Shown piece by piece: positions 1-64,000 of a stretch of 64,000 bases of DNA. Numbering within the stretch: the first letter of the stretch is position 1; each line of letters opens with the position of its first letter. Below the pieces are notes generated by a model that searched no databases, was not told where the DNA came from, and worked only from the letters and a program-made list of their open reading frames with translations. Made by a program: the position numbers and the translations under genes. The stretch comes from Aliidiomarina iranensis (GTDB lineage Bacteria > Pseudomonadota > Gammaproteobacteria > Enterobacterales > Alteromonadaceae), in assembly GCF_003987135.1 (NCBI RefSeq), contig NZ_PIPJ01000003.1, positions 1 to 64,000 of the forward strand. The letters run 5' to 3'.

Positions 1-121
1 TTGTCTGGCGGCCATAGCGACGTGGAACCACCTGAATCCTTTCCGAACTCAGAAGTGAAACATGTCAGCGCCGATGGTAGTGTGGGGCCTCCCCATGCGA
101 GAGTAGGACACCGCCAGGCGC
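1..121 (+). rRNA. rrf: 5S ribosomal RNA
   Basis: The sequence matches the gammaproteobacterial 5S rRNA throughout, including the conserved CCGAACTCAGAAGTGAAA block and the GCGCCGATGGTAGTGTGG block. The 5' strand (2-11) pairs fully with the 3' strand (111-120) to form helix I, so the gene is essentially complete. It is the distal end of an rRNA operon whose 16S and 23S genes lie upstream of the window. The exact mature ends are inferred from helix I. Confidence 0.96.
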
Positions 122-131
122 CTATTACGAC

Positions 132-163
132 AAAAACCCCAGCCCGAAAGGCTGGGGTTTTTT
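132..163 (+). terminator. Rho-independent terminator of the rRNA operon
   Basis: A GC-rich stem (ACCCCAGCC at 136-144 and GGCTGGGGT at 150-158) with loop CGAAA is followed by a run of six T. It lies 15 bases after the 5S gene, the expected place for the rRNA operon terminator. Confidence 0.93.
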
Positions 164-267
164 CGTATTCAAAGAGCGGTGTTCTACTCTCGAGTAGGGC
201 GGAGCAGGTTCCCGGTGAAGCCAACCTTTTGGCTTCACCCTGCGAAGCGGGGTGAGCTCTGCGAGCC

Positions 268-293
268 CCTGGCAAACCGCCAGGCGCCTATTA
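268..293 (+). repeat. Duplicated 3' end of 5S rRNA (remnant)
   Basis: Bases 277-293 (CCGCCAGGCGCCTATTA) are identical to 111-127, the 3' strand of 5S helix I and its flank. Upstream CCTGGC (268-273) pairs with GCCAGG (279-284), resembling 5S helix I with the middle of the gene missing. The simplest reading is a second 5S copy that lost its interior; a duplication of the 3' end alone is also possible. Confidence 0.6.
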
Positions 294-301
294 AATAGAA
301 G

Positions 302-330
302 AGCCCTTCGCGTAAGCGAGGGGCTTTTTT
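302..330 (+). terminator. Second terminator after the rRNA operon
   Basis: A 10-bp stem (AGCCCTTCGC at 302-311, GCGAGGGGCT at 316-325, one G-U pair) with loop GTAA is followed by T-rich sequence to 330. It lies directly behind the 5S remnant and would be a back-up terminator for the rRNA operon. Confidence 0.88.
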
Positions 331-479
331 GTAACTCTAATTTAGATGCGTTGTCATGTCCCTAAGTTTTTTTTAAGCAATGTGCAAAATGTGCTGAAGA
401 TTCGCCTAACGATCCCACAGTCCCATCACGACTAAAACTAAAGATCGAATATGTTTTAGATATCCGTTAGGATCTATCA

Positions 480-1493
480 TTGAATTTTGTGTGGATTAAA
501 TTAATGCTTAAATCATTAAGATGGCTGGGAATAGCCATAGCTTTCAGTATCTCTGGTTGTCAAGTAACACAAACTCAAAGTAACTCACCCCATACCAATG
601 CACAAGCCTACGAGATGTCCGAAAAGGCGTTCTCATACTTATCTACTGGATTTGATTTTATTCAGCAAACAGCGATAGATAAGGAAACTATAGACTGGAT
701 TGTTTTGCGAGAGGAAGTATTTACTGCAGCTCAAGGGGCTCAAGAAGCAGAAGACACATATCCGGCTTTGAGAATTGCTATAGCCCATCTTAATGATCAG
801 CATAGTTATTTACATACCAGTTGGGATATACAGCGGAATCGAGAGATAGTAAATTTACCAAGAGGCGAAAAGTTAACGGACGGTATATCGTTATTAGCGA
901 TCCCAACTCACGTTGATCAATCAGATGAAGTGTCACGTAGCTATATTTCAGCTGCACATCACTTTATACGCCAAGTTGTTGGCTCTTGCGGATGGGTTAT
1001 TGATTTACGTGGAAACCGAGGCGGAAATCAAGGCCCTATGATTATTAGTTTAGCGCCGTTTCTTCCATCTGGGCTAGATAGTTATATTTGGTCGCCTACC
1101 AGCGGCGTGAGTTATCTTTACAGTAGAAGCTTTGCGGAACATAGTTCGTTTTCATATCTATTTAGCTTGTCGAAACGTTTTCCTAACGCTTTGAAAGATA
1201 AACCGGTAGCTGTTTTGATTGATAGAAATACAGGTAGCTCAGGCGAAGCTACATTAGTTCAGTTTTTAGGTCGAGCAAATACAAAGACTTTTGGAACGCG
1301 AACTAGCGGTGCGAGTAGTAATATTCACATTATGTACATGACCGACGGCGCTATTCTCGGCGTAGCAAATGGCTACTTTGTTGATCGTGAAGGCAAAGTT
1401 TATAGAAATGGTATCGAGCCAGATATAGCCCTTGGTGACCGCAATATTATTGATGAAGTAACTAGTTGGTTAGAAGAGGTTCATCGATGTTGA
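480..1493 (+). CDS. S41-family peptidase-like lipoprotein
   Basis: A 337-residue protein with a signal sequence ending in a lipobox (SISGC, Cys27), so probably membrane anchored by lipid. The C-terminal half has the S41 (tail-specific protease/IRBP-like) signature: DLRGNRGG near 176-182, and TGSSGE near 251-256 with Ser253 as the expected nucleophile. No PDZ domain is evident. The substrate is unknown. The TTG start is chosen because TTAGGA lies 7 bases upstream; an in-frame ATG at 504 also leaves an intact signal peptide. The gene looks more AT-rich than its neighbours, which may hint at transfer. Family assignment is fairly secure; the biological role is not. Confidence 0.75.
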   Translation: MNFVWIKLMLKSLRWLGIAIAFSISGCQVTQTQSNSPHTNAQAYEMSEKAFSYLSTGFDFIQQTAIDKETIDWIVLREEVFTAAQGAQEAEDTYPALRIAIAHLNDQHSYLHTSWDIQRNREIVNLPRGEKLTDGISLLAIPTHVDQSDEVSRSYISAAHHFIRQVVGSCGWVIDLRGNRGGNQGPMIISLAPFLPSGLDSYIWSPTSGVSYLYSRSFAEHSSFSYLFSLSKRFPNALKDKPVAVLIDRNTGSSGEATLVQFLGRANTKTFGTRTSGASSNIHIMYMTDGAILGVANGYFVDREGKVYRNGIEPDIALGDRNIIDEVTSWLEEVHRC

Positions 1494-1565
1494 TGAAAAG
1501 CCTTACATGGTTCCGAATGATGTTTGATTTTATAATAATTATGAAATAACAAACATGAACAAGTA

Positions 1566-2156
1566 ATGGATGGATGCAAGAGCTTGAAACTACCCCTTGT
1601 TGATGCAGAAATAGCCTACATAGCTGATTTCTTTTCCAACGACGAAGCTGATCGCATATATACGGCGTTGTTGGATGAGTTATCTTGGCATCAAGGTGAT
1701 GTTCATGTTTTTGGTAAATGGTATAAAACACCGAGGTTGCAGGCTTGGCATGGTGATAATTCGTTAGTTTATCGTTATTCGGGTAAAGCTCTTACAACTG
1801 AGCCCTGGACTAAAACCCTAATCGAAGTTCGCTCGCGTTTAGAGGCTGCCGGCTTTGCTCCTAACGCGGTTTTGGCTAACCAATATCGAGATGGTAGCGA
1901 TAAAATGGGTTGGCACAGTGATGATGAGCCAGAGCTTGGAGAGCAGCCGGTGATTCTCAGTTTAAGTTTTGGTGCCGTGCGCGATTTTGATTTAAGGCAC
2001 AAAAAAACGAAAACTACGCATCGAATTTCTCTAGAGCATGGTAGCTTGCTCGTTATGAAGGGCAGTACGCAGAAATTTTGGCAACACCAACTGCCGCAGA
2101 GAAAGCGAGAGAAAAGCCCCCGCATCAATTTAACGTTTCGAACTATCATCACGTAA
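1566..2156 (+). CDS. AlkB-like 2-oxoglutarate/Fe(II) dioxygenase
   Basis: A 196-residue AlkB-family protein, the family that oxidatively demethylates alkylated bases in DNA or RNA using Fe(II) and 2-oxoglutarate. The signature NQYRDGSDKMGWHSDDE gives the first His and Asp iron ligands, WQHQLP gives the distal His, and PRINLTFR carries the Arg pair that binds 2-oxoglutarate. Layout and length match the bacterial AlkB2/ALKBH2-3-like group rather than the E. coli AlkB type. It stands alone between the S41 gene and bolA; no Ada or other alkylation-response gene is nearby. Substrate preference cannot be read from the sequence. Confidence 0.88.
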   Translation: MDGCKSLKLPLVDAEIAYIADFFSNDEADRIYTALLDELSWHQGDVHVFGKWYKTPRLQAWHGDNSLVYRYSGKALTTEPWTKTLIEVRSRLEAAGFAPNAVLANQYRDGSDKMGWHSDDEPELGEQPVILSLSFGAVRDFDLRHKKTKTTHRISLEHGSLLVMKGSTQKFWQHQLPQRKREKSPRINLTFRTIIT

Positions 2157-2272
2157 AACTTTTTTATTTATTCGATAGCTTGTGGTTTTGAGGCCTTATT
2201 TAATTTTCTGCATTACGTTATTCTACGGCGTACCAACTTCTTTCATCTTGCAGTAAAAAAGGAGCATTATTT

Positions 2273-2587
2273 ATGGGGCCTATACAAAGCCTTATTGAAC
2301 ATAAACTAAACTCAACTTTTACTCCCACATATTTAGAAGTAGAAAATGAGAGCCATATGCACGGTGGAAGTGCAAGCGAATCACATTTCAAGGTTACTAT
2401 CGTCAGTGAAAAATTTATTGAAATGCCCTTGCTGCAGCGCCATCGTTTCGTAAATCAAGTTTTACGCGAAGAACTCGATGGCGCCATACATGCCCTGGCC
2501 ATGCACACATACACGCCAGAACAGTGGGGAAATGTTGGTAAAGCACCTGATTCACCCGATTGCCGTGGCGGTAGCAAGCACATCTGA
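2273..2587 (+). CDS. bolA: BolA-family protein
   Basis: A 104-residue protein with the BolA fold signature: the H-rich loop (ESHMHGGSASESHFKV), the conserved FIEMPLLQRHRFVNQVL region and the HALAMHTYTPEQW C-terminal block. BolA proteins work with monothiol glutaredoxins in iron-sulfur cluster handling and are linked to cell-shape and stress control in E. coli. The start is supported by AAAAAGGAG about 8 bases upstream of the ATG. The C-terminal tail after EQW is variable in the family. It appears to be a single-gene unit ahead of fabV. Confidence 0.93.
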   Translation: MGPIQSLIEHKLNSTFTPTYLEVENESHMHGGSASESHFKVTIVSEKFIEMPLLQRHRFVNQVLREELDGAIHALAMHTYTPEQWGNVGKAPDSPDCRGGSKHI

Positions 2588-2657
2588 TGTGTGAAGTGCC
2601 TACTAATCAGTTAGAATACAGGCAAATTTCATAGGATCATAGAATAGGAATCCGGCC

Positions 2658-3836
2658 ATGGTTATTCATCCAAAGATTCGCGGTTTTATTTGTACTAACG
2701 CTCATCCGGTAGGATGCGCAGAGAACGTACGGCAACAAATTCAATATATCAAGAAACAAACTCCAATATCAGATGGCCCGAAGCGGGTTTTGATTATCGG
2801 TTGCTCTACCGGCTATGGTTTGGCTTCAAGAATAACGTCCGCTTATGCTTCTGGAGCTAAAACCTTAGGCGTGTGTTTTGAGAAAGAACCAACCGAGCGC
2901 AAAACTGGCACCGCGGGTTGGTATAACACAGCCGCATTTCATGAATTCGCAAAAGCTGATGGCCTCTACTACCATACTATTAACGGTGATGCCTTTTCTG
3001 ATGAGATTAAGGCGCAAACGATTGCACAAATTAAGGAAGATTTGGGGCAAGTTGATTTGGTGGTGTATAGCCTTGCTTCACCTAAACGTAAGGACCCAGA
3101 GTCTGGGGAGGTGTACAGCTCTACGTTGAAGCCTATTGGCGAATCCTATACCACAAAAACTTATGATACCGATAAAGACAAAGTGCATGATATTAGCCTA
3201 GAGCCGGCAACCGAGGATGAAATTGCACAGACCATTAAAGTAATGGGGGGGCAAGATTGGGAACGCTGGATAGCACAATTGCATGAAGCAGGTGTGCTCG
3301 CACCTGATTGCCAAACAACAGCCTACACATATATAGGCAAAAAACTAACTTGGCCAATTTACGGGCACGCAACCATTGGCCGTGCGAAGGAAGATTTAGA
3401 TCGCGCTGCAGCTAGTTTACGTAGTACTTATAAAGATATTAATTTAAGTGCGTGGGTTTCCTCGCTGAAAGCTTTGGTAACGCAAGCGAGCTCTGCAATT
3501 CCGGTAATGCCTTTGTATATTTCACTTATATATGGAGTAATGAAGGAAGAAGGTACGCACGAAGGCTGTATTGAGCAAATTTACCGTTTGTTCACCGAAG
3601 GGCTCTACACTGAAACACCAACGCTTGATGATAACAGCCGCTTACGCATGGACGGCTTAGAAACAAACGAGGCGACTCAAGCTAAAATCGAAGCTTTATG
3701 GGATCAAATTACCCAAGAGAACTTTCATGAATTAGCTGATTATGAAGGCTACCATGCCGAATTTCTGCGCCTATTTGGTTTTGCGATTCAAGGTGTTGAT
3801 TATGATGCTGATGTTGATCCGCAAGTAAACTGGTAG
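2658..3836 (+). CDS. fabV: Enoyl-[acyl-carrier-protein] reductase FabV
   Basis: A 392-residue protein, the usual length for FabV, which reduces trans-2-enoyl-ACP with NADH in the last step of each fatty acid elongation cycle. The N-terminal start (MVIHPKIRGFICTNAHPVGC) is typical of the family. The NADH-binding region has IIGCSTGYGLASR, and the catalytic Y-x8-K pair is Tyr235 and Lys244, at the positions reported for FabV. FabV is a short-chain dehydrogenase superfamily member unrelated in length to FabI and is known to be poorly inhibited by triclosan. No fabI is seen in the window, so this may be the main enoyl reductase. It is monocistronic between bolA and nqrA. Confidence 0.96.
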   Translation: MVIHPKIRGFICTNAHPVGCAENVRQQIQYIKKQTPISDGPKRVLIIGCSTGYGLASRITSAYASGAKTLGVCFEKEPTERKTGTAGWYNTAAFHEFAKADGLYYHTINGDAFSDEIKAQTIAQIKEDLGQVDLVVYSLASPKRKDPESGEVYSSTLKPIGESYTTKTYDTDKDKVHDISLEPATEDEIAQTIKVMGGQDWERWIAQLHEAGVLAPDCQTTAYTYIGKKLTWPIYGHATIGRAKEDLDRAAASLRSTYKDINLSAWVSSLKALVTQASSAIPVMPLYISLIYGVMKEEGTHEGCIEQIYRLFTEGLYTETPTLDDNSRLRMDGLETNEATQAKIEALWDQITQENFHELADYEGYHAEFLRLFGFAIQGVDYDADVDPQVNW

Positions 3837-4112
3837 CGATAAAATTTAAGTTACTAAATTGTACCTAGCGCCAATTAAATTTTTCGATTGGCGTGGCCTG
3901 TATTAACAAAAAACTGTACAATATGGCGCTGGAAGTTACTAGGTAACATTTCTAAGAATAATAGTAACATCAGTAGGAACCGGATAAATCCCGAGATACA
4001 CTGCGTATCGAGCTGAAAATCACCCGAGAATCAGGGTTTTAGTGCACATACGCGGTTATCAAAAAACGAATTGAGCTTTCAATCTTCCTTAAATTGAGTA
4101 GTGCAAACGCGT

Positions 4113-5453
4113 ATGATTACGATAAAGAAAGGTTTGGATATCCCTATTGCGGGAGCTCCACAGCAAATCATTGAAGATGGCCCTGCCATCAAAACCGTTG
4201 CTATCCTTGGTGAAGAGTATGTGGGTATGCGTCCAACCATGTCTGTCCAGGTCGATGACCGGGTCAAGAAAGGGCAGGTTCTTTTTGAAGATAAAAAGAA
4301 TCCGGGCGTAAAATTCACAGCTCCCGCCGCTGGTGTAGTGAAAGAAATTAATCGGGGAGCAAGACGAGTTCTGCAATCTGTCGTTATTGAAATTGACGGC
4401 GATGAGCAGGAAACTTTTGCTCAGTACGATGAAGGCAAGTTGTTGCAACTAAGCCGCGAAAATGTTCAGCAAAACCTCGTTGATTCAGGTTTGTGGACAG
4501 CCTTGCGTACCCGCCCTTATTCAAAATCTCCAGCGTTAGATTCCGAGCCGAAAGCGATTTTCGTAAACGCTATGGATACTAACCCACTAGCCGGAAATCC
4601 TTTATTGGCGATCGAAGAGCAGCCAAAAGCTTTCAGTAACGGATTAAAAGTACTTAGCCGCTTAACTGAAGGTAAGCTTTACGTATGTTCAGCGCCGGAT
4701 GCAAAAATTGATTTTGATTCAGCACCAGTTACTCATGAAACGTTCAAAGGCGTGCATCCTGCTGGTAACGTGGGTACTCACATTCACTTCTTAGAAGGCG
4801 TGAATATGAGCTACCAGGTTTGGCATTTGAACCCACAAGATGTGATTGCAATTGGCAAACTATTCACAACTGGCGAATTGTTTACTGATCGTGTTGTAGC
4901 GATTGGTGGCCCGGGTGTTAAGAACCCACGGTTACTTCGCACCCGTTTGGGTGCAAATTTAAATGAGCTCACTTCAGGTGAGCTAGTTGCTGATGGCCTC
5001 CGCATCGTTTCTGGTTCTGTACTTAACGGGCATAAAGCATCGGGGCCACATGCGTATCTTGGTCGTTTCCATAACCAAGTATCGGTAATTGAAGAAGGTG
5101 AAGAGAAGCTTTTGTTTGGTTGGATTTGGCCAGGCAAAGAAATGCATTCAATCACCCGTGCCTATACCGGGCATTTACGTCCGAAGAAGTTGTTTAATAT
5201 GAACGCTTCAACAAATGGTTCAGATCGTGCCATGGTACCAACTGGTAACTATGAGCGTGTGATGCCATTGGATGTTATCCCAACTCTGTTGTTACGTGAT
5301 TTGTGTTCAGGCGATATCGAAAGTGCACAAGCTTTAGGTTGCTTGGAATTGGATGAAGAAGATTTAGCCCTTTGTACATACGTGTGCCCGGGTAAATATG
5401 ATTTTGGTCCACTTCTACGTAGTTGCCTAACCACGATTGAGAAAGAGGGCTAA
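4113..5453 (+). CDS. nqrA: Na+-translocating NADH:quinone reductase subunit A
   Basis: First gene of the six-gene nqr operon. NqrA is the peripheral subunit of the Na+-pumping NADH:ubiquinone oxidoreductase and is implicated in quinone binding. The N-terminus [14 protein letters not shown] is characteristic, and the C-terminus ([15 protein letters not shown]) has the family's cysteine-containing block. The ATG at 4113 matches the conserved family start; an in-frame GTG at 4101 would add four residues, and neither has a strong Shine-Dalgarno. The upstream gap (3837-4112) presumably carries the operon promoter; no clear one was recognised. The nqrB start follows the stop by 2 bases. Confidence 0.96.
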
Positions 5454-5455
5454 AC

Positions 5456-6679
5456 ATGAGCTTAAAAAATTACATCGAACGTTTAGAGCCACAGTTTGAG
5501 CCAGGTGGAAAACATGAAAAATGGTACGCTTTGTATGAAGCGGTAGCTACCATTTTGTATACCCCTGGTAAAACAAACAAAGGTTCTACCCACGTTCGCG
5601 ATAACATTGACCTGAAACGTATTATGATCTTTGTATGGATGATGACGTTTCCAGCAATGTTTTATGGTATGTACAATGTGGGTTATCAAGCCTCTCTTGC
5701 GTTGGCAGGTGGATTAGAGCTTGGCGATGCATGGCAAGTGGGCTTGTTCCAATTGCTAGGTGGTGAGTTCACTCCAGATGCAGGTTGGGGCACCATGATG
5801 CTTTATGGCGCCTGTTTCTTCCTTCCGATCTACGCAGTAACTTTCGTTGTAGGTGGTTTCTGGGAAGTTCTCTTCGCCTCCATCCGGAAGCACGAAGTAA
5901 ATGAAGGTTTCTTCGTAACATCCGTGCTCTTCGCGTTGATATTGCCTGCAACTATACCGCTATGGCAAGTAGCCTTAGGTATCACTTTCGGTATTGTTAT
6001 TGGTAAAGAAATTTTCGGTGGTACTGGCCGTAACTTCCTGAACCCAGCCTTAACTGGACGTGCATTCCTTTACTTCTCATTCCCGGCTGCTATTTCTGGC
6101 GATCAAGTATGGACCGCTGTTGATGGTCACTCGGGTGCCACATTATTGAGCCAAGCGTTTAACGGCGACATGGACTACGGCAATATTAATGGTGTTGTTG
6201 AGGGAACTTGGAGCTGGATGGATGCTTTCATCGGCCGAATTCCGGGTTCAGTAGGTGAGGTATCAACCCTTGCTATTCTTATCGGTGGTTTAGCGTTGAT
6301 TTATTTCCGCATTGCCTCATGGCGCATTGTCGGTGGTGTGTTCATTGGTATGGTGGCGTTCTCTGGGCTGTTGAACTTGGTTGGTAGCGAAACTAATCCA
6401 ATGTTTGCCATGCCTTGGTACTGGCATATGGTTATCGGCGGATTTGCGTTCGGTATGTTCTTTATGGCCACCGATCCAGTATCCGCGGCATTTACCAATA
6501 AAGGTAAATGGGCATACGGTATCTTAATCGGCTTTATGACAGTGATGATTCGGGTGATTAATCCAGCGTTCCCTGAAGGCATAATGCTTGCGATTCTATT
6601 CGCGAACGTTTTTGCTCCACTGTTTGACCATTTTGTTGTACAAGCCAACGTGAAGCGGAGGGCGTTACGCCATGGCTAG
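5456..6679 (+). CDS. nqrB: Na+-translocating NADH:quinone reductase subunit B
   Basis: A 407-residue integral membrane subunit with about ten hydrophobic segments. It carries covalently bound FMN through a threonine in the SGAT motif, seen here as [10 protein letters not shown] with Thr229 as the attachment residue. The family sequence [23 protein letters not shown] is present (about 188-210). NqrB also contributes to the sodium channel and quinone site. It overlaps nqrC by 8 bases, consistent with translational coupling. Confidence 0.97.
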
Positions 6680-7427
6680 TAAAAATGATACGATTAGCAA
6701 AACCTTTACAGTGATCATCGCGCTTTGCTTGGTGTGTTCGATTGTTGTGTCGGGTGCTGCTGTTGGTTTGAAAGAGCGGCAAGAAGCGAATGCTGCGTTG
6801 GCAAAACAAGGTAATATCTTGGCTTCGGCAGGCATCGATTTTGCTAGCCAAGGTGCTGAAACCGTATTTGCCGAGCGCGTAAGAGTGCTTAGCTTCAATC
6901 ATGAAACGGGTGAAGTAACTTCTTATGATTCCCTAGTTAATATGGAAGCCGCTCTTGCTGAGGCGAGTGCTTCACCTGTACAGAACAATGCCGGTGTTCG
7001 TGATATGCGTTCTGAACTTCCGGTATTTGCTATCCAAGGCGAGGGTGATGACAGCGTGCAATCATACGTTATTGATGTACGTGGCGCAGGCTTATGGGGA
7101 ATGATGTATGGATTCGTTGCTCTTTCGGCAGATGGGCAAACGATTCAAGGCTTAAACTTTTACGATCATTCAGAAACACCAGGCTTGGGGGGAGAAATCC
7201 AAAACCCTCGTTGGGCTGGGCGTTTCGAAGGTAAAAAAGCCGTAGATGATAACGGCAACGTAGCGATCAGTGTTGTTAAAGGCGCCCAAGCTGATAAGAA
7301 TCAAGTAGATGCGCTTTCTGGAGCCACTATTACCAGCAATGGCGTAGATAACACCTTCCAGTTCTGGTTAAGTGACAAAGCTTATGGCTCGTTTTTAGCA
7401 ACGCTGCGTGAAGAGGGAGTAATTTAA
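6672..7427 (+). CDS. nqrC: Na+-translocating NADH:quinone reductase subunit C
   Basis: A 251-residue subunit with one N-terminal membrane helix (about residues 10-32) and a periplasmic FMN-binding domain. The second covalent FMN attaches to the threonine of SGAT, here [13 protein letters not shown] with Thr219. The [12 protein letters not shown] motif of the FMN-binding domain is also intact. The flavin is attached by ApbE, which is not in this window. The stop overlaps the nqrD start by one base. Confidence 0.97.
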
Positions 7428-8059
7428 TGGCTAGCGCAAAAGAAATGAAGTCGGTGCTATTTGGGCCTATTTTAGCCAATAACCCTATTGCACTGCAGAT
7501 ACTCGGCGTATGTTCGGCACTAGCGGTAACTTCAAAGCTAGAAAATACGCTGGTAATGTGTATTGCACTTACGTTTGTATTAGTTCTTTCAAACGTATCG
7601 ATTTCAATTATCCGCAATCACATTCCTTCAAGTGTGCGAATTATCGTACAAATGACAATTATCGCCAGCTTGGTAATTGTGGTTGACCAATTATTGCAAG
7701 CGTATGCTTACAATATTGCACAAGAGCTTTCAGTATTCGTTGGTTTGATTATTACCAACTGTATCGTAATGGGCCGAGCTGAAGCCTTCGCCATGAAAGA
7801 GAAGCCGGGCATGGCTTTTCTCGATGGTTTAGGGAATGGCTTAGGTTATTCGGTTGTGCTGTTAACTGTTGCGTTTTTCCGTGAACTCTTCGGTTCAGGT
7901 AGCTTATTTGGTTTACAAATAATGCCGCTAGTTACCGAGGGTGGCTGGTACACACCGGTAGGTTTGTTGGTATTGCCACCAAGCGCGTTCTTTATCATTG
8001 GCGGTTTTATTTGGGTACTACGTACTTTCCGCCCAGAACAAGTAGAAGCGAAGGAGTAA
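7427..8059 (+). CDS. nqrD: Na+-translocating NADH:quinone reductase subunit D
   Basis: A 210-residue integral membrane protein of the NqrD/RnfE family, about six membrane helices. With NqrE it forms the pseudosymmetric core that holds an intramembrane iron centre; the [13 protein letters not shown] block contains the conserved cysteine near the middle of the membrane, and a second conserved cysteine lies in the LGVCSAL helix. It starts on the last base of nqrC and is followed by nqrE after 4 bases. Confidence 0.97.
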
Positions 8060-8063
8060 GCTC

Positions 8064-8672
8064 ATGGAACACTATATAAGCATGTTCGTCCGTGCAGTGT
8101 TCATTGAGAACCTTGCATTATCATTCTTCCTTGGGATGTGTACATTCCTTGCGGTATCGAAGAAAGTTACCACGGCAATTGGCCTAGGTGTTGCGGTTGT
8201 CGTAGTACTGGGGATATCAGTGCCAATCAGTAACCTTGTGAACACTTTTGTGCTCTCGCCGGGTTCATTGCATTGGGCAGGGTTTCCGAATGCTGATTTG
8301 AGCTTCCTACGGTTCCTTACTTTTATCGGAATTATCGCTGCGTTGGTCCAAATCTTGGAAATGACGTTAGATAAGTACCTACCATCGTTGTACAACGCGC
8401 TCGGTATCTTCTTACCACTGATTACCGTGAACTGCGCGATCTTTGGTGGGGTGTTGTTCATGGTGGAACGTGATTATAACTTCACTGAAAGTATCGTTTA
8501 CGGAGTGGGTAGTGGTGTTGGCTGGGCGTTAGCAATTACGCTGCTAGCTGCAGTGCGTGAGAAGCTGAAATATGCGGATATTCCTGATGGTCTGCGTGGC
8601 TTAGGAATTACCTTTATCAGCACGGGTTTGATTGGTTTGGGCTTTATGTCGTTTTCCGGCGTATCCCTGTAA
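8064..8672 (+). CDS. nqrE: Na+-translocating NADH:quinone reductase subunit E
   Basis: A 202-residue, six-helix membrane protein of the NqrE/RnfA family. The conserved helices [14 protein letters not shown] and [11 protein letters not shown] each hold the cysteine expected to bind the iron shared with NqrD. Length and start ([20 protein letters not shown]) match the family closely. It is cotranscribed with the rest of the operon; 43 bases separate it from nqrF. Confidence 0.97.
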
Positions 8673-8715
8673 CCCCTCAGTTTAAAGAAGTAGTGGGAAT
8701 ATAAGGAACGAGTCG

Positions 8716-9942
8716 ATGCAAGAAATATATCTCGGCGTGGGCATGTTCACCGTTATCGTATTAGCATTAGTTGTTGTAATTATTTTTGCAAAATCTAAGT
8801 TAGTACCATCAGGTGATGTCCAGATCGTCATTAACGACGATGAAGATAAAACGATTACAACCCAACCAGGTACTAAGTTACTGGGTGCTCTTGCGAATGC
8901 AGGTATCTTCGTATCTTCTGCCTGTGGTGGTGGTGGTTCATGTGGTCAGTGTATCGTGCACATTAAAGAGGGTGGCGGCGATATTCTGCCAACCGAGCGC
9001 GATCACATTTCACGCGGTGAAGCCCGTAAGGGTGCCCGTTTGTCGTGTCAGGTGAACGTTAAACAAAACATGAAAATTGAACTCGAAGAGGAAGTGTTCG
9101 GGATCAAGAAATGGGATTGTACAGTTCGTTCGAACGATAACGTGGCTACCTTCATCAAAGAGTTGGTATTGGAAATACCGGATGGCGAATCAGTGCCGTT
9201 CCGTGCAGGTGGTTATATTCAAATTGAAGCACCAGCACACCATGTGAAATTCAAAGACTTTGAAGTTGATGAAGAATACCGTGGCGATTGGGAACGTTTC
9301 GGCTTCTTTGATTTAGAATCTAAAGTAGATGAAGAAGTGATTCGTGCGTATTCGATGGCTAACTACCCAGAAGAATTCGGTATCATTATGCTTAACGTGC
9401 GTATTGCAACGCCGCCGCCAAATGATATGAGCTTGCCACCTGGGCAAATGTCTTCTTACATTTTCAGCTTGAAGAAAGGTGATAAGGCAACAATTTCTGG
9501 TCCATTTGGCGAGTTCTTCGCGAAAGAAACGGAAGCTGAAATGGTATTCGTTGGTGGTGGTGCGGGCATGGCGCCAATGCGTTCACACATCTTCGATCAG
9601 CTTCGCAGAATCAACACGAAACGTAAAATGTCGTTTTGGTATGGTGCGCGTTCGAAGCGTGAAATGTTCTATGTAGAAGATTTCGATATGCTTGCTGACG
9701 AAAATGAGAATTTCGATTGGCACGTGGCTTTGTCGGATCCAACTCCAGAAGATAATTGGGATGGGGATACAGGTTTCATTCACAACGTTCTTTATGAGCG
9801 TTACTTGAAATACCACCCAGCTCCTGAAGACTGTGAGTTCTACATGTGTGGGCCGCCGGTGATGAATGCTGCGGTTATTAACATGTTAAAAGAGTTAGGC
9901 GTAGAAGACGAAAACATCATGTTGGACGACTTCGGCGGTTAA
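8716..9942 (+). CDS. nqrF: Na+-translocating NADH:quinone reductase subunit F
   Basis: A 408-residue NADH-entry subunit. It has one N-terminal membrane helix (about 5-25), a plant-type [2Fe-2S] ferredoxin domain with Cys70, Cys76, Cys79 and Cys111, a FAD-binding domain with [11 protein letters not shown], and a C-terminal NADH-binding domain with [12 protein letters not shown] and the final [10 protein letters not shown] block. Electrons pass from NADH to FAD, then to the 2Fe-2S centre. It is the last gene of the operon; a strong terminator follows 50 bases later. Confidence 0.98.
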
Positions 9943-9992
9943 TGTGACATTGCGATAGCAAACACATTTAGATTACCAAATCTAACTCACTG

Positions 9993-10023
9993 AAAAGCTA
10001 GCCACCATGTGGCTAGCTTTTTT
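9993..10023 (+). terminator. Terminator of the nqr operon
   Basis: A 13-bp stem (AAAAGCTAGCCAC at 9993-10005, GTGGCTAGCTTTT at 10009-10021) with loop CAT runs into a T tract. It separates nqrF from nqrM, so nqrM probably needs its own promoter or read-through. Confidence 0.92.
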
Positions 10024-10061
10024 ATATTTAAAAACAACGAACGAGCCTTAATGAAGGAACA

Positions 10062-10090
10062 ATGAAAACTTTGTTAAAACGCGTTATAAT
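10062..10090 (+). promoter_or_regulatory. Putative promoter of nqrM
   Basis: A perfect TATAAT lies at 10085-10090, about 40 bases before the nqrM start and downstream of the nqr terminator. The best -35 at 17-base spacing is ATGAAA (10062-10067), a 4 of 6 match. The strong -10 and position support it; the -35 is weak. Confidence 0.45.
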
Positions 10091-10129
10091 ATAACCTATT
10101 CGTGAAGTGTTTACCGAGAGGTGGTGAGA

Positions 10130-10363
10130 ATGGAAACATTAATTTTAGCCTTTGTGCTGATGCTGATTATTATCGCTGGTATGTCGATCGGATTTCTCCT
10201 ACAACGAAAAACCATTTCCGGTAGCTGCGGTGGGATTGGTGCTTTAGGTATGGAAAAAGCATGTGATTGCGATGATCCCTGCGATGACAAAAAAGCGCGG
10301 TTAGCGGCTGAACAAGAACGCAAGAAAAAAGAAGCAGCTTGGCAACAGAACAGAATTCATTAG
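10130..10363 (+). CDS. nqrM: NQR maturation protein NqrM
   Basis: A 77-residue protein (DUF539 family) with one N-terminal membrane helix and a cysteine-rich segment: SGSCGGIG followed by ACDCDDPCDD. NqrM is known to be required for assembly of active NQR, probably by delivering iron to the NqrD/NqrE site; its cysteines fit that role. The ATG at 10130 is chosen because GAGAGGTGG precedes it; in-frame GTG codons at 10121 and 10124 overlap that ribosome-binding site. The charged, Lys-rich tail is variable. A terminator follows directly. Confidence 0.93.
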   Translation: METLILAFVLMLIIIAGMSIGFLLQRKTISGSCGGIGALGMEKACDCDDPCDDKKARLAAEQERKKKEAAWQQNRIH

Positions 10364-10368
10364 TTTTT

Positions 10369-10393
10369 AAAAGAGGCGCATAGCGCCTTTTTT
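10369..10393 (+). terminator. Terminator after nqrM
   Basis: A short GC-rich stem (AGGCGC at 10374-10379, GCGCCT at 10383-10388) with loop ATA and a T run. It ends the nqrM transcript ahead of the cysteine desulfurase fusion gene. Confidence 0.85.
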
Positions 10394-10450
10394 ATTGCCC
10401 GCAATTCTATATAATAAATTTCTATAAGTTATTCTTCTTTGGAGTGTTAA

Positions 10451-12250
10451 GTGCCTTACCTTTGTGTGCCCGAAATTTTCCTCGATGCTAATGCAACTAC
10501 ACCTGTTTTACCGGAAATATTCGAAGTAATGCAGAATGTGTGCTGTTCTCAATATGGTAACCCAAGTAGCTCCCACCTTGCCGGCACTAAACCAAAGAAG
10601 ATTCTTGCTGATACACGCACGGCAGCCGCTGAATTATTCAATGTTAACGATGGTCGTTTTATTTTTAATAGTGGAGCTACCGAGGGAATCAACACCGCGG
10701 TTCTCTCTGCTCTAGCACCATACACTGGGAGTGAACAAACCAGAAAGTGCCTGCTCTATGGAGCAACTGAGCACAAAGCCGTACCGGAGGCCTTGAAGCA
10801 TTGGAATCAGGTATTAGGCCTGAAGGCTCAGCTATTAGAAATTCCTACTAATCAGTTCGGTGAGCTTGATCTAGAGTTCATAGAAAAAAACCTTAGTAAG
10901 GCCCTAATGCTCTGCACCATGGGCGCTAACAACGAAACTGGCGTTGTGCAAAACTTAGAAGAAGTAAACAGCCTGCTGAACCACAGTAGCAAAGTGCCTT
11001 GGCTAGTGGATAGTGTACAAGTTCTCGGTAAAGTGCCGCTTGATCTTGGTAAGCTAGCGATTGATTACGCTACATTTTCTGCCCATAAGTTGTATGGACC
11101 AAAAGGTACCGGTTGTTTATTTGTCCGCGATAGCGCGCCTTACACGCCCTTACAGCAAGGAGGAGGGCAAGAATGTGGGGAACGCGGTGGTACGGAAAAC
11201 ATGGCGGGAATTGCCGCGCTTGGAAGAATTTTTCAGTGGTTAAAAGCACCTGGCACTAGCCCTTTTCAGGACATGAATCAACTCTTGGCTTATCGAGATC
11301 AGATATTGAGTGCTTTACGCCACCTGTTCCCAGATCTAGTGCTTAATCAACCTTACCCGGGGAGTTTACCAACTACACTTAACTTTGCGGTTCCTGGGTT
11401 TGATTCTTCACAGCTTATAGCTATGTTTGATGCTGCTGGCATTCGCGTTAGTGCAGGCTCTGCATGCAGCAAAGGACGCCCACAAAGTTTCGTTTTAAAA
11501 GCCATGGGGCTTCCAAGCTGGCAATGCGAGGGCGCTATTCGATTATCATTTGGGCCGGCTTCGAGCCCGGAATTTATTCAGCAAGTTACCCAGCGAATCG
11601 AAGAGATGGCAAAGCGCCGAAACGCAACAGCAACACCTACTAACAATGAACTTTGGGTGCCAGACCCATTTGCGCTAGGGTTTGCAGGGTTTGCTGATAA
11701 CGTTAATAAAACACTTTATTACGCAGGCGATATTCTACAAGTAGAGCAGTATCTTCAACAGAGATTTTCGAACTCTGAGTGGCAATTAACCAAGTTAGAG
11801 GCGGGTAAACATGAATTCGGCGATTTCTTTTTTAAGATTGCTGATGCAAACCATTTCACTATTGGTCATAACTACACCGGTAATGCGCTCGCTTTCACAA
11901 GTGGAGGCGTGGTGATCACAGAGAAACAATGTGAAGATGTTGAAATCATATCAGCAGAAGAAGTTATCCGCCGAAATTTCGTTTTAATCGACGTGCGTGA
12001 ACGCCTTGAATTCACCATGCAGAGCTTAACCGATACCGAGTATTCGGTTATCGAAAGTGAACGGCATGATTGGTGCAGGTTAGCGCTTAGTTATACCCAT
12101 GATAAGGCAACTGAGGCTGCGATAACGGTTTGTCGCTCTGGTGGGCGGAGTTTGAAAGCAGCCGCGCTTATCCATGCGGCGAGTAGGGCGAAAGTGTACT
12201 CTTGCTCAGATGGCGCAACCGACATCTTCCAACTACTCGCTGAAAAGTAG
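10451..12250 (+). CDS. Cysteine desulfurase-rhodanese fusion protein
   Basis: A 599-residue protein with two recognisable enzymes. Residues 8-390 are a class V aminotransferase of the NifS/IscS type: ATEHKA (His108), the pyridoxal-phosphate lysine in SAHKLYGPKG (Lys213), the RGGTEN block, and the persulfide cysteine in SAGSACSKG (Cys339). Residues about 500-599 are a rhodanese domain with VLIDVRERLEF and active-site loop CRSGGRS (Cys561). A segment around 400-495 between them is not recognised. The fusion suggests sulfur is passed from Cys339 to Cys561 within one chain. The GTG start has GGAG 7 bases upstream. It sits behind nqrM, so a role in iron-sulfur maturation of NQR is possible but unproven. 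Housekeeping IscS is shorter and lacks the rhodanese tail. Confidence 0.85.
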   Translation: MPYLCVPEIFLDANATTPVLPEIFEVMQNVCCSQYGNPSSSHLAGTKPKKILADTRTAAAELFNVNDGRFIFNSGATEGINTAVLSALAPYTGSEQTRKCLLYGATEHKAVPEALKHWNQVLGLKAQLLEIPTNQFGELDLEFIEKNLSKALMLCTMGANNETGVVQNLEEVNSLLNHSSKVPWLVDSVQVLGKVPLDLGKLAIDYATFSAHKLYGPKGTGCLFVRDSAPYTPLQQGGGQECGERGGTENMAGIAALGRIFQWLKAPGTSPFQDMNQLLAYRDQILSALRHLFPDLVLNQPYPGSLPTTLNFAVPGFDSSQLIAMFDAAGIRVSAGSACSKGRPQSFVLKAMGLPSWQCEGAIRLSFGPASSPEFIQQVTQRIEEMAKRRNATATPTNNELWVPDPFALGFAGFADNVNKTLYYAGDILQVEQYLQQRFSNSEWQLTKLEAGKHEFGDFFFKIADANHFTIGHNYTGNALAFTSGGVVITEKQCEDVEIISAEEVIRRNFVLIDVRERLEFTMQSLTDTEYSVIESERHDWCRLALSYTHDKATEAAITVCRSGGRSLKAAALIHAASRAKVYSCSDGATDIFQLLAEK

Positions 12251-12280
12251 CTTCAGTTAAAGCTTTCAGCAGTGATAACA

Positions 12281-12320
12281 ATGAGTTGAGATCGTTATAG
12301 AGTGAACGATTTCAACTCAT
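12281..12320. other. Long hairpin at a convergent gene junction
   Basis: A 16-bp inverted repeat (12281-12296 and 12305-12320) with one G-U-compatible mismatch and an 8-base loop. It covers the stop codon of the minus-strand propeller gene and lies 30 bases after the desulfurase fusion stop. There is no T run on either side, so it may act as a 3' stabiliser or weak bidirectional terminator. Confidence 0.6.
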
Positions 12321-13290
12321 GGTCTGGTGTAATTAACCAACAGCTATCAACACTGCTGCAAGAAAGCGCAATCGCACCGTTATCAAGAGCGGGAAGCCAA
12401 TCAGCTCCCAAATCGTTAGATTTGTGCACGCCAGTTTCATTGCCTGCTAAAACCCAATCACCAACGGTTATCATCAATGTCAGTGGCCCGTTTACCGGCG
12501 GAGCTGATAATTCGGTAAACTCGCCGCGCTGATAACGGTAAAATTCTGGAGCTCCATTTTCAGCGCCTCCTGCCAAGAGAAAATCTTCCATCCCTAATAC
12601 CGCTACCGAGTGTATTCCATTGCCGGAACCAGCGGTTAATGGCGTTTCAACCACCTGAAAACGAAGTCCCGCAGCACTTTTATATATCAAACGAGCCTGA
12701 TCTGCGCCTTTTGTCCCCATTACCCAAAAATTATTGTCATGAACAACGCAGTTGCCGAATTCGCTCCCACTTTCATTCATAAGGGCACGCTCAGAGAATC
12801 CGCTGCGGGTGCCTATCCAATTACTGCTATTAGAGCTTCGAATAACGTGCCAATCATCTAGGTTTGTTTCCCCAAGAATCCAACCTTCTCCCTCGGGAAT
12901 CATATCGAAGCAATGTAAAAACTCATCACCATTGCCCCGATGTAGAGTGCTCCAACTGAAACCTCCGTTTCTACTTCGCACGAGTCGGCTGCGTTCACCT
13001 CTTCCACTGGAGAGGGCGAAAGCATGCCGTTCATCATAGGCAATAATTTGTCGGATATTAAGGTTGCTGCTGCGGCCTCCGGGTGTTGATACATTCCAGG
13101 TTTGGCCAGTATCGCTACTTACTGCGATTTGGCCATCGTGGCTGCCTATCCAAATAATATCGGAATCTACAACATAAAGGCTTGACCAATCAGCAGTTGG
13201 AAGTTCGCTGCTTTCGGTTGCTAGAGTTGGCGCACATAACGTTGCGAACATTAATGAAAATAACCAATACTTTCTTTTTCGAATCGCCAT
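12295..13290 (-). CDS. Secreted YCF48/BNR-like beta-propeller protein
   Basis: A 331-residue protein with a signal peptide (cleavage likely after TLATE-region, about residue 24) and repeated Asp-box-like units: SSDTGQTW, SRNGGFSW and KSNDLGADW, each preceded by strands typical of a BNR/YCF48 propeller. Relatives are annotated as photosystem II stability factor-like or sialidase-like proteins in heterotrophs, where their function is unknown. No catalytic residues of a sialidase are seen. It is convergent with the desulfurase fusion gene and divergent from the CpcT-like gene. The exact periplasmic role cannot be stated. Confidence 0.72.
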   Translation of the reverse strand: MAIRKRKYWLFSLMFATLCAPTLATESSELPTADWSSLYVVDSDIIWIGSHDGQIAVSSDTGQTWNVSTPGGRSSNLNIRQIIAYDERHAFALSSGRGERSRLVRSRNGGFSWSTLHRGNGDEFLHCFDMIPEGEGWILGETNLDDWHVIRSSNSSNWIGTRSGFSERALMNESGSEFGNCVVHDNNFWVMGTKGADQARLIYKSAAGLRFQVVETPLTAGSGNGIHSVAVLGMEDFLLAGGAENGAPEFYRYQRGEFTELSAPPVNGPLTLMITVGDWVLAGNETGVHKSNDLGADWLPALDNGAIALSCSSVDSCWLITPDHELKSFTL

Positions 13291-13404
13291 AATTGCTTTT
13301 AATTCCTGTTACAGAGACAAAAGGTGCCTGTGTTATGATGTCACCAAGATACCATAGAAAACTGTTTCATACTGTTCAACACACCGAATCAAAAAGGCTG
13401 TAAT

Positions 13405-14481
13405 GTGAAATTAAGTGCCCTTAATCTGTCTATTCTTTGTTTTCACCTGGCAGTGTTTGTTTACCTTTCCAGTTACTCGATAGCCACTATGGCTGCAGTA
13501 CCCGTAGCTAGCTTTGAATTAACGGACGCTGGAGCTAACGAAGCAACTACTCAGTTGGCGCAAAGTTCGCAATCGTTGCAGGATTTAACACCAGAGGCAC
13601 AACAAGAACGATTGATAGATTGGCTAACTGGTGAGTTCTCAAATTTACGATATGTTTTTGAATTTGGACCAGTAGGTGGTTATCCACCATTATTGTTGAA
13701 GCAGCAGCGAGTGCCCTTAATGGATGGTGAATACGGGGTGTTGGTTGAACAAAGTTGGTTAGCGGCGCCTGAGCGGATTTATCGCCGACATTTGTATCGT
13801 TTTCGACAACCGCGTTTCAGTGACGACATTATACAAGAGGTATATGTAGTGCCGAATAACTTCGCTGGGTCGTTTATAAGTGAGGATGGATTTTCAGCAG
13901 AGCTTGATTTGATGTCAGGCTGCAGTATTCGTTGGCAAGTGAAAGCCAATGAGTTCGAGGGCTACCGAGATGGTAATCGATGTTCGTTCCGAAATGAGAA
14001 TAATCAGGTGGTTTCATGGACAACCCACCTTCGATTGAACGCTACGAATTACAATGTGGCTGATATGGCTTTTACAGATGATGGCGAGCAAGTGTTAGGT
14101 GATATCGAGGGAACGGGCTTGGTGTTGAATCGCATTCGCTTTTTTCAAGCTGAAATAGGCTACCTGCCAGCTGGTGCGGAGGCTGAAGATTTAAGCCAGT
14201 GGATGGTGGCACTACCGCAAAGGCCTTTACATGACCACGAACAGAGAATTCCCTTGATGAGCGGCGAAGATGGATTATTTCTTGGTCATGATATTCAGTT
14301 GATAGGTAATTTGCAGGAACCAGAGACATTACTTTTACGGCTGTATCGACAAACCGAGGATGAACCGTTTTTTGCAGAAGAGATGGAATACCAAGGCGAT
14401 GGTAAGTGGCGCGCAACCAGCGAACGGTTGCGCATCCAGTTATCGGTGGCAAACTCTATTGCTGAGCTGCTGCCGCATTAA
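13405..14481 (+). CDS. CpcT/CpeT-like protein with signal peptide
   Basis: A 358-residue protein with an N-terminal hydrophobic signal region (about 8-32). The middle (about 85-215) matches the CpcT/CpeT chromophore-lyase fold: LTGEFSN, RRHLYRFRQPRF, and the GCSIRW ... FEGYRDGNRCSF block with its two conserved cysteines. In cyanobacteria this family attaches bilins to phycobiliproteins; heterotrophic marine bacteria carry secreted relatives of unknown role. The C-terminal part (about 230-358) is shorter but seems to repeat similar strands (RIPLMSGEDG compares with RVPLMDGEYG), hinting at an internal duplication. Its end overlaps the convergent nuclease gene by 26 bases. Function is not assigned. 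Confidence 0.75.
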   Translation: MKLSALNLSILCFHLAVFVYLSSYSIATMAAVPVASFELTDAGANEATTQLAQSSQSLQDLTPEAQQERLIDWLTGEFSNLRYVFEFGPVGGYPPLLLKQQRVPLMDGEYGVLVEQSWLAAPERIYRRHLYRFRQPRFSDDIIQEVYVVPNNFAGSFISEDGFSAELDLMSGCSIRWQVKANEFEGYRDGNRCSFRNENNQVVSWTTHLRLNATNYNVADMAFTDDGEQVLGDIEGTGLVLNRIRFFQAEIGYLPAGAEAEDLSQWMVALPQRPLHDHEQRIPLMSGEDGLFLGHDIQLIGNLQEPETLLLRLYRQTEDEPFFAEEMEYQGDGKWRATSERLRIQLSVANSIAELLPH

Positions 14482-15256
14482 TGATTAGAGCCATCCGTTG
14501 GGCAGATTGAATTAACTGCTGCTCAACAATGGGCCGCGCTTGATTGAAATAGATTTCGCCCAGCTCAGCATTGTTCTCTAAGTCCGCATAGGCATGGCGG
14601 CGAGCTAGTTGATAGGATTCATTTGCCCAATCAATCAAAGCCGCATGCCAATCACTGGAAGTAACCGTTGGTAGTGGATGCAATGCCGCTTGCTCGCTAG
14701 GGTTTGGCATTAAATCCATGCCCCGAATCATAATGCTATCCCAAAGCCGATGTAGATTCATTTCCGCACCAAAGAATGTAACTCGAATATCATTCCCGCC
14801 TCGATCTTCTTGATAACCAAGATGCAAAGGCTGATGCATATCCGTTATCCAATGAGAAAAGGTGCGGAGTGCTTCGCCTTGCACTTGTAAGCTTTGGTTT
14901 GTATCGAACATTACTTCAATGTCATTCATTGCCGCGCCAACAACACAGCGGCGGTTTGGGCAATCCCTTTGCATATCAAGCTGTGCTTCCTCGGGCGGAA
15001 TATTTGCGTAATGAAGCGGGCCGAGGAATTGGCCTTCTTCACTTCCACGAACGCGATCTGCCCAAGTGGTAACAACCGAAAGGGAGGGCTCATTCACTTT
15101 TTGTAAGCGCTCACTTACCCACATTTTTGCTTCTGGAGTTAAATACTCCCAAGCCAAAGCTCCAATATATTCATGGCCTTGAAAACCCCAGCTCATAACC
15201 CGCGCTGGAATTATTAGCACGAGGCCGATACAGATAATACTAACGAGTTTGCGCAT
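14456..15256 (-). CDS. S1/P1-family zinc nuclease
   Basis: A 266-residue secreted nuclease. After a signal peptide ending at MS, the mature protein would begin with Trp (WGFQGHEYIG), whose amino terminus is the first zinc ligand in S1/P1 enzymes. Other ligands are visible in order: GFQGH, WADRVR, LHYANIP, HWITDMHQPLH and NLHRLWDS. The family cleaves single-stranded DNA and RNA at phosphodiester bonds with three zinc ions and probably serves nucleic acid scavenging in the periplasm or outside. It overlaps the upstream yciK-like gene by 17 bases, so the two are likely cotranscribed, and overlaps the CpcT-like gene tail to tail. Confidence 0.9.
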   Translation of the reverse strand: MRKLVSIICIGLVLIIPARVMSWGFQGHEYIGALAWEYLTPEAKMWVSERLQKVNEPSLSVVTTWADRVRGSEEGQFLGPLHYANIPPEEAQLDMQRDCPNRRCVVGAAMNDIEVMFDTNQSLQVQGEALRTFSHWITDMHQPLHLGYQEDRGGNDIRVTFFGAEMNLHRLWDSIMIRGMDLMPNPSEQAALHPLPTVTSSDWHAALIDWANESYQLARRHAYADLENNAELGEIYFNQARPIVEQQLIQSAQRMALIINAAAAQQ

Positions 15257-15992
15257 CTACCGATTCTCCTGTGGTGCCGATACTATCATCAGCCATAAAA
15301 TACAAATACGTGGGCATTAAATCAGCAGGAGTTTTCAGTTTCGTGACGTCTTCTGCAGGATATGCTCGCGAGCGCATAGCAGTTCGTGTTGCCCCCGGGT
15401 TGATTACATTTACGCGTAATGTTGAGTTCTCATATTCATCGGCAAGGATTTGAGCCATGCCCTCAGTAGCGAACTTCGATACTGCATAAGGCCCCCAATG
15501 GGCACGGCCAGTTCGGCCTACGCCGGAAGAGGTAAAAACAATGGAGCCGTTCGGTGCAGCCAATAGTGCCGGTAGTAGGGCTTTTGTCATCATAAATTGA
15601 GCCGTAACATTCACTTGCATGATATCGTTCCAAGTTGGCAAATCGATATGTGCAAAGGGTGAAAGAACGCCGAGAATTGAGGCGTTATGCAGTAAACCAT
15701 CGAGCTTACCGAACTGATCGATGATCGTTGCCGCCATATCTCGGTAATGATTTTCTGTTGCGCCTTTCATGTCCAATGGAATAATAGCTGGCTCTGGGCC
15801 GCCTTGTGCTATGATTTCATCATAAACTGTTTCTAATTTTTTTGTAGTCCGGCCTAACAAGATCACGGTAGCACCGTGTTTTGCGAAGGTAAGCGCCGCT
15901 TCGCGGCCAATGCCATCACCGGCTCCGGTAACTAAGATAACTTTATTTTCTAAAGCGTTCTGAGGTGCATCAAAATTTTGCGTATTCAACAT
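15240..15992 (-). CDS. yciK: YciK-like short-chain dehydrogenase/reductase
   Basis: A 250-residue SDR with the TGAGDGIG cofactor-binding loop, HNAS, and the catalytic Ser plus YAVSK (Tyr/Lys). Spacing and sequence (MLNTQNFDAPQNALENKVILVTGAG; NPGATRTAMRSRAYP) resemble E. coli YciK, an oxidoreductase of unknown substrate. Family members bind NAD(P). Its 3' end overlaps the nuclease start by 17 bases. It is divergent from the lipase gene, with 210 bases between that hold the promoters. SDR class is certain; the yciK label is likely. Confidence 0.85.
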   Translation of the reverse strand: MLNTQNFDAPQNALENKVILVTGAGDGIGREAALTFAKHGATVILLGRTTKKLETVYDEIIAQGGPEPAIIPLDMKGATENHYRDMAATIIDQFGKLDGLLHNASILGVLSPFAHIDLPTWNDIMQVNVTAQFMMTKALLPALLAAPNGSIVFTSSGVGRTGRAHWGPYAVSKFATEGMAQILADEYENSTLRVNVINPGATRTAMRSRAYPAEDVTKLKTPADLMPTYLYFMADDSIGTTGESVDAQTR

Positions 15993-16118
15993 ATTTGCAA
16001 CTTTAAGTTGGTTGGGATGTTCCCTAAGTTTAACTGTTATTGTAAATTAACTCAGTAGAAGATCTAAAACACAACGAAAATTCTTTAATTATTATTAGCA
16101 GAAGTGTATAACTTTCTG

Positions 16119-16147
16119 TTAACGTCTTGTGAACCATCGGCTAAACT
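16119..16147 (+). promoter_or_regulatory. Candidate promoter of the VolA/Pla-1 lipase gene
   Basis: TTAACG (16119-16124) and TAAACT (16142-16147) are separated by 17 bases, each a 4 of 6 match to sigma-70 hexamers, about 55 bases before the start codon. Plausible but not strong. Confidence 0.35.
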
Positions 16148-16202
16148 CTAGCTTCCGCAAAGAGTAGCTTAGAATTAGAACAACAAGGATTGGGGAAACC
16201 TC

Positions 16203-18617
16203 ATGAAAAAACTGTTTCTGACATTAGCAATTACTTCAACGCTTGGGCTTGCAGCGTGTACGCCCGACGGCGAAGATGCGCCAGTAACTCAAGAAGATGT
16301 ACAGGTACCTTTTGCCCGGGTTACTTTCGACCCGGGTAACGGTAACTTAGCAGTTCCGAGTGATATCTTGCTTGGTGGGACAACTGACGGCACACTAAAT
16401 ATTCCAGTAGACGATATCACTGATTTTAGTGACCCTCAAAATGCTATCAACGCACTTGATGGCTGGTCGACTGCCATGCCGTTAAGTTTCACGTTCACAT
16501 TGCCAAATGATGTTGGCATCGATGCTGCTTCGGTATCTGCTGCCGGCTCTGTTCGTCTGTTTAAAGTAATTATGGGTGCTGATACTAGCGATCCAGATTG
16601 TGCTACTGCGCCTGCAGGCACTGCTTGTAAGTTCGTTGGCGAATTACAAAATGGGCAAGATTTCACCGTTACTTACAGCGACGGTCAGTTACAGGTAATT
16701 CCATTAACACCATACGAACCAAAAACTGGCTACATCGCAGTACTTACGGATCAAATCAGCGACAGCTTAGGTCGTCCGGTTCGTCCATCATCTACATATT
16801 TCCTTTTACGTAAGCCTATCGCAACCGACCCAATCGGTGGCGCGCAAGAACAGCAATTACAGGGTATCATTAACAGCCACTTAAATGTGTTAGCGCAAGG
16901 TGGTGTAGATACTGAGAGCGTAATTTATAGTTCTGGCTTCACTACTCAATCGATTGGCGACGTTCTTGATGTCACTAAGCAGTTATTGTTACGTGATGAT
17001 TTACGCCCAACGATGACATCTAATCCGATCGGCCAAACAGCTGCTGATCTACTTGGTATTCCGCAAGAAGCAGGCCAACAATATTTTGTTGCTAGTGCAG
17101 CGCAAATTCATGTTGGGCAAGTAACGTTGCCATACTACAGTGGTGTACCAACAGCTGAGAATCCTACAGCACCTTTATCTGAGAGCTGGAAAGCAGGGTT
17201 TGTCAGCCCAATCTCTATTATTTTGGGCGTTCAATCTGGTGCGGTATCGGTTGAAGATTTAGTAGCCATTGGTGTCGATCCTGCAAATCTTGCGAATCCA
17301 GCAAGTTTGGCCGGGCAAGTGCCTTACGAAGCTGCAGCTGATACTGCGTTAGTAGAATTAGATCGCTTCCGCCACTTAACTAAATTTAACCCAATTCCAC
17401 GCCCAACTACGGTTAATCAGGTTCCATTGATGATGTCGGTACCTGATGTGAATACGGTGAATGCAGTGCGTGCGCAACTCGGCTTAGAAGCTATTAGCAT
17501 GCCGCAAGGCGGTTGGCCGGTTGTTATTTTCCAGCACGGTATTACCGGCGAGAAAACTAACTTCCTACCTATTGCCGGTACCCTAGCACTTTCAGGGCAC
17601 GCTGTAGTAGCCATCGACCATCCATTGCATGGCGATCGTGGTTTTGAAATTGAAAATGCCGCCGGTGATGTTGTGCGAGTTATCAACGCTTCTACGGGTA
17701 AAGGTGGTTCGCCTACTGATTACCTGAACCTAGGTAGCTTATTAACAGCACGTGATAACCTACGCCAATCTGTGGCTGATTTACTTGGCCTGCGTGTTGG
17801 GCTTAATTTCTCATCGGCAGCTGCGGCAGGCATGATTAACCCAACTGACGTGAAATTTGTTGGCCACTCGTTAGGCGCGATTGCGGGAACCAACTTTGTT
17901 GCTGTTGCGAACACACCACTAACCGGTGATTTAGCTCAAGCGCAAGGCCTGTTCCAAGTTCAGCAAGCAGCACTTGGTATGCCAGGTGGCGGGATTGCAC
18001 CTTTCTTGGTTGCTTCAGAGCGTTTCGGGCCGGTTATTGGTGGTCAGATTGCGTTCCAATCTTTCCCAGCGTTCCAAGATTTTGCGGTACAAGAAGCAAT
18101 TTCAAGTGGTATTGATCCACAATCACCAGCGTTCCTCGATTTCTTATCGGTAGCTTATGTGAGCTTCTATGAAAATGGGGTAGCTTCGGCAACGGATCAA
18201 GCGCAATTGCAAGCCACGTTGGCTCAATTCCAATTTGCCGCGCAAACGGTGGTAGATTCAGGTGACCCAATTAACTTTGCGGCACGTGTGGAAGCGACGG
18301 AAACACCGGTTTATCTCATTCAAGCGAATGGCGATAAAGTGGTACCGAATAGCACACCGCACCCACTTGGTGGCACTGCGCCATTGATTCGTGAACTTGG
18401 TTTAGCTATTGCAAGTGGCCCGATGATGTCTGAAGATGCGATTAGTGCGGCTGCTCGCTATGAGGGCGCAGGCCACTCGTCACTTCTGAACCCTGCGGAC
18501 GCTGATGCAGACCCAGCACTTGGCGCTGCTATCACTCAAGACATGCAGCAATCTATCGGTTTCTGGTTCGAAAGCCGTGGGCGTGTATTGAACATTTCTG
18601 CTGATTTAGTGAATTAG
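16203..18617 (+). CDS. VolA/Pla-1-family lipoprotein lipase
   Basis: An 804-residue exported protein with a lipoprotein signal (GLAACTP, Cys19). The layout is that of the VolA/Pla-1/cef lipase group of Vibrio and Aeromonas: an N-terminal domain of about 300 residues (starting VPFARVTFDPGNGNLAVPSD), then an alpha/beta-hydrolase domain with the HGITGEKTNF oxyanion region and the nucleophile elbow GHSLGA (Ser556). A late GAGHSSLLNP gives the likely catalytic His. VolA is a surface-exposed lysophospholipase; a similar surface role in releasing fatty acids from lipids is an inference. It is monocistronic and followed by a terminator. Confidence 0.88.
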   Translation: MKKLFLTLAITSTLGLAACTPDGEDAPVTQEDVQVPFARVTFDPGNGNLAVPSDILLGGTTDGTLNIPVDDITDFSDPQNAINALDGWSTAMPLSFTFTLPNDVGIDAASVSAAGSVRLFKVIMGADTSDPDCATAPAGTACKFVGELQNGQDFTVTYSDGQLQVIPLTPYEPKTGYIAVLTDQISDSLGRPVRPSSTYFLLRKPIATDPIGGAQEQQLQGIINSHLNVLAQGGVDTESVIYSSGFTTQSIGDVLDVTKQLLLRDDLRPTMTSNPIGQTAADLLGIPQEAGQQYFVASAAQIHVGQVTLPYYSGVPTAENPTAPLSESWKAGFVSPISIILGVQSGAVSVEDLVAIGVDPANLANPASLAGQVPYEAAADTALVELDRFRHLTKFNPIPRPTTVNQVPLMMSVPDVNTVNAVRAQLGLEAISMPQGGWPVVIFQHGITGEKTNFLPIAGTLALSGHAVVAIDHPLHGDRGFEIENAAGDVVRVINASTGKGGSPTDYLNLGSLLTARDNLRQSVADLLGLRVGLNFSSAAAAGMINPTDVKFVGHSLGAIAGTNFVAVANTPLTGDLAQAQGLFQVQQAALGMPGGGIAPFLVASERFGPVIGGQIAFQSFPAFQDFAVQEAISSGIDPQSPAFLDFLSVAYVSFYENGVASATDQAQLQATLAQFQFAAQTVVDSGDPINFAARVEATETPVYLIQANGDKVVPNSTPHPLGGTAPLIRELGLAIASGPMMSEDAISAAARYEGAGHSSLLNPADADADPALGAAITQDMQQSIGFWFESRGRVLNISADLVN

Positions 18618-18686
18618 TACTACACCGCAGAAAGGCAGAATGTTAGGGTACCGAGTAGTACCCACTAACATTTGCATAAAAAGAAC

Positions 18687-18712
18687 AAGGCCAGCTTTTT
18701 AGCTGGCCTTTT
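18687..18712 (+). terminator. Terminator after the lipase gene
   Basis: A stem AAGGCCAGCT (18687-18696) and AGCTGGCCTT (18701-18710) with a four-T loop, followed by TT. It lies about 70 bases beyond the lipase stop. Confidence 0.88.
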
Positions 18713-18771
18713 GCTTTGTTGTGATAACGCATAAAATACATCTTTGATACACACAGAAGGGTTAAAATATA

Positions 18772-19788
18772 ATGCTAGAGCTTCTTGCTGAATATGGGGT
18801 TTTTCTATTAAAAACCGCCACAATTGTAATTGGTATCATGCTAATTCTGGGCATGATAATAAATGCTGCAACGCGGCAGAAGAGCAGTTCTGGAGAGCTG
18901 AAAATTCAGAATCTCAGTGAGGGCTTAAAAACGATTCGCGAGCAAATTAAAGCAGAAATGCTTAGCGATAAAGAACGCAAAAAAGCAAAAAAAGCAGCGA
19001 AGAAAGAAAAGGCTAAGGCTAAGGAACCTTCCGATAAGCGCGCCTTTATCATTGATTTTAATGGTTCTATGGATGCTCACGAAACCGAATCCCTGCGCCG
19101 TGAGGTTACGGCGATATTGGCTGTAGCTGATGCTAGCAAAGATGAAGTAATTCTTCGTTTAGAAAGCCCAGGCGGCGTTGTTCACGGGTATGGCTTAGCC
19201 GCCGCTCAACTGAAGCGCATACGCGATAAAGGCATAAAGCTCACCATCTCAGTAGACAAAGTGGCAGCGAGTGGTGGTTACATGATGGCTTGTATTGGTG
19301 ATCGTATTGTAGCCGCTCCTTTCGCGGTTGTAGGCTCGATAGGTGTACTGGCACAAATTCCAAATTTTCATCGGCTGCTAAAGAAAAATGATATTGATTT
19401 TGAGCAAATAACTGCTGGCGAATACAAACGCACACTTACCTTGTTTGGCGAAAATACGGATAAAGGGCGGAAGAAATTTAAAGATGATATCGAAGATATC
19501 CACGGCCTCTTCAAAGATTTCGTGAAAACTCATCGCAGCGCTTTAGATATCGATGCTGTGGCAACGGGTGAGGTGTGGTACGGGCAGGCGGCGCTTGAGC
19601 AAGGCCTTATTGATGAGATAAAAACCAGCGATGATTTATTGTTGGAAGCGAACGAGTACGCCCAGCTCTTTAAAGTAACCTACAAAGAGAAAGCAAAGCT
19701 TTCCGAGCGCTTCACACAAAGCGCACAGAGCGTAATTGATCGTTCTATAATGCAATGGGTGCAGCGCAGCAAGTTATGGCGCTGGTGA
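18772..19788 (+). CDS. sohB: SohB-type inner-membrane S49 peptidase
   Basis: A 338-residue S49 peptidase. It has an N-terminal membrane helix (about 10-32), a Lys-rich linker (KKAKKAAKKEKAKAK, about 66-80), then the protease domain with LRLESPGGVVHGYG, the nucleophile motif KVAASGGYMMA and the general-base lysine region RIVAAPFAVVGSIGV. E. coli SohB is a periplasm-facing paralogue of signal peptide peptidase SppA. The conserved end RSKLWRW region is typical of family members. It has AAGGG 7 bases upstream of the ATG and its own strong terminator. Confidence 0.93.
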   Translation: MLELLAEYGVFLLKTATIVIGIMLILGMIINAATRQKSSSGELKIQNLSEGLKTIREQIKAEMLSDKERKKAKKAAKKEKAKAKEPSDKRAFIIDFNGSMDAHETESLRREVTAILAVADASKDEVILRLESPGGVVHGYGLAAAQLKRIRDKGIKLTISVDKVAASGGYMMACIGDRIVAAPFAVVGSIGVLAQIPNFHRLLKKNDIDFEQITAGEYKRTLTLFGENTDKGRKKFKDDIEDIHGLFKDFVKTHRSALDIDAVATGEVWYGQAALEQGLIDEIKTSDDLLLEANEYAQLFKVTYKEKAKLSERFTQSAQSVIDRSIMQWVQRSKLWRW

Positions 19789-19841
19789 GGCTTAAATTTG
19801 CTCTCTAACGCATTGAATTTCGATTCCTTGCGCCTTAATAA

Positions 19842-19871
19842 AAAAAGCCCGGCAAATTTGCCGGGCTTTTT
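19842..19871 (+). terminator. Terminator after sohB
   Basis: A perfect 30-base palindrome, AAAAAGCCCGGCAAA (19842-19856) with its complement through 19871, ending in five T. It can work on both strands. Confidence 0.92.
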
Positions 19872-19968
19872 ATTTAGCTATATTTATTCACTTCTATTTG
19901 TACATGCAAGTACGCCCAGATTTCTTTGAAGTTTAAAATTTAAGTTTAACTAAATTGGCATAGCTTTA

Positions 19969-21291
19969 TTAAGTGCGATTATCATCATCGCCACCTTTCA
20001 AGCTACCATCTGGGTTTAAACCGGCATCAGGGTCGTTGTAGGTATCAATATCAAATTGATTCTCTGATTTACCCACTATCGTTGTCACCATCGCATCGCC
20101 TGTAATATTCACAGCGGTTCGGGTCATGTCGAGTAATCGATCAACACCGATAATTAAACCAATCGCTTCAACCGGAAGCCCCACCTGCTGCAATACCATA
20201 GCGAGCATGATTAAGCCTACGCCGGGCACGCCTGCGGTTCCAATCGATGCTAAGGTTGCCGTTAGGATAACCATCAAATATTGCTGCATGGTTAAATCGA
20301 TACCGTATAGCTGTGCAATAAATACCGTGGCAACACCTTGCATAATGGCAGTGCCATCCATGTTAATGGTTGCACCAAGCGGTACGGTAAAAGAAGCAAT
20401 TTTGCTATCTACGCCCAAACGCTTAGTGGTGGTGCGCAAGGTTACTGGAATGGCGGCATTACTGCTCGAGATACTGAAAGCAAAAATTTGGTTACTCAAC
20501 ATTTTGCGAATGAAGATAACGGGGCTCAAGCGCGTTACTGCACCTAATATCGCGGGGTACACCACGAAACCATGTACCAACAGGATAACTAGAACGGTTA
20601 TAAAGTAAACTGCCAAATCACCGAGTAAATCACCTAATCCTAAATCGGCAAAGGTGCGGGCCAACAGCGCAAAAACGCCGTAAGGCGCTACTTGCATAAG
20701 CATCATCACCAACTTCATGATCACTGAATTTACATCTTCAAAAAAGTTCTTTAAGCGATCACCCGGTTTGCCAACCAAAGCCATTGCAATACCGAATAAC
20801 AGTGCAAATACAATAATTTGCAACATGTTGCCCTCTGCTAGGGCGTTAATTGGATTACGCGGCACCATATCGATAAGAACATCTACAAAACTTGGCGCTT
20901 CTTGGGCTTCGAAAGTTACATCTTGTTCGGCCATTGAGCCGCCGCTACCAGGTTTCACAATCGATGCTACGGTGAGGGCAATACTCACAGCAATTCCCGT
21001 AGTGATGAGATAGAGAAGTAGGGCCTTACCGCCGATACGTCCAAGCTTGCTGGGATCGCTCATTGAGCAAGTGCCCACAACCAGAGAAACGAAAACCAGA
21101 GGAACAACGAGCATCATCAAGCTGGTAATGAAGAATTCGCCAACAAGGCGAAGAACCCCATCAACTACAACCAGCTTTAGCCAAGAATCTGCAGCGCCGC
21201 TGATTAGAGTGTTAAGAAGTAGGCCAAATAAAATACCAGCGAACATACCGATAACGATCTTACCGGTGAGGCCAATTTTTTTAGATTGCAT
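19969..21291 (-). CDS. Dicarboxylate/amino acid:cation symporter (DAACS family)
   Basis: A 440-residue member of the glutamate/dicarboxylate:Na+/H+ symporter family (GltP/GltT/DctA type) with eight predicted helices and two re-entrant loops. Signature stretches are SSSNAAIPVTLRTT (serine-rich HP1), MDGTAIMQGVATVFIAQ (the NMDGT motif) and LASIGTAGVPG (HP2). It imports glutamate, aspartate or C4-dicarboxylates; the substrate is undecided. The start at 21291 is preferred because AGGA lies 8 bases upstream and a terminator hairpin sits inside the longer open frame that runs to 21480. The acidic C-terminal tail is not conserved. Confidence 0.92.
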   Translation of the reverse strand: MQSKKIGLTGKIVIGMFAGILFGLLLNTLISGAADSWLKLVVVDGVLRLVGEFFITSLMMLVVPLVFVSLVVGTCSMSDPSKLGRIGGKALLLYLITTGIAVSIALTVASIVKPGSGGSMAEQDVTFEAQEAPSFVDVLIDMVPRNPINALAEGNMLQIIVFALLFGIAMALVGKPGDRLKNFFEDVNSVIMKLVMMLMQVAPYGVFALLARTFADLGLGDLLGDLAVYFITVLVILLVHGFVVYPAILGAVTRLSPVIFIRKMLSNQIFAFSISSSNAAIPVTLRTTTKRLGVDSKIASFTVPLGATINMDGTAIMQGVATVFIAQLYGIDLTMQQYLMVILTATLASIGTAGVPGVGLIMLAMVLQQVGLPVEAIGLIIGVDRLLDMTRTAVNITGDAMVTTIVGKSENQFDIDTYNDPDAGLNPDGSLKGGDDDNRT

Positions 21292-21374
21292 GGGAATATC
21301 CTGAAAGTTATTTTTATATTTGGTAAGCCTACCAGAGAAGCGCTTAATGCCAAAGTGTAGCGCGCTGAAAGGCC

Positions 21375-21404
21375 AAAAAAAGAGGAGCATTTGCTCCTCT
21401 TTTT
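21375..21404 (-). terminator. Terminator after the Yip1 gene
   Basis: A 13-bp stem (AAAAAGAGGAGCA at 21377-21389 and its complement at 21392-21404) with a two-base loop. On the minus strand it is followed by T and ends the Yip1 transcript; symmetric A/T flanks would also allow plus-strand use. Confidence 0.85.
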
Positions 21405-21495
21405 GCTTATTCCAAATTACAGTAGGAAATCCTGCTAAATTAAACAGAGCGTTGAACACGGCAGTAAGTAAATGCTGCAAAGAACGCCCAAGGAT

Positions 21496-22095
21496 TTAGC
21501 CTACAAATGTAGGGAAGTAGCCATTGGTCCAAACGATTGCTGTTCCGGCCATCAAAATAACCATTAATATTAAGCCTGCGGTAACCACCGAGCTAGCGTA
21601 AATAAAACCACGTTCTTCGGGGATGTGCATCAAGATCGGAACACCGGAATAAAGGAGATAAACCGAATACGCCACCCCGGCTAAAAACACCATAGAAACA
21701 AACCAAAGCTCAGGGTAAAATGCCGCCACGCCCGACATGAGAACAGGCGTTGAAGTATAAGCCGCGAGCTCCAAAGATTGGGTTAGTGTGGGGCTAGCAC
21801 CAAAGGTTTTTGCCATCCAATGAATTAGGTAAGATAGCGCAAACACACCACCAATGATGCCGATGTACATGGCGATTGCCATGGCAACTGCGCTATTTTG
21901 TGTTAAGTAAATACTTTCCCGTGCACCGATGCTCCAGCCGAGATGAGCCGAGGCATAATAGGCAACACAACATGGGATAAGTGCAACAAATAGAATATGT
22001 GAGAGCGAGAAGCGCAAACTCTCGTGGCGTTGGTCGATTGTTTTCCATTCTTCTACTGGATGAGCGTAGAGACCCCAGATATGATTTAATATCAT
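21496..22095 (-). CDS. Yip1-family membrane protein
   Basis: A 199-residue protein with about five membrane segments and the start MILNHIWGLYAHPVEEWKTI, characteristic of the bacterial Yip1 domain family. Role unknown; eukaryotic Yip1 proteins act in membrane traffic, which does not transfer to bacteria. The ATG at 22095 is selected because AAGGAGAAAG lies just upstream; the open frame extends 21 residues further but that part lacks a start signal and is not family-like. It is a single-gene unit, divergent from miaE. Confidence 0.82.
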   Translation of the reverse strand: MILNHIWGLYAHPVEEWKTIDQRHESLRFSLSHILFVALIPCCVAYYASAHLGWSIGARESIYLTQNSAVAMAIAMYIGIIGGVFALSYLIHWMAKTFGASPTLTQSLELAAYTSTPVLMSGVAAFYPELWFVSMVFLAGVAYSVYLLYSGVPILMHIPEERGFIYASSVVTAGLILMVILMAGTAIVWTNGYFPTFVG

Positions 22096-22243
22096 TTTTC
22101 TTTCTCCTTGGGAGCCTTGGCTCCGGATGTCTGCAAAACCACAATGGTTATGCTGCATTATACGTACGGAGTTCGTATTTAAATCAAGAATGAAAGGTTC
22201 TGAGTAAAATCTGCTCAGATTCTTTTGTTATAAAGTAGTTAGC

Positions 22244-23044
22244 GTGGTGCCCGTGAATTTATTAAACAATTATCAGGGTTTGTTAAATCCGATAAACAAT
22301 TTTTTGCTCTGTAAAACGCCTGATTTGTGGATTGAGCAAGCTTCAGATCCATGTAATCTTTCGCTACTTCTCACCGATCATCTGCATTGTGAGCTGAAAG
22401 CCGCGCAAAGTGCCGGTTTGTTATTACGCCGCTATGTTGTTGATGAGGCCACCGCGCAACAGATTTTGCAATGGCTAGAGCCTTATGAAACTCGAGTTTA
22501 TCGGGGGCATTTGTTGGCTACCGAAAACGAGACAAATACGCAACTTTCAGGAAAAAATAAACAGGCACCAAAACTTGAGTTAGCGCAAAGTGAGCCTTGG
22601 CAAGATGAGTTATTGAGTAAAATGGTGCTGTTGATGAAAGAAGAGCTCCATCATTTCGACCAAGTGTTCACTATTATGGAAGCGAATAATATTGAATTGC
22701 AGCCAACCACTGCTGCGCGCTATGCGGCGGGTATGCTGCGCCACATTCGAGGTTCAGAAGTGGGTGGTTTAGTGGATAAACTGATCATTGGGGGCATTAT
22801 TGAAGCGCGTTCATGTGAACGTTTCGCGGCGCTTGTGCCGCATCTCCCAGAATCAGTAGCGCGTTTTTATGTATCATTGCTACGCTCAGAGGCGCGGCAC
22901 TTTGAAGATTACTTAAGCTTGGCCGAATTGGTAGCGGGCGAGGAGGATATCGCACCGCGGGTGCAGATGTTCTTGGGTATAGAGCAAAACCTAATTGAAA
23001 GCCCTGATAAAGTGCTACGTTTTCATAGCGGCCCAGTGGCCTAG
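22244..23044 (+). CDS. miaE: tRNA-(ms2io6A37) hydroxylase MiaE
   Basis: A 266-residue ferritin-like di-iron monooxygenase. MiaE hydroxylates the isopentenyl side chain of ms2i6A at position 37 of tRNAs reading U-starting codons. The two EXXH-type iron motifs are visible: DHLHCELKAAQ with KEELHHFDQV, and EARSCERF with RSEARHFEDY. The start is a GTG at 22244 (GTG at 22247 is also in frame); no ATG is available near the conserved N-terminus. It is found in facultative and aerobic gammaproteobacteria and needs MiaA/MiaB, not seen here. Confidence 0.93.
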   Translation: MVPVNLLNNYQGLLNPINNFLLCKTPDLWIEQASDPCNLSLLLTDHLHCELKAAQSAGLLLRRYVVDEATAQQILQWLEPYETRVYRGHLLATENETNTQLSGKNKQAPKLELAQSEPWQDELLSKMVLLMKEELHHFDQVFTIMEANNIELQPTTAARYAAGMLRHIRGSEVGGLVDKLIIGGIIEARSCERFAALVPHLPESVARFYVSLLRSEARHFEDYLSLAELVAGEEDIAPRVQMFLGIEQNLIESPDKVLRFHSGPVA

Positions 23045-23158
23045 TATTACTCATCCGGCTTTTGCTATTTGAACAGAAGCAAAAGCAACGAAGCATTACT
23101 GTTTTGGAGCACAATAGCGTGTGAAGGGGCGTTGTTGTTGCTCTTTTACGCTGAGATG

Positions 23159-23902
23159 TTAATTCGGGGCTGCTGCTAAAGGTTGGCTTTTTAGTTCGAA
23201 GTGTTCAGCGTCGATTTCCAGTATAGAGCCTTGCTCATACCAATCGCCCAGCACAATCCGTGTTTTTAAGCTGTTATTTACCATGTGCTGATGGATGTTG
23301 GGCTGGTGTGTGTGGCCGTGAATCATCAAATCAGCAGATGCCTCAGCAAGAACTTGGCCTACGGCTTTGTCTTTAGCGTCGTATTTCGCTAACTCCTCAG
23401 CGCTTAAAACCTTATTCCCCGCACTAGTATCACGCAGCTTTTCGGCTAACCAGCGCCGCCATGCCAGAGGCATATTTCGGGCTACAGCCAACAGCCATGG
23501 GTGGCGGATGATTTTCCGGAAGCGTTGATAGCCGACATCATCAGTGCACAAAGTATCGCCATGCAAAATCACTGTTCTGCGGCCGTATAAATCGATAACC
23601 GAAGGCTCAGGTAAAATAATCACACCGGTTTTTTCAGCAAATTGCTCGCCAATCAAAAAATCTCTATTGCCATGAATAAAGTAGCAGGGCACACCGCTAT
23701 CGGTGAGCGCTTTTAACTCGGTTTGAATTTGGCGATGAAAACTATTGTCATCATCATCGCCAATCCAGTACTCGACCAAATCACCTAGGATATACACCGC
23801 GTCACTTTCACGCGCTTCAGAGCGTAAAAACTGGATGAACAGCCCAGTGATATCCGGACGTTCAGCGCTTAGGTGTAAATCGGAGATGAATCGTGTTGTC
23901 AT
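23159..23902 (-). CDS. lpxH: UDP-2,3-diacylglucosamine diphosphatase LpxH
   Basis: A 247-residue metallophosphoesterase of lipid A synthesis that hydrolyses UDP-2,3-diacylglucosamine to lipid X and UMP. All metal-binding motifs are present: SDLHLS, GDLVEYWIGDD, HGNRDFLIG, LHGDTLCTDD and HGHTHQP. It acts at the inner face of the cytoplasmic membrane. It lies 6 bases after ppiB on the same strand, the common ppiB-lpxH pair in gammaproteobacteria. Confidence 0.96.
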   Translation of the reverse strand: MTTRFISDLHLSAERPDITGLFIQFLRSEARESDAVYILGDLVEYWIGDDDDNSFHRQIQTELKALTDSGVPCYFIHGNRDFLIGEQFAEKTGVIILPEPSVIDLYGRRTVILHGDTLCTDDVGYQRFRKIIRHPWLLAVARNMPLAWRRWLAEKLRDTSAGNKVLSAEELAKYDAKDKAVGQVLAEASADLMIHGHTHQPNIHQHMVNNSLKTRIVLGDWYEQGSILEIDAEHFELKSQPLAAAPN

Positions 23903-23908
23903 CGATAT

Positions 23909-24406
23909 CTATTTATTAAGCGTGGTTTTGGTGATGATAACATCTTCAACAGGCACATCTTGGTGGAAGCCCGCTGAACCTGTTTTTACCACACGAATGG
24001 CGTCAACCACATCAAGCCCTGATGTTACTTCGCCGAACACACAATAGCCCCAACCATATGGATTTTCGCCCGTAAAATCTAAACCGCTGTTATCACGAAC
24101 GTTAATGAAAAACTGCGCAGTTGCCGAATGTGGATCATTGGTACGAGCCATAGCAATGGTGCCGCGCTTATTGCTCACGCCGTTATTGGCTTCATTTTTA
24201 ATCGGTGCCTTCACTTCTTTTTGATTCATGCCGGGTTCGAAACCGCCACCTTGAATCATAAAGCCATCAATCACGCGGTGAAAAATAGTATTCGCATAGA
24301 AATCATCTTCAACGTAGGAAACGAAATTCGCTACGGTTTCCGGTGCTTTATCGGCGAATAAGGTAATTTCAATATCGCCCATTGTGGTATGTAGAGTTAC
24401 GTTCAT
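23909..24406 (-). CDS. ppiB: Peptidyl-prolyl cis-trans isomerase B (cyclophilin)
   Basis: A 165-residue cytoplasmic cyclophilin that speeds proline isomerisation during folding. Active-site blocks are intact: [32 protein letters not shown] and [15 protein letters not shown]. The ATG at 24406 gives the family N-terminus [14 protein letters not shown]; a TTG four codons upstream is possible but unlikely. It heads the ppiB-lpxH unit. Confidence 0.95.
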
Positions 24407-24518
24407 GATCTTTTCCAATGTTATCGATGAATTGAGCCGCCGTGGCGGCTACATGAAAGGTGCCTATTGTAACGGAAATTCTCAGGCAGCGGAAATTAGC
24501 CAATAAAAAACGCCGTAT

Positions 24519-24572
24519 CATAGCCAGTGCACAGAACATAGCCAACGCGCAGAACATAGCCAGCGCGCACTA
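24519..24572. repeat. Three tandem 18-bp repeats
   Basis: Three adjacent copies of an 18-base unit (24519-24536, 24537-24554, 24555-24572), each starting CATAGCCA and differing at a few positions. They sit in the ppiB/LOG intergenic gap, ending one base before the stop codon of the LOG-family gene. No function is evident. Confidence 0.85.
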
Positions 24573-24573
24573 C

Positions 24574-25380
24574 TTAATCAGTTTTCCGCTGAGTTGCCTT
24601 TTCTGAGGGAACGAGAGTTTCATTTTTTAACCTTAAAAGAATTGGCTGTATCTCTTGCCATGCTTCCTCTACCGAATCAACAAGATGATAGAGTGCTAAA
24701 TCTTCCGGGTCGATTAGGTTATGGGCAGCAAGTAATTCAAGATTTATCAGCCCGTTCCAGAATGTTTTGCCATATAGGAAAACTGGAATTCTCGGCATCT
24801 TACCCGTTTGAATCAAAGTAAGGGTTTCAAATAGCTCATCGAGCGTGCCGAAGCCCCCTGGAAACACAATTAACGCTTGAGCACGTTTTAAAAAGTGCAT
24901 TTTGCGCAGGGCGAAATATTGAAAGTTAATGCTGTGTTTAGCGGCGATAAAAGGGTTTAGGCGCTGCTCGTGGGGCAATGCGATGTTCAGGCCGATACTT
25001 GCATGGCCAGCTTCATTTGCACCTCGGCTCCCAGCTTCCATTATTCCCGGGCCTCCACCTGTGATCAGGCGAGTTTGGCTTAAACCCTCGGCCTCGATGT
25101 ACTGGCCTATGCGAAAAGCGAGTTGCCGCGCTTGTTGATAAAAATGAGCGAGCGATTCACATGGATTTTGCTGCGGCACCTTTTCTGGAGCAGGAATCCG
25201 TGCGCTACCAAATATAGAAATAGTATGGAGAACATCTTCACCGTTAAAGGTTTCTTCCGCCAACATCCATTCGTTCGCTAAATGCGCTGCGCGTTGCATT
25301 TCAGTATTTTGCGTATCTTCAGCAATTGATAATTCGGGTTCGTTAACCTCTTTTAGGCCGCCAAATTCACTGTTCGTCAT
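24574..25380 (-). CDS. LOG-family (TIGR00730) nucleotide-hydrolase-like protein
   Basis: A 268-residue Rossmann-fold protein of the family once mislabelled lysine decarboxylase. It carries GGGPGIMEAGSRGA and PGGFGTLDELFE, the variant of the PGGxGTxxE motif that forms the nucleotide monophosphate site. Characterised members cleave the N-glycosidic bond of nucleoside monophosphates (LOG cytokinin activation, PpnN). The N-terminal 80 residues, rich in acidic residues, are extra to the core. No start problem; the gene stands alone, divergent from cysS. Confidence 0.85.
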   Translation of the reverse strand: MTNSEFGGLKEVNEPELSIAEDTQNTEMQRAAHLANEWMLAEETFNGEDVLHTISIFGSARIPAPEKVPQQNPCESLAHFYQQARQLAFRIGQYIEAEGLSQTRLITGGGPGIMEAGSRGANEAGHASIGLNIALPHEQRLNPFIAAKHSINFQYFALRKMHFLKRAQALIVFPGGFGTLDELFETLTLIQTGKMPRIPVFLYGKTFWNGLINLELLAAHNLIDPEDLALYHLVDSVEEAWQEIQPILLRLKNETLVPSEKATQRKTD

Positions 25381-25506
25381 GTATGGGTCCTTTTCAACTG
25401 TGCGTAATTCTGTGCTGAAACTCCGGTGTGATACTGGTAGTATAAAGCCTTTCTATACAGCCTTACGACTATCCGTAACGTTAAAATCACTGCGAGAGTT
25501 TAAATA

Positions 25507-26889
25507 ATGCTAAAGCTTTATAATTCCCTAACCCAAACCAAAGAAGAATTTAAACCAATTCAAGCGGGTGAAGTGAAGCTCTACGTGTGCGGCGTTACCA
25601 TTTATGATTTGTGCCACATCGGCCATGCGCGCACGTACGTGGCATTTGATGTGATAGTGCGTTACCTACGGTATTTAGGCTACAAGGTAACCTTTGTGCG
25701 CAATGTTACGGATGTCGACGATAAAATTATACGGCGCGCAGCAGAAAATAACGAAAGTATTGATGCTATAACCGAGCGTTTCTTGGGCTACATGCATGAC
25801 GATTTTAAAGCTCTTAATTTATTAGAGCCGGATATCGAGCCGCGCGTTACCACCCATATGCAAGAAATCATTGATTTGGTCGGTCAGTTGATTGAGAAAA
25901 AACACGCTTACGTAGCCTCTTCGGGTGATGTGTTGTTCGATGTTTCTAGCTTTCCAGAATATGGCCGTTTGAGTGGGCAAAACTTGGAGCAGTTACAAGC
26001 CGGCGCGCGAGTGGCCGTAACCGAAGGTAAACAAGATCAAATGGATTTTGTACTTTGGAAACGAGCGAAAGCTGGTGAACCGAGTTGGGAATCGCCGTGG
26101 GGGCCAGGGCGTCCGGGCTGGCACATTGAGTGTTCGGCCATGAATGGTAAGCATCTCGGTAAACACTTCGATATTCATGGTGGGGGCTCTGATTTGATGT
26201 TCCCACACCACGAAAATGAAATTGCGCAGTCGTGCTGTGCTCACGATACACCTTATGTGAATTACTGGATGCATACGGGTATGGTGCAAGTGAACCAAGA
26301 AAAGATGTCGAAATCATTAGGGAATTTTTTCACTATACGTGATGTGTTGGCCAGTTATAGTGCTGAAACCGTTCGGTTTTTCTTGTTATCGGGGCATTAC
26401 CGTAGCCAATTGAATTATTCAGAGGCGCACCTAAATCAAGCGCATGCGAGCTTGGAACGAATTTATACCGCCATGCGAGGATTAACCCCAGAAGCAGCTT
26501 CTGATGCCGTGCGCTCCGGCTACGAGGCGCGTATACGTGAAGCATTGAACGATGATTTTAATGTGCCGGAAGCGATGTCTGTGGTGTTTGATATTACCCG
26601 CGAAATAAACCGTCAGCGCCAAGATAATAAACCGTTAGCTTGTGAATTAGTGTTTTTGCTGCGGGAGTACGGTGCGATTTTGGGCATTTTGCAGCAAGCG
26701 CCGGATGAATTTTTAAAAGGTGCTGAGAGTGATTCGGAAATTGCTAAGATTGAAGGTTTGATCGAACAACGCAATGTTGCTCGTAAAGCTAAAGACTGGG
26801 CAGGTGCTGATGCCGCTCGCGATGAATTGCAAGCGATGGGAGTTGTCCTCGAAGATACGGCCGATGGCACACTCTGGCGGCGTCAATGA
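25507..26889 (+). CDS. cysS: Cysteinyl-tRNA synthetase
   Basis: A 460-residue class I aminoacyl-tRNA synthetase charging tRNA-Cys. It has the HIGH motif (CHIGHART), the KMSKS motif ([10 protein letters not shown]), and the zinc ligands that recognise cysteine: Cys in [15 protein letters not shown], and the His/Glu of [11 protein letters not shown]. The C-terminal helical bundle (DALR-type) completes the usual length. Monocistronic, divergent from the LOG gene with a 126-base gap that must hold both promoters. Confidence 0.98.
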
Positions 26890-26948
26890 GGTAGTGGCGA
26901 GCTTTCATAGTTAAACCTTAGGCCCGAATAAAAAGGGGAAATAGATTT

Positions 26949-28496
26949 ATGGCGACACCGAAATTAAATTTTGTAACATCACCGAATGAATTGGCAAATG
27001 CAGCTTGTGATGCACTTGTTGTACTCAGCCACGACATTGCCCACATACCGCGGCCATACAGCGAAGCTGTGCAGGGCTTGCAACAAGTAGATGCGCAAGC
27101 GATGCATAAAACCGCAATTGTTCGTTGCGAAGAAGCACCAGGTAAGCGCTTAGTGCTGGCGCCCACTGGGCGTTTGGATCGCGATTACGATGATGTGCGC
27201 CGGTTTTTTGATGCGGCTCGGAACGCCGCCATCTTGTTGCGCGATTCGGGCGCTATTGCACCCGCGCTGTGGATTCCGGAAATGCCAACGGGTGAAAGCT
27301 TTGAGAAAGCTGTTGAAGCAGCCTGGTTTGGCTTTTGCCAGGGTTTATATGAGCCCTTAGAGGCTCGGGAGCATTTTGGAGAGAGTGTTGAACCGATAAA
27401 CGCGGTTACGTTGATTGCAGAGCATGCACAAAGTGCAGAAAGTGCAGAATGGCTTCACGCGGTTGAAGAGGGGCGCCGAGTAGCCCGAGATTTATGCGGC
27501 ACTGAGCCGGAACGCATGGCGCCAATGAAGTTTGCTGAATACTGCCAACACGCGTTCGCAGGCACCGCAATTAAAGTTCAAATTATCGATGATAAGCCAG
27601 AGCTTGAGCATGAATATCCTTTACTTGCAGCTGTGGGCCGTGCTTCATTCGGAACTAGCCAACGCCCTTGCGTGATTCGTTTAGAATATTCTCCGGAAGG
27701 AGATGTGAATCAAACTCTTATGATGGTGGGTAAGGGAATTACTTATGATACGGGTGGCGCCGATTTAAAAACCGGTGGCCATATGGCAGGCATGAGCCGA
27801 GATAAAGGCGGCGCGGCTGGTGTGGCTGGTTTTCTGAAAGCTGTGGCAGGTGTTAAACCTCAGGGCTTAAAAGTAATCGCCGAGCTCGCTGTAGTGCGCA
27901 ATAACATCGATGCTCTGGCTTTCGTAGCTGATGAAATTATAACCGGCCGTTCTGGCAAACGAGTTCGAATTGGCAACACCGATGCCGAAGGTCGATTAGT
28001 GATGGCTGATTGTTTAGCCCATCTTACCGAGCTTGCGGAAAACGAAATCAATCCAAGTTTGTATACCGTAGCAACTTTAACTGGCCACGCTGCGCTGGCA
28101 AAAGGACCGTATTCGGCCTTTGTACCGAATGGGCCGGCAGTAAAAAGTGGTTTAGCCCATGATTTGCTTTTGGCGAGTGAAACTTGGTCGGATCCGGCAG
28201 AGCTATCGCCAAGTCGGCGCGAAGATTTTGATTTTGTGCGTGGCCGCACTAAAGCTGATGATTTGTTATCATCAAACAATGGGCCATCAGCAACGACCAA
28301 GCGTGGGCATCAGTTCCCAATGGCATTTTTAGCTGAAGTAGCAGGTTTAGAAAAACACGGAAATAACAGTGAAAGACCATTACCGTATATTCATGTTGAT
28401 ATTGCGGGTAGTGGTGTTGAGGGTGGTGATTGGCAGCACGGTAAACCAACAGCTACACCGGTATTAACCTTTGCTGGTAAGTTTTTGCGAAACTAA
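26949..28496 (+). CDS. M17-family leucyl aminopeptidase-like protein
   Basis: A 515-residue cytosolic M17 metallopeptidase. The two-metal site is recognisable: GKGITYDTGG (Lys and Asp), RDKGGAAG (Asp) and NTDAEGRL (Asp, Glu and catalytic Arg). The usual MKxDM segment is MSRDKGG, and the N-terminal domain differs from E. coli PepA, so this is a divergent clade distinct from the housekeeping PepA. It should release N-terminal residues from peptides. It lies 59 bases after cysS on the same strand and may share its transcript; a convergent terminator follows. Confidence 0.87.
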   Translation: MATPKLNFVTSPNELANAACDALVVLSHDIAHIPRPYSEAVQGLQQVDAQAMHKTAIVRCEEAPGKRLVLAPTGRLDRDYDDVRRFFDAARNAAILLRDSGAIAPALWIPEMPTGESFEKAVEAAWFGFCQGLYEPLEAREHFGESVEPINAVTLIAEHAQSAESAEWLHAVEEGRRVARDLCGTEPERMAPMKFAEYCQHAFAGTAIKVQIIDDKPELEHEYPLLAAVGRASFGTSQRPCVIRLEYSPEGDVNQTLMMVGKGITYDTGGADLKTGGHMAGMSRDKGGAAGVAGFLKAVAGVKPQGLKVIAELAVVRNNIDALAFVADEIITGRSGKRVRIGNTDAEGRLVMADCLAHLTELAENEINPSLYTVATLTGHAALAKGPYSAFVPNGPAVKSGLAHDLLLASETWSDPAELSPSRREDFDFVRGRTKADDLLSSNNGPSATTKRGHQFPMAFLAEVAGLEKHGNNSERPLPYIHVDIAGSGVEGGDWQHGKPTATPVLTFAGKFLRN

Positions 28497-28522
28497 TCTA
28501 CGCATTACTTAACTTGTTGAAT

Positions 28523-28553
28523 AAAAGCGGTGTGCAATATCACACCGCCTTTT
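28523..28553. terminator. Bidirectional terminator between convergent genes
   Basis: GCGGTGTG (28527-28534) pairs with CACACCGC (28541-28548), with A-rich left and T-rich right flanks. It serves the M17 gene on the plus strand and can serve the thioesterase gene on the minus strand. Confidence 0.88.
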
Positions 28554-28581
28554 AATATCTAAAGTTTGCTCTTGCCTAAGT

Positions 28582-28986
28582 TTACTTGTATCCGGGGGGC
28601 TCAATTGGCAATAAATCGAGTTCTTCTTTAGTTTTGCCGTGCGCTTGAGGTTTCCGCGAAACGTTATCAATATGTACAAATACGATATCATCCGCCACGC
28701 AGATATTCTGTTTGGTTCCCTTATTGCGCACCACACAACACACGGTTAACGATGTTCGGCCAACTCGAGTTGTTTCTAATCCGAACTCAACTACATCACC
28801 TTGAAAAGCAGATGCTTCAAAGGTTATTGCGCCCATATGCTTAGTTACCAAGCTCTTTTGATCGAGTTGACAGCTCGCGTAAATATAGGCTTCCTCATCT
28901 ATCCATTCAAGAATTCGGCCACCAAATAGCGAACCGGCAAAATTCAAATCATTCGGCATTACTAAGCGTCGAGATAAAAACCGCAT
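28582..28986 (-). CDS. Acyl-CoA thioesterase, YciA-like hotdog protein
   Basis: A 134-residue hotdog-fold thioesterase. The start of the core (MRFLSRRLVMPNDLNFAGSLFGG) with the catalytic N/D region and WIDEEAYIYA helix is typical of the YciA/BACH acyl-CoA hydrolase group, which hydrolyses acyl-CoA esters to free acids. The ATG at 28986 is preferred: AAGGAGAG lies just upstream. A longer frame adds eight residues upstream without support. Substrate length preference is unknown. Single-gene unit. Confidence 0.87.
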   Translation of the reverse strand: MRFLSRRLVMPNDLNFAGSLFGGRILEWIDEEAYIYASCQLDQKSLVTKHMGAITFEASAFQGDVVEFGLETTRVGRTSLTVCCVVRNKGTKQNICVADDIVFVHIDNVSRKPQAHGKTKEELDLLPIEPPGYK

Positions 28987-29110
28987 GGGCTCTCCTTTGC
29001 ATAAAAACATGAGTAGTTGTTAGTACCGCAGTATAAACGAACTCGCCGTTAAGCGCTAAAAGACATTCAAGGGAAAAGGCTTGGAATATCGATACTAAAA
29101 AAGGGAGCAA

Positions 29111-29143
29111 TAAAAAAGGGAGTACCGCAACTGAAGTACTCCC
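29111..29143 (-). terminator. Terminator of the TonB-dependent receptor gene
   Basis: On the minus strand, an 8-bp stem (GGGAGTAC at 29118-29125 with GTACTCCC at 29136-29143) and a 10-base loop run into six T (complement of 29112-29117). It lies about 37 bases beyond the receptor stop. Confidence 0.85.
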
Positions 29144-29179
29144 TTCTTCGATAAGGATTAACCGTTGATATCAGTGCAA

Positions 29180-31543
29180 TTAGAAGCTTGCTCTAATACC
29201 AAAACCAAAGCCACGGCCTGGTAGCGGCGCATAGTTGCGGATAAACGAACTGTGGGCGTAACCCAATTCATTCGTTAAATTTTCAGCTTTTAAGTAAACT
29301 GCCACATCTTGCCCAGCAAAGTAGCCCGGATAGTAATTAAAGTGCAGGTTCACCAAGCCAAAACTATCGGTTGATTCTTCGTTATCTGCCGTTCGATTTT
29401 GGGCAAAATAATGGGTGTAACCCAAGGTAGCGTCCCAGTTTTCCTGGTTATAGGATGCGCTTACACCAAACCGCTGCGCTGGAATACGAGGAACATTGCC
29501 GCCATCGGTGAATACGGCACGGGTATAATCAGAAAAGCCCTCTAAGCTCCAGTTTTGATTGAATACATAACGGCCTGATAATTCATAACCGTAAAGCTCA
29601 GCACTTTGTTGGGCATACTGATAAACAGGAAGCTCGCCAAAATCGTGCTCATGATCATGCTCTTCGCCTTCTCCATGCTCACTATGGTCGCTGTGGAAGA
29701 TATCCGCATCTAACAATTCGCTGGCGAAGCCTTTGTTATCGAGATAAATGAAATCGTGGATTTTATTGAAGAATAAATTCGCATCAAGATGCCATCTATC
29801 ACCCTCAAAATGCATACCGAAATCAATGTTCATCGAGCGTTCTTTGGCAAGAGCAAAATCAGCTATTTCTAGTTCATAAGCGTATTCACCGTGGCCGTGA
29901 TCGCTGTGATCGTCACCATGGTCATCATGGCCGTGGTCATCATGACCATGATCGTCATGTCCCTCCTCCTCATGGCCATCAAGGTGGTGAATATTGTATA
30001 CGCCGCCCACTTCAAAGGTTCGAGTTGCAAAGTGCGCGCCGTTAGCAAATAACTCATTGGCAGTTGGCGCTCGCTCACTATAACTCACACTCGCCGCTAA
30101 TTTTAATCCATCACTTACTCGCCAATTCATCCCGGTTGATGCACTCAACGGTGTGTAATCGATTTTATTAAAATTTTCGCTATCGAGTTCAACTTGCTCA
30201 ATGCGCGCCCCCACTTCCCAAGTGATATCACCAAACCCGCGTTCGGCAATCCAAAATACACCTGCACTATCTGTATCGGTAGCTGGCGTATAGGCTTCTG
30301 AACCAAATGAACTATATTCTTGCTGAGATATTTGCGTACCAATAGCACCGCGCCAGCCCGCAATCGGGTTGTGGCGAGCAATTACGCGTAGTTCCGTTTT
30401 TTCAAGATTAAAGCCGGTTTCCACATATTCGTCTTCAATTTCTTGATGTGTTAAATCTGTGTAGCCAACATTGAAATCGATACTCTCGAAGCCCGCGAAA
30501 GGGTTATTGAAGCTACTGATAAATTGGAACCGATCTTGCACCATATCAGCATAAACGCCGTCCTCATGAGCATGGCCACTTTCATGGTCATGGTCATGGT
30601 CGTGATCATGCTCATGCTCATCTTCACCATGTTCATCCTCACCATGTTCATCCTCACCATGGGAGTGACCTGGAATACCGTATTCGCGTTCTAAGCGGCC
30701 AAATGAAAAGCCGGCGAAGCCATCATTAAAGAAATAGCTGGCGCCTAAGGTTGCACCCTTATCGTCGGTAAAGCTGTTTTCGATTTTTTCTGCGTGCTCG
30801 CCATCGGGAGTATGAAACTCGGGTACTCGAGTATCGTTTGCCTTGCGATAAAAACCATCAAGATGAAGCGCGAAATCACCTTGGCCGGCATTTAAATCAA
30901 AGCTACCACTACGCTCATCAGAAACACTATTGTAGCGAGCGCCATAAGAGCCCTCGAGGCCGTCGATAGGTTGCCGTGGCACACGGTTATCAACTACGTT
31001 AACTACACCGCCGCTTGCGCCACTGCCAAAAAGAAGTGTAGCAGGGCCGCGAAGTACTTCGATTTGTTCAGCGGTAGAAGCCTCAGTAGAAACCGCATGA
31101 TCGGGGCCTCCTCGAGATATATCACCCACATCAAGGCCGTTTTGCACGATTTTAACGCGCGGCCCATCTAAACCACGAATGATTGGGCTACTCGATGTCG
31201 GGCTATAATAAGTAGCTTGCACCCCAGGCAAACCGCGGAGTGTTTCACCAAGTGTTGCGGCTTCGCTCTCACGTAATGCATCGCCGTATAAGATGTGTAC
31301 CGGTTGGGCGCTCTCTAATACAGTGCGTTGCAACGGTGAAGCCGTTACAATGATGCGTTCAAAACTGTGCTCGGTGGCTCTTTGTGCATTTTGATTTTCA
31401 TCAACGTTTTGCTCAGCAACCGGCTCCTCTGTTTGCGTATTTGTATCGCTTTCCGCTTCTTGCGCACTGAGTGTGTAGGGGTTAAGTAGTGCAGCTATCG
31501 CCAATGCTAATGGTGCTTTTCTGAACATCTTTTTTTCACTCAT
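29180..31543 (-). CDS. His-rich TonB-dependent receptor, probable zinc uptake (ZnuD-like)
   Basis: A 787-residue outer-membrane receptor. It has a signal peptide ending near SAQEA, an acidic spacer, a plug domain (ERIIVTASPLQRT; LPGVQATYY; RGLDGPRVKIVQNG), and a 22-strand-type barrel ending in Phe (GFGFGIRASF). Three histidine/aspartate-rich insertions, encoded at 30557-30663, 29884-29990 and 29640-29700, lie in predicted extracellular loops, as in zinc receptors such as Neisseria ZnuD. A Zur-like palindrome lies about 105 bases upstream. Together these suggest zinc uptake through TonB energy; other metals such as nickel or copper remain possible. It is a single-gene unit with its own terminator. 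Confidence 0.87.
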   Translation of the reverse strand: MSEKKMFRKAPLALAIAALLNPYTLSAQEAESDTNTQTEEPVAEQNVDENQNAQRATEHSFERIIVTASPLQRTVLESAQPVHILYGDALRESEAATLGETLRGLPGVQATYYSPTSSSPIIRGLDGPRVKIVQNGLDVGDISRGGPDHAVSTEASTAEQIEVLRGPATLLFGSGASGGVVNVVDNRVPRQPIDGLEGSYGARYNSVSDERSGSFDLNAGQGDFALHLDGFYRKANDTRVPEFHTPDGEHAEKIENSFTDDKGATLGASYFFNDGFAGFSFGRLEREYGIPGHSHGEDEHGEDEHGEDEHEHDHDHDHDHESGHAHEDGVYADMVQDRFQFISSFNNPFAGFESIDFNVGYTDLTHQEIEDEYVETGFNLEKTELRVIARHNPIAGWRGAIGTQISQQEYSSFGSEAYTPATDTDSAGVFWIAERGFGDITWEVGARIEQVELDSENFNKIDYTPLSASTGMNWRVSDGLKLAASVSYSERAPTANELFANGAHFATRTFEVGGVYNIHHLDGHEEEGHDDHGHDDHGHDDHGDDHSDHGHGEYAYELEIADFALAKERSMNIDFGMHFEGDRWHLDANLFFNKIHDFIYLDNKGFASELLDADIFHSDHSEHGEGEEHDHEHDFGELPVYQYAQQSAELYGYELSGRYVFNQNWSLEGFSDYTRAVFTDGGNVPRIPAQRFGVSASYNQENWDATLGYTHYFAQNRTADNEESTDSFGLVNLHFNYYPGYFAGQDVAVYLKAENLTNELGYAHSSFIRNYAPLPGRGFGFGIRASF

Positions 31544-31858
31544 CGTTTAGTTAACGGTAATCATTTTGGCAAGCGCTCTGTAGTTGCAATAAGCGCTCTC
31601 AGTTATTTGGCTTCAATTCAGTGAGCTGTGCTCAAGTGGTTATGTTTTATGTAATAATATAACATTACATAAAATATTTAGTGGTCACAACTGTTTTTTT
31701 AAATAACTGCGATAAGAGGCAGATAAACTGCGATGATCATGATAACTTTGGCTTACTAGATGACGTGTTCTGATTTAAAGTAATTGAGCCCTAATTAGCC
31801 AGAGCTTAGCTTTTTGCGTCAGCAATATGATAATTTTAAAAAGAAAATGGAAGCCATT
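31544..31858. other. Divergent intergenic region with metal-regulator site
   Basis: No gene is seen in this 315-base gap between the TonB receptor and the M28 peptidase. It is AT-rich and holds the palindrome at 31648-31671. Both divergent promoters must lie here; no confident hexamers were assigned. Confidence 0.6.
31648..31671. promoter_or_regulatory. Zur-like operator palindrome
   Basis: Perfect 8-base arms TATGTAAT and ATTACATA flank AATATAAC. The right half (ATATAACATTAC) closely matches the gammaproteobacterial Zur half-site TATAACATTTC, and the left half keeps GTAAT and TATA. It is placed about 105 bases ahead of the His-rich receptor start. Zur would repress when zinc is plentiful. 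The site is seen; the regulator is inferred. Confidence 0.65.
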
Positions 31859-33574
31859 ATGAAGAAACGTTTTTTAAGCAATGCCGGAAAAATGACGGGG
31901 TTGGCGAGTGCCGTTGCTGTTGTTACATTGCTTAGTGCATGTGCACCCGAACAGGACACCAGTGAAGTTCATGCTCCGGCACCTGCTGCGAATCCAGCAG
32001 CAGTGCAAGCTCATTTAGAATTTTTAGCGAGCGATTTGCTTGAGGGCCGCGACACTGGCACTCGCGGACACGAAATTAGTTCACATTATATTGCTGCGCA
32101 ATTTCAGCTCATGGGTTTGGAAGAAGCCGGCACCGATGGCTACTACCAGCGAGTATCTTTTCGCAGCGCCCAGTTAAGCGAACAAGAGCCCACGTTTAGT
32201 GTGGAAACAGCCAGCGGAACCTATGATTTTGAATATCGCAAAGATTTTACTACCGGCGCTAACACTGCAGAAGAAGTTTCGGAAGTATCTGCAGAGCTTG
32301 TGTTCGTTGGCTATGGCTTGGTATCAGAAACCTTCGGTATTGATGATTATGCCGGTGTTGATGTTGAAAATAAGATTGTTATTGCGGTAAGTGGCGGTAC
32401 CGAGGGGCTTCCGAGTGAAGAGGCGGCTCACTTAGGCGCACAAAAGCAAAAGCAAGCAGTTGCACGGGGTGCCGTTGGTTTTATTACTTTACATACGCCA
32501 GAGCGTGAGGCTGTTCGGCCTTTTGAACGCGCTGTGCTATTCGGTTCAGGCCCACGTATGCGCTGGCTCGATACAGATGGCAATGCCCATGGCGAAGATG
32601 GCCAATTAAAAGGTAGTGCTTACCTAGATTATCGTGCGGCAGAAGTGTTCTTTGCTGATTCGGAATATTCATTAGATAGTATCTTTGCCGCGTTAGAGGC
32701 GGGTGAGCGGCCCGCTGCTTTTGAACTCGATGCTACGGCTACCATGAGCCGCGAATCGGTATTCACGGAAATTGATAGCCCTAATGTTATTGGGATGATT
32801 GAAGGTGCAGATCCAGTATTAAAAAATGAGTATGTTATTTATACGGCGCATTCAGATCATATCGGTTTAGCTCGCGATTTCACCACATCATCAAAAGTGA
32901 ATAACGGTGCCCTTGATAATGCAGCAGGCGTTGCGGTAATGCTGGAAACGGCGCGCATGTATGCAGAGCAAGCTGCTGCGGGTAACCCTCCGCGGCGCTC
33001 AATTCTATTTGCGGCGGTAACTGCTGAGGAAAAAGGCTTACTTGGTGCTGATTACTTTGCTCACAATCCTACTGTTCCAATTGAGAGCATCGTAGCAAAC
33101 GTAAACTTGGATATGCCGGTACTTTTGTATCCATTTGCTGATATCGTGGCCTTTGGCGCCGACCATTCAAACCTAGGTGAAATCGTGGCTCGTGCAGCAG
33201 GCAAGCATGATATCGCCCTGAGCCCAGACCCGATGCCTGAGCAAGCGATATTCACTCGTTCTGACCATTACACACTAGTGCGTCAAGGTATCCCAGCAGT
33301 GTTCTTGATGACAGGCTTCACCTCGCAAGATGAAGATGAAGATGGCGGTGAAGTTTGGGGGCGTTTCTTTGCTGAAAACTATCATCGTCCAGGTGATGAT
33401 TTGCCCACATTAACGGAACAATATGGCGGCATTCGTTATGATTTCGGCGCGTTATTTACTGATATAAACTTTCAAATTGGTGTGGAGATAGCGAACGCCG
33501 ACGAAGCCCCGTATTGGTTGCCGGATAGTTATTTTGGAAAAATCTTCGCCTCCGATTCAACCGTTAGAGATTAA
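31859..33574 (+). CDS. M28-family aminopeptidase lipoprotein
   Basis: A 571-residue exported zinc peptidase. The ATG at 31859 starts a lipoprotein signal (LLSACAPE); GGAAG lies 7 bases upstream, whereas the longer frame from 31814 lacks this. A PA-type insert (about 150-300) precedes the catalytic core with two-zinc ligands AHSDH, NGALDNAAG, TAEEKGLLGA, NLDMP and YHRPGDD. The family releases N-terminal residues from peptides outside the cytoplasm. It is followed by a perfect palindrome and the HIT gene. Confidence 0.9.
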   Translation: MKKRFLSNAGKMTGLASAVAVVTLLSACAPEQDTSEVHAPAPAANPAAVQAHLEFLASDLLEGRDTGTRGHEISSHYIAAQFQLMGLEEAGTDGYYQRVSFRSAQLSEQEPTFSVETASGTYDFEYRKDFTTGANTAEEVSEVSAELVFVGYGLVSETFGIDDYAGVDVENKIVIAVSGGTEGLPSEEAAHLGAQKQKQAVARGAVGFITLHTPEREAVRPFERAVLFGSGPRMRWLDTDGNAHGEDGQLKGSAYLDYRAAEVFFADSEYSLDSIFAALEAGERPAAFELDATATMSRESVFTEIDSPNVIGMIEGADPVLKNEYVIYTAHSDHIGLARDFTTSSKVNNGALDNAAGVAVMLETARMYAEQAAAGNPPRRSILFAAVTAEEKGLLGADYFAHNPTVPIESIVANVNLDMPVLLYPFADIVAFGADHSNLGEIVARAAGKHDIALSPDPMPEQAIFTRSDHYTLVRQGIPAVFLMTGFTSQDEDEDGGEVWGRFFAENYHRPGDDLPTLTEQYGGIRYDFGALFTDINFQIGVEIANADEAPYWLPDSYFGKIFASDSTVRD

Positions 33575-33596
33575 TTGCATGGTAAATGATGCAGCG

Positions 33597-33626
33597 AAAG
33601 ATGCCGGAGTATACTCCGGCATCTTT
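33597..33626. other. Perfect 30-bp palindrome before the HIT gene
   Basis: AAAGATGCCGGAGTA (33597-33611) is followed at once by its exact complement (33612-33626). It resembles a factor-independent terminator for the M28 gene but has only three T, and it abuts the ATG at 33627. It could terminate transcription or mask the start of the HIT gene. Confidence 0.8.
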
Positions 33627-34085
33627 ATGTTACATAAACAATTAGAAGCCGATTGTTTCAATCTTGGGCGCTTGCCCCTGTGTCAGGTATTGATGATGAA
33701 TGATCGGCAATACCCATGGTTTATTTTGGTGCCGCGGCGGCCGAATGTCAGTGAAATTTTTCAGCTTTCGAGCGCCGATCAAGCCGCACTTTGGCACGAA
33801 TCAAGTTGGTTTGGGCAAATGATTATGGATGTTTTCAACGGCGAGAAATTAAATATCGGAGCGCTTGGAAACATGGTTCCCCAGTTGCACCTGCATCACA
33901 TTGTGCGCAATCAATACGATGCGAGTTGGCCAGCCCCGGTGTGGGGGAGATTGCCGGCAAAGCATTATTCGGTAGAAGATGCGGCTAAACGAATAGGCCT
34001 CATTGAAGCGAGGTTGCTGAATTATCGGGCTCCCGAGGCCGAATTCGGCGGTTTAGCGCTCGATGATTCTGATTTCGAAGCTTAA
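33627..34085 (+). CDS. HIT-domain nucleotide hydrolase
   Basis: A 152-residue histidine-triad protein with QLHLHHIVR as the H-x-H-x-H-type catalytic motif and the family N-terminus MLHKQLEADCFNLGRLPLCQVLMMNDRQYPW. HIT proteins hydrolyse or transfer nucleotides, for example Ap4A. The start at 33627 is chosen by family similarity; no Shine-Dalgarno is visible because a perfect palindrome fills the space upstream. An in-frame ATG at 33579 would read through the palindrome. The stop touches the convergent flavodoxin stop with no gap. Confidence 0.85.
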   Translation: MLHKQLEADCFNLGRLPLCQVLMMNDRQYPWFILVPRRPNVSEIFQLSSADQAALWHESSWFGQMIMDVFNGEKLNIGALGNMVPQLHLHHIVRNQYDASWPAPVWGRLPAKHYSVEDAAKRIGLIEARLLNYRAPEAEFGGLALDDSDFEA

Positions 34086-34628
34086 TTACTCAATGCCTTG
34101 AGCAATCTCTTCAAGTACTTGCATGCACCAAGTTTGAATTCTTTCATCTGAGAATTCATATTGAGAATCTTCATCAAGCGCTAAGCCCACAAATTTTGTT
34201 TTATCGGCAGTGAGCGCTTTCGAGGCGATAAATTCATAACCCTCAGTTGGCCATAGGCCAATTCGATTAATGGTTTTGCCAGTATCAACTTCGGCAATCG
34301 CATCATGGAGCATACCAAGCGCATCTTGGAACCATTCACCATATCCTTGCTGATCACCCATGCCAAAAAGTGCAATAGTTTTGTGGCGCAAATCGAGGTC
34401 GGCAATTTCGTCCCAGTGGCTTTCCCAATCCTCCTGAATTTCACCGAAATCCCACGTGGATAAGCCAAAAATTAGATAATCGTATTGCTCAGCATCTTTT
34501 AATGGGATGTCCTTAATGTTGTGAAGTTCGAGGATATCAGCACCGATGATATCGCGCATTTTTTCAGCGGCGATTTCTGTATAGCATGTTGTGGAGCCAT
34601 AAAATAATCCAATGCGGAAATCACTCAT
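34086..34628 (-). CDS. fldB: Flavodoxin FldB-like
   Basis: A 180-residue long-chain flavodoxin. The FMN phosphate loop YGSTTCYTE (about 10-18) and the isoalloxazine-contact segment [22 protein letters not shown] are intact. Flavodoxins carry single electrons in the cytoplasm; the long-chain insert and the fit to E. coli FldB rather than FldA (an inference) support the symbol. It directly abuts the HIT gene end to end. The role of FldB is less defined than FldA. Confidence 0.85.
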
Positions 34629-34832
34629 AAAATACCTTTCCTAAACGATGCGGTGAACAAAACCTTCGAGACTAAAATTAAGCTGCGAGAGGATAGCAGA
34701 TCCCACGATTGAACTCATCAAGAGGGTACGAATAAAAATATCAGTACGCTAGAGAGGGATGGCGAGATCAGCTACAATAACGACGCTTTTTCTTACATTA
34801 AAACACGTGGTATTAGTGACAATAGAGGTCTT

Positions 34833-35105
34833 ATGGCGAATAAATTAACAATTTTGGCTGATTCATTAGAAAGTGTATTCGATGAGGCGGTAGTTAATGG
34901 TGATGATAACGAGCTTTTTGCCAGTGGCTATTTACGCGGGCATTTCGATCTTGTGGTTGCTCAGCTGGAGTTACGGGGTGAGGAATCGCCGGAATTATTG
35001 TGGGAAGAGCTTAGATCGGCTTTGAAACGCAGCAAAGATGAGTTAAACCCGCAAGATCAACAGCACGTACAAAACATGTTGGAGCGCCTAATTGCCGCAG
35101 CCTAA
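34833..35105 (+). CDS. yfcL: YfcL-family protein
   Basis: A 90-residue acidic protein matching the YfcL family (LADSLESVFDEAVVNGDDNELFASGYLRGHFDLVVA). Function is unknown. In E. coli yfcL lies beside mnmC, and the same pairing holds here, with the two genes convergent and fabB beyond. The start has a purine-rich GAGGTC 8 bases upstream. Confidence 0.85.
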   Translation: MANKLTILADSLESVFDEAVVNGDDNELFASGYLRGHFDLVVAQLELRGEESPELLWEELRSALKRSKDELNPQDQQHVQNMLERLIAAA

Positions 35106-35168
35106 AACGTTTTTAGCCTTCAGCGCTAAAAAGAGCCCGAAACAGAAAACATCTGTTCGAAACAGCAC

Positions 35169-37148
35169 CTAATATACCCAGATTGATTTGTTTCGCAAGC
35201 GCGCGCGTTCGGCAAAACGAATTGGTTTCAATGCCGCATTAATCCGCGCGGTAACCGGCAGAGGTCGGTTTTCAACTTGTGCCGCCACCAGTGCCGCGGC
35301 TAACGGAGCACTAGTAAGGCCCCGCGCACCAAGCCCACTGAGAAGCCAAAGATTCGAGTATTCCTGAAGCTGGCCATTCACGAATTTAGGCACACGCCCT
35401 GCTAGGGGTAAGTGATCTGGCGTGGTTGCCCTAACACTCGCTCGATTGGCAACCACCCAGCTTTGAGGCGCAGAAAACGAAAAATCATCACGCAGTTGGC
35501 GTAAATTTTGTTCATCGTCGTTTGGGTCGATAATAGCGTCCGTTCTAGTTTTATCGAAGGTTGCACCAATACAACATAAACCTTGATGCACGGGTGTAAT
35601 ATAGCCACCCCCACAGAGTACTTGGTTTAAATTTGCTAGTTGGTGGTTATCTGGAACCGCCAACTGCGTAATTTGCCCTCGTACAGGGCGAATAGGTACT
35701 AAAGCTTGCGGGAGTAATTGCGTACTTTTCTCACCACCGGCAATAATCACCTGATCAAAGCACAGATTCTCTGCTACGAAATCCTTGGACGTGCTCTCTA
35801 GTAAAAGCTGCCACTGCTGGTGGGAACTTGCCGATGAACAGGCGTTGAGTGCTTGGATATCCAAAATCTGACAAGAAAAATGCACACTGAATTCTAAATT
35901 CGATTGTTTCCGATGTGAGGCAACCTTTTCTAGTAATTCATTGACCAGTTGTTTAGCGGGCACCCACCCAGCGGTTGGCAGTAAAACCGCTGGCGTAGGC
36001 AGCGGCACATTAGCCTTTACTGAAGCCTGTGCTTGCGTTTGCGGTTGCCAATAGGGGTCTGGATAGAGATTTAGGCTCCGAATACTGCGAATTTTCAGTA
36101 ACTGGGGAGTACTCTTACTGAGTTGCTGCACCCCACTTTCATGCCAACAGTTTGGTACGGCACTTCGGTAGAGTTGGCGCGCGAACTCATGGGCATGGCT
36201 GTAGAAATCGGAAGAGGGCGTCCATTGCGCCTGCAGTAGCGGATATACAGCGCCTTGGGGGTTTCCTGAAGCGCCGGCAGCTGCTGCCTCTGCTGCCGCA
36301 AAGATGTGAATGCGTTTGTTAGAATTGCGCAATTCATAAGCAAGAGTGGCGGCGGCAATGCCATCGCCAATAATAGCAATAGATTGCGCGGCCGGTTGTG
36401 CGGGTTTCCCCATCTTTTGAATTCCGCCGAACAACATTTCTCGTTTGCGCCCAAACCCCTTTGCTTTTTTAACGTTTAGCCCTGCTTCTAGCATTTGCCG
36501 GCGCACATTCCCAGTAGCGCTGAAAGTAGCAAAAGTTGCATGGTTAGCCAGGCTCAAAGCAATGGCGTTAAATAGCTTAGAATCCCACATTTGTGGGTTT
36601 TTACTCGGAGCAAAGCCATCTAGGAACCATGCATTAACTGTGCGAGGGTGTTCTTCCGCCCATTCGCGAAGGGTGTCGTTTACATCTGAAAAATAGAGAT
36701 CTAACGTGATTTGCGGGTGAATCTCTATTCGTTGTAAACCCGGCAAGAGAGCGGGGTAGCGTGCCAGCAACAGGGAACTAAGGGTGCTAAATTGTGGCCA
36801 ATGCTGATGAATTTTAACGAGATCAGCATGCCGAATAGGATATTTTTCGAAGCTGGTAAAATATAAATGCGCATTTTTAGGTGCCTTCTGAAGAAATAAA
36901 TCAGCGGCGAGTAAGAAGTTTAATCCGGTACCAAAACCGGTTTCTGCAATCACAAATGAATCGTACTCGGAAATTGCGGCAAAACGTTTGTGGAGATCGT
37001 TGTGCTGAATAAACACGTAGTTGCTCTCGGCAATACCATCTTTGCGTGAAAAGTAGATATCAGCAAATAGAGTTGATTCGGGTATACCTTGTTGGTCGAA
37101 CTCGATATCGGCATAATGCAAAGATGGATTGGCGTTAGCAGATGTCAT
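35169..37148 (-). CDS. mnmC: Bifunctional tRNA wobble-uridine modification enzyme MnmC
   Basis: A 659-residue two-domain enzyme of mnm5s2U34 synthesis. The N-terminal methyltransferase domain (about 1-240) has the SAM loop ETGFGTGLNFL and the WFLDGFAPSKNPQMW motif. The C-terminal domain (about 255-659) is an FAD oxidase with IIGDGIAAATLAYEL and a late GLGARGLTSAPL. The FAD part removes the carboxymethyl group from cmnm5U and the SAM part methylates the product. It is divergent from fabB with 107 bases between. Confidence 0.95.
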   Translation of the reverse strand: MTSANANPSLHYADIEFDQQGIPESTLFADIYFSRKDGIAESNYVFIQHNDLHKRFAAISEYDSFVIAETGFGTGLNFLLAADLFLQKAPKNAHLYFTSFEKYPIRHADLVKIHQHWPQFSTLSSLLLARYPALLPGLQRIEIHPQITLDLYFSDVNDTLREWAEEHPRTVNAWFLDGFAPSKNPQMWDSKLFNAIALSLANHATFATFSATGNVRRQMLEAGLNVKKAKGFGRKREMLFGGIQKMGKPAQPAAQSIAIIGDGIAAATLAYELRNSNKRIHIFAAAEAAAAGASGNPQGAVYPLLQAQWTPSSDFYSHAHEFARQLYRSAVPNCWHESGVQQLSKSTPQLLKIRSIRSLNLYPDPYWQPQTQAQASVKANVPLPTPAVLLPTAGWVPAKQLVNELLEKVASHRKQSNLEFSVHFSCQILDIQALNACSSASSHQQWQLLLESTSKDFVAENLCFDQVIIAGGEKSTQLLPQALVPIRPVRGQITQLAVPDNHQLANLNQVLCGGGYITPVHQGLCCIGATFDKTRTDAIIDPNDDEQNLRQLRDDFSFSAPQSWVVANRASVRATTPDHLPLAGRVPKFVNGQLQEYSNLWLLSGLGARGLTSAPLAAALVAAQVENRPLPVTARINAALKPIRFAERARLRNKSIWVY

Positions 37149-37255
37149 ATTGAGCCTTATTCGAGAATGTTAGTCAGCAGACCACTTAAAGAGTGCATTT
37201 TCGTTTTCATCGGTTCAATGTATGATACCGGAAATTTATTAATAGGATAGATTCA

Positions 37256-38467
37256 ATGAGACGAGCAGTCGTAACCGGAATCGGAATTGTATCAAGCATT
37301 GGCAATAATCAGCAGGAAGTGTTGGAATCTTTGAAAACAGGGCGTTCAGGTATTACTCGCTCGGAACCATTTGCCGAAATGGGTTTGCGCTGCCAGGTTT
37401 GGGGTGATTTGAAAATCAATGCAAGTGAGCACATTGATCGTAAAGCCTATCGCTTTATGGGTGATGCCGCAGCTTATGCCTACATTGCTCTGGAACAAGC
37501 CATTGCTGATGCTGGCCTTTCTGCAGAGGAAGTTTCTAACGAGCGCACTGGCCTCGTAGTAGGTTCAGGTGGTGCTTCCGGCGAGCATCAAGTTGCCGCC
37601 GCTGATACGCTAAGAGAAAAAGGCGTGAAGCGAGTTGGGCCTTATATGGTTCCACGTTGCATGGCCTCCACAACCTCAGCTTGTTTAGCAACGCCAATGA
37701 AAATTAAAGGCGTGAACTATTCTATTAGCTCGGCGTGCGCAACGAGTGCGCATTGTATCGGCCATGCATTGGAATTGATTCAGTTAGGCAAGCAAGATCG
37801 TGTATTTGCTGGCGGTGGTGAAGAACTGCACTGGACCTTAGGCATGGAATTCGATGCCATGGGTGCCTTGAGCACTAAATATAACGATACGCCGGAAAAA
37901 GCCTCGCGCACCTATGATGCCAACCGCGATGGCTTTGTGCCCTCAGGTGGTGGCGGTATGTTGGTGATTGAAGAGCTTGAAACTGCGTTGGCTCGTGGCG
38001 CAACGATCTACGGCGAAATCGTAGGTTATGGTGCCACTTCGGATGGCTTCGACATGGTTGCGCCATCTGGTGAGGGCGCCGTGCGCTGTATGAAGATGGC
38101 GATGCAAGGCTTAGATGCACCTATCGATTACTTGAATACCCATGGAACAAGCACGCCGGTAGGTGATGTGAAAGAGCTAGAAGCTATTCGCGAAGTATTT
38201 GCAGAAAATACACCATTAATCAGCGCTACCAAAGCAATGACAGGACACAGCCTAGGTGCTGCGGGTGTGCATGAAGCTATTTACTCATTATTGATGATGA
38301 AAGAAAGCTTCGTTACCCCATCCATAAATATCGAAACACTGGATGAAAAAGCGGCTGGCATGAACATTGTGCGCGAGGCCACACCGAAAAACTTAAATCT
38401 TGTGATGTCGAATAGTTTTGGGTTTGGTGGCACTAATGCTTCATTGGTGTTTCGCAAATATCAGTAA
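37256..38467 (+). CDS. fabB: 3-oxoacyl-[acyl-carrier-protein] synthase I
   Basis: A 403-residue ketoacyl-ACP synthase I, the condensing enzyme needed for unsaturated fatty acid elongation. The Cys-His-His triad is visible: [21 protein letters not shown] and [11 protein letters not shown]. The N-terminus [17 protein letters not shown] is typical of FabB rather than FabF. AGGAT sits 6-10 bases ahead of the ATG. A terminator follows about 50 bases after the stop. The mnmC-fabB divergence is conserved in related genomes. Confidence 0.97.
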
Positions 38468-38517
38468 TTCATTACCCTTATAACGCCTGAAAAGGGCGTT
38501 TAGATAAGGTTTAACAG

Positions 38518-38546
38518 AAAGCCGTTCCAACTGGAGCGGCTTTTTT
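38518..38546 (+). terminator. Terminator after fabB
   Basis: GCCGTTCC (38521-38528) and GGAGCGGC (38533-38540), with loop AACT and one G-U pair, followed by six T. Confidence 0.86.
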
Positions 38547-38621
38547 AATGCAAGGCTGGTTACTAGAAGCTATTCTAAACGCTCAGATTATCGTTAGTGT
38601 GGATCAACGAGGGAAAAAGCG

Positions 38622-39770
38622 ATGAAATTTTTGATCGACAGGAATCTGCCTGCCTCAGAGTACTTATTCTCTAATCTTTTTGAAACATCGCAGTTGTGCT
38701 TCTACCAAGGCCGGGAGCTTCCTGAGGAACACCTTGCCGATACTGAAATACTCTTGATTCGTTCGGTTACAGAAATAAATGAAGCGGTATTGGCGAAAGC
38801 GCCGAAGTTGAAATTTGTTGGCACTGCCACTATTGGCGTTGATCATGTTGATATTCAAGCACTAGCTGCGCGAAATATTGAATTTGCTAGTGCAGCAGGT
38901 TGCAATGCAGTGGCAGTGGGTGAATATGTACTTTGTGCTGCCCTCGCTATTGCCCAACGAGAAGGTTTCTCTTGGCGTGATAAACGCGCCCTCATTGTGG
39001 GTGCCGGGAACACAGGCAGTGAGGCAGGAAAGCGTTTAGCCGCATTAGGAATGCATGTTGAATACATTGATCCGATAAAACAAAGAGCGGGAGCCGAATT
39101 ACCCTTTGGTGATTGGCAAAGCTTGCCAAGCTATGATTTAGTTTCTTGCCACGTACCTATGAACATGGAAGGGCCCGATGCTACATGGCATCTATTAAAC
39201 GCAAATCGGATCAACGAGTTACAAGCGAATGCCGTATTAATAAACGCCAGCCGTGGCGCTGTGGTTGATAACCAAGGGCTACATCAGCGCTTGAAAAACG
39301 GACCCTCTTTACATGTCGCTTTGGACGTTTGGGAAGGTGAACCGCAGGTCATTGATGGCTTAGTTTCTCTTGTTGACATTGCAACACCGCACATTGCCGG
39401 ACATAGCATTGAAGGTAAGATTAGGGGTACATATCGCTTATATACCCAACTGCATCAGTTTTTTTCCTCAACATCAGAGCTTATTCCTGAAGCTGCGGTT
39501 TTACCACAAACAAACGGCGATCCCACTTTGATAGCACATGGCTTTAGCGAAACTGACATTAACCAGTGGGTACAAAATGTTTATCCGATTCTGCAGGATG
39601 ATCGGAATTTTCGGGAAAATGGACGAACAACCCAAGGGTTTGATAGATTACGAAAAGAGTATCGTTTACGGCGTGAAATGTGGAGCCAAGTGTTAATTTG
39701 TAACCAATCTTGCTCCATTGAGCAGCAGAATCAGTTACGCGCGCTGGGTTTTACTGTGCGAGCAGCGTAG
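38622..39770 (+). CDS. pdxB: Erythronate-4-phosphate dehydrogenase
   Basis: A 382-residue D-isomer-specific 2-hydroxyacid dehydrogenase of the DXP-dependent pyridoxal phosphate pathway; it oxidises 4-phospho-D-erythronate. Visible are GTATIGVDHVD, the NAD loop VGAGNTGSEAGKRL, NASRGAVVDN, and the catalytic His in PHIAGHSIEGK. The final ~90 residues form the PdxB-specific dimerisation domain, which separates it from SerA. GAGGG precedes the ATG. First gene of the pdxB-asd-fimV-truA run. Confidence 0.96.
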   Translation: MKFLIDRNLPASEYLFSNLFETSQLCFYQGRELPEEHLADTEILLIRSVTEINEAVLAKAPKLKFVGTATIGVDHVDIQALAARNIEFASAAGCNAVAVGEYVLCAALAIAQREGFSWRDKRALIVGAGNTGSEAGKRLAALGMHVEYIDPIKQRAGAELPFGDWQSLPSYDLVSCHVPMNMEGPDATWHLLNANRINELQANAVLINASRGAVVDNQGLHQRLKNGPSLHVALDVWEGEPQVIDGLVSLVDIATPHIAGHSIEGKIRGTYRLYTQLHQFFSSTSELIPEAAVLPQTNGDPTLIAHGFSETDINQWVQNVYPILQDDRNFRENGRTTQGFDRLRKEYRLRREMWSQVLICNQSCSIEQQNQLRALGFTVRAA

Positions 39771-39845
39771 AATAAGCGTAAATTATTCGATAACAAATTC
39801 ACAGCCTTTGGTTTTTGCCACGGGCTTAAGTTTTGAGGGTTATTA

Positions 39846-40862
39846 ATGAGCATTGAAGTAAATGTTGCTGTGTTGGGTGCCACTGGTTTGGTGGGCAAAC
39901 AAATGATGGAATGCCTTGAAGAACGCGGTTTTCCCGTAAAGCAATTATTTCCGCTTGCTAGCAGCCGTTCAGCGGGCACTGAAGTAAGCTTCCGTGGTGA
40001 AGATTTGCTTGTTGAAGATGCTGAAAATTTTGATTGGAGCCAAGTTGAAATTGCATTTTTCTCGGCTGGCGGCAGTATTTCTGAAATCTACGCACCACGT
40101 GCCGCTGATGCCGGCTGTGTTGTAATTGATAATACCAGCCAATTTCGTTACCAACCTGATATTCCTTTGGTGGTTCCGGAAGTAAATGCGCACGCTATTG
40201 CAGAATTTCGAAATCGCAACATTATCGCGAATCCGAATTGCTCAACGATTCAAATGTTGGTTGCGTTAAAGCCTATTCACGATGAGTTCGGTATTGAGCG
40301 CATTAATGTAGCCACTTATCAATCGGTATCAGGCGCTGGCGCTTCAGCAATGGATGAACTGGCACAACAAACATCAAAGCTCTTAAATGGTTTACCCGCT
40401 GAGCCGGAAGCGTTTAGCCGGCAAATTGCGTTTAATGCCATCCCGCAAATTGATGTTTTTCTTGATAATGATTACAGCAAAGAAGAAATGAAAATGCATT
40501 GGGAAACCCAGAAGATTTTTGGGGATGAAAGCATTATGGTGAATGCTACCGCGGTTCGGGTGCCAGTGTTTTTTGGTCATGCTGAAGCGATTCACTTAGA
40601 AACTCGGCTGCCGGTAGATGTTGAACGTGTTAAGGCTTTGCTACAGCAAGCTGAAGGCGTAGAGTTACGGGAATTGAATGATGAGTTTCCTACCCAGGTT
40701 TCTGATGCATCAGGAAAAGATACCGTATTCGTGGGTCGAGTAAGAAAAGATTTTACCCATCCGAATGGTTTAAATCTTTGGGTAGTAGCCGATAATATTC
40801 GCAAAGGCGCAGCCACAAATAGTGTGCAAATTGCCGAGCATTTGCTTCGAGATTACTGGTGA
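39846..40862 (+). CDS. asd: Aspartate-semialdehyde dehydrogenase
   Basis: A 338-residue enzyme that makes aspartate semialdehyde from aspartyl phosphate, the branch to lysine, diaminopimelate, threonine and methionine. NADP-binding GATGLVGKQM, the catalytic cysteine in NPNCSTIQ, and SVSGAGASAMDEL are present, so it is not a catalytically dead USG-1 homologue. Its type matches the Pseudomonas/Vibrio Asd of the pdxB-asd-fimV-truA locus. The start has GAGGG 7 bases upstream. Confidence 0.95.
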   Translation: MSIEVNVAVLGATGLVGKQMMECLEERGFPVKQLFPLASSRSAGTEVSFRGEDLLVEDAENFDWSQVEIAFFSAGGSISEIYAPRAADAGCVVIDNTSQFRYQPDIPLVVPEVNAHAIAEFRNRNIIANPNCSTIQMLVALKPIHDEFGIERINVATYQSVSGAGASAMDELAQQTSKLLNGLPAEPEAFSRQIAFNAIPQIDVFLDNDYSKEEMKMHWETQKIFGDESIMVNATAVRVPVFFGHAEAIHLETRLPVDVERVKALLQQAEGVELRELNDEFPTQVSDASGKDTVFVGRVRKDFTHPNGLNLWVVADNIRKGAATNSVQIAEHLLRDYW

Positions 40863-40984
40863 TTTTAGCGTTCACCAAAACCTTGAAAACTATAAAACTG
40901 ATAATTAACTAGATAGCGGCAAGCTGAATTCGGTGCAAAGTATTAGCATCAGAGCGGGCTCCATGAGCAAGCAGGAAAATAAAA

Positions 40985-42253
40985 ATGATAAGCATGCAAA
41001 CAACAACTCATTCTCGCGCTTCTTTTCGTTGGTTCAACCCGCGGTCGATTGCAAACATGATTTTACTGACCGCGGTGCTTTTGTTCGTATCAGTAAGTTT
41101 TGCCGATGAAGCAGAGCCCACTTCTAATTCGAGCTCGCAAGAATCAAGCCAGCAAACCTATGGTCCGATTACTAAACAGGACACGATGTGGTTTATTGCT
41201 AATCGTATTCATCCGGATCGCAGTGTTAGTATTTATCAAACGATGGCGGCTCTGGTAGATGCTAATCCAGAGCTATTCCCCGAAGATAATATTAACCGTT
41301 TATCTACCGGCGTTACGCTCTTCGTGCCATCGGCGAGCGATATTCGAGCACAAGATGCTGAGCTAGCCAGAACGCGCATGATTCCATTGTTGGGTGGCGA
41401 GTTCGTAGCTGCGGAAATGGCTCGAGAAGCCCGTGTTCAAGGCGCGAATTTTCAGGGCGCAACCGCCGGTGCAGAACAAGCAAGAATTGATGAGTTACAG
41501 GCCGCACATGAAGCTCGGTTAAGTGAGTTGCAACAACAACTTGCGGACACTGAACGAGAGTTACGGACGGTACAGCGCAGCAATCGGGAGCTTAGCGAGC
41601 AAGTAAGTGACTTGGAAGCTGCTTTGAGCGTTGCAGAATCGGTTAATGTGGAACAAGCCGCTGCGCCGCAAACACTGCAGCGAGAAGTGGTTATCGAAGA
41701 AAACTATGAGCCGAGTTTAGCTTGGTTCTTAGCTTGGCCAGGTGTTCTTATTCCGGTGGCCTTTATTGGCTTAATTTTGGCGTTCCTAATTCTCGTTTTT
41801 CGCAAAAATACCAGCGATGAAAAATCGAATTCACCGCATAAGGTGGCAACGGCCGCACACTTAGCCGAAGCTTCGGAAAGCGAGGCACAAGCGCCTGCGC
41901 ATGAAGCAACTGGGAATGAAGTGCCTGAAGCAACACAAGCCGGAGTGGAAACAGAAGCGCCTGCGCAAACGCACGAAAAGGTAGAAAACTATCGAGAAAT
42001 ATCTGAGATTTTGGATGAAGCTGAGGCGGATGCCGATGACGATAGTGATGTAGATGCCGGGCAAACGAAAGAAGAGGCGATGCAGGCTCAGCGTGAAGAA
42101 TTAGCGGCGCAAATTGATCTGGCTAGAGCTTATTTAGAGATGGGCGAGCTCGATGAGGGTATTGCGGCACTTGAGGAAGTGATGCCAATCGCGGATGCTG
42201 AGTTACAAGCTGAAGCCGAGCAATTACTAGCAAAAATAAAGGAACAGAAATAG
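40985..42253 (+). CDS. fimV: FimV-like peptidoglycan-binding polar protein (short form)
   Basis: A 422-residue protein with signal peptide, then the FimV N-terminal module (ITKQDTMWFIANRIHPDRSVSIYQTMAAL, LSTGVTLFVPS, about 60-115), a coiled coil (about 170-220), one membrane helix (about 245-270), an acidic Ala/Glu-rich linker and the FimV C-terminal repeat (AQIDLARAYLEMGELDEGIAALEEV). FimV/HubP proteins mark the cell pole and assist type IV pilus assembly. Many FimV/HubP proteins are 700-1000 or more residues; this one is much shorter. Start chosen with AGGAAAA upstream. It sits between asd and truA as in Pseudomonas. Confidence 0.88.
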   Translation: MISMQTTTHSRASFRWFNPRSIANMILLTAVLLFVSVSFADEAEPTSNSSSQESSQQTYGPITKQDTMWFIANRIHPDRSVSIYQTMAALVDANPELFPEDNINRLSTGVTLFVPSASDIRAQDAELARTRMIPLLGGEFVAAEMAREARVQGANFQGATAGAEQARIDELQAAHEARLSELQQQLADTERELRTVQRSNRELSEQVSDLEAALSVAESVNVEQAAAPQTLQREVVIEENYEPSLAWFLAWPGVLIPVAFIGLILAFLILVFRKNTSDEKSNSPHKVATAAHLAEASESEAQAPAHEATGNEVPEATQAGVETEAPAQTHEKVENYREISEILDEAEADADDDSDVDAGQTKEEAMQAQREELAAQIDLARAYLEMGELDEGIAALEEVMPIADAELQAEAEQLLAKIKEQK

Positions 42254-42256
42254 GCA

Positions 42257-43057
42257 ATGCGAATAGCGCTCGGAGTAGAGTATGATGGCCATCGATACTT
42301 TGGTTGGCAACGTCAACAAGCAGTACCTAGCGTACAAGAATGTTTAGAGAAAGCGATTAGCAAAGTTGCCAATCATTCAGTAGTGGTAACCTGTGCGGGC
42401 CGCACGGATGCGGGCGTACACGCAACAGGACAAGTAGTTCACTTTGACACGCAGAATGTGCGAGATGACCGAGCGTGGACCTTAGGCGTTAATGCAATGC
42501 TACCGGACGACATCGCGATTCGTTGGTATGCAGAAGTAACTCAAGATTTTAATGCTAGGTTTAGTGCTACGGCTCGGCGTTATCGGTATATCATTTATAA
42601 TTCGCCGGTACGGCCTGGTATTTTAAAGCACGGTATTACCCACGTTTATCACGCGCTCGATGCTGAACGAATGCATACAGCGGCACAGGCCATTTGTGGT
42701 GAACATGATTTTACCTCGTTCCGGGCCTCACATTGCCAATCCAACACCCCGTATCGAAATATTCACTTTGTCACTGTGCAGCGGTTAGGTGATTTTATTG
42801 TGGTTGATATTAAGGCAAACGCTTTTGTGCACCATATGGTACGTAACATTGTGGGCTCACTCATCATCATTGGGCAGGGTGAACAACCGTTAAGCTGGAT
42901 GGCAGATTTGCTGGCTGCTAGAGATCGCACATTGGCGGCGGCTACGGCGAAACCGAATGGATTGTATTTGGTTGACGTGATTTATCCTGAGGAATGGGCG
43001 ATTCCAAGAGCTCCGATTGGGCCGTTGTTTTTACCGGAACAATTAACAACGCTGTGA
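42257..43057 (+). CDS. truA: tRNA pseudouridine synthase A
   Basis: A 266-residue pseudouridine synthase for positions 38-40 of the tRNA anticodon arm. The catalytic Asp is in [25 protein letters not shown] and the [15 protein letters not shown] block are also typical. It starts 4 bases after fimV, so the two are cotranscribed. Length is normal. Confidence 0.97.
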
Positions 43058-43222
43058 TCAGTGCAACTGAATTATCTAAATTGTAGTGGCGTGGCTAAAG
43101 CCCCAAGGTTAGTGTTTAGACCACTTCTTGCTGCACTATCGCCCGCATTTGTGCTTTAATGTAGCCTTAACCGGTGATTTTAAATAGACGATACAGAAAG
43201 TATCGGGAGACATTAGGTTCTT

Positions 43223-44101
43223 ATGAGCTGGATTGAACGAATTCTTGCTAAGCCACAATCAAGTAGAAAGAAAAACATTCCGGAAGGCGTGTGGAGTAAA
43301 TGCGAAGGTTGTGAAGCTATTTTGTACCGCGCTGACCTCGAGCGCCACCTTTCTGTGTGTCCAAAGTGCGGACATCACATGCGTTTGTCGGCACGGGAGC
43401 GTTTGGCAGCATTTTTAGACCCGGGTAATCAAGAAGAGCTAGGGGCTGATTTAGAGCCACAAGATCGCTTGAAATTTAAAGATACTAAAAAGTATAAAGA
43501 CCGCTTAGTAGCCGCGCAAAAAGCCACGGGAGAAAAAGATGCTCTCGTAGCTATGAGCGGTAACTTAAAAGGTATTCCCGTTTGCGTAACGGCTTTCGAA
43601 TTTAAATTTATGGGCGGCTCCATGGCTTCGGTGGTGGGCGCACGCTTCGTGAAAGCGGCAGAAGTTTGTTTAGAACGGAAAATTCCTTTAGTGTGTTTCT
43701 CTGCTTCCGGTGGCGCCCGCATGCAAGAGGCGTTGCTATCGTTAATGCAAATGGCGAAAACCTCCGCAGCCTTGGCCCGCATGAGTGAGGAAGGATTACC
43801 TTTCATTTCTGTACTTACTGATCCAACCATGGGTGGTGTTTCTGCCAGCTTAGCAATGCTAGGTGATGTGAATATCGCAGAGCCGAATGCGTTAATCGGC
43901 TTCGCAGGCCCTCGTGTTATCGAGCAAACGGTGCGCGAAACCTTACCTCCCGGATTTCAACGGGCTGAATTCTTACTCGAGCACGGTGCGATTGATATGA
44001 TTGTAGATCGCCGTGAAATGCGTGATCGTATCGGTGGTTTGCTAGCAAAAATGCAGAATTTACCAACCGTTAACCCCGAAGTACAAACACCTTCTGAGTG
44101 A
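43223..44101 (+). CDS. accD: Acetyl-CoA carboxylase carboxyltransferase subunit beta
   Basis: A 292-residue subunit that with AccA moves the carboxyl group from biotin to acetyl-CoA, making malonyl-CoA. The N-terminal zinc ribbon ([20 protein letters not shown] with CPKCGHHMR) and the crotonase-like core ([38 protein letters not shown]) are intact. It leads the accD-folC-dedD-cvpA-purF set. Confidence 0.98.
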
Positions 44102-44110
44102 GCTAAAGCC

Positions 44111-45436
44111 TTGAAAGCAACTTTGGAAATGCAGGCTAAATGGAGCCTGCAGCAATGGCTTGAATATTTAGAAGGCATTCATCATCGGCCCATTGATATG
44201 GGCCTAGAACGTGTTAGAGCGGTTGCTGAAACTCTCGATCTACTCCATCCCACGGCGAAAGTAATAACAGTTGGCGGAACGAACGGTAAAGGTTCCACCG
44301 TGCGTTATCTCGAACAAATGTGTTTAGCCGCTGGCATTACGGTTGCCACATACACATCACCTCATTTAGTGAAATATACCGAGCGAGTTCGGGTAAACGG
44401 TTATGAGCTTAGCGAAGCGGATCACGTGCAGGCATTTTGTGCGATTGAAAAAGCACGCTCAGACGTTAGCTTAACTTATTTTGAGTTCGGCACCCTTGCG
44501 GCAGTTTGGTTGTGCCAAAGATATAAACCAGAGGTTATTGTTCTTGAAGTGGGCTTGGGTGGTCGCTTTGATGCGGTAAACATAATCGATCCGGATGTAA
44601 GCGTAGTTACCAGTGTAGGTGTTGATCACATTGAGTTTCTGGGCTCAGATCGTGAACAAATTAGTTTTGAGAAAGCCGGTATTTATCGTGGTGATAAACC
44701 CGCTATTTGTGGCGATCCAAAACCACCGCAGCCTTTGCTTGCGCACGCAAGAGCTATTCAAGCAGAACTTTATTGTGTGGGTACCGATTTTTACGCGACA
44801 CAAACGAACGAGAGCTTTGATTTCTTCGGGCCTGTTAGCAATTGGTTCGGGTTGCCGCTGCCAAGTTTGCCATTTGCCAATGCGCTAACGGCGCTAGCCG
44901 CGGTGCAACTGAGTGGCTTAGCTGTTGATGCTAATCATGCAGCGGCAGGTTTAAGCCGAGCGCAATTAACTGGCCGCTTCGAAATAGTGCAAACTCAGCC
45001 AACAGTGATACTTGATGTTGGCCACAATCCACACGCTACTGAATTTTTAGCACAACGCTTGCAGGCGTTGTTTGCAAATCGGCGAGTTGTTGCGGTGTGC
45101 GGTATGCTCAAAGATAAAGAGCACCGAGCCACGTTAGCGCCATTAAAAACAACCATCAAGCATTGGTATTTAGCATCACTTCCTGGCGATAGAGGAACGA
45201 GTGCCGAACACCTAATGCAAGCGTTAGTTCCTCACGCTGTGGCAAACGCGCAAGTAACTGCAAAAATAGACAGTGAATTAGCTGGCGAAATAGGTTGCTA
45301 TTCAGATCCGGTGGCGGCATTTACACAAGCCAAGGCTGACGTTAGCAACGATGATGTTATAGTATGTTTTGGATCTTTTCTGACTGTTGCGGCATTGCAG
45401 CAACATCTTTCCGGGCAAGCAAACACAAAGGTTTGA
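44111..45436 (+). CDS. folC: Bifunctional folylpolyglutamate/dihydrofolate synthase
   Basis: A 441-residue Mur-ligase-family enzyme that adds glutamate to folates and makes dihydrofolate from dihydropteroate. The ATP loop VGGTNGKGSTVRYLEQM, SPHLVKYTERVRVNG and the domain-2 FGSFLTVAALQ ending are typical. The TTG at 44111 opens the longest frame; an ATG at 44129 six codons later is equally compatible with the family start. It starts 9 bases after accD. Operon position matches E. coli. Confidence 0.95.
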   Translation: MKATLEMQAKWSLQQWLEYLEGIHHRPIDMGLERVRAVAETLDLLHPTAKVITVGGTNGKGSTVRYLEQMCLAAGITVATYTSPHLVKYTERVRVNGYELSEADHVQAFCAIEKARSDVSLTYFEFGTLAAVWLCQRYKPEVIVLEVGLGGRFDAVNIIDPDVSVVTSVGVDHIEFLGSDREQISFEKAGIYRGDKPAICGDPKPPQPLLAHARAIQAELYCVGTDFYATQTNESFDFFGPVSNWFGLPLPSLPFANALTALAAVQLSGLAVDANHAAAGLSRAQLTGRFEIVQTQPTVILDVGHNPHATEFLAQRLQALFANRRVVAVCGMLKDKEHRATLAPLKTTIKHWYLASLPGDRGTSAEHLMQALVPHAVANAQVTAKIDSELAGEIGCYSDPVAAFTQAKADVSNDDVIVCFGSFLTVAALQQHLSGQANTKV

Positions 45437-45516
45437 TACTATTAGGAAAGATAGCAAGATTAGTGCTAGTAAAAGCGCACACAGTAAAGCATAGAAAATA
45501 TAACGAGGTAGCATAG

Positions 45517-46074
45517 GTGGCGAGTCAATTACAAAACCGAATCGTGGGCACATTAATCGTGGTTGCACTTGCGGTTATTATTTTGCCTGATTTGTTATCT
45601 GGTAAAAATTACAACCCCGACGATGATTTCCAAGTAAGTCCGCTACGTCCAGAAACAAGCGCGGAAATGAATGCACCAGAATTTCCTGAAGATTTTTCCG
45701 AGCGTGCCCAGCGTGAACCTCGGGTGTTTGCCGAAGATGATGGCTTTGCCATTCCTGAACCGCAAGAAGCTGGGTTAAATAATACCACCGCCGGCGATAC
45801 CGAAAGTGTTAGCAGCGAAGTTATGAATGAAGGTTGGGTTATACAACTGGGCGCATTTCGAAATGCTGAGCGCGTCAGTGAAATTGTTACTGAGCTTCGC
45901 GCAGAGGGTTATTCCGCATACAGTAGAAATACGCGTAACAGTAATGGCGATTTACTTACCTTGTTGATGGTGGGGCCTGATGTTAATGCGGCTCGTTTAG
46001 AGGCTCAATTGGCGCAGTTAGAAGAAATATCAGGTTTATCTGGGCGCGTTGTTGAGTACCGCCCTGTTGAGTGA
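45517..46074 (+). CDS. dedD: SPOR-domain cell-division protein DedD-like
   Basis: A 185-residue membrane protein: an N-terminal helix (RIVGTLIVVALAVIILPDLLSG), an acidic disordered stretch, and a C-terminal SPOR domain (GWVIQLGAFRNAERVSEIVTELRAEGYSAY, about 107-185) that binds denuded septal peptidoglycan. DedD promotes constriction in E. coli. The GTG start is preceded by GAGG. Position between folC and cvpA supports the assignment. Confidence 0.92.
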   Translation: MASQLQNRIVGTLIVVALAVIILPDLLSGKNYNPDDDFQVSPLRPETSAEMNAPEFPEDFSERAQREPRVFAEDDGFAIPEPQEAGLNNTTAGDTESVSSEVMNEGWVIQLGAFRNAERVSEIVTELRAEGYSAYSRNTRNSNGDLLTLLMVGPDVNAARLEAQLAQLEEISGLSGRVVEYRPVE

Positions 46075-46154
46075 TTTTAGCTGAAATAAACTTCGAGCAA
46101 GCGCGCATCTCTTCTGTTAGAATGCGCGAAAATTCCACTATGGCGGGCTAAATT

Positions 46155-46643
46155 ATGGAATGGATCGATTATGCAATTATCGGGGTGATAGCGCTATCTG
46201 TCATCGTCAGCCTCGTCCGCGGCTTTGTTAAAGAGGCTTTATCCTTGGGCGTTTGGATCGCCGCCTTCTTTATCGCTAGCCATTTCTATCTGGAATTAGC
46301 CGCTTATTTTACCCGCATGGAAGATACTATGCTTCGCAACGGAGCAGCGGTTGCAGCGTTATTCATTGCCACCTTAATCGTGGGCTCCCTTGTCACTTAC
46401 TTTGTTAGCCAATTAGTGCAAAAAACAGGGCTCTCCGGAACCGATAGGGTTTTGGGTTCCGTGTTTGGTGCTCTGCGTGGTGTATTAATTGTCAGTGCGT
46501 TGTTGTTTGCGGCGGACACCTTCACACCCATGGCGCAAAATCCATGGTGGCAGAATTCTATTTTAATCCCCCATTTTAGTGTTTACATTCAGTGGTTTTT
46601 TGAATATCTACAAAATACATCCAGCTTTTTACAGCCGGAATAA
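46155..46643 (+). CDS. cvpA: CvpA-family inner-membrane protein
   Basis: A 162-residue protein with four predicted membrane helices and the family start MEWIDYAIIGVIALSVIVSLVRGF. CvpA is needed for colicin V production in E. coli and for envelope tolerance in others; the molecular function is unknown. It precedes purF as in most gammaproteobacteria. Confidence 0.95.
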   Translation: MEWIDYAIIGVIALSVIVSLVRGFVKEALSLGVWIAAFFIASHFYLELAAYFTRMEDTMLRNGAAVAALFIATLIVGSLVTYFVSQLVQKTGLSGTDRVLGSVFGALRGVLIVSALLFAADTFTPMAQNPWWQNSILIPHFSVYIQWFFEYLQNTSSFLQPE

Positions 46644-46661
46644 TCAACGAGAGGTTTGTGC

Positions 46662-48173
46662 ATGTGTGGTGTTGTCGGAATCGTAGGGAATCAACCAGTT
46701 AACCAGGCGCTCTACGACGGACTGACGATGCTGCAGCATCGTGGGCAAGATGCTGCTGGTATCATGACAATTGATGGGCAAACATTACGGCTACGAAAAT
46801 CAAACGGGTTAGTACGAGATGTGTTTCACACTCGCCACATGCGCCGCTTGAGCGGCAACATGGGGATTGGCCATGTGCGCTATCCTACCGCCGGCACCAG
46901 CAGTTCAGCGGAGGCTCAACCTTTCTATGTGAACTCTCCGTTTGGAATCGCCATGGCGCACAATGGCAACCTAACAAACGCGGCTGATCTGCAAGCGGCG
47001 CTTTTTGAAAAAGCGCGCCGGCACATTAACACATCTTCAGATTCAGAAATCTTACTTAACATTTTTGCCTACGAATTAATGGAAAGTAAGCAACTCGAAT
47101 TATCTAAAGATGAAATTTTTTCAGCGGTAGCTCGCGTTCACGAACAAGTTCGTGGTGCTTACGGGGTGGTAGCCGTGATTATTGGCCATGGTTTAGTGGC
47201 CTTTCGCGATCCGCACGGCATTCGTCCCTTGGCTTTGGGTAAACGGGAAACACCTCAGGGTACCGAATACATGGTGGCTTCTGAGAGTGTGGCGATTGAT
47301 GGAACTGGGTTTACCTACGAGCGCGATGTTGAGCCTGGTGAAGCAATTTATATCAGCGAGCAGGGTGAATTTTTCAACCAGCAGTGCGCCGCCAACCCAG
47401 TACATAATCCGTGTATTTTTGAATATGTTTACTTTGCGCGCCCAGATTCAACTATTGATGGTGTTTCGGTTTATGCAAGCCGCATTAACATGGGGCGTAA
47501 ACTTGGCGAGAAAATTCAACGGGAATATGCCGATATTGACATCGATGTGATAGTACCCATTCCTGAAACCGCCTGTGATATCGCGCTTGAGATGTCGCGT
47601 GTGCTGAATATTCCATATCGACAAGGGTTTGTAAAGAATCGTTACATTGGCCGAACCTTCATTATGCCGGGGCAAACGCAACGGCGGAAATCAGTACGCC
47701 GTAAGCTGAATGCGATTAGTGCTGAGTTTAAAGGCAAAAATGTACTCCTCGTTGATGATTCGATTGTGCGGGGCACTACCTCAGAGCAGATCATTGAAAT
47801 GGCTCGCGAAGCCGGTGCTAAGAATGTGTATTTTGCTTCTGCGGCGCCAGAGATCCGCTATCCAAATGTTTATGGCATAGATATGCCGAGCGCGAATGAA
47901 CTTATTGGCTTTGGCAGAGAAGCCGATGAAATTGGTGCTATTATTAAAGCTGATGGCTTGATTTATCAGGATTTGGACGATTTAATCGCTGCTGTTAAAA
48001 GCGAAAATGAGAGCCTAGAAAAATTCGAAACATCGGTGTTTAACGGTGAATATGTTACCGGTGATATTAATCAGGCCTATTTAGACCGCCTTGATGCCGC
48101 ACGCAACGATAGCGCACGGGCGGATGACGATCAGGATAGTACTAACCCAGAATTATACAACGAGGGGGATTAA
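46662..48173 (+). CDS. purF: Amidophosphoribosyltransferase
   Basis: A 503-residue enzyme of the first purine-specific step, forming 5-phosphoribosylamine from PRPP and glutamine. The mature N-terminus after Met removal is the Cys nucleophile of CGVVGIVG. The glutaminase domain (about 1-240) is followed by the PRPP loop [14 protein letters not shown]. The ATG at 46662 with GAGAGG 7 bases upstream is required to expose the Cys; an upstream in-frame TTG (46656) is rejected. The last stop base is the first base of the next ATG. Confidence 0.97.
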
Positions 48174-49042
48174 TGAAAGGATTACGTTTACTACTCATTG
48201 TATGTTTGTTTTTTTCGGCTGTTGGAAGCAGCTCAGCCGAGGTTTTGTACCGTGCACAATACGGTGAACAAACATGGTGGTTACTCGGCACCATACATGT
48301 GGGTGGTGAAGAAACAGAATTATCATCGCAAGCACGGAATGCCTTCTCTGAAAGTGAAACACATTGGTTGGAACTTACACCGGAAGAGCTAGATAAAGCC
48401 GGGCCTTTGTTGCTTCAATATGGCTTTCGTAGCGAAAAAATGTCTGCTCAGGTTGAACCCTCTCTGTGGAAGCGAGTGGAAACAGCGCTTGCGAAATACG
48501 ATATAGCGGCTGCGCAATTGGATAACATGCGGCCCTGGTTGTTTGAACTTATGGTAAGTGTACAAATAGCGATGGCTCAGGGCTTCAACGCAGAGCAAGG
48601 TTCGGAAATGCAGCTTATGGCATGGGCTGCCGAGGAGAACATCGAGTTTTCTGGTTTAGAAACCGCCGAACAACAAATCGAATCGTTGCGTCATGGTGCT
48701 GTGGAGTCCGATAGCGAGTTCCTCACGCGTCTTTTAGAGCAAATGGATGATGGCGCTCTGGATACCGATAGTTTGGCGGAAATGTGGGTTCAGGGCGATC
48801 TAGATGGGTTAACCGGCTTAATCTTAGAATCGATGACGGAACAACAGTTAACTGCTTTGTTATGGCGCCGTAATCATGCCTGGATGGAACAACTAACGCC
48901 TTTATTGGATGCTGAAGATACGAACACTCATTTCATTGCAGTGGGCGCGGGGCATTTAGGCGCCGAACAAGGCTTACTTGAATTATTTGCCGCACAAGGT
49001 GCCACGATAACCAATTATTCCAACACCGAAATGCTTAAGTAG
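48173..49042 (+). CDS. TraB/GumN-family protein
   Basis: A 289-residue protein with a signal peptide (cleavage near SSSAE) and the TraB/GumN motifs: WWLLGTIHVGG near the start, a TPEEL block, and the C-terminal AVGAGHLGAEQGLLELF. The fold resembles Tiki/EreA-type hydrolases with conserved GxxH and Glu residues, so peptidase activity in the periplasm is plausible, but no function is proven. It overlaps purF by one base (TAATG), so is translationally coupled, and ends at a convergent terminator. Confidence 0.85.
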   Translation: MKGLRLLLIVCLFFSAVGSSSAEVLYRAQYGEQTWWLLGTIHVGGEETELSSQARNAFSESETHWLELTPEELDKAGPLLLQYGFRSEKMSAQVEPSLWKRVETALAKYDIAAAQLDNMRPWLFELMVSVQIAMAQGFNAEQGSEMQLMAWAAEENIEFSGLETAEQQIESLRHGAVESDSEFLTRLLEQMDDGALDTDSLAEMWVQGDLDGLTGLILESMTEQQLTALLWRRNHAWMEQLTPLLDAEDTNTHFIAVGAGHLGAEQGLLELFAAQGATITNYSNTEMLK

Positions 49043-49089
49043 GGTAGTTCTCGTTGGGTGGCAATTGGGTGAAAAAACAGATTTCATAG

Positions 49090-49115
49090 AAAAAAACGGC
49101 CGAGGCCGTTTTTTT
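49090..49115. terminator. Bidirectional terminator between GumN-like gene and astB
   Basis: A near-perfect palindrome (AAAAAACGGCC then GA then GGCCGTTTTTT) at a tail-to-tail junction; it can stop both transcripts. Confidence 0.9.
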
Positions 49116-49144
49116 GTTTTTTCATATTGAAATATGAGCCTAAT

Positions 49145-50488
49145 TTAAAGGGCGTTTCGTTGAAACGGGTATACCGAACCCAAGTTAAGAATTTGAGTCA
49201 GTTCATCGAGAGCCGTTCTTGATTCATCTAACAAATTGGGGTCGATTAAATCACGAACCGCAAGCTCATCACGGTAATGTTTATCAACCCACTGATTTAA
49301 ACGCGCAAATAAGTGGTCAGTTAAAATGACATTGGGGTTCACCGCTTCTAGTTCTTGATCGTTCAGGGCTACCCGAAGCCGCAAACAAGCAGGGCCACCG
49401 CCGTTACGCATGCTCTGTTTTACATCAAAGTAGCGCACTTCTTTGATGGGGGTATTACTTTGCACGAGTTGCTCTAAATAGGCTTTCACGCCCGCATGCT
49501 CTTCGCATTCAGTTGGAGCAATAATAACCATATGCCCAGGTTTAAGCGTAACCAATTGAGTATTAAATAAATACGTGCGCACGGCATCTTCCACACTTAC
49601 AGCCGCGCTGGGCACTTTAATAAAATGCATAGGTTGACCAAGCTTCGCTTCTAATTCAGCAAAGGCTGGGGCTTCGTTTAAAAAAGCTTGCTCGTGATAG
49701 AACAAAACATTTTGGTTACCTACAGCAATAACATCGTTGTGGAACACGCCTTGATCGATTACCGCCGGGTTTTGTTGTAGGAACACCGCATTATCGTCAG
49801 CGAGACCATGCAGCCGCGCAATCGCCTGCGAGGCTTCAAACGTTTGCCGGGCTGGGTAAATTTGTGGCGCCGGCTTACTGCTATCAAATGCATGACGGCC
49901 GTAAACAAAAAGCTCTACGCCGGCATTACCATAATCGCTGCAGAATCGAGTGTGGTTTGCGGCGCCTTCATCGCCAAAGTGTTCGTTGTCTGGCAGGTGT
50001 TGATGATGCTCAAAAAAGCGCTCATTTGCGAACATGGCACGGAGGATTCTGCCACTCGTTTCCGGCTCTAGTGAGCGATGAAATTTGTTCGTTAGATTGG
50101 CAGGTGTGAAATGAACTTTACCGTTGCGAGTATCGGCACTTGGCGATACGGTAGCCGCGTTTGCTGTCCACATACTCGATGCCGAACAACAGGCTCGAAA
50201 AATAGCAGGTGCTTCTTTCGCGGCTTTCTCTAGAACAACCTGATCGCTGCCGCTGAAGCCAAGGCGCCGAAGTGCATAAATATCTGGCCGTTCTTGCGGC
50301 GCTAATACGCCTTGAACGAGGCCAATTTCTTGTAGCGCCTTCATTTTTTGTAAGCCTTGCTTGGCTGCTGATTTCGGGCTAGAGGCACTTTTTGCATTAC
50401 TCAATGAGGCTACGTTACCAAAAGATAACCCAGCATAATTGTGAGTTGGGCCTACTAAACCATCGAAATTAACTTCAAAGTGCTGCAT
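49145..50488 (-). CDS. astB: N-succinylarginine dihydrolase
   Basis: A 447-residue enzyme of the arginine succinyltransferase pathway that converts N-succinylarginine to N-succinylornithine, CO2 and two ammonia. The start [25 protein letters not shown] is diagnostic, and the catalytic Cys is in [15 protein letters not shown]. No other ast gene is in the window, although the AST genes often form one operon (astCADBE in E. coli). It faces away from topA. Confidence 0.96.
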
Positions 50489-50807
50489 GATTTACTGTTG
50501 CTCCTAATTTTTTCAGCATCCAAAAATGCTTTGTTTGAGTATCATTATACGCAACCTAACGCGGGTTAAAAGCCCGTTTTGCCAATGGTTTCCGTGAGGG
50601 GAAGCTAGTATTGCTTAACTATTCACTTAATCATTGTATTTAAGCTGATTTCATTTTTCGGGTTGTTTCTTAGCGCTAATCCCTATATATCTTAAAAAGG
50701 AAGGGTGAATCGCTGAATCCCCTTGAATATTTATATTTGAAGGTTTATACAGAAGCCCAAATAGTTCGCATAATCATTCGCACCACTAAAAAGAGACATT
50801 GGATTTC
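50489..50807. other. Divergent astB/topA intergenic region
   Basis: No gene is seen in this 319-base gap. A possible sigma-70 promoter for topA is TTGTTT (50663-50668) with TATATC (50686-50691) at 17-base spacing, both weak. A partial ARG-box-like stretch lies at 50722-50740. The segment 50489-50600 should hold the astB promoter but nothing strong was recognised. Confidence 0.45.
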
Positions 50808-53525
50808 ATGGGTAAAGCACTAGTAATTGTCGAATCCCCCGCAAAGGCGAAAACGATTAATAAGTACCTCGGTTCCGATTTTATTGTGAAATCAAGCATC
50901 GGCCACGTTCGCGATCTGCCAACTAAGAGCGGAGCAAAAGCACCAACTAAATCACCCGCCGAAGTTCGGAAAATGTCTGAGAAACAGAAAGCTAAATACA
51001 AGCGTGAGCGTGATTACGTAAATCTTGTATCGCGGATGGGTATAGATCCGGAGCATGGTTGGGAGCCTCATTATGAGGTGCTACCCGGTAAAGAAAAGGT
51101 TGTAAAAGAATTACAGTCATTGGCAAAAAAAGCCGATACAGTTTATCTCGCAACGGATTTGGATAGGGAAGGGGAAGCGATTGCGTGGCATTTGCGTGAG
51201 CTTATCGGCGGCAATAATGACCGTTATCAGCGTGTGGTATTCAACGAAATCACCAAAAAAGCGATTCAACAAGCCTTCTCTGAACCCACAGAACTTAATG
51301 TATCTCGAGTAAATGCGCAGCAAACTCGTCGGTTCCTCGACCGTGTGGTTGGTTTTATGCTTTCGCCATTATTGTGGAAGAAAGTAGCACGCGGGCTCTC
51401 AGCGGGAAGAGTGCAATCGGTAGCCGTTCGATTAGTGGTTGAACGTGAACGTGAAATTAAAGCCTTTGTACCCGAAGAGTTTTGGGATTTACATGCTGAT
51501 TTGAGTGCACAAAAAGAAGAAGTGCGCTTCGCTGTGAGCCGTTATCAAGGCGAGAATTTCAAGCCTGTGAATAAAGAACAGGCAATGGCCGCGGTGCAAG
51601 CGCTTGAGCATGCTCGTTATGAAGTGGTTTCCCGTGAGGATAAACCAACTTCAAGCCGAGCATCAGCACCTTTTATTACTTCAACTTTGCAACAAGCCGC
51701 TAGCACCCGGTTGGGCTTCGGTGTTAAGAAAACCATGATGATGGCGCAGCGCCTTTATGAGGCAGGCTATATTACTTATATGCGAACAGATTCAACGCAT
51801 TTAGGGCAAGATGCATTAACCAGTGTGCGTGGGTTTATCGAAAAAGAATTTGGTAAGCCTTATTTGCCTGAAAAACCTAATTTCTATGGTGCTAAAGCGA
51901 ATGCACAAGAGGCTCATGAGGCGATCCGGCCTACCGATGTGAAAGTACGCTCAAAGGCACTGAGTGGTATGGAGCGTGACGCTGAGCGCTTGTATGAGCT
52001 AATTTGGCGGCAAACTGTAGCCTGTCAAATGACGCCAGCAAAATATGATGCAAGCACCATCACCGTAAAAGCTGGTGAATATGAGTTGAAAGCTCGCGGC
52101 CGAGTCATGCGCTTCGATGGTTGGACCCGAGTGCAACCGCCAATGAGCCGTAAAGGCGCCGAAGATACGCATTTGCCTGATTTAAAAGAGGGAGCAGAAC
52201 TAAAGTTGATTGCGCTTGATCCGCAACAACATTTTACCAAGCCACCGGCCCGATTCGGTGAAGCTTCATTGGTAAAAGAATTAGAGAAACGCGGCATAGG
52301 TCGGCCTTCAACCTACGCCTCTATTATTTCTACCATTCAGGATCGAGGGTACGTGCGTGTTGAAAACCGCCGTTTTTATGCCGAGAAAATGGGCGAAATT
52401 GTAACCGATCGGCTTACGGAAAATTTTCGTGATCTTATGAGCTACAATTTCACAGCTGAAATGGAACAGCGCCTAGATGACATCGCCGAAGGAAAGCAGG
52501 ATTGGAAAACGGCGCTCGATGAATTCTATCGCGATTTCAAAGATAAGCTTGAACTGGCTGAAGATCCGGAAGATGCAGGCGGAATGCGCAGCAATCAGAT
52601 GGTAGAAACTGATATTGAATGCCCAAAATGCGGGCGCAATATGGGTATTCGTACGGCATCAACGGGTGTGTTCTTGGGATGTTCAGGTTACAACTTGCCG
52701 GTTAAAGAACGTTGCACACAGACTTTGAATTTAGTGCCTGGTGATGAGGCTGTGAAAGTATCTGACGATGACGATGGTGAAGCAGAAGCTTTAGCTTTGC
52801 GTGCTAAGAAACGTTGTCAAAAGTGCGGTACTGCAATGGATTCTTATCTTCTTGATGAAGAAAGAAAATTACATGTTTGTGGTAATAATCCTGTGTGTGA
52901 TGGATATCTCATCGAAAAAGGAACCTTCAAAATCAAAGGCTATGATGGTCCTCTTATAGAGTGCGATCGATGTGGTAGTGATATGCAACTCAAGGCTGGG
53001 CGATTTGGCAAGTATTTTGGTTGCACCAACGATGAGTGTAAGAACACTCGAAAACTTCTGAAAAATGGTGAAGCCGCTCCACCGCGGGAAGACCCAGTAC
53101 ACTTACCAGAATTGCCTTGTGAGAAATCCGATGCGTACTTCGTACTGCGCGATGGTGCTTCAGGTATTTTTATGTCTGCAAGTACGTTCCCGAAATCGCG
53201 GGAAACTCGCGCTGTAACCGTGAAAGAATTGCAACGTTTTCGTGATCGCCTGCCTGCTAAATTCCATTATTTAGCGGATGCGCCGGCAGAGGATCAAGCA
53301 GGCCGTGATGCGGTTGTTCGTTATAGTCGGAAAAATAAAATTCAGTACGTGATGACTGAAGAAAATGGCAAAGCGACTGGATGGCAAGCACACTATGAGA
53401 GTGGTCGTTGGGTTGAGGAAGAAGGTAAAGCAACTGCCTCAGGAAAAAAGAAAACCACCAAGAAAGCGCCAACGAAAACAACAAAACGGGTTGTTAAAAA
53501 GCGTACAACTAGGAAAAGCTCTTAG
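50808..53525 (+). CDS. topA: DNA topoisomerase I
   Basis: A 905-residue type IA topoisomerase that relaxes negative supercoils. The TOPRIM domain begins [20 protein letters not shown]; the catalytic tyrosine is in ITYMRTDST (Tyr324). Three C-terminal four-cysteine zinc ribbons follow (CPKCGRNMG...; CQKCGTAMD...; CDRCGSDMQ...), then a Lys/Arg/Thr-rich DNA-binding tail ([18 protein letters not shown]). The ATG at 50808 gives the conserved start; a TTG three codons earlier overlaps the purine-rich AAGAGAC signal. It is followed by the pilus cluster. Confidence 0.98.
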
Positions 53526-53567
53526 TCAGAGTGAATATCTAAATAGAACAACCTAAGACATGAAATA

Positions 53568-53586
53568 AGCCGACAGGATGTCGGCT
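53568..53586 (+). other. Hairpin between topA and the pilus cluster
   Basis: AGCCGACA and TGTCGGCT pair around loop GGA, 42 bases after the topA stop and 20 before the first pilus gene. There is no T run, so it is a weak terminator or an attenuator-like element at most. Confidence 0.45.
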
Positions 53587-53605
53587 ACTAGCAAAAGGAG
53601 TTGCT

Positions 53606-54010
53606 ATGCATCTGAATCTTAGCAAGGTTTCGGCTTCATCTTGTTTCTTATTATTATTCGGCAACGTTGATGCATTGGCGTTTTCGTTGCCTGATTGTCC
53701 ACCGCTAAACCTTCAAGCCTTTAGTAAAAGTGCAAATTCGGTTTTTGAAAACAGCCAGTGGGCCGAGATTGAGCTCAAACCGGGTCTCTTACGGCCACAA
53801 CTGGAGCAATTGCTGAAAGAGCACTGGGGCATTCAGAATATCGTTTGGTATGCCGAGGATGGCCACTACTGGCCAACTCGCTACGCGATGCGTGCCGCCA
53901 CCTGGGATGAATTACTCAATACTCTAATCGCGCCCTACCATCTAAAAGTTACCCTGCATGCAAATCATACCGCGGTTGTTGATTACCTTTTTGATAAGAA
54001 GGGGGGCTAA
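53606..54010 (+). CDS. TcpQ/PilL-like periplasmic pilus assembly protein
   Basis: A 134-residue protein with a signal peptide (cleavage about residue 25) and one domain (about 50-125) resembling the TcpQ/PilL C-terminal fold: ELKPGLLRPQLEQLLKEHWG, VWYAEDGHYWPTRYAM and ATWDELLNTLIAPY. Such proteins stabilise the type IVb secretin in the periplasm. It has AAAAGGAG 7 bases upstream of the ATG and heads the cluster, 2 bases before the secretin gene. Assignment is by pattern and context. Confidence 0.7.
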   Translation: MHLNLSKVSASSCFLLLFGNVDALAFSLPDCPPLNLQAFSKSANSVFENSQWAEIELKPGLLRPQLEQLLKEHWGIQNIVWYAEDGHYWPTRYAMRAATWDELLNTLIAPYHLKVTLHANHTAVVDYLFDKKGG

Positions 54011-54012
54011 TC

Positions 54013-55512
54013 ATGCGCGCATTATTCTTGCTGCCTTTATTTCCTATGTTGTTTGCGTGTAGTGGTTTAGAAAGTTACGAATCTCGGCGGACTTTGGCAG
54101 AGGCCAGATTGCAGGCGGCTTATGAATTACCAAGCGAAAGCGCAACGGTGAGCCGAATTGTTCGCGAACAGGGCTATTTCGTGCCACCCCTGCAGTTACC
54201 CGAGCAAGATGGACCAGGTTGGTTTGATTTAAATTTGGAATTCTCCTTCGATAACTACCCGTTGAAACAAGCCCTACAGGATATCACGGCCCCTTTGGGA
54301 GTAAGTGTACGTTTGTTAGATAACATAGATCCGAATACACCCATTACGATGCGCCACAATGGCAACGTGGGTGCAGCCATTGAGCAAATAGGGTTATTAA
54401 CAGGCTTATCATTTGTAGCCGAGGAACGCTTAGTAACGTGGCGTCAATTCGAGATGGCTGAATTTGATGTCGCCTTCTTGGCAGGTGCTACCAACTTTTT
54501 TCTTGGTGCGGATGGGCAGGAGCAAGGGCAAGGTCAGAACTTTTCAAGTTCTTCACAAATGTCATTCAATAGTGGCTTGAGTGACGAATCATCCCAGTAT
54601 CTTAATTTTGCAAGTGAATCCCTATCCGTGTGGGACGATTTAGAGCGAGCTTTGAGCTTACTTCTCTCGGAACATGGTGAAATTGCAGTGAATCAAAGCT
54701 CAACATCGGTACTTGTAAGAGATTTACCACAACATGTGGCGCAAGTGAGAGAGTACTTAATCCAGCAGAATGAACGTTTAACTCGGCAAGTTGCCATTGA
54801 TGTACAAGTAATTGAAGTAACCTTTAATGATTCCAAACAAGTAGGTATCGATTGGGATTTGATTTATCAGAACACCCGTGGTTCTGGCGTAATTAACCTT
54901 TTATCAGGTAATAATAATCAACTCTCTGACGGCGTTTCAGGGATAGGCTATCAACGGCAAAGTGGGCCAATGGCTGGCGCGAACGCTTTAATCAGCGCAT
55001 TAAATCAGCAAGGTGTAGTAGAGGTTAGTAATCATCCGCGTTTGGTTACTTTAAATAATCAAATATCAAAAATCATCCTCGAAGATAACGTTACTTACTT
55101 AGCATCAGCAGGAACAAGTTCCACAGCAAATGTGGGTACTAGCGATCTTTTGATACCCGGAGTCGTTCGAACAGGTTTTGAACTCTATGTGTTGCCGAAA
55201 GTTGCGAATGAGCAAGTTCTCTTGCAGCTATCTACTTCGCTCTCAGATTTGCGCAGTATTGACGAAGTGCGTTCTGGGGAAATGATCATTCAAACGCCGC
55301 AAACGAGTAGAAAGAAATTCTTTATGAAAGCCATAGTGGCAAACCAAGAAACTTTGCTGATATCTGGTTTAGAAAATAGCCGGCAACAATGGCAAGAGGA
55401 TAAAACTTTCGGATCGTGGTTGTTAGGAGGTAAACGGCAAAACAGCCGGCAGCATTCGGAAACCTTGTTATTACTCACGCCGCGCATTTTAACTGCTGGA
55501 GCCATGTTATGA
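54013..55512 (+). CDS. pilN: Type IVb pilus secretin lipoprotein (PilN-like)
   Basis: A 499-residue outer-membrane secretin with a lipobox (LFACSG, Cys16), so targeted by lipid rather than only by a pilotin. N-domains (about 60-250) with FSFDNYPLKQALQDI and SSTSVLVRDLP precede the secretin domain (about 330-490), which has VSNHPRLVTLNNQ and the final ETLLLLTPRIL. The lipidated, PilN/BfpB-type architecture marks a type IVb system. A Gln/Ser-rich insert lies near 170-195. The end overlaps the next gene by 4 bases. Confidence 0.9.
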   Translation: MRALFLLPLFPMLFACSGLESYESRRTLAEARLQAAYELPSESATVSRIVREQGYFVPPLQLPEQDGPGWFDLNLEFSFDNYPLKQALQDITAPLGVSVRLLDNIDPNTPITMRHNGNVGAAIEQIGLLTGLSFVAEERLVTWRQFEMAEFDVAFLAGATNFFLGADGQEQGQGQNFSSSSQMSFNSGLSDESSQYLNFASESLSVWDDLERALSLLLSEHGEIAVNQSSTSVLVRDLPQHVAQVREYLIQQNERLTRQVAIDVQVIEVTFNDSKQVGIDWDLIYQNTRGSGVINLLSGNNNQLSDGVSGIGYQRQSGPMAGANALISALNQQGVVEVSNHPRLVTLNNQISKIILEDNVTYLASAGTSSTANVGTSDLLIPGVVRTGFELYVLPKVANEQVLLQLSTSLSDLRSIDEVRSGEMIIQTPQTSRKKFFMKAIVANQETLLISGLENSRQQWQEDKTFGSWLLGGKRQNSRQHSETLLLLTPRILTAGAML

Positions 55513-56663
55513 GCAATATTATTTACATGGCAAAGATTAGTAATCGTTTCCCGCCTTTAGCGCTTAGAAAGTTAGCAATCACGCACTCGGCAGAGTACGG
55601 CAGTGTTCTGAAGATTGGTGGCCAGAATTGGGTACAATTAACAGATAGCTCGGAGCCGAATTATATGTCTTGGGCGTTGGCATATTTTCGTTATTCATCC
55701 GTGCTCTTAATTTGCCAACTTGATAGCAGCTATCTCGTAATTGCTTGGGATCAGCAAGAAGCTGTGTGTAATCAGCGAGTGAACTATGAGGAGCTACCGA
55801 AACTTGTTGCTTGCATAAAAAATATTGAGGGCTACGACCCGAAAGTTTTTTATTTTATCTACGACCAAGCATTTCTCACTTCTTTAAAAAATGAATGGCC
55901 TGATGCTGAGCAGCTAACTGATTGGCCAGATTTACTAAAAACGATACCAGAATTAAAGCTCATTCGCTCACAATTTAAGCAGCCACTGAGTTGGGGCTTA
56001 GTGAGTGCGGTGTGTTTCGTTCTCGTTTTTTTGCTGTGGCCGAATGAGCCGCAATTAGAGCATGCGCCGATTGCCCCAGAAGCGCCGAGAGCTAATTTAA
56101 TTACTCTTCTCGCTGAAACTCCCGGAGCGGTAGCGCCACTACTTGAACTTGACGCTCAATTTCAGGCTTTACTTTTTCAGCTACCTGGCTGGCAAGTTGC
56201 TGCAATGGAGTATAAACAAGGCGTGTTGCGGTACCGTCTTTTAAGAACTACTGGGCATCTCAGTGAGCTACGCCGTTTTTCGGAGCGCTTTCATACTCAG
56301 TTATTGGTGCAAGGTAATGATGTTTGGTTACAAAGGAATGTCACTTTGCCACCGGCTCTTACCCAGCTATCGGAGAGCACGCAATTACAGCCACTGATTC
56401 ATCTTGAAGATCATTTGAACGATAGTATTCGCACGCTTTTACCCGGCGGAGAGCCTGAATTTCAAGTTCTTAACGTTAACGACACTTGGGGAATAAGGCG
56501 TGCGCAGGTCAGGTTTGAAGGGTATTTCCAAGAGGATCTCCTGACCTTATCAGGATTAATTGATGGCTTACCGATTCGTTTAATAGATGTAAATTATCGA
56601 GTTCGAGATCATCAGCTATATGGTTACCTATCCATTGATATTTATGGGGAGCATAACGGATGA
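55509..56663 (+). CDS. pilO: Type IVb pilus inner-membrane protein (PilO-like)
   Basis: A 384-residue bitopic protein: a cytoplasmic domain (1-155), one membrane helix (about 160-177) and a periplasmic domain. The size, topology and place between secretin and PilP match R64 PilO rather than the smaller PilO of type IVa pili. Sequence similarity to any described protein could not be judged, so the name rests on context. It overlaps the secretin gene by 4 bases and the next gene by 4. Confidence 0.65.
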   Translation: MSNIIYMAKISNRFPPLALRKLAITHSAEYGSVLKIGGQNWVQLTDSSEPNYMSWALAYFRYSSVLLICQLDSSYLVIAWDQQEAVCNQRVNYEELPKLVACIKNIEGYDPKVFYFIYDQAFLTSLKNEWPDAEQLTDWPDLLKTIPELKLIRSQFKQPLSWGLVSAVCFVLVFLLWPNEPQLEHAPIAPEAPRANLITLLAETPGAVAPLLELDAQFQALLFQLPGWQVAAMEYKQGVLRYRLLRTTGHLSELRRFSERFHTQLLVQGNDVWLQRNVTLPPALTQLSESTQLQPLIHLEDHLNDSIRTLLPGGEPEFQVLNVNDTWGIRRAQVRFEGYFQEDLLTLSGLIDGLPIRLIDVNYRVRDHQLYGYLSIDIYGEHNG

Positions 56664-57181
56664 AGTTTCGCGTATTTATGTCGCTTATTGCAGTTATCGC
56701 AATTACCAATTCAGGTTTTTCCTATGCAAAATCCTCTTCAGAAGAAAAGGTGGAGATAAAGCCAATTCTTAATGCTGAGGAGGTGAATCAGCACCAGCAG
56801 CTAGCACTTTCTTTACGGAATCAAAAGTTATTGGAGCAGCAAGCGGAATCTAGAGCTAAGCAACTTCTTTTTCAGTTGCAAGCAGCTGAAGCTTGGGCTG
56901 CAATTCAACGCTTAGGCGTAAAGGTAAATGCTGTAAGTAACACTGAGGTAGAGGGAACAACAGTTGCTGAAATATATAGCGCCGAGAGGGAGGAAGTTAG
57001 TGGCTATCGCATACTTGCCATGATCAAACAAGGCGATCAATGGATAGCTAAAATCGGGAATGACCATCAGGTATTCACAGTTCATGATGGCCGTGAATTT
57101 AAACCGGGTGTAGAGGCGCGTATTCAACGAAATCGCGTGCGCTTGATAGGAAAGGGTTGGCAGCATGAGATAGCTATGTAG
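56660..57181 (+). CDS. pilP: Type IVb pilus periplasmic protein (PilP-like)
   Basis: A 173-residue exported protein with a signal peptide (about 1-23), a coiled-coil-prone Gln/Glu/Ala-rich middle (about 40-82) and a small beta-rich domain at the C-terminus (about 105-170) with VFTVHDGREFKPGVEARI, resembling the PilP-type HR domain. It likely links the platform with the secretin. It overlaps pilO by 4 bases. Confidence 0.62.
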   Translation: MKFRVFMSLIAVIAITNSGFSYAKSSSEEKVEIKPILNAEEVNQHQQLALSLRNQKLLEQQAESRAKQLLFQLQAAEAWAAIQRLGVKVNAVSNTEVEGTTVAEIYSAEREEVSGYRILAMIKQGDQWIAKIGNDHQVFTVHDGREFKPGVEARIQRNRVRLIGKGWQHEIAM

Positions 57182-57219
57182 CGCATACGAAGTGCATACG
57201 TAGAAATTATGGGGTAGAT

Positions 57220-58773
57220 ATGGAAGTTATCAATGACACTCAGGCTTTAGGTTATGTCCACGTTTCCTCGCAACTACTGCAGCCTTGTTTGGATTTCTTC
57301 AATCAATGGAATGACCCAGAAGTTGTTGCGGTTGTATTAGAAGATGGGCGGTTGTTGGCATCGGAGAAAGCTTGGAGAACTCAATTCTTAGCGTTGCAGC
57401 AGTTGGTTTTTGTTGCTCGAAATGCTTGTCCTGTGAGTAAACTTTGCCAAGGGCCGGCGGCAACAATTCGGGAAATTCTAACTGATGCAGATGGGCAGCG
57501 CCGAGCGCTTGAGGTTCAAGCTGGATTGGCCCAATACGAGGAGAACTTAGCGAAACAAACGCTCAGCGATATTGTATCGGAGGCGCTGGCTATGGGTGCT
57601 ACTGATATTCACTTACGGATGAGTGGTCAAGATGCTCGAATCTCATTTCGAATCGATGGTTTGCTATGTTGGCAAGGCAACCGAAGCCGAATATTTGTCA
57701 CTGAAGTGGTTGCAGCCGCTTTAAATACTCAATCTGACGACTGTTCCGATGTATTTGATGAGCGAACAATATCTTCAGCAAGCATTTCCTTAACGTTACC
57801 AGAGCCTCATGGTGAAGTGCGAATTAGGGCGCAAAAATCCCCATGTCGTGATGGCTTTACGGTGACGCTAAGATTGCAAAAAAGTGGTCAGAAAGAGTTG
57901 CCAGATCTTTCGTCGCTTGGTTTTTCAACTAGCACTATTGTAGCGTTAGAGAAACTGATGCAGCACTCTATGGGCCTGATATTGATATCTGGTCCAACCG
58001 GACACGGTAAAACAACGACCCTCGCAGCAATGAATCGATTGTTGCCAGAAACTCGAAAAGTTATTTCACTTGAAGATCCGATTGAAATCGTACAACCGGC
58101 GATCGAGCAAAAGTTTGTACCAAATACACCGGAGAATAACGCATTTTCGGAAATGTTAAAGGTGGTTTTACGCGAAGACCCAGATGTCGTTGAAGTCAGT
58201 GAAGTTCGCGATTTAGCCACCGCAACATCAGCAATCAGTGCAGCACTTACCGGTCATTTAGTGGCATCAACTATTCACGCGAACGATGCTATCGGTATTC
58301 TACCCAGATTGCTTGATATTGGCTTAAGTGCAACGCAATTGAGCCAGCCAGGATTGTTAGCGGGGCTCATCGCACAGCGATTGTTACCGCATTTGTGCCC
58401 TCGCTGCCGTGTTTTGGAGAAAAACGGAAAACAGAATAACGGAAAAGTATATTGGACCCGTCACGAGGGTGGCTGTGCGCATTGTCATTACCGAGGTGTC
58501 ATGGGTCGTATTGTAGTGAGTGAAGTTCTAGTGCCTGGCTTAGATGCAGGCGGCTACATTCGCGATCAAGATTTTTACGGTTGGCGAAATCAACTTCAGA
58601 AACAGGGCTGGCGGAGTATGGCGAGCGAAGCGGAGCGCTTGGTTACTCAAGGGTTGGTATCGCTTCAGGATGCTCGTGAAATAGTACCTAATATGCATTT
58701 ACACATTTCCCAGGAAAACATTAGCAAGGATGATTCTCATGATGTCAGTTTTACCCATGCCGCGAATTCGTAG
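57220..58773 (+). CDS. pilQ: Type IVb pilus assembly ATPase (GspE/PilQ-like)
   Basis: A 517-residue secretion ATPase. Walker A is GPTGHGKT (258-265), the Asp box is LEDPIE (284-289), Walker B is DPDVVEVSEVRD (320-331), and the His box is STIHAND (350-356). A four-cysteine zinc site is at Cys393/Cys396 and Cys419/Cys422. The N-domain (1-110) is not GspE-N-like in length. It energises pilus extension from the cytoplasm. The Walker B tail EVSEVRD replaces the usual MxGExRD. It overlaps the next gene by 44 bases. Confidence 0.92.
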   Translation: MEVINDTQALGYVHVSSQLLQPCLDFFNQWNDPEVVAVVLEDGRLLASEKAWRTQFLALQQLVFVARNACPVSKLCQGPAATIREILTDADGQRRALEVQAGLAQYEENLAKQTLSDIVSEALAMGATDIHLRMSGQDARISFRIDGLLCWQGNRSRIFVTEVVAAALNTQSDDCSDVFDERTISSASISLTLPEPHGEVRIRAQKSPCRDGFTVTLRLQKSGQKELPDLSSLGFSTSTIVALEKLMQHSMGLILISGPTGHGKTTTLAAMNRLLPETRKVISLEDPIEIVQPAIEQKFVPNTPENNAFSEMLKVVLREDPDVVEVSEVRDLATATSAISAALTGHLVASTIHANDAIGILPRLLDIGLSATQLSQPGLLAGLIAQRLLPHLCPRCRVLEKNGKQNNGKVYWTRHEGGCAHCHYRGVMGRIVVSEVLVPGLDAGGYIRDQDFYGWRNQLQKQGWRSMASEAERLVTQGLVSLQDAREIVPNMHLHISQENISKDDSHDVSFTHAANS

Positions 58774-59794
58774 GCGTTTGAATCACAGAAGGCAGCTAGA
58801 GTTTCTCGTTGATTTTAGCCAGTGGTTAGCTGATGGACAAGCTCCCGATGCTGCTTTAGCAGGCATGGAGTTGCTTGCTAAAGAGAGAAAGGATCGCCAT
58901 CAGTATCAGGTTATTAAACAATTGCGTAGTGCTTTGGCTCAGGGAAAACCTGTAGCTGTTGGAATGCAGAATGATTTTTCGAAAGAGCTCCAAGTACTTG
59001 TTGATATTGGCCAAAGGGCTGGTTGCTTGCCTGAATTAATAGCGCGCCATCAAGTATTTAATGATCGTCGTAGACAACTCTTAAAGCGTGTCGGGCAGGG
59101 GCTAACTTATCCTTTAGTGTTACTTCTTGCGGCAATAATCGCTGTTGCTTTTATAGGAGCTGTGGTATTACCAAAATTTCAAAGTATTGATACCCTGAGC
59201 GGCCTTCCTTTATTCAGTGGTATGTTACAAACACTTGGCATAGCGATTGTGCAAGTGGGGCCACTGGTCATTCTAACCATCGTTTTAAGCATTCCGTTGA
59301 TGGTTATTGGGTTACCAAGGTATAGAAAACGGCTTCCCCATCATTTTCAAAATATATTTATTCTCACAGTTATTAATGCGTATCACGCTATTTATTTACT
59401 ACAAGGTTTGAGCCTGTTTTTAGCTTGCAACATAAGCCTCGAGCACTCGCTACGACTTTTCGAAGCGCGATGCTCGAGTTACTTGCGGGAACACGTTAAA
59501 GCAATGCGCAAATCTCTAGGACGGGGTGAAACGAGAATGCCTAAGGTGTTTGCTACTGGCCTCCTCAACCCAGCAGTGCTGTACCGCATGGAAGTGGGTG
59601 CAGCAACGCGTCAGTCAAAGCGTATTTTGTTTGCTCACTTGGCGGACCGAATTATGCTTGATACTGAACGTTTGGTAATCACTCGGCAACGAACAATGGC
59701 ATACCTTTGTTACTCAGTTGCAATCTTACTCATACTTTTAATCATATTCGGTTTAGGGCAGTTGTTCACCGAATTAGCACAGCAATGGGCATAG
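58730..59794 (+). CDS. pilR: Type IVb pilus platform protein (GspF/PilR-like)
   Basis: A 354-residue inner-membrane protein of the T2SF/GspF family: two cytoplasmic helical domains, (FLVDFSQWLADGQAPDAALAGM and FLACNISLEHSLRLFEA), each followed by membrane segments (about 127-150, 170-195, 330-350). It anchors the extension ATPase. The start at 58730 has AGCAAGGA upstream but an ATG at 58739 or 58742 within the overlap is also possible. It ends with no gap ahead of the pilin region. Confidence 0.88.
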   Translation: MILMMSVLPMPRIRRRLNHRRQLEFLVDFSQWLADGQAPDAALAGMELLAKERKDRHQYQVIKQLRSALAQGKPVAVGMQNDFSKELQVLVDIGQRAGCLPELIARHQVFNDRRRQLLKRVGQGLTYPLVLLLAAIIAVAFIGAVVLPKFQSIDTLSGLPLFSGMLQTLGIAIVQVGPLVILTIVLSIPLMVIGLPRYRKRLPHHFQNIFILTVINAYHAIYLLQGLSLFLACNISLEHSLRLFEARCSSYLREHVKAMRKSLGRGETRMPKVFATGLLNPAVLYRMEVGAATRQSKRILFAHLADRIMLDTERLVITRQRTMAYLCYSVAILLILLIIFGLGQLFTELAQQWA

Positions 59795-59848
59795 ATGTTG
59801 TTAAAAAATGCTCTTAATTATCTCAATAAACCAAGCAAGGAGCTCTAC

Positions 59849-60367
59849 ATGACAAATGGAATTGATAAATCAGATTTGCACATTGGCAAGATAAGTTCAG
59901 CCGCTAAACCTAATCTCGGAGAACACAATCGGCGAAATGCTGGCTTTACGTTTATCGAGGTTTTAGCAGTACTGGGTATTATTGCTCTCGCTACGGTGGG
60001 TGTCTTGAGTTTACGCGATTGGGCAACAAGCAACGCACGTATTGCCGAGGTGAAATCCCAAGTAGCCACAATACAATCGGGGGTTCAACAATGGCGTCCT
60101 CGTAATGGCGTCTACACTGGTATTTCTGTGAGTAGCCTTAGTAGCGTAGCTTCACTGCCCATAGATTGGGCTGATGGTACCGGCATTAATCCTTGGGGCG
60201 GCGATATAGAAGTAACGGTTGATTCAGCAGATGCAACACGTTACCAAGTACGATTTACCAATATTCGTGTGGAAGAGGAGGGTATGCGGCTGCAGCGAGA
60301 CTTCGCTGATATCGCGGAAGCGGTGAACTACGCTGCCGGCACCTTCGAAATAACTTTCCAAGGCTAA
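59849..60367 (+). CDS. pilS: Type IVb major prepilin (PilS-like)
   Basis: A 172-residue prepilin. The ATG at 59849 has AAGGAG 7 bases upstream; it yields a 32-residue leader ending NAG, then FTFIEVLAVLGIIALATVG with Glu5, the type IV pilin signature. Leaders of 20-30 or more are a type IVb mark. The mature part, 140 residues, has no cysteine and so cannot form the usual disulfide-bonded D-region. A prepilin peptidase cuts after Gly32; none is encoded here. A longer frame from 59795 lacks a ribosome site. It sits in the slot of PilS. Confidence 0.88.
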   Translation: MTNGIDKSDLHIGKISSAAKPNLGEHNRRNAGFTFIEVLAVLGIIALATVGVLSLRDWATSNARIAEVKSQVATIQSGVQQWRPRNGVYTGISVSSLSSVASLPIDWADGTGINPWGGDIEVTVDSADATRYQVRFTNIRVEEEGMRLQRDFADIAEAVNYAAGTFEITFQG

Positions 60368-60370
60368 TTT

Positions 60371-60583
60371 ATGTCGGGCTTTTCCTTATTCGAGCTCACC
60401 CTAGTGCTGGGCATTTCAGCCGGGATTTTTGCTTGGCAAGCGCAATCTTGGCAAGTTTTTGAATTGAAAAAGCCGTTGCAACATTCAGTTCAAAATATCT
60501 GCACCAGCTCACAGGGTGTAACTCACCGACATCAAGAAGAAAACTATTGGTTTTCTGAAAAAGGAGAGCTTTTCTGTGTCTAG
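60371..60583 (+). CDS. Short minor prepilin-like protein
   Basis: A 70-residue protein beginning MSGFSLFELTLVLGISAG, with a three-residue leader ending in Gly and Glu5, a class of very short leader as in type II pseudopilins, and one hydrophobic helix. Two cysteines (in NICTSS and LFCV) could pair. It is too short for a full pilin; a minor initiation or tip pilin is plausible. It overlaps the next gene by 8 bases and has no similar named family. Confidence 0.6.
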   Translation: MSGFSLFELTLVLGISAGIFAWQAQSWQVFELKKPLQHSVQNICTSSQGVTHRHQEENYWFSEKGELFCV

Positions 60584-61859
60584 TAAGGTGTTGTCGAAGG
60601 ACGTTCTGGCGAAAACTGTAACGGTAAACAAGATTGCGGCAAATGACCCAAGCACTAACGAGGTTATGGTGGATGGCCGGGCGACAAACCAAGCGGCGGC
60701 CGGAAAGCAATCAGCAAGAAAGAGTAACCAGTTTGGTTACTCTTTGCTGGAACTTCTTATTGTTTTAGCTTTTTTAGGGACATTACTTACTTTTGCGATC
60801 CAGTTTTCCACAACACAACAACGGCAAGCAAGAATACAGTTATTTGTTGCCGAATTAAATGACTTAAAGAATGCTGTATACGCGGCTCGGGAAGTTACTG
60901 CCGAAGAATTATCGGTAACTAATCTCATTGCCGGGAAACATTACTTTGGTGCGGAAGTGAGCCCATGGGGTGAACCTTATGCCATTGTAGAGAATGAAGA
61001 GGGGGTATTTGTAAGCGGTTATGCTGAAAATCAACAATTGGCCGAGCTTGCAGTTAACAAATTAGCAGCTGCAGATTTCGAGGCAAGTTGGGTGAAAGTC
61101 TTTGTCTACCGGCCTAATCCACAATTCGATGAAGAACAATTTTTGCATCGGGATTTTGATGAGCAAAGGCCATATCTTAATCAAATGAATACAAATTTAG
61201 ATATGAATGCTAATGACATCGCTAATGTTGGTGAGTTAGCTGCAGAACAAGCTAATTTCCTGAACAGCAACGCTAACTTAGCTTGGTTTGATAACTTAGT
61301 TGCCGAAGATGCAACATTCGACGAATTGTCGGCAAATTTTTTAAGTAGTGAAAACGCACTAATCAACGAGTTGGATAGTAATGTTCTTGAGGTAAATGAG
61401 TTACTTGTTAGTGATTTATTCGCGGAAAATTTGCAGATCAGTGCCCCTAGCGTTACGGTGCAACTACTACAAGTTAATGATTTACAGGGTAGTAATTTAT
61501 TTACTGAGCAACTGTCGGTAGTGAATCAACTCTCTGTAAATGGAACCTTATATGCCAATAATGGTGAGGTTGATTATATCAACATAGATCAGTTGTTTGC
61601 AGAAAATGCCACCATTCAGAGTATTGAATCACAATCATTGAATGCGAGTACTATTACTGCCGATTCGGTTACCGCTAACCAATTCAGTGCTAACCAAATG
61701 CAGGTGTTGGGAAGCTTGCAAGTAACAGAGTTGAGCGCTGGAAACATTTTCGCCTTTGATTTTATTACGCCATCAAGCTCTTTGAATGCAGTTATTCAAC
61801 AGGCGGCGGCTCTTGATTCGTTATGGCGAGATTGCATTAACAGCGGAGGTTGCCAGTGA
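60576..61859 (+). CDS. pilV: PilV-like tip protein with repetitive stalk
   Basis: A 427-residue prepilin-like protein. The GTG start has AAGGAG 9 bases upstream and gives a very long leader of 54 residues ending QFG, then YSLLELLIVLAFLGTLLTFAIQ with Glu5. The middle has NTNLDMNANDIANVGEL, like PilV adhesins, and then about 170 residues of Asn/Leu/Ala/Ser-rich repeats (about 200-395) suggesting an elongated beta stalk. The end DSLWRDCINSGGCQ has two cysteines. There is no shufflon: one fixed C-terminus and no recombinase nearby. It is likely the pilus-tip adhesin. Confidence 0.72.
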   Translation: MSSKVLSKDVLAKTVTVNKIAANDPSTNEVMVDGRATNQAAAGKQSARKSNQFGYSLLELLIVLAFLGTLLTFAIQFSTTQQRQARIQLFVAELNDLKNAVYAAREVTAEELSVTNLIAGKHYFGAEVSPWGEPYAIVENEEGVFVSGYAENQQLAELAVNKLAAADFEASWVKVFVYRPNPQFDEEQFLHRDFDEQRPYLNQMNTNLDMNANDIANVGELAAEQANFLNSNANLAWFDNLVAEDATFDELSANFLSSENALINELDSNVLEVNELLVSDLFAENLQISAPSVTVQLLQVNDLQGSNLFTEQLSVVNQLSVNGTLYANNGEVDYINIDQLFAENATIQSIESQSLNASTITADSVTANQFSANQMQVLGSLQVTELSAGNIFAFDFITPSSSLNAVIQQAAALDSLWRDCINSGGCQ

Positions 61860-62440
61860 ATGCTCATCGTTTTCTGGTAAAACCAATGCTTGGGCAAAGT
61901 ACAGTGGAAGGCACGATTACCTTAGGTTTGTTTTTCCTATTCTTGGCAGCATTAGTTCAGCTAATCTGGTTGCTATTGGTGCAACAAATGTTGCAGGCAA
62001 CTACATTAAGTGCCACCCGCGTGGGCGCTCGTTCTAATATGGATAAAGCGGCTATGCAGTTGCTGGTACAGAGCCGCATGCAATCGATACCTGGTATGGA
62101 GCTACATTTACCTAAGATAACTCGATTAGCGCCAAGCGACGGCGATATAAAGCAATATGGCCGTTTTAACAAAAGTACTCAAGAATACCGGTTGCCCACG
62201 GAGTTCCCGGCAGTGAGCCTTTCACTATTAGGGCGGGAGGAACAAGAGAGATATTTAAAGCTGCGAGTACTTCAGGTTGAAATAATTTACTGCTTTCCGT
62301 TGCAAGTACCGTTAGCCGGCGCATTCATCAATGCTATCGTGGAAACCGACGCTTATTGCCAAACGCAACCGCGGCGCCACCCAGTAATGAGTATTCAAAC
62401 CCGAGCAACGGTCCCTCTTGAAAATGATCTTAAGATTTAA
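61856..62440 (+). CDS. TadE-like pseudopilin/membrane protein
   Basis: A 194-residue protein with one N-terminal helix preceded by GQSTVEGTITLGLFF, a TadE-like signature (polar segment, Glu, then 20 hydrophobic residues), and a mostly extracytoplasmic remainder. The GTG at 61856 is chosen because GGAGG is about 7 bases upstream; a TTG at 61850 is also in frame. TadE-like pseudopilins belong to Flp/Tad pili; its use with a PilN/PilO/PilQ-type system is unusual. It overlaps the preceding gene by 4 bases and closes the cluster. Confidence 0.68.
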   Translation: MNAHRFLVKPMLGQSTVEGTITLGLFFLFLAALVQLIWLLLVQQMLQATTLSATRVGARSNMDKAAMQLLVQSRMQSIPGMELHLPKITRLAPSDGDIKQYGRFNKSTQEYRLPTEFPAVSLSLLGREEQERYLKLRVLQVEIIYCFPLQVPLAGAFINAIVETDAYCQTQPRRHPVMSIQTRATVPLENDLKI

Positions 62441-62508
62441 ATCATCTGACTACTACTAGTGCTCATGAAGTTACCACCTAGCACTAACCTAGAGATCAAA
62501 AATTAGCA

Positions 62509-63381
62509 TTAATTGTCTTGCTGAAAATCATTACATGCTTGCAATGTATTGGCCATTAGCATTGCTACCGTCATTGGGCCAACACCACCGGGAACCGGAG
62601 TAATAAAACTAGCACGCTGTTGCGCAACATCGAACTCAACATCGCCACATAGTGTTCCATCGCTGCGGCGATTAATTCCAACGTCGATTACGATAGCACC
62701 GGGCTTTATCCAATCGCCAGGAATAAAGCCTGGCTTACCAACCGCAACAACAAGAACATCCGCCTGTTTTACATGTTTTGAAAGATCTTGAGTAAAGCGA
62801 TGGCACACAGTTGTTGTAGCACCTGCTAACAAGAACTCTAGGCTCATTGGTCGGCCAACAATATTCGACGCGCCAACGATAACTGCATGCTTACCGTGCA
62901 AATCAGTGCCCGTGCTCTCTAGTAATTTAATAACACCGTAAGGCGTGCAGGGGCGAAGTACAGGTAAACGCTGGGAAAGGCGGCCAATGTTGTATGGATG
63001 AAAGCCATCTACGTCTTTTTTTGGGTTAATGCGCTCCAAAATCCGCGTTGAATCTAATCCTGCAGGAAGAGGTAGTTGTACTAAAATTCCGTCTATTTCT
63101 TTATCTTCATTCAAGGTATCAATGAGTTGTTCTAAGGTTTCTTGGCTCGTTGTTACGGGTAAATCGAAGGCTTTCGATATGAAACCTACTTCATCGCAAG
63201 ATTTGCGCTTGCTCCCAACATACACTTGTGAAGCTGGATCTTGGCCGACTAAAACAACAGCTAATCCCGGCGCGCGTTTGCCCCCGGCCAGGCGCTCAGC
63301 AACGCCGTGTTTTACGTTATTGCGAATTGTTTGAGCTATGGCTTTACCATCAATTAGTTGTGCGATGTTTTGGGAGGTCAT
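62509..63381 (-). CDS. folD: Methylenetetrahydrofolate dehydrogenase/cyclohydrolase
   Basis: A 290-residue bifunctional enzyme of one-carbon metabolism (5,10-methylene- to 10-formyl-tetrahydrofolate, NADP). Visible are the catalytic Lys in YVGSKRKSC, the dinucleotide loop [16 protein letters not shown] and the C-terminal [15 protein letters not shown]. Normal length. It is convergent with the pilus cluster and divergent from the tRNA array. Confidence 0.98.
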
Positions 63382-63543
63382 GATAGTTTCGATTCCGAAA
63401 AGAATAAATTACTGAGAACATGGTTATTGTCGCGGAAAACGAAGATGAGAACAATGAAACGCACGAAGTTTAAGCATATTTTCTGCAATTACCAGATAAC
63501 TGCCGTAAAAATAGGCATACAGCACAGTATTCTGAAAAATTGT

Positions 63544-63572
63544 TTGACGAGGTGCCAGCAGATAGGTAATAT
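63544..63572 (+). promoter_or_regulatory. Promoter of the tRNA array
   Basis: TTGACG (63544-63549) and TAATAT (63567-63572) lie 17 bases apart, each 5 of 6 to consensus. TCGCCCCCG follows the -10, a GC-rich discriminator typical of stringently controlled tRNA and rRNA promoters. The first tRNA begins 43 bases after the -10. Confidence 0.85.
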
Positions 63573-63615
63573 TCGCCCCCGTTGAGCTCCTGTGTTTTTT
63601 CAGGAAAGCAACTGT

Positions 63616-63692
63616 CGGCGATTAGCGCAGCTTGGTAGCGCACTTGGTTTGGGTCCAAGGGGTCGCAGGTTCAAATCCTGCATCGCCGACCA
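63616..63692 (+). tRNA. tRNA-Pro (TGG)
   Basis: A 77-base cloverleaf with acceptor CGGCGAT paired to ATCGCCG, encoded CCA, and anticodon TGG at 63650-63652. T-arm GGTTCAAAT is normal. An identical start recurs at 63972. Confidence 0.97.
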
Positions 63693-63726
63693 TTTTTTCT
63701 TTATGCTAAACCGTAGGAAGAGTAAC

Positions 63727-63803
63727 GCGCCCGTAGCTCAGCTGGATAGAGCAACTGCCTTCTAAGCCGTCGGTCGCAGGTTCGAATCCTGCCGGGCGCG
63801 CCA
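63727..63803 (+). tRNA. tRNA-Arg (TCT)
   Basis: A 77-base cloverleaf with acceptor GCGCCCG/CGGGCGC, encoded CCA, and anticodon TCT at 63761-63763. The anticodon stem ACTGC/GCCGT has one unpaired T-C position, see findings. Confidence 0.96.
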
Positions 63804-63865
63804 GTTTCACTATTAGTTAAAGTGAAAAGAAGGGTGTTAGCACTTAGCATAGAGTTTAAAACAGT

Positions 63866-63942
63866 GGTGGGTGTAGCTCAGTTGGTAGAGCCCCGGATTG
63901 TGATTCCGGTTGTCGTGGGTTCGAGTCCCATCATCCACCCCA
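63866..63942 (+). tRNA. tRNA-His (GTG)
   Basis: A cloverleaf with the extra G-1 of tRNA-His (GGTGGGTG) opposite C73, encoded CCA, and anticodon GTG at 63900-63902. Confidence 0.97.
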
Positions 63943-63971
63943 TTTCCCAAGATTTACAGTTCCAGTATTGT

Positions 63972-64000
63972 CGGCGATTAGCGCAGCTTGGTAGCGCACT
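63972..64000 (+). tRNA. tRNA-Pro, partial at window end
   Basis: The 29 bases match the first 29 of the tRNA-Pro gene at 63616 exactly; the window ends in the D-arm. Presumably the same TGG isoacceptor. Confidence 0.9.

What the first reader, a model, noticed from the sequence alone, without database searches (positions are those of the whole stretch)
53606..62440. Compact, possibly distinct type IVb pilus cluster between topA and folD
Ten tightly packed genes combine R64/TCP-type core parts (TcpQ-like, lipoprotein secretin, PilO, PilP, PilQ, PilR, long-leader pilin, PilV-like tip) with a TadE-like protein more typical of Tad pili and a 70-residue minor prepilin. No peptidase, no retraction ATPase, no PilM/PilT/PilU and no recombinase are present. 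This chromosomal hybrid layout is the best candidate here for an incompletely described system.
Basis: partly seen in the sequence, partly recalled or inferred. Interest (0 to 1): 0.72.

Follow-up and report, generated by a model that had tools for sequence, protein, structure and literature searches.

The report
Two pilus operons with swapped tails
A marine bacterium carries a set of genes for one kind of surface hair, but the last gene of the set appears to belong to a different kind of hair built elsewhere in the genome, while a part of the first kind probably sits at the end of that other set, so gene neighbourhood here does not tell which machine a part serves.

Summary
The ten genes are real. 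Nine (53606-61859) form a chromosomal type IVb-like pilus cluster, conserved between topA and folD across Idiomarinaceae (window genus: Aliidiomarina). The 'hybrid' feature, the TadE-like gene g10 (61850-62440), is best read as a Tad part. Genomes of three other genera carry its homologue inside the Tad cluster, right after tadD. Two clades lost the type IVb motor independently, and g10 stays at this site in all 15 of those genomes: alone in 10, with the TcpQ-like and secretin genes in 5. The window genome's Tad cluster, 120-130 kb away, ends in tadD's downstream slot with a PilV-like prepilin gene (V2). That slot holds a prepilin-like ORF in 36 of 39 examined genomes that keep the type IVb cluster (31 by sequence-search hit) and in 0 of 14 that lost it. 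So each operon seems to end with a gene of the other machine: well supported for g10, likely but unproven for V2, since an N-terminal tree does not join V2 to the second PilV of other type IVb clusters. One genome kept g10 after losing Tad. Unexplained: five Aliidiomarina species keep an intact, selected secretin and TcpQ-like pair without a motor. TcpQ, PilO and PilP labels lack profile support.

The parts
50811..53525 (+). topA, upstream flank of the cluster
   Evidence: conserved flank
53606..54010 (+). g1, 134 aa, 'TcpQ-like' secreted protein; label by position only
   Evidence: no TcpQ match in 17 members; kept with g2 in the 5 pilus-less Aliidiomarina
54013..55512 (+). g2, type IVb lipoprotein secretin, 499 aa, Cys16 invariant in 17 members
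   Evidence: TIGR02520 1.7e-63; alignment; BfpB 4.6e-39; strong match in 17 of 17 genus genomes
55509..56663 (+). g3, PilO-position protein, 384 aa, fast evolving
   Evidence: position; no Pfam support
56660..57181 (+). g4, PilP-position protein, 173 aa
   Evidence: position; no Pfam support
57220..58773 (+). g5, assembly ATPase, 517 aa
   Evidence: PF00437 1.6e-77; orthologue not found in 5 Aliidiomarina and 10 Idiomarina-type genomes
58730..59794 (+). g6, inner-membrane platform, 354 aa
   Evidence: PF00482 3.8e-10
59795..60367 (+). g7, major prepilin; start codon uncertain
   Evidence: N_methyl 7.5e-6, Bundlin 1e-5; alignment
60371..60583 (+). g8, 70-aa prepilin-like ORF
   Evidence: BLAST match in 4 of 11 full relatives
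60576..61859 (+). g9, PilV-like minor prepilin with repeat stalk ending at a C-x5-C motif (GGC in most relatives), Glu5 present; start uncertain
   Evidence: Shufflon_N 2.1e-5; Glu5 in 11 of 11 g9 proteins checked
61850..62440 (+). g10, TadE-like minor prepilin, assigned to the Tad pilus encoded at G000:C23 near 181-192 kb
62509..63381 (-). folD, downstream convergent flank
   Evidence: conserved flank

Best explanation
g1-g9 encode a type IVb-like pilus: a lipoprotein secretin with a small partner, a linker pair, one assembly ATPase, one platform protein, a major pilin and PilV-like minor pilins, matured by the genome's single prepilin peptidase. g10 is a minor pilin (TadE/F) of the separate Tad pilus, where by analogy with the Myxococcus Kil pilus it would help build the tip complex. 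In an ancestor of Idiomarinaceae g10 left the 3' end of the Tad operon for the 3' end of the type IVb operon, and a PilV-like gene (V2; no Glu5; Cys-rich C-terminal domain in Aliidiomarina; proposed as the outermost type IVb tip protein) came to fill the slot after tadD. Shown by computation: positions, retention and loss patterns, homology of g9 and V2. Inferred: protein functions, that V2 serves the type IVb pilus, that one peptidase cuts both sets, the direction of the moves, and that the exchange was one event.
For: g10 homologue directly after tadD in the Tad clusters of 3 genomes of other genera; the two of these tested score over the TadE cut-off, 30.4 and 49.7 against 22.9. In the genus every PF07811 match lies at g10 (9 of 16 genomes have one). 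Of 395 family genomes, 65 match the g10 profile, by my count 62 Idiomarinaceae and the 3 others; 63 have cpaF at 1e-70, G265 has it split, G328 lacks it. g10 is kept at the topA-folD site in all 15 genomes that lost g3-g9 or g1-g9 (in G011 the contig ends inside g10). These are two separate clades in a quick topA tree (SH-aLRT 98-100). No ATPase orthologue was found in 5 of 5 and 10 of 10, with 3 of 3 controls positive. V2 slot after tadD: prepilin-like ORF in 36 of 39 genomes with the type IVb cluster (10 of 12 Aliidiomarina, 18 of 18 Pseudidiomarina, 8 of 9 Idiomarina-type; 31 by sequence hit, 5 by likeness or joint profile), none in 14 of 14 without it. V2 and g9 are homologous (hhalign 99.6%, 1.7e-24). 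17 Pseudidiomarina tail proteins together match V2 (99.2%) better than g9 (98.2%). Three other Alteromonadaceae clusters carry tandem PilV genes; the second lacks Glu5 in 3 of 3 (by eye) and in 2 of 3 scores best with the V2 profile, including its Cys-rich part.
Against: A tree of PilV N-terminal domains puts the first and second copies of the other Alteromonadaceae together (99), on the g9 side, not with V2. The second copy of L129, cut by the locus end, scores better with g9 (81.5) than V2 (38.8). So the V2 half is not shown by orthology. V2 is missing in 2 of 12 type IVb-bearing Aliidiomarina (G001, G006). G328 has no cpaF or cpaC yet keeps g10 with dN/dS 0.037 against its relative. The three genera with tadD-g10 were not placed on a tree, so the direction of the move is inferred. 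The loss pattern rests on two independent events. Both operons mostly lie on the same strand where they share a contig, so a single inversion does not explain the exchange. No structure was obtained.
Confidence: 0.7

Rival explanations
1. True hybrid: g10 is a working minor pilin of the type IVb pilus encoded beside it.
For: g10 overlaps g9 by a few bases in the window; 47 genomes hold both the type IVb secretin and g10, the five three-gene genomes aside.
Against: g10 survives without the type IVb motor in 15 of 15 genomes; the six secretin-bearing genomes outside Idiomarinaceae are not among the 65 with a g10 match; homologues sit in Tad clusters elsewhere.
Confidence: 0.1
2. V2 is a Tad tip protein that took the place of g10 in the Tad operon, and its loss together with the type IVb cluster is coincidence or due to shared ecology.
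For: V2 is the last gene of the Tad operon and its ORF overlaps tadD in the window genome; the N-terminal tree separates V2 from all PilV proteins encoded in type IVb clusters.
Against: Tad is kept but the slot holds no prepilin-like ORF in 14 of 14 examined genomes without the type IVb cluster; V2 is PilV-like and shares its C-terminal module with the second PilV of two other type IVb clusters.
Confidence: 0.2
3. In the five pilus-less Aliidiomarina the secretin and TcpQ-like pair was taken over by another machine (Tad, MSHA or T2SS) or works alone as an export channel, together with g10 as a three-gene unit.
For: g1-g2-g10 are contiguous in 5 of 5; low dN/dS in the one unsaturated pair (secretin 0.09, g1 0.15, by division); 4 of these 5 lost about 55 residues of the periplasmic part of the Tad secretin CpaC. 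Two loci of another genus (L130, L131) also hold g1- and g2-like genes with a giant stalk-like ORF and no g5, g6 or g7 match in the fetched stretch.
Against: CpaC keeps its secretin region in all five; the 10 pilus-less Idiomarina-type genomes have no such secretin at 1e-60; g1 evolves faster relative to topA in this clade, 7.3 against 4.2.
Confidence: 0.3
4. The g1-g2 pair is a decaying remnant of a deletion.
For: Rates of g1 and g2 relative to topA are higher in this clade.
Against: Five genomes in a well supported clade, intact g1 and g2 ORFs, dN/dS well below 1 in the one measurable pair; relative to folD the secretin rate is about equal in both groups (2.41 against 2.39, my division; folD from 5 of 9 pairs in the reduced clade).
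Confidence: 0.15

Closest known systems
Type IVb pili (R64 thin pilus, BFP, TCP, CFA/III)
   Same: Lipoprotein secretin nearest to BfpB and TIGR02520; one ATPase and one platform; pilin head matching Bundlin; PilV-like stalked minor pilin; peptidase encoded elsewhere
   Different: Core locus between topA and folD; mature pilin begins with Phe; no detectable TcpQ, PilO or PilP similarity; a second PilV-like gene probably parked in the Tad operon; no recombinase matched among the ten ORFs
Tad/Flp pili with TadE-TadF-TadG-type tip complex (Kil pilus of Myxococcus, PMC12075869, passages seen)
   Same: g10 is a TadE-family minor pilin; the genome has flp, tadG, tadE, cpaB, cpaC, cpaF, tadB, tadC, tadD-like genes in one cluster (several of these names by reading the sequence, Pfam supports cpaB, cpaC and TPR of tadD)
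   Different: Its TadE sits 120-130 kb away at the end of another pilus operon; the only peptidase match in the genome is elsewhere; no TadZ was noticed among the ORFs (by eye)
T4bP and Tad models of the type IV filament survey (PMC6668835, passages seen)
   Same: That survey allows loner genes in T4bP and, rarely, multi-locus Tad systems
   Different: None of the 12 passages shown reports exchange of operon-end genes between Tad and T4bP; TadE has 0 occurrences in its main text

Membership tests
Type IVb pilus | T4b-type lipoprotein secretin | tested here: met
   TIGR02520 is the best NCBIfam match, 1.7e-63, though 215 bits is under the 287.65 cut-off; BfpB is the best solved match; Cys16 invariant
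Type IVb pilus | ATPase and single platform protein in the locus | tested here: met
   PF00437, PF00482
Type IVb pilus | T4b pilin head | tested here: inconclusive
   Bundlin 26.3 bits over cut-off 22.3, PilS 18.2 under 22.0
Type IVb pilus | Long leader and non-Phe first residue of mature pilin (recalled criterion) | tested here: not met
   18 of 19 aligned pilins read G then F at the site, one G then L; leader long in the window, short in most relatives
Type IVb pilus | TcpQ, PilO, PilP-type parts | tested here: inconclusive
   Positions fit; no matching Pfam model
R64 PilV/shufflon | Shufflon_N constant region plus recombinase | tested here: inconclusive
   Shufflon_N 24.6 bits under cut-off 27.5, over part of the profile; no recombinase family among the Pfam matches of the ten ORFs
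Tad minor pilin TadE (g10) | PF07811 match | tested here: inconclusive
   Borderline for the window's copy: 22.0 bits and 23.1 in the genome search around the 22.9 cut-off; g10 over the cut-off in 8 of 16 genus genomes; two homologues in Tad clusters 30.4 and 49.7
Tad minor pilin TadE (g10) | Occurs with a Tad machine | tested here: met
   64 of 65 carriers have cpaF, one of them split; G328 is the exception
Tad minor pilin TadE (g10) | Incorporated in the Tad tip | not testable with these tools
   needs biochemistry or imaging

The most novel reading that the evidence does not exclude
The two pili are cross-wired: each operon supplies the last part of the other machine, so each pilus can be fully tipped only when the other operon is transcribed; and in one Aliidiomarina clade the abandoned type IVb outer-membrane channel lives on with the Tad TadE as a reassigned module.
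Probability: 0.25. Interest if true: 0.75.

Novelty: new variant of a known kind. Interest (0 to 1): 0.5.

Why it matters
Pilus parts are often assigned to machines by operon membership. Here two natural losses argue that this assignment is wrong for one gene and probably for another. It gives a clean system to ask whether operon-end exchange couples two pili, and the five species with a lone type IVb secretin pose the question of what such a channel does without its motor.

Tried and rejected
A hybrid type IVb/Tad machine was rejected. Gain rather than loss of the motor genes was rejected: the reduced clades are nested in a topA tree with outgroup. Assembly gaps as the cause of the missing genes were rejected: topA and folD flank the reduced loci on one contig in 14 of 15; in G011 the contig ends inside g10. 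A missing Tad secretin as the reason for keeping g2 was rejected: CpaC is present in all five. V2 as a simple orthologue of the second PilV of other clusters was not supported by the N-terminal tree. A single inversion as the exchange mechanism does not fit the mostly shared orientation (positions, compared by eye). Promoter and terminator scans gave no excess over shuffles. PDB sequence searches with the g10 and g1 profiles found nothing.
Full report
What is there. One search gives ten same-strand ORFs from 53606 to 62440 between topA and folD, with overlaps or very short gaps. Profiles support a secretin, an ATPase, a platform, a pilin, a PilV-like protein and, borderline, a TadE-like protein. 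The secretin's nearest solved relative is BfpB, 4.6e-39. TcpQ, PilO and PilP are positional labels: no matching model in 17, 22 and 18 members. The mature pilin begins with Phe in 18 of 19 aligned relatives, and long leaders are not constant.

Where it occurs. Named relatives place the window in Aliidiomarina. The secretin is strong in 17 of 17 genus genomes and found in 58 of 395 family genomes at 1e-60: by my count 17 in the genus, 26 in group g50, 9 in group g52, and 6 in other genera. Of 39 loci, topA is seen in 38 and folD in 38, the two exceptions being cut by contig ends; 35 are full-type clusters (with g3, g4 or g8 unrecognised in some) and 4 hold only g1, g2 and g10. Several of these loci are the same genomes as.

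First natural experiment. In 5 of 16 genus relatives g3-g9 are gone and g1-g2-g10 remain. These five form one clade in trees of topA+folD and of the secretin. No orthologue of the ATPase was found in any of the five (17 genomes), nor of the major pilin (16 genomes, 11 with a match).

Second natural experiment. A g10 profile over the family (65 of 395) hit ten g52 genomes without a secretin match. All ten have topA-g10-folD and no other recognisable gene of the cluster between, and none has the ATPase orthologue, while 3 of 3 controls do. A quick topA tree of 66 rows with outgroup makes each reduced set one clade, so there were two independent losses, and g10 survived both.

Where g10 belongs. 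In three genomes of other genera (G235, G193, G412) the g10 homologue follows tadD inside the Tad cluster; the two I tested pass the TadE cut-off. These genera were not placed on a tree. Of the six loci outside Idiomarinaceae with the secretin, none shows g10, though some end within or just after the PilV genes; their genomes are also not among the 65 with a g10 match. Four of the six are full-type clusters (L129, L132, L133, L134); two (L130, L131) show g1-, g2- and g3-like genes and a giant ORF but no ATPase, platform or pilin match. Ten further Tad clusters hold ORFs with weak matches to the g10 profile (12-30 bits), upstream of cpaF in nine and after tadD in one. In the genus every PF07811 hit is g10 (9 of 16 genomes). 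All 17 genus genomes carry a Tad cluster upstream of smpB (queE on the other side not detected in two). One result goes the other way: G328 has neither cpaF nor cpaC but keeps g10 under constraint.

The other tail. In the slot after tadD a PilV-like gene (V2) occurs in 10 of 12 Aliidiomarina with the type IVb cluster and in 0 of 5 without. In Pseudidiomarina an ORF of this kind fills it in 18 of 18 loci (17 by profile hit, some weak; L171 by likeness to L158); in a 19th, G265, a 256-aa ORF lies there that I did not test. In Idiomarina-type genomes with the cluster, 8 of 9 have one (4 by profile hit) and the ninth (L181) is unclear; in those without, 0 of 9. G328 has no Tad slot. A joint profile of 7 short Idiomarina-type ORFs reaches 76% and 82% against V2 and g9, and under 1% against g7 and g10. 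V2 is homologous to g9 and lacks Glu5 in 10 of 10, whereas g9 has it in 11 of 11. In Aliidiomarina V2 carries a Cys-rich C-terminal domain that g9 lacks. Type IVb clusters of G385 and G413 have two such PilV genes in tandem; the second scores 154 and 172 bits with the V2 profile against 42 and 57 with g9. Against this, the second copy of L129 (cut short) favours g9, 81.5 to 38.8, and an N-terminal tree groups the two copies of these genera together, so independent duplication or homogenisation is possible.

Mechanism. Best reading: two pili, one peptidase (one PF01478 match in each of 17 genomes), and an exchange of operon-end genes in an Idiomarinaceae ancestor. Proteins homologous to TadE, TadF and TadG are predicted to form the tip complex of the Kil Tad pilus, with genetic support (PMC12075869, passages seen), so g10 should serve the Tad tip. 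TcpB, a minor pilin with extra C-terminal domains, sits at the tip of TCP (PMC9565799, passages seen), so g9 and V2 are read as the type IVb tip. That a prepilin without Glu5 would be the outermost subunit is recalled from type II secretion (GspK), not tested.

Left over. In the five reduced Aliidiomarina the secretin and g1 are intact. For G009/G010, dN/dS by division is about 0.09 for the secretin, 0.15 for g1 and 0.08 for g10. Their rates relative to topA are higher than in other species for g1 and the secretin, yet the secretin rate relative to folD is about equal. Four of these five also lost about 55 residues of the periplasmic region of CpaC. What the lone secretin does is open.

Literature. 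Searches (listings seen) showed no description of this cluster or of the exchange; 12 passages each of PMC6668835, PMC12075869 and PMC9565799 were seen. Subscription journals are largely missing from that library.

Noticed in passing
L043, L046, L058, L059 (Tad secretin CpaC): Four of the five Aliidiomarina without the type IVb motor lack a stretch of about 55 residues in the periplasmic part of CpaC that the other 13 genus genomes, including the fifth, keep.
   Followed up: partly
L148 (G328, topA-g10-folD): A single-contig Idiomarina-type genome with no cpaF or cpaC match keeps g10 intact, dN/dS 0.037 against its relative G299.
   Followed up: partly
L130 (G083) and L131 (G120): In one further genus the g1- and g2-like genes stand with a g3-like gene and a giant ORF (2004 and 1669 aa) but no ATPase, platform or pilin match in the 12 and 19 kb fetched: another motorless secretin locus.
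   Followed up: no
L130:2825-8839, L134:2847-6191: The long stalk-like proteins there (2004 and 1114 aa) begin with ordinary-looking signal peptides instead of prepilin leaders (by eye).
   Followed up: no
L175, L177 downstream of tadD: The tail slot of the Tad operon holds a 93-aa ORF that looks Xre-like followed by a 421-aa ORF that looks HipA-like (by eye) in two Idiomarina-type genomes.
   Followed up: no
L047:9691-10833: The ATPase ORF next to the pilC- and pilD-like genes is only 380 aa; the matching open frames beside the peptidase are 331-411 aa in 16 genus genomes and 493 in G008, short for a PilB.
   Followed up: no
L035 and L036 (G001, G006); L135-L142: Short stalkless g9 proteins (about 134-146 aa) occur in two Aliidiomarina, which also lack V2, and in most Idiomarina-type loci of this range, where the V2-slot ORF is also short.
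   Followed up: partly
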